Below, piece by piece: positions 1-23,107 of a stretch of DNA of 23,107 nt (the first letter of the stretch is position 1; each line of letters opens with the position of its first letter). The stretch spans positions 1 to 23,107 of the forward strand of contig USNJ01000009.1 in NCBI GenBank assembly GCA_900556055.1, given 5' to 3'. The notes under the pieces are model-generated. The model searched no databases, was not told where the DNA came from, and saw only the letters and a program-made list of their open reading frames with translations. This DNA comes from an uncultured Ruminococcus sp. GTDB taxonomy: Bacteria; Bacillota; Clostridia; Oscillospirales; Ruminococcaceae. The position numbers and the translations under genes are program-made.

Positions 1-14
1 AGGAGATGAAGCAC

Positions 15-467
15 ATGAAAAAAGATAAACGGAATCCGCGGAGTCACGAGCTGATTTGTGAAATGATCGAGCTGTATCACCCGCAGTCGATAAAGGACAT
101 ACAGGAAATGCTGAAGGATATGTTTGCCGACGGACGTGAAACCAAGGTAAAGGATAATCCTCTCAATGATAATTTCTACAAAAAGGAATTTCAGACCTTG
201 TGGGGATATATCAATCATAAATATGCCTATGCAGTGGATTTTGACAGCAATGAACTGATAAAAAAAGCATCGGCGCATATCAATGAAAAGCTGAATGTAT
301 CCGAACTGCTGTACACAACTACCGTAGGTCAGCAGAAAAATGATATGAATCAGTATGAAATAGACAGAGGCGCATCATTCGGCGGAGAAAAGACAAGGAC
401 GCAGACTTTAAGGCACGTAGAAACAAGCGGAGTAAAATATGACCTTGTCGGCAAGATAGCGCAGTGA
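15..467 (+). pseudogene. Chimeric remnant: IS256-type transposase N-terminus joined to type III restriction enzyme (Res) fragment
   Basis: The first ~40 residues (KDKRNPRSHELICEMI, then DIQEMLKDMFADG) resemble the N-terminus of IS256/Mutator-family transposases. From about residue 45 the protein switches to sequence typical of the region after the helicase core of type III restriction endonuclease Res subunits (KDNPLNDNFYKKEFQTLWGY, then GVKYDLVGKIA). No normal protein has this order, so a deletion or insertion has fused two genes in frame near nt 125-150. I prefer ATG 15 over ATG 6 because AGGAG at 1-5 is then 9 bases upstream. The frame stops at 467 exactly where Res homology moves to another frame. 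The helicase motifs that drive DNA translocation are absent, so restriction activity is not expected. Family assignment is from memory of these families; the transposase part is the less certain half. Confidence 0.7.
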
Positions 468-1051
468 CTGCGATCCTGAAAGAGCTTGAAACGAAGAAGC
501 TGTATATGTTCCGAAACAATCCCGAAGAGTTTATTTCAAAGATAATAAGGCTTATCAATGAGCAGAAAGCCGCAATGACAGTAGAGCATATCACATATAC
601 GGAAAGCTCGGAAGATCCGTATGACAGCACGATATTTACGGCAGAAAAGAACCCGCAGTGCTTCGAAAAGGCATTTGCAGCGGAAAAAGCTGTACAGGAT
701 TATGTTTTCACGGACGGCACAGCCGAGCAGAGTGTTGAACGCAGATTTGCGCAGGAGCTTGACAAGGCTGATGAAGTATGTGTATATGCAAAGCTGCCAA
801 AGGGATTTTCGATTCCGACACCTATTGGAAATTACTCTCCCGACTGGGCGATAGCTTTCTATGAGGGCAGAGTAAAGCACATTTTCTTCATTGCCGAAAC
901 CAAAGGCACGATGGAAAGTCTTAACCTCAGACCCATTGAACAGGCGAAAATATCCTGCGCGAAAAAGCTGTTCAATGATATTTCCACAAGCAATGTCAGA
1001 TATGATGCTGTTGACAGCTATCAGAGCTTGCTGGGTATTGTTATGAAGTAA
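464..1051 (+). pseudogene. C-terminal nuclease part of type III restriction enzyme Res, frame-broken remnant
   Basis: This frame continues the Res homology of the preceding fragment: FRNNPEEFISKIIRLINEQK, EHITY, then a PD-(D/E)xK nuclease domain near the end (SPDWAIAFYEG and FFIAETKG; catalytic candidates D127, E145 and K147 counted from a GTG at 464). The expected text between GKIA and TAIL in this family has roughly eight more residues, so I infer a small deletion with frameshift at about 460-466. There is no Shine-Dalgarno sequence before the GTG, so it is probably not translated independently. The nuclease motif itself is intact, although the helicase part and the partner Mod methyltransferase are missing from the window. 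Read with the fragment before it, this is the tail of a decayed type III restriction-modification locus. Confidence 0.8.
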
Positions 1052-1078
1052 TGCCGATTTTTATAGGACAGGGGTTGA

Positions 1079-1258
1079 TTTGATCTGAACGCAAACCCAA
1101 TGACTGTAACATATCCCGATGAGGGTCTGTCTATCGAATCTTTCGACACTATGGGCAGTGATATCCTCGTTATCAAGGACAGCGACAGAAACTATTTCCT
1201 CGCCAATGCCGCCACACCGAATGATCTCTACTCCCCCTTTGATGACTGCGTTAAGTAA
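1079..1258 (+). pseudogene. Orphan coding fragment, unknown product
   Basis: An open stretch runs from 1079 to TAA at 1256-1258, with an internal ATG at 1100 that has no ribosome-binding site. The translation (TVTYPDEGLSIESFD, then SDILVIKDSDRNYFLANAA) has normal amino-acid composition and codon use like the neighbouring genes, ending in SPFDDCVK. It looks like the C-terminal end of a larger protein whose 5' part was lost in the same rearrangement that damaged the Res gene. I do not recognise the family. It could also be a chance open frame, since it is only about 59 codons long. Confidence 0.35.
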
Positions 1259-1303
1259 TCCTGGTTCATCATATTGATATTTTCATAGTAAACCTTATAT
1301 CAC

Positions 1304-1350
1304 AAAAGCCTGCATTCACCCGTTTTGGAATGAATGCAGGCTTTTTCTTT
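1304..1350. terminator. Strong bidirectional terminator
   Basis: A perfect 15-bp stem (1304-1318 with 1331-1345, AAAAGCCTGCATTCA) encloses a 12-base loop and runs into CTTTTTCTTT. The A-run on the left arm makes it work in either direction. It separates the decayed region on its left from the ABC operon promoter on its right. Confidence 0.9.
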
Positions 1351-1465
1351 GAGATCTTTTCAACTGCCCGGATCAACTGCATCGTGATGATCCGATGTAA
1401 TAACTGTCATGAACGACGTTTTTGCAGGTACACTTTTGGTTTCTATAAAAATTTTTACCCATCTA

Positions 1466-1494
1466 TTGACATTTAAATTAAGTTGTGTTATAAT
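1466..1494 (+). promoter_or_regulatory. Consensus sigma-A promoter of the ABC operon
   Basis: TTGACA at 1466-1471 and TATAAT at 1489-1494 are separated by exactly 17 bases, with an extended -10 TG at 1486-1487. All twelve consensus positions match, so this should be intrinsically very strong and presumably needs repression. The first gene downstream is a GntR-type regulator, which fits autorepression. The rest of 1351-1559 holds nothing else I can identify apart from the palindrome at 1513-1528. Confidence 0.9.
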
Positions 1495-1512
1495 CCCATT
1501 AGTGATATAGCA

Positions 1513-1528
1513 GTATATATGAGTATAC
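1513..1528. promoter_or_regulatory. Candidate operator palindrome (GTATA-N6-TATAC)
   Basis: GTATA (1513-1517) and TATAC (1524-1528) form an inverted repeat centred about 26 bases after the -10 box, inside the initially transcribed region and before the regulator's ribosome-binding site (GGAG 1545-1548). GntR-family dimers bind inverted repeats, and YtrA-type regulators usually control their own operon. Position and symmetry fit an autoregulatory operator, but short AT palindromes are common by chance. Confidence 0.4.
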
Positions 1529-1559
1529 CACATGATTTCAGATTGGAGCATTTACCGAT

Positions 1560-1925
1560 ATGGCTCAGAATAATGACCGTCTTGTTTATATAAAACTCAA
1601 GGAATGGCTTGAAGATGAGATACTTGCAGGCACATTCCCCGAAAATACGCAGATACCGTCGGCAGCGGAGCTTTCAGTCAGCTTTAAGCTCAATCATATT
1701 ACTGCGCTCAAAAGCGTGAACCTGCTCACTGAGGCGGATATATTATACAAAAAAAGAGGTGTGGGAATGTTCGTTGCCGAGGGGGCGGCGGAGAAAATAC
1801 GCAGCGAAAGGCAGAAGGAATTCTATGGAAAATATGTCCTGCCGATGGCTGCGGAGGCAAAAAAGCTGGGCATCTCAGCTGATGAACTTGTTAAGATGAC
1901 AGAGAGGGGTTATAAAGATGAGTGA
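1560..1925 (+). CDS. GntR-family transcriptional regulator, YtrA subfamily
   Basis: This 121-residue protein has an N-terminal GntR winged helix (about 8-75): RLVYIKLKEWLEDEILAGTF, IPSAAELSVSFKLNHITALK as the recognition region, then the wing KKRGVGMFVAEGA. Only about 45 residues follow, helical and without a ligand-binding FadR or HutC domain, which is the hallmark of the YtrA subfamily. YtrA-type regulators typically repress an ABC transporter operon of which they are the first gene and respond to cell-wall-active antibiotics or envelope stress. That role is inferred here. ATG 1560 follows GGAG with 11 bases between. Its 3' end overlaps the next gene's start by 8 bases, indicating translational coupling. 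It probably binds its own leader; the inducer is unknown. Confidence 0.9.
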   Translation: MAQNNDRLVYIKLKEWLEDEILAGTFPENTQIPSAAELSVSFKLNHITALKSVNLLTEADILYKKRGVGMFVAEGAAEKIRSERQKEFYGKYVLPMAAEAKKLGISADELVKMTERGYKDE

Positions 1926-2796
1926 ACTTATTATCGAAAATGTGACCAAAAAATATGGAAAGACCGTTATCCTGAACGATATTTCCCTGAAATTTGAGCA
2001 GGGACACTGCTACGGACTTCTCGGACGGAACGGTGCGGGAAAATCCACACTTATAAACATAATCGGACAGCGCTGCTCCAGAAACAGCGGAAAAATACTG
2101 CTTGACGGAAAGCCCGTTGACAATGACGACAAGCTTATGTCCGTAATGTTCTTCATGAGCGACAGATCGGTATATCCCGCGGATTTCAGGCTCAGCACGA
2201 TATTTTCAATAACCGAAGCAATGTACCCCAAATTCGACATGAAATATGCAAAAAAGCTTTCCGAGCTTTTCGGTCTGGAGCTGAAAAAACGTGTCGGCAA
2301 GCTTTCAACGGGTTATAACACGATCTACAAGGTGATACTTGCGCTGGCATCGGGTGCGGATTTTGTCTTTCTCGATGAGCCTGTTCTCGGCATCGACGTT
2401 AATCAGCGTGAGGCATTCTACCGTGAGCTGGCGGCAAAAATGAGCAGCTGCAATTCCTGCTTTGTCATATCGACGCATATGATCGAGGAAATCCAAAATC
2501 TTATCGACACTGTTATCGTCCTGCATAATGGAAAAATACTGCTGAACGGCGAAACTGAGGAGATCCTGACCGGATTTTCATCTGTCAGCGGAAAAGCGGC
2601 GCTCGTTGACAGCTTTACCGCCAATAAGAAGGTCATAGGCACGGAAAAAATGAGCCTGTTCAAAACGGCTGTTATTGAGGACGTTCCCGAGGATATCCCC
2701 GACGGACTGACCTGCGAGGCTGTGGATCTTCAGAAGCTGTTCTATTTCCTGACAGGCGGAGCACCCGATGCTGACAGAAAGGACAGCCGCAGATGA
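1918..2796 (+). CDS. ABC transporter ATP-binding protein, YtrB-like
   Basis: This 292-residue cytoplasmic ATPase energises the membrane proteins encoded just downstream. Visible motifs are Walker A GRNGAGKST (36-44), a degenerate signature LSTGY (129-133) in place of LSGGQ, Walker B FVFLDEP (149-155, catalytic E154), the D-loop region LGID, and the switch histidine in STH (H187). The region where a Q-loop glutamine is expected reads MFFMSDRSVY, with no Gln, as I recall for YtrB-like ATPases. A C-terminal extension of about 75 residues follows the core, as in BcrA/YtrB-type drug-efflux or resistance ATPases. The ribosome-binding site is GAGAGGGG before ATG 1918. It overlaps the next gene by ATGA at 2793-2796. 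The substrate cannot be deduced; antimicrobial-peptide or cell-wall-antibiotic resistance is the usual setting. Confidence 0.93.
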   Translation: MSELIIENVTKKYGKTVILNDISLKFEQGHCYGLLGRNGAGKSTLINIIGQRCSRNSGKILLDGKPVDNDDKLMSVMFFMSDRSVYPADFRLSTIFSITEAMYPKFDMKYAKKLSELFGLELKKRVGKLSTGYNTIYKVILALASGADFVFLDEPVLGIDVNQREAFYRELAAKMSSCNSCFVISTHMIEEIQNLIDTVIVLHNGKILLNGETEEILTGFSSVSGKAALVDSFTANKKVIGTEKMSLFKTAVIEDVPEDIPDGLTCEAVDLQKLFYFLTGGAPDADRKDSRR

Positions 2797-3599
2797 AAAA
2801 AAGAGATCTGTACAGCCTGGGTCTTGCAGGAGACTCTATCGAGCTGTTCGCCGCAGCAGCAATAATCATCCGCATGCTGGCAGCTATCGTTAATGTGTAC
2901 CAAATAGGTTCGGAACTGAATGTTTTCTCTGACGTGCCATTCAGCGATGTATATTCGGTGCTTATACTCTTTCTGGCAGGGGCATTCACGAACAGCAGAC
3001 ATATAAAGCTCGCCGCATCGGTAAATCTCATGCCGATAAAAAGAGTATTATCCATCACAGCTGCGGCAGTGACGCTCTCGCTGATATTTGCAATGTTTGA
3101 CATGATACTTGTCAAAGTCTATTTTGATGCGCTGGAGCCGGACCTTTTCAAGTTTCTCTCTTGGGAGGAACTTATTATAGCGCCCGAACAATCCCTCTGC
3201 GGATACGGCTCACTGCTGCTCTTCAGGCTCACAGCGATCTACGCATCGTTTTTTATCTCGGGATATTCTGTAAACCATGCTGTATTCAGCCGTCCTTATC
3301 TTATTGCGATGTGGATACTGCTGTTTATATTATTCGACAAATTAATATCTTATCATGATGAAAAAACCGTTGTTATTTCCATTATCGTCATGATGGTGAT
3401 AAACCTGCTCGCATATCTCACAGCGTCACCGCCGATATGGGGAATAACAATGATGTTTTACATAAACCTTGATGATATCACGCTTTCTGTGATCGGAACG
3501 GTGCTGGCGTTCTCAATGATCATTGCTTCAGCTATCCGCCTGCAGAAAATATCCGTATACAGACTGCCAATAGAACGAAGGAAGGAAGTTATCCTATGA
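2793..3599 (+). CDS. ABC-2-type membrane protein, first permease of the operon
   Basis: This 268-residue integral membrane protein has about seven hydrophobic segments, for example around residues 17-36, 52-66, 86-108, 145-165, 172-188, 196-213 and 231-248. There is no signal peptide and no recognisable catalytic motif. Its start overlaps the ATPase stop (ATGA), and its own stop overlaps the next start in the same way, so all three proteins should be made together. By position and topology it is one half of the membrane channel served by the upstream ATPase. I cannot place it in a named permease family, and the sequence is probably lineage-specific. Confidence 0.75.
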   Translation: MKKRDLYSLGLAGDSIELFAAAAIIIRMLAAIVNVYQIGSELNVFSDVPFSDVYSVLILFLAGAFTNSRHIKLAASVNLMPIKRVLSITAAAVTLSLIFAMFDMILVKVYFDALEPDLFKFLSWEELIIAPEQSLCGYGSLLLFRLTAIYASFFISGYSVNHAVFSRPYLIAMWILLFILFDKLISYHDEKTVVISIIVMMVINLLAYLTASPPIWGITMMFYINLDDITLSVIGTVLAFSMIIASAIRLQKISVYRLPIERRKEVIL

Positions 3600-4324
3600 A
3601 CAGATTTAAAGCCACGATGCTTTGCACATTTTCGCTGGAGTGCAAAGGCTTTGCTTTTCTTATCATCGCCGAAGTGTTTACAGCTTATAAGATGCTTTTC
3701 AGCTATATTGACAAGTACAATTTAACCGACATTATCTTATGCAGTGATGTTTTTATTGCAGCGATCCTGTTCCTTTTCGGAATATCGTTTTATCAGCGTC
3801 ATGATGCATTATGCACATCAAACGCTGTTTCAATGAAATACCGAGTTATCTCTCTTTCCATCGCTGTCGGAGTCGGCTGCACGATCGCCGCAGCAATGAC
3901 TGCCGCTGTGTATTCACTGCCTGAAATACAGCAGGATTATTCATTTTCAGTGCTGTTCAGAACCGTTGCCGCAGGCGGAGCAGCTGTTGTTTCCCCTATC
4001 GGCTCATTTGCGGAGAATCTTTTCTTTTATGTATCCATCGTATCCGTCGGCTGCTTTATAGGCAGTCTCAGAAGCAAAAAAGGAAGCGGCTTCACACTGC
4101 TTATGCTGATGCTTGCGGCAGCCGCATTATTCGGAATTGCCCTGCTTAACAGGAAATTTTCCACTCCGCTGCTATGGCTGGGTTCACTGCCCGCACTCAT
4201 GCTGCGCAGCCGCATCTCGGCAATTATCCTGAATATCATCATCGCCGCCGCTTCGCTTTATTTCGCAATTATTTTATCCTACGGCATGGACAGAAAAACA
4301 AGGAGGAAGAAACATGAAGCTTAA
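3596..4324 (+). CDS. ABC-2-type membrane protein, second permease of the operon
   Basis: This 242-residue membrane protein has six to seven hydrophobic stretches (about 19-36, 46-63, 83-107, 141-157, 168-184, 190-201 and 208-228) and a basic tail (MDRKTRRKKHEA) that fixes the C-terminus in the cytoplasm. Size and topology match the preceding protein, but the two are not obviously homologous, so the transporter would be a heterodimeric membrane part with a shared ATPase. Start ATG 3596 overlaps the previous stop (ATGA). Its end overlaps the following lipoprotein gene by 11 bases. Function beyond ABC-transporter membrane subunit is not visible. Confidence 0.7.
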   Translation: MNRFKATMLCTFSLECKGFAFLIIAEVFTAYKMLFSYIDKYNLTDIILCSDVFIAAILFLFGISFYQRHDALCTSNAVSMKYRVISLSIAVGVGCTIAAAMTAAVYSLPEIQQDYSFSVLFRTVAAGGAAVVSPIGSFAENLFFYVSIVSVGCFIGSLRSKKGSGFTLLMLMLAAAALFGIALLNRKFSTPLLWLGSLPALMLRSRISAIILNIIIAAASLYFAIILSYGMDRKTRRKKHEA

Positions 4325-4958
4325 AAAGACAGCCGCATTTATTATGGCAGCCGCCGTCTGCACTTCGTTATGCAGCTGCGAGATGCCCGAGACATCGCCG
4401 GAAGTGGAAAGCCGACTGTATGATCTTTATTCACGCAATGACGAGATCGTATCCTACACAAAAGTCAAAGGAAAATACAAAGATTTTGCCGAGTCATGCT
4501 TTGATAATATTGAGGTTTTCGGGGCAAATTTAACTGTTCCCATGAATGTCAGCGACCTGCCCGAGGGATTTTCATTAAGAGAAACCTCACAACAGATAAA
4601 TTACACAAGCGGCGTGAACATCACAAGCACAAGAATGTATTTTGAAGGCGCAAGAGCGTGCGATGTGGATATAATTTATCCCGAAGGCAAAACACCCGAA
4701 GACGGACAGATAGTTTCGCTTGAATTTGATGGCATGTTCGGTTTCCTTGATGACGATTTTAAAATGGGCGGCGAAAGCGGATATTTCAATATAGATAAAG
4801 CAACCGCACTCCTTGGAGAATGTGAGCGCAATACAATAATTATCTATGATCTTGGAGGAAACAAAAACATTACCTTTTACCTTGATCCAACAGACAGCGA
4901 AAAAGATGGGATCTATGCTTATTGGGTAACACTCTCTTGTATAGATTATATGTATTGA
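4314..4958 (+). CDS. Lipoprotein of the YtrA-type ABC operon, unknown family
   Basis: This 214-residue secreted lipoprotein has a basic start MKLKK, a hydrophobic stretch and lipobox LCSC, so C22 should be lipidated and the protein anchored outside the membrane. Two modules follow. Module 1 (about 65-140) contains LTVPMNVSDLPEGFSL and later IIYPEGKTPEDGQIVSLEF. Module 2 (about 145-210) contains GGESGYFNIDKATALLGE and ITFYLDPTD. The same modules recur in the next gene. I do not recognise the domain. Being encoded inside the transporter operon and exposed outside, it could be a binding, sensing or immunity subunit; this is inference. Start ATG 4314 lies inside the end of the previous gene, preceded by AGGAGG. 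Confidence 0.7.
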   Translation: MKLKKTAAFIMAAAVCTSLCSCEMPETSPEVESRLYDLYSRNDEIVSYTKVKGKYKDFAESCFDNIEVFGANLTVPMNVSDLPEGFSLRETSQQINYTSGVNITSTRMYFEGARACDVDIIYPEGKTPEDGQIVSLEFDGMFGFLDDDFKMGGESGYFNIDKATALLGECERNTIIIYDLGGNKNITFYLDPTDSEKDGIYAYWVTLSCIDYMY

Positions 4959-4985
4959 TACTGCATTTTCAAAGGAGATGAAACT

Positions 4986-6236
4986 ATGAAAAATTTCTTT
5001 TTTTCCGTGGCGGCTCTGCTGCTTATGGCAGTAATATTTATATCGGGAGGCTCGATCCTGCATTCTGGAGATATCATGGCAAAAGTAACGTCCGCAAGAA
5101 TTTCGGCAAATAAAAATTCAGATAAGATAACGAAAAGTGATCTTGAAAAATACAGCCGTGATACCTCTGCCCTTACGTTAGAACCGACTGAGCTTACCGC
5201 AGATATAATCAAAACGGTAGTTGTCAATGGAGAGAAATATGCGCTGCCTATAAGGGTCGGCGACCTTTCGGATAATTTTGTTTTATCGGTATATCATCAC
5301 GGAGAGCTCAACGAGAAAACTCAGAAATATAATGGACTTGCCCGACTGAGCTACAACGGCAAACCTATCGCATCGGCATCATATGAAAACAATATTCCCG
5401 AATTGACTGATGATGCTGTTATAACTGCGCTTCAGTTTAACAGCTCTGTCAATGAATATTTTCCGCAGGTGACCGCAGCAGGAATTGATGTCGGAAATGC
5501 CGATTTGCGTGAGATAAACCGTTTATACGGCTATGATTCAGATGAATACGGCTACGACAGATTTACAGCCGAAGACGGCGGCTCTGTTTATTTTATGAGC
5601 TTTTTACCCGGAGAAAATGAAGACCGCTCAGGTGTGAATCTGAGATTTTTAGAAGACAAAACAGAATTGACCAAACCCCGAGACATTTGCTTTTTTACAG
5701 ATAGTATAACATTGCCCGAAAATTACACAATAGAAAATGATATCGCAAACAGCCTTATGGAGTATGCTCCTATCCCCGAAAATAACGATAAATTTCATGA
5801 AGTAATGGATCTGATAACAAATGATGCCGGATTGCCGCAGCTTCCCTGCACTCTTAATGCGCTTATGAGCAGTTTAGGCGATGATGTATATTTTGACATT
5901 GATCCCGATGGCTATTGGGAAGATGAATTCGGAAAGTTTACCTGCAGCGGAGCAATAAAAAGCGATGAAGATAAGACAAAGTATATAGCTGTTGAGATAC
6001 TTTTCCCGCCCGATACACCTTTCGGAGATGCCCAAGTGACAGAAATAAACCTGGTCCTTGGATATAAAGCCGAAGAAGCACTTGATTTAGAAGGCAAAAA
6101 TCCCTACGGCTTTGTTTTTGACGATGATAACAGTTCAGACGATGCCCACCTGACAGATCTGAAATATAATAACATCTTAATATCAGGCTATCGTGCGACC
6201 ATACGTTACTGGTCAGAAAATACCGAAGAGCAATAA
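4986..6236 (+). CDS. Membrane-anchored extracellular protein with duplicated modules, unknown family
   Basis: This 416-residue protein has an N-terminal hydrophobic segment (about 5-25, no lipobox cysteine), so it is probably held in the membrane by an uncleaved anchor with the rest outside. Residues about 74-152 (KYALPIRVGDLSDNFVLSV, then DDAVITALQFN) and about 155-225 match modules 1 and 2 of the preceding lipoprotein. Residues about 280-360 (LPQLPCTL, then IAVEILFPPDTPFGDAQVTE) look like another copy of module 1. The composition is acidic. The gene follows the lipoprotein gene by 27 bases with AAGGAGATG upstream of the start, and it is the last gene before the operon terminator. No enzyme motif is visible. 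It probably works with the lipoprotein outside the cell. Confidence 0.65.
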   Translation: MKNFFFSVAALLLMAVIFISGGSILHSGDIMAKVTSARISANKNSDKITKSDLEKYSRDTSALTLEPTELTADIIKTVVVNGEKYALPIRVGDLSDNFVLSVYHHGELNEKTQKYNGLARLSYNGKPIASASYENNIPELTDDAVITALQFNSSVNEYFPQVTAAGIDVGNADLREINRLYGYDSDEYGYDRFTAEDGGSVYFMSFLPGENEDRSGVNLRFLEDKTELTKPRDICFFTDSITLPENYTIENDIANSLMEYAPIPENNDKFHEVMDLITNDAGLPQLPCTLNALMSSLGDDVYFDIDPDGYWEDEFGKFTCSGAIKSDEDKTKYIAVEILFPPDTPFGDAQVTEINLVLGYKAEEALDLEGKNPYGFVFDDDNSSDDAHLTDLKYNNILISGYRATIRYWSENTEEQ

Positions 6237-6241
6237 AAACA

Positions 6242-6280
6242 GCCCCCGTATCCGTTTACCAAACAGATACGGGGGCATTT
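6242..6280. terminator. Shared bidirectional terminator between the ABC operon and trkH
   Basis: An 11-bp perfect GC-rich stem (GCCCCCGTATC 6242-6252 with 6266-6276) has an inner GTTT/AAAC extension. It is followed by ATTTTCAATTTATT on the plus strand and TGTTTTTATT on the minus strand. It ends both convergent operons. Confidence 0.9.
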
Positions 6281-6285
6281 TCAAT

Positions 6286-7722
6286 TTATTTCTTCCAAGT
6301 GACAGGTGCAAACAGCAGCAGCATCGGGAAAAGCTCCAGCCTTCCCGCAAGCATATCAAATATCAGCACCGCTTTGGAGAACGGTGAGAAGAAGCTGAAA
6401 TTTTCGGTCGGTCCTACGAGATCAAGTCCCGGGCCTATATTGTTTATCGTCGTTGCAACAGCTGTAAAATTGGTTATCATGTCGTAATCCTCGAAGGATA
6501 TGCACAGCAGCGATATCACGAAAACAAGGATAAAGCAGACCATGAACACATTGACCGAGCGTATTACTTCATGCTCGATCTCATGCTGATCCATGCGTAT
6601 CTTCTTGACCTGCTTCGGGTGGATAAGCGTGTGCAGCTCCTTGCCCATGCTCTTGAAGAGGATAACTATTCTGTACACCTTAATTCCGCCGCCCGTGCTT
6701 CCCGTGCATGCGCCTATGAACATTATCAGCACGATTATCGTACGGGACAGCTCAGGCCATACGTTGAAATCGACAGCCGTAAATCCCGTTGATGATATCA
6801 TTGACGATACCGTGAATATCGCATTGAGGAAAGCCTCGCCCGCAGTCGGGAACATACTGCGTATATTGACCGTGATAACTCCCGCTGCGACAGTGATTAT
6901 TCCGAGATAATACCACACCTCGGACACCTTGAATGCGTCCTTGAACTTCTTGCTGAGGATAAGGAAATACACGTTGAAATTTATGCTGAACAGTATCATG
7001 AACACCGTCGCGATGATGCGTACCGCTTCGGAATATCCCGCAAGTCCGTCATTTTTTACGGCAAATCCGCCTGTTCCCGCAGTTGCGAATGCAGTATTGA
7101 GCGCCTCAAACACCGTCATTCCGCCGAAAAGCAGCAGCACGAACTCTACCGCCGTCATCACGAGATAGATGGCATAAAGCAGCAGCGCCGTTGTTTTCAC
7201 CCTCGGCACAAGCTTGCTGACCGATGGCCCGGGGCTTTCCGCCTTCATGATATGCATATTCTGTCCGCCCGAGAGCGGCAGAAACGCCATTATGAACACA
7301 AGCACGCCCATTCCGCCTACCCAGTGCGTGAAGCTTCGCCACAAAAGCAGCGACTTAGGCACGGCTTCGACATCGGATAAAATAGTTGCGCCCGTTGTCG
7401 TAAAGCCCGAAACTGTTTCAAAAAGTGCGTCAACATAGTTCGGGATAGCGCCCGAGAACACGAACGGCAGTGCGCCGAAGGCACTGAGAACTATCCAGCT
7501 GAGGGACACGATCACATAGCCGTCCCTTGAATGAAGGCTGCTTTCCTTCGGCTTTTTCATCGTTATCGGCAGACCTATCGCAAGGCATATAATGATCGTC
7601 ACGAGTATCGAAACTATGGTGCTTTCGCCGTAAACTATCGCTGCGATAAGCGGTATTGCGAGGAAAAACGCCTCGAAATTCATTATCCAGCCCAAGATAT
7701 AAACTATCATGGAAAAATTCAT
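6286..7722 (-). CDS. trkH: TrkH-type potassium uptake protein, membrane subunit
   Basis: This 478-residue integral membrane protein forms the potassium pore of a Trk/Ktr-type uptake system. All four pore-loop filters are visible in order: FTTTGAT (107-113), ATAGTGGF (213-220), SSTGFT (310-315) and NNIGPG (427-432), each with the filter glycine. Many hydrophobic helices separate them, and the region around 333-350 (MFIGACTGSTGGGIK) is the well-conserved TrkH gating segment. The length is normal for the family. It begins 14 bases after the trkA stop with AGAGG as ribosome-binding site, so the two are co-transcribed. The regulatory TrkA protein should bind its cytoplasmic face and gate it in response to nucleotides. 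Confidence 0.95.
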   Translation of the reverse strand: MNFSMIVYILGWIMNFEAFFLAIPLIAAIVYGESTIVSILVTIIICLAIGLPITMKKPKESSLHSRDGYVIVSLSWIVLSAFGALPFVFSGAIPNYVDALFETVSGFTTTGATILSDVEAVPKSLLLWRSFTHWVGGMGVLVFIMAFLPLSGGQNMHIMKAESPGPSVSKLVPRVKTTALLLYAIYLVMTAVEFVLLLFGGMTVFEALNTAFATAGTGGFAVKNDGLAGYSEAVRIIATVFMILFSINFNVYFLILSKKFKDAFKVSEVWYYLGIITVAAGVITVNIRSMFPTAGEAFLNAIFTVSSMISSTGFTAVDFNVWPELSRTIIVLIMFIGACTGSTGGGIKVYRIVILFKSMGKELHTLIHPKQVKKIRMDQHEIEHEVIRSVNVFMVCFILVFVISLLCISFEDYDMITNFTAVATTINNIGPGLDLVGPTENFSFFSPFSKAVLIFDMLAGRLELFPMLLLFAPVTWKK

Positions 7723-7736
7723 CTGCGCTACCTCTG

Positions 7737-9089
7737 TCAGTCAAGAATGTCGGAGATATCATGCGGCTGAAGCGTTGAAACGACTATGACCGAATCGTTT
7801 TTCTCTATCACGTCGCTGCCTCTGGGGATTATGACCTTGTTTCCTCTGAGGATAACGGCAACGAGGACATTCGGCTTGAATTTCAGCTCCATAAGCGGCT
7901 TTCCCAGCACGGGGGATTTATCCCTGATGATGAACTCCGCTGCCTCTGCCTTGCCCTTTATGATGCTGTACACCGTCTGCACATTGCTTCCGATGGTGTT
8001 TTTCATCGCACGGACATAGCTTACGATAAGCTCCGAGGTTATGCTTTTGGGATAGATTATCGAATCGAGATCGAGCTGCTTTATAACATCAAAAAAGTCG
8101 ATCATATTTATCTTCGTTACGAGCTTTTTGCAGCCCTTTGTCCTTGCGAAAAGGGACAGCATGATGTTTTCCTCGTCGAAATTTGTGAGGGCGGCAAACG
8201 AATTTGCATTTTCAAGCCCCTCTTCAAGCAGTATCTGCTGATCGGCTGCATCTCCGCAGATAACGGTGACATCGGGCAGTGCGGTACACAGCACCTCGCA
8301 CCGCTTCGGGTCTTTCTCTATGACCTTCAGGGAGATGCCCGTCTTTTTCAGCATTTTGCAGAGATAGTAAGCTATCTCTCCGCCGCCGACTATCATGCAG
8401 TCCTTGACCTGATTTATCTTATAATCTATTTTTCTGAAAAATGTATTTGCATTTGCGGGCGATGCGATGATCGAGATAACGTCCTTCTCGCCGAACACGA
8501 AATCACCGTTCGGGATAAATGCATTATCCCCTCTTTCGACCGTGCATACGAGGACATCGCACTTCAGCTTTGTTACGATCTCCTTTACTGACAGTCCCGA
8601 AAGCACACAGTTTTCGGGCAGACGGAACTTCATCAGATCTACCTTGCCCTTGGCAAATGTATCTATTTTTATCGCAGACGGAAATCTCAGCACTCGTGCT
8701 ATCTCCGCCGCCGCCGCAAATTCGGGATTTATTACCATAGCAAGTCCGAGTTCTTCCTTCAGATACGGTGCTTCCGTGCTGTACTGGGGATCTCTTACTC
8801 TTGCGATAGTCTGGCAGTTACCTTCCTTCTTGGCGATAAGGCAGCAAAGCAGATTAAGCTCATCAGAGCCTGTAACAGCGATAAGAAGGTCAGCGTCCCT
8901 GATGCCTGCCTCCTGCTGGACAAGATGCGTTGCGCCGTTTCCCGTCACTCCCAGCACGTCAAGGCGGGCAGTGACATCGTTCACCTTTGCGGGGTCTATA
9001 TCTATGACCGTGATGTTATCGCCCTCGTCATTGAGCCTTCCCGCAAGCTCCTCGCCGACCTTTCCGCAGCCGACAATAATTATATTCAA
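7737..9089 (-). CDS. trkA: TrkA potassium uptake regulator with two RCK modules
   Basis: This 450-residue cytoplasmic protein contains two tandem RCK units, as in full-length bacterial TrkA. The first Rossmann fold begins at IIIVGCGKVGEELAG (GxGxxG at 7-12) with acidic ribose-binding VIDIDP. The second begins at CMIVGGGEIAYYL (GGGEIA 235-240) with VIEKDP. Each is followed by a TrkA-C region (about 145-215 and 370-450). It binds NAD(H)/ATP-type ligands and controls the TrkH pore. The start is TTG at 9087-9089: an in-frame stop lies just upstream, and AGGAG sits 11 bases before the TTG, so no ATG is possible without losing the Rossmann strand. It is first in the trkA-trkH operon, expressed from the promoter at 9175-9203. 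Confidence 0.94.
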   Translation of the reverse strand: MNIIIVGCGKVGEELAGRLNDEGDNITVIDIDPAKVNDVTARLDVLGVTGNGATHLVQQEAGIRDADLLIAVTGSDELNLLCCLIAKKEGNCQTIARVRDPQYSTEAPYLKEELGLAMVINPEFAAAAEIARVLRFPSAIKIDTFAKGKVDLMKFRLPENCVLSGLSVKEIVTKLKCDVLVCTVERGDNAFIPNGDFVFGEKDVISIIASPANANTFFRKIDYKINQVKDCMIVGGGEIAYYLCKMLKKTGISLKVIEKDPKRCEVLCTALPDVTVICGDAADQQILLEEGLENANSFAALTNFDEENIMLSLFARTKGCKKLVTKINMIDFFDVIKQLDLDSIIYPKSITSELIVSYVRAMKNTIGSNVQTVYSIIKGKAEAAEFIIRDKSPVLGKPLMELKFKPNVLVAVILRGNKVIIPRGSDVIEKNDSVIVVSTLQPHDISDILD

Positions 9090-9131
9090 AACCGATCACA
9101 CTCCTGAAAGGTCAAAAGTCATTTAAACAGG

Positions 9132-9159
9132 AAAAAGCCGATTGGATAATCAGCCTTTT
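9132..9159 (-). terminator. Terminator-like hairpin inside the trkA leader
   Basis: On minus-strand RNA, AAAAGGCTGATT (9159-9148) pairs with AATCGGCTTTTT (9143-9132) as 12 pairs with two G-U wobbles and a 4-base loop, ending in a U-run. In plus-strand RNA the two wobbles become A-C and C-A mismatches, so it is built for minus-strand transcripts. It lies downstream of the cardiolipin synthase stop but also downstream of the trkA promoter, so trkA transcripts must pass through it. Confidence 0.65.
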
Positions 9160-9174
9160 CGCAATGCATATCAT

Positions 9175-9203
9175 AGTATAGCACTTTTCTCGGGTTATGT
9201 CAA
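9175..9203 (-). promoter_or_regulatory. Sigma-A promoter of trkA-trkH
   Basis: On the minus strand TTGACA (9203-9198) and TATACT (9180-9175) are separated by 17 bases. The predicted start near 9168 gives a leader of about 80 bases before the TTG start codon. The -35 box begins only three bases after the stop codon of the upstream cardiolipin synthase gene. Confidence 0.85.
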
Positions 9204-9205
9204 CA

Positions 9206-10756
9206 TCACATAAGCGGTGCGATAAGCCTTAGACAGCTTCCGAGCAGCTTTTTGCCGATGGGATATTTTCTGATATTCTCCATGTCGATCCGTATGCATT
9301 TTTTCAGCGTTTTGCGGTAATCGCCCTCTATTGCGGCGATCTCGCTGCATTTGTACATAAAAGCGGCACATTCAAAATGCAGATAAAGGCTGCGGAAATC
9401 GAGATTGATGGAGCCTACGACCGCTTTTCTGTCGTCCGAAACAAAGACCTTCGCATGAACAAAGCCCGGCTCATACTCGAATATCTTGACTCCGCCCTCT
9501 ATAAGCTCCTTATAATGGCTGCGTGCAAGCAGATACGCATACTTTTTGTCGGGGATATGCGGAAGTATAAGCTTCACGTCTATGCCGCGCATCGCAGCAT
9601 GGGTGAGTGCGGTTATCATCTCATTGTCAAGGATAAGGTAGGGAGTCATGATGTGAACATATCTCTCGGCTGTGTTCAGGATATCAAGATAGACCTGCTC
9701 ACCGACATTCATTCCGTCAAGCGGGCTGTCCGCATATGGCATCACATAGCCGTCAGCATCGGGTATTTCGGGAATATCGGGGATATAATCCGCATAGATA
9801 TCCTCCGTTTTCTCGGTGATATTCCACATCTGCAAAAACATCATCGTCATGCTTTTTGCGGCATCGCCCTCCAGCATGACTGCCGTGTCCTTCCAGTGAC
9901 CGTAGAGGACCTTGCGGTTTATATACTCATCAGAGAGATTTACGCCGCCCGTGAATGCGACCTTTCCGTCGATCGAAACTATCTTTCGGTGGTCACGGTT
10001 GTTCTGCGAAGTCGTCAGCACTGGGATAACGGGCGCGAACATCTTGCACTTTATCCCGAACTTTTCGAGCTGCTTGGGATATCCGTATGGCAGCAGCACG
10101 ACCGAGCACATTCCGTCATACATGACTCTGACTTCTACGCCCTCAGCCGCCTTTTTCTTCAATATATCCAGGACTGCGCCCCACATCTCGCCCTCTTCGA
10201 TGATGAAATATTCCATGAAGATGAACTTCTCCGCCTTGTCAAGCTGAATGAGAAGCTCAGCGAATTTATCCTCGCCCTGCGGGAAATAGGTCACCCTTGT
10301 GTTCTTATAGATAGGATATCCGCCGTAATTCGACATATACTTGACAGTCGAAGCGGTCAGCGGATCGATCTCCTCCAGTTCATCGAGAACGCCCTTGTCC
10401 TGCGTCAGAAATTCCGCCGATGTCCTGTCGCATATGTCTATGTGCCGCTTTCTGATAATATTTGTGCCGAGCTGAAGCCTTGACCAGAGATATATCAGCG
10501 CACCGAATACGGGGAAGACGAGTATAGGTATCATCCAAACGAGCTTGAAGGCGGGATTTCCCTTTCTGTTGATGATATAAATAACAAGAACTGCGCTGAG
10601 CATGCTGAAAAGTATCAGGATATATCCCGTATAATTCTTCAGCTTCTCAAAAGCCAGGAATATATAGAACACCTGGAGCACCATCATCAGGATATAGATC
10701 ATAGACCGTCCGAATATGATCTTAAACAGCTTTTTCAGATGCTTTTTGTTTTTCAT
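9206..10756 (-). CDS. cls: Cardiolipin synthase (phospholipase D superfamily)
   Basis: This 516-residue membrane enzyme joins two phosphatidylglycerol molecules to make cardiolipin and glycerol. Two N-terminal transmembrane segments (about 18-38 and 43-62) and a third hydrophobic stretch (about 72-92) are followed by two PLD catalytic motifs: HRKIVSID (H256, K258, D263) and HAKVFVSD (H434, K436, D441), both complete. Length and order match bacterial Cls of the ClsA type. ATG 10756 has AAGGA upstream. It lies 88 bases downstream of a hybrid kinase gene, with a hairpin between. I see no clear promoter in that gap, so some expression may come from read-through. Cardiolipin level affects membrane stress and antimicrobial-peptide tolerance. 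Confidence 0.94.
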   Translation of the reverse strand: MKNKKHLKKLFKIIFGRSMIYILMMVLQVFYIFLAFEKLKNYTGYILILFSMLSAVLVIYIINRKGNPAFKLVWMIPILVFPVFGALIYLWSRLQLGTNIIRKRHIDICDRTSAEFLTQDKGVLDELEEIDPLTASTVKYMSNYGGYPIYKNTRVTYFPQGEDKFAELLIQLDKAEKFIFMEYFIIEEGEMWGAVLDILKKKAAEGVEVRVMYDGMCSVVLLPYGYPKQLEKFGIKCKMFAPVIPVLTTSQNNRDHRKIVSIDGKVAFTGGVNLSDEYINRKVLYGHWKDTAVMLEGDAAKSMTMMFLQMWNITEKTEDIYADYIPDIPEIPDADGYVMPYADSPLDGMNVGEQVYLDILNTAERYVHIMTPYLILDNEMITALTHAAMRGIDVKLILPHIPDKKYAYLLARSHYKELIEGGVKIFEYEPGFVHAKVFVSDDRKAVVGSINLDFRSLYLHFECAAFMYKCSEIAAIEGDYRKTLKKCIRIDMENIRKYPIGKKLLGSCLRLIAPLM

Positions 10757-10783
10757 TTACAACCATTCCTTAGAAAATAATAA

Positions 10784-10829
10784 GGGACAGCGCCCTACCG
10801 AACCTCGCAGATCGGTATTGAGCTGTCCC
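10784..10829 (-). terminator. Terminator hairpin between the hybrid kinase gene and cls
   Basis: The outer stem GGGACAGC/GCTGTCCC (10784-10791 with 10822-10829) and inner stem TACCGA/TCGGTA (10796-10801 with 10812-10817) form a two-tier hairpin. On the minus strand it runs into TTATTATTTTC. The U-run is interrupted, so partial read-through into cls is plausible. Confidence 0.7.
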
Positions 10830-10844
10830 CCTGAATTCAAGCTA

Positions 10845-12968
10845 TCAGTCGATGTCGTAAGACAATCCTGTATCTTCAAATGCCTTCTTGATAGTTTCGA
10901 TAACGGAGCGGTAGTTGTCGAGGAACGGTGCGGTCTTATCCTTGATAGCCTGGATATCTCCGCTCTTTCCTGCTACTTCAAGAGCAAACGCAAGCTCGGA
11001 AAGCTCGGTTGCGCCGATGTTCCTTGCTGCGCTCTTTGCGCCGTGGACTTCAATGGTGTAGTCCTTCCAGTCCTCATTATCGAAGCAGGACTGAATGGAA
11101 TCTATATTTGCACTGTTGATGAATACCCTCAGAACGTCGATATAAACGTCCTCATTGCCAATGCAGTTTGCAAGTCCCGAAACAACGTTGATGCCCTTAA
11201 GTCTGTCAAGCAGCTTTACGAAGGGGACCTGGGTTGTCTGTGTATGCTCCATGGTCTGATCCTCGACTGCGGCAGCCTTGATCTGCTTGTGTCTGGGGAT
11301 CCACTTTCTCAGCACCTTCTCAAGCTTTTTGAGATCGACAGGCTTTGAAAGGAAATCGTTCATTCCGTTCTCATAGAAAAGATCCTCAACACCCTTGATA
11401 GCATTAGCCGTCAGCGCAATGATAGGCACCTTCTTGGGATAATCGCCGTCAAGCGAACGGATTATCTGAGTAGCTTCAACGCCGTCCATCTGAGGCATCA
11501 TGTGATCCATGAGAATGATATCGTAGCGTTCGCCCTTCTTGATAAGGTTGATAGCCTCCTGACCGCTTGTTACGGAAACGACGCTCATGTTGTAAGGCTT
11601 CATCATGCCCTCTGCAACACGGATATTTACCTGGTTATCATCAACGATAAGCACCTTGGCCTCAGGCGCAGTAAAGGGAACGCCCCTCTTGACCTGAAGT
11701 CTTGCGTGAAGGTCGGCGGATTTGTCGAAATTGCTCGGAGCGGGGTTTGAGATGCCCTGCGGAAGTGTGAATTTAAATGTGCTTCCCTTTCCGTAAACGC
11801 TCTCGAATGTGATGGAACCGTTCATAAGGTCAAGGAGCTTCTTGCAGATAGCAAGACCAAGTCCTGTGCCTTCGATATTTCTGTTTCTCTTTGTATCAGC
11901 CTGCGAGAATTCGGTAAAGAGCTTATCCATATCCTCGGGCTTTATGCCTATGCCTGTATCGGCAACGGAAACGTTCAGAACGCCTGTATTGTTGTCCTTA
12001 GGCTCCCACCTTACGCTCAGCGTGATGGAACCCTTCTCGGTGAATTTAACTGCATTGTTGAGGATATTGATAAGAATCTGTCTGAATCTCATTTCATCGC
12101 CGACAAGACCTGTCGGAACGTTCGGATCAACGTCCATGATAAGCTCGACTCTGCTCTTCAGACGCACCTGGATAACGTTCATAACGTCATACATAACAGA
12201 TGTGAACTGATACTCGGCGGGGATTATCTCCATCTTGCCCGATTCGACCTTGGAGAAATCGAGGATATCGTTGATGATATTCAGCAGATTTTCCGAGGAA
12301 TTCTTGATGGTCATGACATATTCCTCTGTCTCCTCGGAGATATCGGTCTGGAGGAGGAGGTCAGCCATTCCGCAGATAGCGTTCATAGGAGTTCTGATCT
12401 CGTGGGACATATTTGCGAGGAAGTTCGACTTGCTCTCGTTTGCCTCGATAGCTTCGTTTGTCTTTTCCTCAAGGTTCTTGCGGAACTTTTCTCCGCTTCC
12501 CGTCAGCATATACATAGTCAGGTTGATGACCTGATAGATAACGATGTTTGCGATGCCCGATACTGCATTGAAGCTCTCATCATCTCCTGCAAACGAGATT
12601 ATAAGACCTACGACCAGCATCACGGAGGATTCGATCCAGAATTCGATATTGAGCTGCTTTCTGACGAAAAGTCCCACAAGGACAGCCGCACCTATGTAGA
12701 GAAACGGGAGCATATCCAGCGTCTGAGCCGCAAAGCAGCTTACAAACTCAGTAATTATCATCAGGATAAAGGTTATCCTTGACGCAAGCTCTTCATTTTT
12801 CACTGCCTTATAGATGATGAAAACAGCAAGGACAGCCGCTGCACAGGCTGCGGCAGCACCGATACCTGCTCCGCCCACCCCGGAAACGGCAGCAATAATA
12901 ATGTTCAGAAGGACAACAGCGGCAAATTCCACTATTGAAACCTTCATTGTCTCTTTGTAACCAAACAT
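10845..12968 (-). CDS. Tripartite hybrid sensor histidine kinase (HisKA-HATPase-REC-HPt)
   Basis: This 707-residue membrane kinase relays phosphate internally. About five hydrophobic segments fill residues 11-155, with no large extracellular domain. A short helix leads to HisKA with SHEIRTP (H189), then HATPase with N-box ILNNAVKFT (302-310), G1 DTGIGI and G2 GTGLGL. A receiver follows with IVDD, phospho-acceptor D488 (ILMDHMMP) and the KP of LSKP. The C-terminal HPt domain has H642 in VHGAKSAARNIGA. The order equals BarA/EvgS-type phosphorelay kinases. The final response regulator is not encoded next to it. ATG 12968 follows GAGGG, and an extended -10 promoter lies at 13037-13065. The membrane region presumably senses something within the bilayer; the signal is unknown. 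Confidence 0.93.
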   Translation of the reverse strand: MFGYKETMKVSIVEFAAVVLLNIIIAAVSGVGGAGIGAAAACAAAVLAVFIIYKAVKNEELASRITFILMIITEFVSCFAAQTLDMLPFLYIGAAVLVGLFVRKQLNIEFWIESSVMLVVGLIISFAGDDESFNAVSGIANIVIYQVINLTMYMLTGSGEKFRKNLEEKTNEAIEANESKSNFLANMSHEIRTPMNAICGMADLLLQTDISEETEEYVMTIKNSSENLLNIINDILDFSKVESGKMEIIPAEYQFTSVMYDVMNVIQVRLKSRVELIMDVDPNVPTGLVGDEMRFRQILINILNNAVKFTEKGSITLSVRWEPKDNNTGVLNVSVADTGIGIKPEDMDKLFTEFSQADTKRNRNIEGTGLGLAICKKLLDLMNGSITFESVYGKGSTFKFTLPQGISNPAPSNFDKSADLHARLQVKRGVPFTAPEAKVLIVDDNQVNIRVAEGMMKPYNMSVVSVTSGQEAINLIKKGERYDIILMDHMMPQMDGVEATQIIRSLDGDYPKKVPIIALTANAIKGVEDLFYENGMNDFLSKPVDLKKLEKVLRKWIPRHKQIKAAAVEDQTMEHTQTTQVPFVKLLDRLKGINVVSGLANCIGNEDVYIDVLRVFINSANIDSIQSCFDNEDWKDYTIEVHGAKSAARNIGATELSELAFALEVAGKSGDIQAIKDKTAPFLDNYRSVIETIKKAFEDTGLSYDID

Positions 12969-13036
12969 TTTCTTACCCTCTTTTACCGATGATTTTTTTG
13001 GGACGGAATATGCACAGCCCGCCCGTAAACAAAGTT

Positions 13037-13065
13037 ATTATACCACATTTTTCTATCGGTTGCAA
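13037..13065 (-). promoter_or_regulatory. Promoter of the hybrid kinase gene
   Basis: On the minus strand TTGCAA (13065-13060), a 17-base spacer and TATAAT (13042-13037), preceded by TG at the extended -10 position, form a good sigma-A promoter. The leader is about 60 bases. The rest of the 12969-13253 gap is AT-rich and otherwise unremarkable. Confidence 0.7.
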
Positions 13066-13213
13066 TAAATAATCGAAAAAACTTTTATTTATGTTCAAAT
13101 TTAGCGTTATCCACAAAAACAAGCCCCTGTATTTAGCATAAAAACATAGCCCGTGCGGTACAGCAAGCCAATTATATTCAGCAAATATTTATTAAATTTC
13201 TATATTTCGGCTG

Positions 13214-13219
13214 TATACT
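13214..13219 (+). promoter_or_regulatory. Probable -10 box for the DUF5662 gene
   Basis: TATACT lies 35 bases before ATG 13254. The hexamer at the expected -35 place is ATTAAA, a poor match, so this would be a weak or activator-dependent promoter. Confidence 0.35.
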
Positions 13220-13253
13220 GTAACATAGAATAAGAAAAGAGCGGAGGAATATT

Positions 13254-13781
13254 ATGAAGCTTATCGGGCATCTCAGGACGGTAATGACGCACAGGCGTAT
13301 CGTCAGGCGGTACTGTTTCCGTGCGGGGCTGTATTTTCAGGGGATAACGCACGATCTTTCAAAGTATTCCCCTGTTGAATTCATAAACGGCGTTAAGTAT
13401 TTCACAGGCACGAAAAGCCCTCACAGCGGCGAACGTGCCGACAAGGGATACAGTGCGGCATGGCTCCATCACAAGGGGCGGAACAAGCATCACCCCGAAT
13501 ACTGGACGGATTACGGCATTAACGGCGGTCCATACGGCGGAATAAAAATGCCCGTGAAATATGTAGTTGAGATGTTCTGCGACCGTCTGGCGGCGTGCAG
13601 GGTATATCACAAGAAAAACTACCGAAATTCCGACGCATACGATTATTATATGAAATCAAAGGATAAGTGTCCCCTTCACCCCGAGACCTCCGAGCTTCTC
13701 TGCCGTCTGCTAACGATGGTGAAGGACGAGGGCGAGGACGCTGCGTTCCGGTACATACGAAATGAGCTTCTGAAAAAATGA
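13254..13781 (+). CDS. DUF5662 family protein
   Basis: This 175-residue soluble protein is of a family common in gut Clostridia, with no established function that I know of. Recognisable stretches are YCFRAGLYFQGITHDLSKYS, GYSAAWLHHKGRNKHHPEYW and KYVVEMFCDRLAACRVYHKK. The conserved His-Asp pair (THDLSKYS), the HH and HH/H cluster and the MFCDR motif give the pattern of a helical HD-like metal-binding fold, so a phosphohydrolase activity is conceivable but unproven. GGAGG at 13243-13247 fixes ATG 13254 as the start. It is a single-gene unit between two divergent or convergent neighbours and ends at a shared terminator. Confidence 0.8.
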   Translation: MKLIGHLRTVMTHRRIVRRYCFRAGLYFQGITHDLSKYSPVEFINGVKYFTGTKSPHSGERADKGYSAAWLHHKGRNKHHPEYWTDYGINGGPYGGIKMPVKYVVEMFCDRLAACRVYHKKNYRNSDAYDYYMKSKDKCPLHPETSELLCRLLTMVKDEGEDAAFRYIRNELLKK

Positions 13782-13785
13782 GCGC

Positions 13786-13818
13786 AAAAAAGCCGCAGAC
13801 TATGCATCTGCGGCTTTT
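13786..13818. terminator. Shared bidirectional terminator
   Basis: An 8-bp perfect stem GCCGCAGA (13792-13799) with 13807-13814 has a 7-base loop, flanked by an A-run on the left and TTTT on the right. It ends the DUF5662 gene (plus) and the HAMP kinase gene (minus). It overlaps only intergenic sequence, leaving one base before the kinase stop. Confidence 0.88.
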
Positions 13819-13819
13819 A

Positions 13820-15265
13820 TCACTGCTGAGGTCTCTCCTTTTTGGCGGGTGCTTCGCCCGTATTCAGCGAGAAGATGAACTCTACATATTCATTAAGTGC
13901 GCTCTTGACGGTGATAGTTCCGTCATGGAGCTTTACGATCGAGCGGACAATGGAAAGTCCCAGACCCACGCCTGTTTTGTCCTTTCCTCTTGACTCGTCC
14001 GTCTTATAAAATCTGTCGAATACCTGCGGCAGCTCATCGCTTGTGAGTCCCTCGCCGCTGTTTCTTATGCTGACCAGCGTTTTATTCTTTTCCGTTGAGA
14101 AGGAGAACTTTATATATCCGCCGTTGTTTACGAATTTCACGGCATTTTCGACAAGATTGTATATTACCTGCTGGATAAGGTCAATGTCGGCATTGACATA
14201 GAAACGTCCTGCGTCAAGACCTATCACTTCGACATTCTTATCCTCAATGCGCTTTTCAAACAGCAGCACTGTCTTGATGGCAAGCGGAACTATATCGAAA
14301 TTCTCGGTGTTCATTGCGATCTCGCCGGTTTCGTACTTTGCGATATTGAGCATCGAACGCACCAGTCTTGCAAGACGCTTTACCTCATCGGAAACGATCT
14401 GAAGGTAATATCTTCGTCTGTTTTCGGGGATAGTTCCGTCCAGTATGCCGTCAACGAAGCCGCCGATGGATGTCATAGGCGTTTTCAGCTCATGCGATAC
14501 GTTGGAAACGAAGCTCTTTCTCGTTTCCTCGATGACTTCAAGGGACGATGCCATCTCATTGAGCGTATTTGCGAGATAGCCAAGCTCATTATCCTCGGAA
14601 ACAGCGACCTTCTTTGAGAAATCGCCCTCACCGAAGCGCTTCGCCGCGATAGTCATATCTTTTATGGGGCTTGTCAGCCGCTTGACTGACAGATATACTA
14701 TCGGGAAAACGATCACTATTATAACAGCAGAGACGACCACGAAGGTCAGCATCAGCGAATAAAGGTAATCCGTCAGCTCCGAAGTATCCTCCGATGCGAT
14801 AAGATAGAATGTCTCACCGCCTGCTGCGACCTTGCTGATGTTTGTAAATCCCGATACATTGTCATATCCGCCAAAATCGCCGAACTCGTAATAGGTCCCG
14901 CTGTCCTTCGCCTGCCGTATGACCGATTCGGGATATACCGTGCCTGCGTGCCTGCAGTGTTCGTCCGTGTCTGTACATAATATGACGTTTCCGCTGCTGT
15001 CGGCAAGAGTATATGTTATATTTGATATTGAAGAAAGCCTTTTCAGTATATTTTTCACAGAATTCAACACAAGCTGTCCCTCGTTCAGATAGGACAGCTT
15101 GAGCTCAGTGACCGCTTCGGCTGAGGATCTTGTGATCTCCGACCTTACGATCAATTTATATTTTTCCTTTGCGACAAGCAGCAGCGATGAACCGATTATA
15201 AGTATCGCCGAAACAACGACAGCTGCACATAAACTGAAAATGCTTCTGAAAATGCTTTTATGCAT
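13820..15265 (-). CDS. Sensor histidine kinase with HAMP domain
   Basis: This 481-residue two-pass membrane kinase pairs with the OmpR-type regulator just upstream. TM1 is about 11-32, an extracellular domain spans about 33-170, and TM2 is about 171-192. HAMP follows (about 193-245; RLTSPIKDMTIAAKRFGEGD), then HisKA with SHELKTP (H258), N-box YNLVENAVKF, G1 and G2 (GVGLGL). G1 reads NSGEGL with Asn in place of the usual Asp, a variant I recall from other clostridial kinases of this type, so it is probably functional. The start overlaps the regulator's stop by 8 bases, giving translational coupling. The extracellular region has PAS/dCache-like size and includes GNVILCTDTDEHC, but the signal is unknown. 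Confidence 0.92.
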   Translation of the reverse strand: MHKSIFRSIFSLCAAVVVSAILIIGSSLLLVAKEKYKLIVRSEITRSSAEAVTELKLSYLNEGQLVLNSVKNILKRLSSISNITYTLADSSGNVILCTDTDEHCRHAGTVYPESVIRQAKDSGTYYEFGDFGGYDNVSGFTNISKVAAGGETFYLIASEDTSELTDYLYSLMLTFVVVSAVIIVIVFPIVYLSVKRLTSPIKDMTIAAKRFGEGDFSKKVAVSEDNELGYLANTLNEMASSLEVIEETRKSFVSNVSHELKTPMTSIGGFVDGILDGTIPENRRRYYLQIVSDEVKRLARLVRSMLNIAKYETGEIAMNTENFDIVPLAIKTVLLFEKRIEDKNVEVIGLDAGRFYVNADIDLIQQVIYNLVENAVKFVNNGGYIKFSFSTEKNKTLVSIRNSGEGLTSDELPQVFDRFYKTDESRGKDKTGVGLGLSIVRSIVKLHDGTITVKSALNEYVEFIFSLNTGEAPAKKERPQQ

Positions 15266-15959
15266 TTTCTTCCTCAGCTTCGAACTTGTATCCTACGCCC
15301 CATACAGTCTTGAGCGCCCACTTGTCGGAAACGCCCTCAAGCTTTTCTCTCAGACGCTTGATGTGAACGTCGATAGTACGTGAATCTCCGTAATACTCGA
15401 AGCCCCATACCTCATCAAGAAGCTGATCTCTTGTATAAACTCTGTTAGGATTGGAAGCAAGATAGAACAGCAGCTCAAGCTCCTTGGGAGGTGTATCCTG
15501 AACCTTGCCGTTTACTCTCAGCTCATATCTTGTCATATTGACAACGAGCTTATCATACTTTACTTCCTTGATCTCGGTCTCAGCGGAAGCCTGACCTATT
15601 CTTCTGGAAACAGCCTTTATTCTTGCGATAACTTCCTTTGTATCAAAAGGCTTTACAACGTAGTCGTCAGCACCAAGCTCCAGACCGAGCACCTTATCAA
15701 AGGTTTCGCTCTTTGCAGTGATCATAATGATCGGCACATTTGACTTCTTTCTGATCTCACGGCAAACCTGCCAGCCGTCCAGACCGGGCAGCATGATGTC
15801 AAGAAGAACAACATCAGGCTTCAGTGCATTGAATTTTACAACAGCCTCGTCGCCATCGTGAGAAATAATGACTCCGTAACCGTCCTTTTCGAGATAAAGC
15901 TTTAAGAGTTCGCAGATATTGTTGTCATCATCAACAACGAGAACTTTTCCGAGTGACAT
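15258..15959 (-). CDS. OmpR/PhoB-family response regulator
   Basis: This 233-residue DNA-binding regulator is controlled by the kinase encoded immediately after it. The receiver domain (about 4-118) shows the acidic pocket VVDDD, phospho-acceptor D54 (VLLDIMLPG), T81 and K103 (VVKPF). The C-terminal winged helix (about 133-228) shows TPPKELELLFYLASNPNRVY and SRTIDVHIKRLREKL. A longer frame reaches a TTG at 15965, but I choose ATG 15959 because AGGAAG lies 6 bases before it. The gene is first in the operon. The 519-base AT-rich region upstream contains two matching candidate -10 boxes and an inverted repeat that may carry its own binding sites. Target genes are not evident. Confidence 0.94.
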   Translation of the reverse strand: MSLGKVLVVDDDNNICELLKLYLEKDGYGVIISHDGDEAVVKFNALKPDVVLLDIMLPGLDGWQVCREIRKKSNVPIIMITAKSETFDKVLGLELGADDYVVKPFDTKEVIARIKAVSRRIGQASAETEIKEVKYDKLVVNMTRYELRVNGKVQDTPPKELELLFYLASNPNRVYTRDQLLDEVWGFEYYGDSRTIDVHIKRLREKLEGVSDKWALKTVWGVGYKFEAEEENA

Positions 15960-16337
15960 AAGCAACTTCCTTCCCTACTCTTTAATGTTACATATGCATC
16001 CCGCCGGAGGGAATGCAGTAAGTTGTCCTGATCAAGAGTAAATAAAAATTATTTTACATATTCCGAACGCAATGAAAATAATAAACTCTGCGTTCAATTC
16101 TGTTCATTTATATTATAACGCTTTTGCAAAAATATTATTGTATATAAGGTTAGTAAATTGTTAAGTGATTGTAAATTTCATATTATAACGATTTTTACGA
16201 AAGAAAACGCTTAAAAATTATTAATCTTTCGGGAGCGAAAACGTTTGATTTTTGTGCATATATTATAGTAATTGCTAATGCTTTAAAGCGCGTATTTGTG
16301 CATGTATACAAATATTTCCGCAATCTTATAAAAAGAC
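15960..16337. other. Long AT-rich divergent regulatory region with repeats
   Basis: No gene is visible here. ATATTATAACG occurs twice, at 16110-16120 and 16180-16190 (70 bases apart). Each copy reads as a TATAAT -10 box on the minus strand (16117-16112, 16187-16182) for the response regulator, but with poor -35 boxes. GAACGCA (16065-16071) and TGCGTTC (16089-16095) form a perfect 7-bp inverted repeat 17 bases apart, downstream of these boxes. CGAAAGA (16198-16204) and TCTTTCG (16225-16231) form another. These are candidate activator or autoregulation sites. The assignment of promoters is uncertain. Confidence 0.4.
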
Positions 16338-16365
16338 TTGATTTTTCCGTACAATGCGCTAAAAT
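16338..16365 (+). promoter_or_regulatory. groESL promoter
   Basis: TTGATT (16338-16343) and TAAAAT (16360-16365) are separated by 16 bases, placed directly before the CIRCE operator. This is the normal arrangement of vegetative heat-shock promoters in Firmicutes. Confidence 0.75.
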
Positions 16366-16370
16366 ATATA

Positions 16371-16397
16371 TTAGCACTCGAAGATAAAGAGTGCTAG
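16371..16397. promoter_or_regulatory. CIRCE operator for HrcA
   Basis: TTAGCACTC, nine bases, GAGTGCTAG matches the CIRCE consensus at every position except the last (A to G). HrcA repressor binds this inverted repeat and is released on heat shock or when GroEL is titrated. No hrcA gene lies in the window. Confidence 0.96.
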
Positions 16398-16763
<366 letters not shown>

Positions 16764-16783
16764 TCCCCACATTTATAGTATAG

Positions 16784-18433
<1,650 letters not shown>

Positions 18434-18440
18434 TAAATTC

Positions 18441-18618
18441 AGGCGGCGGGCGGGGAACCCCCGCCGGTATTCCGCAGTACGGCGCGGTAAACCGTCGCCT
18501 TACTATTGTGGAGTGAATAAACCAAGCGTCCGCGCGTTGGTACTTTTGATTTTTGTTTGATGGGAGAACTGCTTTTGCGGTTCTCCTTTTTTATTTTCAA
18601 GTGAACATCGACCGCAGA
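18441..18618 (+). repeat. Structured intergenic repeat, copy 1 (3' region of groEL)
   Basis: This segment is homologous over its whole length to 22894-23069 in the same orientation. The first 32 bases of the core (18478-18509) are identical to 22923-22954. CAAGCGTCCGCGC recurs at the same distance (45 bases on), and ACTGCTTTTGCGGTTC recurs 90 versus 91 bases on. It contains a GC hairpin (18445-18450 with 18460-18465), a second hairpin GGCG-CGG-TAAA-CCG-T-CGCC (18481-18499), and a terminator hairpin at the end. It has no coding capacity that I can support. It looks like a dispersed, RNA-forming intergenic element that here also supplies the groEL terminator. Confidence 0.85.
18563..18597 (+). 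terminator. groESL terminator, part of repeat copy 1
   Basis: GGAGAACTGC (18563-18572) pairs with GCGGTTCTCC (18577-18586) through ten pairs with one G-U, with a TTTT loop, followed by TTTTTTATTTTC. Confidence 0.88.
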
Positions 18619-18622
18619 TAAA

Positions 18623-18653
18623 AAAAGGGACTGCTTCAGAAACAGTCCCTTTT
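18623..18653 (-). terminator. Terminator of the MATE transporter gene
   Basis: AAAAGGGACTG (18623-18633) pairs perfectly with CAGTCCCTTTT (18643-18653). On the minus strand it is followed by seven Ts. It sits nine bases after the gene's stop codon. Confidence 0.88.
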
Positions 18654-18662
18654 AATTATTAT

Positions 18663-20024
18663 TTATGCGGAAACGCTCTGCCGGTTTGCGTTGTAATCGA
18701 AATAGAGCTTCTTCATTTTCGAGAAATATGTCAGGCAGAGGAGGATAACTGCGGCTATCCACGCTGTCGGGCTTGCTATGCATATCGCCATATATCCGAA
18801 ATGTCCGACAAGGAGGAATGCAACTGCCGTTCTTGCGGCAAGCTCGCACACGCCCGCCATCATCGGCAGGAGGCTGTAGCCAAGTCCCTGGAGCGAATTT
18901 CTCAGGATAAAAAGTATCGCAAGCACGGGGTAGAACATTCCGTTAATGCGGAGGAAGGTCTTTACGTCGCCGAGGATAGCGGTCTGATCCGCATCGATGA
19001 AAAGGAGGGCTATATACTGTCCGAGCAGTGCGACTGCGGCAAATGCGGCAGCACTGTAAATAAGCGTTACAATGGTGCTTTCCCTTATGCCCTGCTTTAT
19101 TCTCGGTATCTTGCCTGCGCCGAGGTTCTGTCCGCCGTAAGTAGCAAGAGTTACGCCCATCGTTTCCATCGGCTGCATTGCTATCATCTGTATCTTATTT
19201 GCCGCCGTAACAGCCGCAACGATTCCCGAGCCGAGCGAATTTACGGCGGTCTGGAGGATTATCGATCCGATAGCGGTTATGGAGAACTGAAAGGCCATCG
19301 GCAGACCTATTTTCAGGAGCGTTCCGCAGCACTGACCTTCGGGCTTCAGCTCCGACTTTGCAAATGTCAGTATCGGATATTTCCTTTTCATGTAGATCAG
19401 GCATAGCACCGCAGAAACAGCCTGCGCTATGACTGTCGCCCAGCCTGCGCCCGCACATTCCATCTTTAAGCCGACAACGAACAGGAAGTCCAGTGCGACA
19501 TTCAGAAGCGAGGCTATCGCAAGGAATATGAGCGGAGTGCGGCTGTCGCCCAATGCACGGAGGATAGACGCAAGAATGTTGTAAAGCATAGTTACAGCTA
19601 TTCCGCCGAAGATTATGATTATGTAGTCATATGCGTAATCTATGATATCATCGGGAGTTTTTGTCAGCACGAGCATATCTCTCGTGAATATCATGGTGAG
19701 CGTTGTCATCACGACGGTTATTATCACCGAGAGATAGAAAGCGTTTGCGGTGTGCTTTCTCATCGCCGAATAATCGCCTGCGCCGAACCGCTGGGCAACG
19801 GGTATCGCAAATCCGCTGGCACAGCCCGTAACAAATCCGATAACAAGGAAGTTTACAGCACCCGTCGAGCCGACAGCCGCAAGAGCGTCAACGCCTACGA
19901 ATTTGCCGACTATCATGCTGTCCACCATATTATAAAACTGCTGAAAGAGGTTTCCTATCAGCATTGGGATACAGAACTGAAGTATAAGTGTGAGGGGCTT
20001 TCCCTCGGTCATATCTCTTGTCAT
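18663..20024 (-). CDS. MATE-family multidrug/sodium efflux transporter
   Basis: This 453-residue protein has about twelve membrane helices in two homologous halves. It exports cationic drugs or metabolites in exchange for Na+ or H+. Family features are the opening LTLILQFCIPMLIGNLFQQF-type helix with YNMVDSMIVGKFVG, GFAIPVAQRFGAGD, ILRALGDSRTPL in the first half, and MQPMETMGVTLATYGGQNLG with ILRNSLQGLGYS in the second. ATG 20024 is chosen, not the longer TTG start at 20045, because AGGAGG lies seven bases before it and MTRDMTEGKP is a typical start. It is a single-gene unit with its own promoter and terminator. The substrate cannot be told from sequence. Confidence 0.94.
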   Translation of the reverse strand: MTRDMTEGKPLTLILQFCIPMLIGNLFQQFYNMVDSMIVGKFVGVDALAAVGSTGAVNFLVIGFVTGCASGFAIPVAQRFGAGDYSAMRKHTANAFYLSVIITVVMTTLTMIFTRDMLVLTKTPDDIIDYAYDYIIIIFGGIAVTMLYNILASILRALGDSRTPLIFLAIASLLNVALDFLFVVGLKMECAGAGWATVIAQAVSAVLCLIYMKRKYPILTFAKSELKPEGQCCGTLLKIGLPMAFQFSITAIGSIILQTAVNSLGSGIVAAVTAANKIQMIAMQPMETMGVTLATYGGQNLGAGKIPRIKQGIRESTIVTLIYSAAAFAAVALLGQYIALLFIDADQTAILGDVKTFLRINGMFYPVLAILFILRNSLQGLGYSLLPMMAGVCELAARTAVAFLLVGHFGYMAICIASPTAWIAAVILLCLTYFSKMKKLYFDYNANRQSVSA

Positions 20025-20069
20025 AAAAAGCCTCCTGACCGACAAAAAAATTCAATCAAAGCTTAGATT

Positions 20070-20098
20070 ATTTTATCCCGAAAGGCGGTCAATGTCAA
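20070..20098 (-). promoter_or_regulatory. Promoter of the MATE gene
   Basis: On the minus strand TTGACA (20098-20093), 17 bases, TAAAAT (20075-20070). The remaining part of the 20046-20360 gap holds no other feature I can support apart from the -10 box at 20322. Confidence 0.85.
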
Positions 20099-20321
20099 GA
20101 CATTTTATGCACAAATAAATTCATGCGCAAAGGTTTTCGGTTTGTCACTTTTCTGCGTTGTAAATCATCGTTTCACATATAAATAACAAAACGTACTTAT
20201 GGGGATTTTTTATGTTTATAAAGATAGCTATCGCCGTCAGCCGTATTTTTTGTGAACCCGGATTCTTGAACTGTTTACAAATGCATAACCGTCATAGGCG
20301 GATTATGTCGGGAAAATATAG

Positions 20322-20327
20322 TATAAT
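20322..20327 (+). promoter_or_regulatory. Probable -10 box of the lipoprotein gene
   Basis: TATAAT lies 33 bases before ATG 20361. No convincing -35 hexamer is seen at 16-18 bases upstream, so activation or a different sigma preference is possible. Confidence 0.45.
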
Positions 20328-20360
20328 CTTTTTATAAATATATGGGAGGTTATGCTATAA

Positions 20361-21062
20361 ATGAGATTCCGATCATTGGTTATTTTATCGCTGTGTATGT
20401 TTCTTTGCTCATGTTCGGCAGGGGCTGATACAAATGCAGCCGATGTTTCGGACACACCGGTATCAGCTGTATCGTCGGAGACAATTTCATCTATCCAAGA
20501 AACAACAACCCCGGGATCAGTGACTGAAACATCTCCCGAAACATCTGCCGAGGCGCAGAGCGAAGCAGTCACCAAAGAAAGCTATACGGAAACATCTGAG
20601 GAAAATACATATACCGATACAACCGTCAGCGATCCAATTACAGAGGTTACTTTGAACAGTGAAGATATCATGATTGAAACAACTTTTTCAAGGGCTGCTC
20701 CCGAGAACTTCAAAGGAAGCTTTTATATGTATTTGGGGAATTACAGTGCCGATCCCGAATTCTGGAGTTTTTATATTGAGTGTCTTGACGGTGATGCTCC
20801 CGTAAATGCTGTCAGAGACTTCATAGCCGAAAGACTCGAAAACGGTGAGTGGGTGAATGTTCCGCTGTTTGTTCCCGATGTTATCCTTGAGAATTCACTT
20901 TTGGGAACGATTATAGGAAAAGAACCGCCTACTCTGCAATTTTCAATCAGTGACAGCGATTTTGCAACCCCCCTTGAAAGCGGGCATTATCGTATAACCG
21001 TTATTGACACAAACGGAGTTTTTAACGGAGAGACTGTCAGCTGCGAATTTGATGTGCCGTAA
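20361..21062 (+). CDS. Lipoprotein with Ser/Thr/Glu-rich stalk and C-terminal Ig-like domain
   Basis: This 233-residue secreted lipoprotein has lipobox LCSC giving lipidated C18, followed by a low-complexity stalk (about 20-105) dominated by S, T, E and V. Such stalks hold a domain away from the membrane across the cell wall. The folded part (about 108-233) contains FKGSFYMYLGNYSADPEFWS and ends with LESGHYRITVIDTNGVFNG and CEFDV. This ending resembles the closing strands of bacterial Ig-like domains found in Firmicute lipoproteins (a GxYRI..., then ...EF pattern). No enzyme motif is visible. GGGAGG (20344-20349) precedes the start. It is a single-gene unit with a perfect terminator, and its function is unknown. 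Confidence 0.75.
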   Translation: MRFRSLVILSLCMFLCSCSAGADTNAADVSDTPVSAVSSETISSIQETTTPGSVTETSPETSAEAQSEAVTKESYTETSEENTYTDTTVSDPITEVTLNSEDIMIETTFSRAAPENFKGSFYMYLGNYSADPEFWSFYIECLDGDAPVNAVRDFIAERLENGEWVNVPLFVPDVILENSLLGTIIGKEPPTLQFSISDSDFATPLESGHYRITVIDTNGVFNGETVSCEFDVP

Positions 21063-21081
21063 TTATCTTTTATAACAATTG

Positions 21082-21116
21082 AAGCCGTCCATTTTCCAAT
21101 GGACGGCTTGTTTTTT
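21082..21116 (+). terminator. Terminator of the lipoprotein gene
   Basis: A 12-bp perfect stem AAGCCGTCCATT (21082-21093) with 21098-21109 has a TTCC loop and is followed by GTTTTTT. It also lies 20 bases downstream of the iscU stop on the other strand, where its U-run is weak, so it may end both transcripts but is built for the plus strand. Confidence 0.9.
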
Positions 21117-21129
21117 ACGGTCATATTCA

Positions 21130-21552
21130 TCAGTGGCAGCTTTCGCACTCGCCTATCTCGCCGACTATCGGCAGCGGGTCGATGCCCTGTCTGCTGTAAT
21201 AATCGGAAATAGCGGCTTTCATTGCCTGTTCCGCAAGGACAGAGCAGTGGAGCTTTACGGGCGGCAGACCGTCCAGAGCCTCAACTACTGCCTTGTTTGT
21301 CAGCTTCAGTGCGTCCTCAATAGTTTTGCCTTTGACCATCTCGGTAGCTATGGAAGATGTTGCTATCGCAGCGCCGCAGCCGAAGGTCTTGAACTTAACA
21401 TCGGTGATAACGCCGTTATCTATCTTCAGGTACATCTTCATGATATCGCCGCACTTTGCGTTTCCTACCTCGCCCACGCCGTCAGCGTTTTCTATCTCGC
21501 CGACATTTCTCGGATTTGCGAAATGGTCCATTACTTTTTCACTGTATAACAT
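21130..21552 (-). CDS. iscU: Fe-S cluster assembly scaffold IscU/NifU-like
   Basis: This 140-residue protein is the scaffold on which iron and cysteine-derived sulfur are built into Fe-S clusters. The three cluster ligands and the conserved Asp are present: C34-G-D36 (KCGDIMKM), C59 (FGCGAAIA) and C103 (LHCSVLAEQA). It starts with the family-typical YSEKVMDHFANPRNVG. A C-terminal tail ends in CESCH, with two more cysteines and a histidine. The gene begins two bases after the desulfurase stop, with its ribosome-binding site inside that gene, so the two are tightly coupled. No hscA/hscB or fdx follows in the window, as is usual for clostridial two-gene Isc operons. Confidence 0.96.
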   Translation of the reverse strand: MLYSEKVMDHFANPRNVGEIENADGVGEVGNAKCGDIMKMYLKIDNGVITDVKFKTFGCGAAIATSSIATEMVKGKTIEDALKLTNKAVVEALDGLPPVKLHCSVLAEQAMKAAISDYYSRQGIDPLPIVGEIGECESCH

Positions 21553-21554
21553 AG

Positions 21555-22748
21555 TCAGTTTCCTTTCTTTTCATCAGCCTTGATGCGTTCCCAGAGCGGT
21601 GACATTCCTCTTAATCTTTCGATAACGGGCGGGATAACGCTCAGGATATAATCAACATCTTCATCGGTGGTTTCGTCGGATATCGAAAGTCTCAGCGAAC
21701 CGTGAGCTATCTCATGCGGCAGACCGATCGCCAGCAGAACGTGTGACGGATCGAGCGATCCCGAAGTACACGCCGATCCGCTGGAAGCGCATATTCCCTG
21801 CATATCCAGCGAAAGCAGGAGCGACTCGCCCTCAACGCCCTCGAATGAGATATTGACATTTCCGCAGAGGCGGTTTTTCACAGTGCCGTTCAGGTGAGCA
21901 CGTTCGATCTTTGTAAGCTCGCTTATCAGTCTGTCTCTTTTGGGCGTTACTCTTGCCTGCTTGCCGGGAATGTCGGAAACAGCGATCTCAAGAGCCTTTG
22001 CAAGACCGACTATTGCAGGAGTGTTTTCTGTGCCTGCACGCTTTGAACGCTCCTGACCGCCGCCGTTTATAAGGTTCGGGAGATTTATCCCCTTCTTAAT
22101 ATACAATATGCCTATGCCCTTCTGCGCATGAATTTTATGTCCGGAAAGAGACATCATATCTATATTCTGTTCTTTGACGTTTATGGGGACATTTCCGACA
22201 GCCTGAACGGCATCTGTGTGGAAGAGAACGCCTTTTTTCCTGCATATCCCGCCTATTTCGGGGATAGGGTTTATCGTGCCGATCTCGTTATTTGCGTACA
22301 TCACGGTAACGAGTGCGGTATCGTCACGGACAGCCTTTTCGAGCTGTTCAAGGGAGATATTACCCTCCCTGTCAACGGGGAGATAGGTCACTTCAAAGCC
22401 TTCTTTTTCGAGTACGGCGCAGGTATGGAGGACTGCATGATGTTCAACAGCTGTCGTGATGATATGTTTTTTACCTTTTGCTGCGAGCTTATGAGCCGTG
22501 CCGAGGATAGCCCAGTTATCCGACTCCGAGCCGCCGCTTGTGAAATATATCTCGGATGGTTCGCAGCCGAGGGAAGCGGCGCAGGATTCTCTTGCGGTTT
22601 CGACAGCACGTTTAGCATCTCGTCCGAGTTTATATATAGAAGAGGGGTTTCCGAACTGTTCTGTGAGGTATGGCATCATAGCGTCCAGAACGGGGGCGGA
22701 TATTTTAGTCGTAGCGGAGTTATCCGCATAGACGAATTTTTTTTCCAT
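21555..22748 (-). CDS. iscS: Cysteine desulfurase, NifS/IscS type
   Basis: This 397-residue PLP enzyme removes sulfur from cysteine, giving alanine and an enzyme-bound persulfide for Fe-S assembly on the scaffold encoded next. Visible are the N-terminal [10 protein letters not shown], the EHHAVL motif that stacks on [12 protein letters not shown], the PLP-lysine segment [12 protein letters not shown], and the active-site cysteine loop [17 protein letters not shown], which is of group I type. I choose ATG 22748 ([14 protein letters not shown]): AGGA lies 9 bases upstream, whereas the ATG at 22757 directly abuts that site, and the longer open frame runs into the promoter. A sigma-A promoter with a palindrome between its boxes lies at 22803-22831. 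Confidence 0.96.
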
Positions 22749-22802
22749 GTTTATCATTCCTTTCGGGGAAATACAAGATATATCATTTCCGATATTGTCT
22801 AT

Positions 22803-22831
22803 ATTATACACCTGTTTAGTAGGAATTTCAA
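22803..22831 (-). promoter_or_regulatory. Promoter of iscS-iscU
   Basis: On the minus strand TTGAAA (22831-22826), 17 bases, TATAAT (22808-22803) preceded by TG. The leader is about 48 bases. Confidence 0.85.
22811..22823. promoter_or_regulatory. Candidate Rrf2-type (IscR/CymR-like) operator in the isc promoter
   Basis: The minus-strand sequence CCTACTAAACAGG is an imperfect palindrome (CCTnnTnAnnAGG) filling the spacer between -35 and -10. Rrf2-family regulators of Fe-S and cysteine genes bind related palindromes in Firmicutes, and a site here would block RNA polymerase. No rrf2 gene is in the window, so this is a position-based inference. Confidence 0.35.
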
Positions 22832-22861
22832 TACCCTTAAAAAAAATTTACAATCTGCGGG

Positions 22862-22927
22862 GTGCGGCGTCCGCACTGTTTTTTCGCGATACGGTGGGGA
22901 CACCCCCACGGGTTTTTCGCGATACGG
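22862..22927 (+). repeat. Tandem hairpin units with 15-base direct repeat
   Basis: TTTTTCGCGATACGG occurs at 22880-22894 and again at 22913-22927, a period of 33 bases. Each copy is preceded by a perfect 6-bp hairpin: GTGCGG-CGT-CCGCAC (22862-22876) and GTGGGG-ACAC-CCCCAC (22894-22909). Each unit therefore looks like a hairpin followed by a T-run. The second unit runs straight into the long repeat that starts at 22923. Confidence 0.8.
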
Positions 22928-23069
22928 CGCGGTAAACCGTCGCCTTACTATTGTTTAGGGATATAGTCAAGCGTCCGCGCAAAGGGGACTTTAGCGTTTT
23001 GTTTGTGGAGCGCACTGCTTTTGCGGTTCGCCTTTTGCTTTTTATGTTCAGGTGAACAGCAGCCACAGA
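22894..23069 (+). repeat. Structured intergenic repeat, copy 2
   Basis: This is the same element as at 18441-18618 and in the same orientation: GC hairpin (22894-22909), identical 32-base core (22923-22954) with hairpin GGCG-CGG-TAAA-CCG-T-CGCC, CAAGCGTCCGCGC at 22968-22980, and a terminator-like hairpin (23010-23018 with 23023-23031) followed by TTTTGCTTTTT. Relative to copy 1, the last hairpin has an A-T pair replaced by C-G, which preserves pairing, and one mismatch. It points away from iscS towards sequence beyond the window. The final 38 bases of the window (23070-23107) show nothing recognisable. Confidence 0.85.
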
Positions 23070-23107
23070 CCCGCACCAGAAACTAAAAAGTTCGCCAGCC
23101 TTTTCAA

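Follow-up and report, generated by a model that had tools for sequence, protein, structure and literature searches.

Two related intergenic elements and their surroundings

The window analysed here, a single stretch of 23,107 nucleotides from an uncultured Ruminococcus sp., contains two copies of a structured element, both intergenic, identical in orientation and 4.4 kb apart (Table 1). Copy 1 is located between groEL, whose reading frame ends at position 18433 and whose stop codon lies 15 bases from the element, and a convergent MATE gene. Copy 2 is flanked by a class V aminotransferase gene that reads away from it, in a gap adjoining the aminotransferase-NifU genes, and has no likely plus-strand gene ahead of it. 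The flanking genes of the two copies are thus unrelated, as had been proposed in an earlier interpretation made from the sequence alone (hereafter, the sequence-only reading). No transposase domain was detected with Pfam in the 24 distinct open reading frames scanned out of the 82 listed in the window.

Only 38 bases separate copy 2 from the end of the window. The window most likely represents the whole contig, as the contigs listed for its own GroEL reach at most 23107 bases, the length of the window; the element would then lie at the same distance from the contig end, a feature not mentioned in the sequence-only reading. Another GroEL entry, identical to it at the printed precision, is listed on 83 contigs of up to 334 kb, and GroEL of the nearest species is 93-94% identical. 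Because repeats often break assemblies, a contig end at this position fits a repeat, but the assembly may also have stopped there for a different reason, low coverage across GC-rich hairpins being one.

Table 1. Positions of the two copies and their parts within the window.
Feature	Position	Strand	Basis
Copy 1 of the element	18449..18618	+	local alignment to 22893-23069
Copy 1 H1 (unit 1), 7 pairs, loop AAC	18449..18465	+	
Copy 1 outer helix around H2, 12 pairs, 18468-18479 with 18504-18515	18468..18515	+	
Copy 1 identical 32-base core	18478..18509	+	alignment
Copy 1 H2 (unit 2), 4+3 pairs, one bulged T, loop TAAA	18481..18499	+	
Copy 1 H3 hairpin, tip GCG(TCCG)CGC at 18526-18535	18521..18541	+	
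Copy 1 H4 (18562-18587) with T-rich tail, intrinsic-terminator-like	18562..18597	+	terminator scan
Copy 2 of the element	22893..23069	+	local alignment
Extra hairpin unit upstream of aligned copy 2, GTGCGG-CGT-CCGCAC, then T run	22862..22876	+	
Linker TTTTCGCGATACGG, exact occurrence 1	22881..22894	+	
Copy 2 H1 (unit 1), GTGGGG-ACAC-CCCCAC	22894..22909	+	
Linker TTTTCGCGATACGG, exact occurrence 2	22914..22927	+	
Copy 2 identical 32-base core, containing H2 (unit 2) at 22926-22944	22923..22954	+	
Copy 2 H4, two broken pairs, absent from the terminator scan list	23008..23033	+	

The two copies are homologous far beyond chance. Their best local alignment reaches a score of 153; when both intergenic stretches were dinucleotide-shuffled 1000 times, scores averaged 18.9 and never exceeded 33. 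This confirms the end-to-end alignment with identical 32-base cores described previously. The alignment contains 34 mismatches in 170 ungapped columns (80% identity) as well as two gaps, of one and five bases, and extends about 20 bases beyond the terminator tail, to positions 18618 and 23069, a range that suits duplication as DNA. Conservation is strongest in the core, which represents the longest identical run.

A third copy was not detected in the window, either with an 18-mer at up to three mismatches or with a covariance model at E values up to 10. The presence of exactly two copies, close together and in the same orientation, is consistent with an intergenic stretch that was duplicated once, long ago, and has since decayed neutrally, its hairpins being ordinary terminators and its copies no part of a family. 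We consider this explanation unlikely, albeit one to be taken seriously. It is at odds with the uneven spread of the differences, given that the 32-base run is longer than the same differences would leave if randomly scattered (P 0.0037) and that their variance across 15-column windows is elevated (P 0.04). The probable contig end next to copy 2 likewise argues against it.

A modular array of hairpins in the 5' half

The 5' half of the element is composed of short GC hairpins at a spacing of 32-33 bases, two of them in copy 1 and three in copy 2 together with its upstream flank. The extra unit has no counterpart in copy 1 and sits at the 5' edge. This modular organization, which the sequence-only reading did not describe, is a further point against a simple duplication, since the number of units differs between the copies. 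Across the window, the 14-base linker TTTTCGCGATACGG is found twice in exact form, each time at copy 2; at up to three mismatches, it shows six matches versus 2.9 expected, so that weight is placed only on the exact ones. A scan of the whole window for perfect GC-rich hairpins (at least six pairs, loop of 3-7) returned three distinct hairpins, all of them situated within copy 1, copy 2 or the unit upstream of the latter. Shuffling of 18441-18618 and 22856-23069, stretches selected after the hairpins had been seen, gave at least three such hairpins with P 0.0005 (2000 shuffles). When the four distinct hairpin units are compared, variation is confined to two of six positions, at both of which the arms remain complementary, an outcome retained in one of 24 possible arm assignments.

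Folding, pairing changes and transcription signals

Copy 1 folds with a z score of -5.2 and copy 2 with one of -2.8, better than 199 of 200 shuffles. The H2 hairpin has the same sequence in copy 2, 10 of the 12 pairs in its outer helix are kept, and the loops of H2 and H3 are unchanged. The tip of H3 is conserved as well, while three of its five outer pairs are lost. Across the 45 pairs of the copy 1 structure, three change on both sides and three on one side and still pair, whereas eight, which the sequence-only reading does not mention, no longer pair in copy 2: H1 accounts for one of them, the outer helix of H2 for two, H3 for three and H4 for two. The compensated pairs exceed expectation (3 versus 0.8, shuffle P ~0.04), which disfavours a neutrally decaying duplication; the number of broken pairs, in turn, differs little from the 10.3 that would be lost in the absence of constraint (P 0.20), as such a duplication would have it. 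Covariation between the copies is thus real but thin. The A-T pair at 18565/18584 has indeed become C-G at 23011/23030, and the first GC hairpin does keep its pairing despite a different sequence (one C-G to T-A change), but with eight of 45 pairs broken, the case for covariation is weaker than the sequence-only reading had stated.

At -18.8 kcal/mol (z -8.1), H4 of copy 1 is a strong hairpin, while that of copy 2 is weak, at -11.8 kcal/mol (z -1.8). Together with the H3 region (z -1.2), the H4 region of copy 2 scarcely surpasses its shuffles. H4 of copy 1 and its tail form the GC-rich stem with immediately adjoining T run that marks an intrinsic terminator; H4 of copy 2 is not among the sites returned by the same scan. 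These results are best read as a terminator that is intact in copy 1 and decayed in copy 2. Terminator-like sites are enriched around both copies, with four versus 0.4 expected at 18300-18800 and eight versus 0.6 expected at 22650-23107, although several of them describe one hairpin repeatedly. The sites located within the elements or the upstream unit (three and seven, respectively) all lie on the plus strand.

Conserved hairpin loops, a particularly well conserved core, marked folding of both copies and a terminator-like H4 in copy 1 would also be expected if the element were a gene for a trans-acting small RNA, present twice and equipped with its own terminator. A scan with a simple sigma-70 consensus, which covers this promoter type only, identified a single plus-strand match ahead of either copy in the stretches scanned, a weak one (9/12) at 22729-22757, about 105 bases upstream of the hairpin array of copy 2. 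No plus-strand match was found within either copy or before copy 1 (from 18300), and promoter-like matches occur at about the level of shuffled sequences (1 versus 0.9 and 2 versus 0.7). Moreover, there are only 15 bases between the groEL stop codon and copy 1, shuffled sequences fold almost as well as the H3 and H4 regions of copy 2, and the similarity of the copies continues past the terminator. A small-RNA gene is therefore improbable.

Searches for relatives

Rfam 15 gave no match in the window at the gathering score, which supports, at this level, the previous statement that the element matches no named family. At E values up to 5, copy 1 and its surroundings gave 26 sub-threshold matches, foremost the neighbouring terminator at 18623-18660, and the region of copy 2 gave one (E 1.1). 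The core 18-mer has no match in viral contigs and one exact match in species genomes, an unrelated occurrence inside a 469-codon open frame of a Cryobacterium record; in the 257 Gb of species genomes searched, about seven would be expected by chance if bases were random. In the viral contigs, a 15-mer was found at 45 loci, a 16-mer at 11 and a terminator 16-mer at 50, while three further patterns yielded no match each.

BLASTN comparisons of both copies with 188 loci (47 at E 1, 11 at E 0.5, 80 at E 1 and 50 at E 0.01) produced matches of at most 35 bases (80% identity), and wherever a locus had two matches, these were more than 700 bases apart and out of register. The covariance model, run on the window and 21 of the 188 loci, detected a hairpin similar to that of the core between two open frames of one locus (15.9 bits, E 0.048). 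This locus had been selected for holding the core 15-mer, and we regard the hit as a chance event, given that the rest of the element is absent. Against plasmids and phages, copy 1 gave no match at E 1, and copy 2 at E 10 matched one plasmid and 17 phage records over 19-30 bases (E 3-9). The plasmid, phage and viral-contig matches are short and at chance level. The lack of relatives in the collections searched is compatible with a single duplication.

On the minus strand, both copies have an open frame across the core. However, a hidden reading frame was rejected, because the one-base and five-base gaps shift the frame between the parts of the element, and a search of 5.8 billion proteins gave none of fitting length that has three five-residue words in common with the minus-strand translation of copy 2. 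Searching the literature text for pieces of the sequence led to one paper, where an enterobacterial repeat agrees over 12 bases by coincidence.

The groEL locus allows a closer look at the idea that the element is a non-mobile, cis-acting 3' end or insulator cassette under selection at particular genes, namely the groESL end and the aminotransferase-NifU gap. The position of copy 1 directly after groEL, its strong terminator-like hairpin and the uniform plus orientation of the hairpins with T runs inside the elements are in line with this proposal. Nevertheless, of 541 groEL loci found in viral contigs, 80 were kept, and none of these matches either copy (BLASTN, E 1), although even the two nearest are only 77-79% identical in protein and some loci end not far past groEL. 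In addition, no likely plus-strand gene precedes copy 2, so that a 3'-end role fails to explain this copy. Such a cassette is no less improbable than a small-RNA gene.

A small structured repeat as the preferred interpretation

We favour the view that the element is a small, modular, structured intergenic repeat of the BOX or REP type that has spread as DNA in a Ruminococcus-like lineage and acts in cis (probability about 0.52). Its plan would comprise a 5' array of GC hairpins with a common linker, then a constant central section and finally a hairpin resembling a terminator. Further copies would then be expected elsewhere in the genome, and present or past mobility may have relied on a transposase supplied elsewhere or on recombination. 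Folded within a read-through transcript, the element could stop or trim that transcript, and at groEL, the groES-groEL message would have copy 1 as its 3' end. Against a repeat family stand the small number of copies (two, with no third in 23 kb), the lack of the exact core 18-mer in the species genomes scanned except for the one unrelated hit, the lack of a transposase domain in the 24 open reading frames scanned and the fact that no target-site duplication was established. Of the options considered in the sequence-only reading, a dispersed structured family remains the best, with two copies seen in the window, whereas for a small RNA no good promoter was detected in the stretches scanned. 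It is a doubtful extension of the repeat interpretation that these copies belong to an orientation-locked mobile family of the Oscillospiraceae, in which an adjustable, covarying hairpin array is joined to a terminator, so that every insertion would supply the transcript upstream with a folded 3' end whose strength is tuned by the number of units.

Structured repeats that are small and interspersed influence both the ends of messages and the rearrangement of genomes. To our knowledge, based on a limited literature search rather than a full survey, no family of this kind has been described in Ruminococcus. If more copies exist, they would provide a natural series of hairpin arrays differing in unit number before the same terminator-like end, enabling a direct test of how the array affects mRNA 3' ends. 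If there are only two, the element is an ordinary duplication.

Comparison with known repeats

The pneumococcal SPRITE is likewise an interspersed repeat with the form of a Rho-independent terminator, but is described as a single 18-bp duplex ahead of a uridine-rich segment, whereas several hairpins come first in the element described here (PMC3049150). The bcr1 family of the Bacillus cereus group, comprising 31 copies of a 167-bp intergenic stem-loop, is similar in length, intergenic location and the prediction of a common structure, as judged by description rather than by sequence (PMC2267715).

Like REP sequences and BIMEs, the element has short GC-rich palindromes that cluster outside genes, with small loops and with arms that show complementary changes (PMC3733652, PMC2817692). 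REPs are defined by a GTAG or CGTC tag at the foot of the palindrome, with some families degenerate at letters 2 and 3 (PMC3733652). Read by eye, neither tag is present at the hairpin feet of the five units, which are preceded on the plus strand by TACG in three cases and by CGGG and GCGG in the other two; the nearest approach is GTAA at unit 2 on the minus strand, one letter off GTAG. Furthermore, the units have a single orientation, whereas those of BIMEs alternate, no RAYT transposase was seen among the 24 of 82 open reading frames scanned, and the phyla named for REPs in the text available to us do not include the Firmicutes (PMC3733652).

Pneumococcal BOX elements are composed of boxA, a variable number of boxB units and boxC (PMC3049150). 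The present element differs in that its extra unit is located at the 5' edge and in that it ends in a terminator-like hairpin. A BOX-like repeat would be expected in many interspersed copies with unrelated flanks; two such copies are observed within the window, and the number of hairpin units differs between them, with three at copy 2 and two in copy 1. Drawn from descriptions rather than from a comparison of sequences, the likeness to BOX lies in a composite intergenic repeat with what may be a variable count of internal tandem units, strong folding if transcribed and a proposed effect on co-transcribed genes (PMC3049150).

Results

Two related copies with a modular 5' half

Our analysis of the segments 18441-18618 and 22894-23069 combined inspection of the sequence with alignment, folding and a comparison against public collections. 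In the highest-scoring local alignment, 18449-18618 (copy 1) pairs with 22893-23069 (copy 2) at a score of 153, whereas dinucleotide shuffles of both intergenic stretches reached at most 33 in 1000 pairs. Over the 177 columns of the alignment used for counting, which contains gaps of 1, 1 and 5 bases, the copies show 34 mismatches in the 170 ungapped columns, corresponding to 80% identity. On these grounds, the proposal of the sequence-only reading that the two segments are related from end to end is sound, and the identical core that it had pointed out was confirmed: the longest identical run comprises 32 bases, more than a random scatter of the same differences would produce (P = 0.0037), which argues that conservation is stronger in the core than elsewhere in the element. 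Because the similarity in the local alignment extends about 20 bases beyond the terminator tail and then stops among unrelated neighbouring genes, the elements were most likely duplicated as DNA.

Copy 1 folds into four successive hairpins, H1 to H4 (see table), far more stably than its shuffles, none of 200 matching its -70.5 kcal/mol (z -5.2). The advantage is smaller for copy 2 taken together with an extra hairpin in front of it (the upstream unit, 22862-22876); the two span 196 bases and reach -75.0 kcal/mol (z -2.8), a value that 1 of 200 shuffles attains. At -18.8 kcal/mol (z -8.1), the last hairpin of copy 1, H4, is clearly terminator-like; its counterpart in copy 2 (-11.8 kcal/mol, z -1.8) is only poorly so and is absent from the sites of the terminator scan. 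All terminator-like sites in the elements and the upstream unit lie on the + strand; 3 are listed at copy 1 and 7 at copy 2, several of them representing one hairpin. When the structure of copy 1 serves as the reference, which biases the counts towards this copy, 37 of its 45 pairs still form in copy 2 and 8 are broken; three pairs are compensated, with both sides altered and pairing kept (one being A-T to T-G), and three keep pairing after a change on one side. Were the same substitutions placed at random, 0.8 compensated pairs would be expected (P = 0.04 for at least three), along with 10.3 broken pairs (P = 0.20 for at most eight). The covariation claimed earlier is therefore suggestive rather than strong.

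The 5' half of the element is modular, a feature missed by the sequence-only reading. A scan of the full window, set to perfect hairpins of six or more pairs with a loop of 3-7 and G or C at no fewer than 5 of the 6 arm positions, returned three distinct ones, all located inside copy 1 or copy 2 with its upstream unit. Their number is ordinary (mean of 1.9 and maximum of 6 in 60 shuffled windows); their location is unusual, three within the two stretches having a P of 0.0005 in 2000 shuffles, for stretches (18441-18618 and 22856-23069) picked after the hairpins had been seen. Successive units are spaced by 32, 33 and 32 bases, and copy 2 contains one unit more than copy 1, placed at its 5' edge. 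The linker TTTTCGCGATACGG has two exact occurrences in the window, both at copy 2, and is changed in copy 1; four more sites with 3 mismatches are at chance level (6 matches in total versus 2.9 expected, with 4 of 100 shuffles reaching as many). Across just four distinct units, with the identical H2 unit counted once and its bulged T left out, arm positions 2 and 4 vary and the opposite arm follows every time, such that 1 of 24 arm-to-arm assignments keeps all pairs, in a register set by hand; program alignment failed to match up the arms. Pairing of this kind can be preserved either in DNA or in RNA.

Features of the two copies and their surroundings
Feature	Position	Strand	Source or remark
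groEL, Cpn60_TCP1	16805-18433	+	left neighbour of copy 1
Copy 1 H1	18449-18465	+	fold
Unit GCGGGG-AAC-CCCCGC	18450	+	copy 1
Copy 1 H2, enclosed by 12-pair outer helix	18481-18499	+	fold
H2 unit GCGCGG-TAAA-CCGtCGC, identical to that of copy 2	18482	+	copy 1
Copy 1 H3	18521-18541	+	fold
Copy 1 H4 with T-rich tail	18562-18587	+	fold
Terminator-like hairpin adjoining copy 1, at MATE gene end	18623-18653	-	terminator scan
MATE transporter gene, convergent	18663-20045	-	right neighbour of copy 1
Class V aminotransferase frame	21555-22811	-	left of copy 2
Promoter match 11/12, good	22831-22803	-	promoter scan
Unit GTGCGG-CGT-CCGCAC	22862	+	copy 2, upstream unit
Unit GTGGGG-ACAC-CCCCAC	22894	+	copy 2
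H2 unit GCGCGG-TAAA-CCGtCGC	22927	+	copy 2

Genomic setting

Copy 1 starts 15 bases after the groEL stop codon. Further upstream, TTAGCACTC-N9-GAGTGCTA at 16371-16396 precedes groES (16479-16763) and fits the CIRCE operator of HrcA. In the protein search, the window's own GroEL (P0122) was present on two contigs, and the GroEL proteins identical to it at printed precision include P0123, on 83 contigs; the nearest named one, 94% identical, stems from a Ruminococcus sp. MAG (P0134). By this comparison, the source organism is Ruminococcus-like.

To the left of copy 2, the - strand carries the aminotransferase frame and, after it, a NifU-like gene; given the position of the - strand promoter match, the true start of the aminotransferase gene probably lies somewhat inside the listed frame. 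No likely + strand gene leads into copy 2 from this side. The window, which ends at 23107, is most likely the whole contig, as the longest contig listed for P0122 measures 23107 bases, just as many as the window; copy 2 would then stop 38 bases before the assembled end. Repeats commonly break short-read assemblies, and the contig end beside copy 2 points indirectly to further copies, without being proof of them; GC-rich hairpins, by lowering coverage, are another possible cause.

Elsewhere in the window, two overlapping open frames at the left end (3-1051) comprise 3-467, without a Pfam match when scanned from 6, and 464-1051, with an RE_endonuc domain (PF19778); they are perhaps one restriction gene broken by a frame change. 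The region 1560-6236 encodes a GntR-type regulator and an ABC ATPase, then four open frames (2793-6236) for which Pfam gave no hit at E 0.001. Between the MATE and NifU-aminotransferase genes, a + strand frame (20361-21062) has a sub-threshold Ig-like match (Big_14) alone.

Search for relatives

Rfam gave no match at gathering level in the window, in agreement with the earlier view that the element fits no named family; at E up to 5, the region around copy 1 gave 26 sub-threshold matches, with the neighbouring terminator at their head, and that around copy 2 a single one. Plasmids and phages contained no match to copy 1 and only 19-30-base matches to copy 2 (E 3-9). An 18-base core sequence was not found in viral contigs and occurred once in the scanned species genomes, within a long open frame of Cryobacterium. 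Thus, either the species lies outside these 84,980 genomes or the genome representing it is missing the exact core, which is found in no related species among them. When both copies were set against 188 loci, no match exceeded 35 bases at 80%, and BLASTN of 80 of the 541 groEL-bearing viral contig loci, whose nearest groEL is 77-79% identical in protein, returned no match to the element.

Downstream of its groEL, whose protein shares 79% identity with that of the window, one such viral locus (L061) carries another hairpin array (1519-1801). Its short perfect hairpins have differing arms, are separated by a recurring AATTCA/TGAATT linker and are flanked by two similar terminator-like hairpins; the architecture is like that of the window elements, the letters are different.

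Discussion

Collectively, our results indicate that the element is real and probably represents a new family, seen as two copies in the window with weak covariation between them. Lying behind groEL, copy 1 would be transcribed into the 3' end of the message, where it would halt transcription. With no likely + strand gene in front of it and a weakened H4, copy 2 may be inert in place or, alternatively, block stray transcription arising in the promoter region of the aminotransferase. The reading as a trans-acting small RNA is less likely, since neither copy contains a + strand promoter match, the only one before a copy (22729-22757) is weak (9/12), and promoter matches are no more numerous than about shuffle level. 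On the minus strand, one frame is open across the core of both copies; that of copy 2 (22848-23066) had no relative in a protein search.

Judging from its likeness to BOX and REP elements, the element might spread via a transposase supplied elsewhere; of the 82 window ORFs listed, 24 distinct ones were scanned and showed no transposase domain, nor could a target duplication be established. In a literature look short of a full survey, the matches listed included no description of such repeats in Ruminococcus. A survey of structured repeats in 40 bacterial genomes reports 92 families, 67 of them previously undescribed (PMC2267715). The BOX elements of pneumococcus are described as composites whose internal units vary in number, and SPRITE as a repeat of terminator shape (PMC3049150). 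REP elements are palindromes bearing a GTAG or CGTC tag (PMC3733652; PMC2817692), which the window units lack; GTAA, present at one of them, comes closest. The element would work like these repeats, but is a member of none of the families that could be tested.
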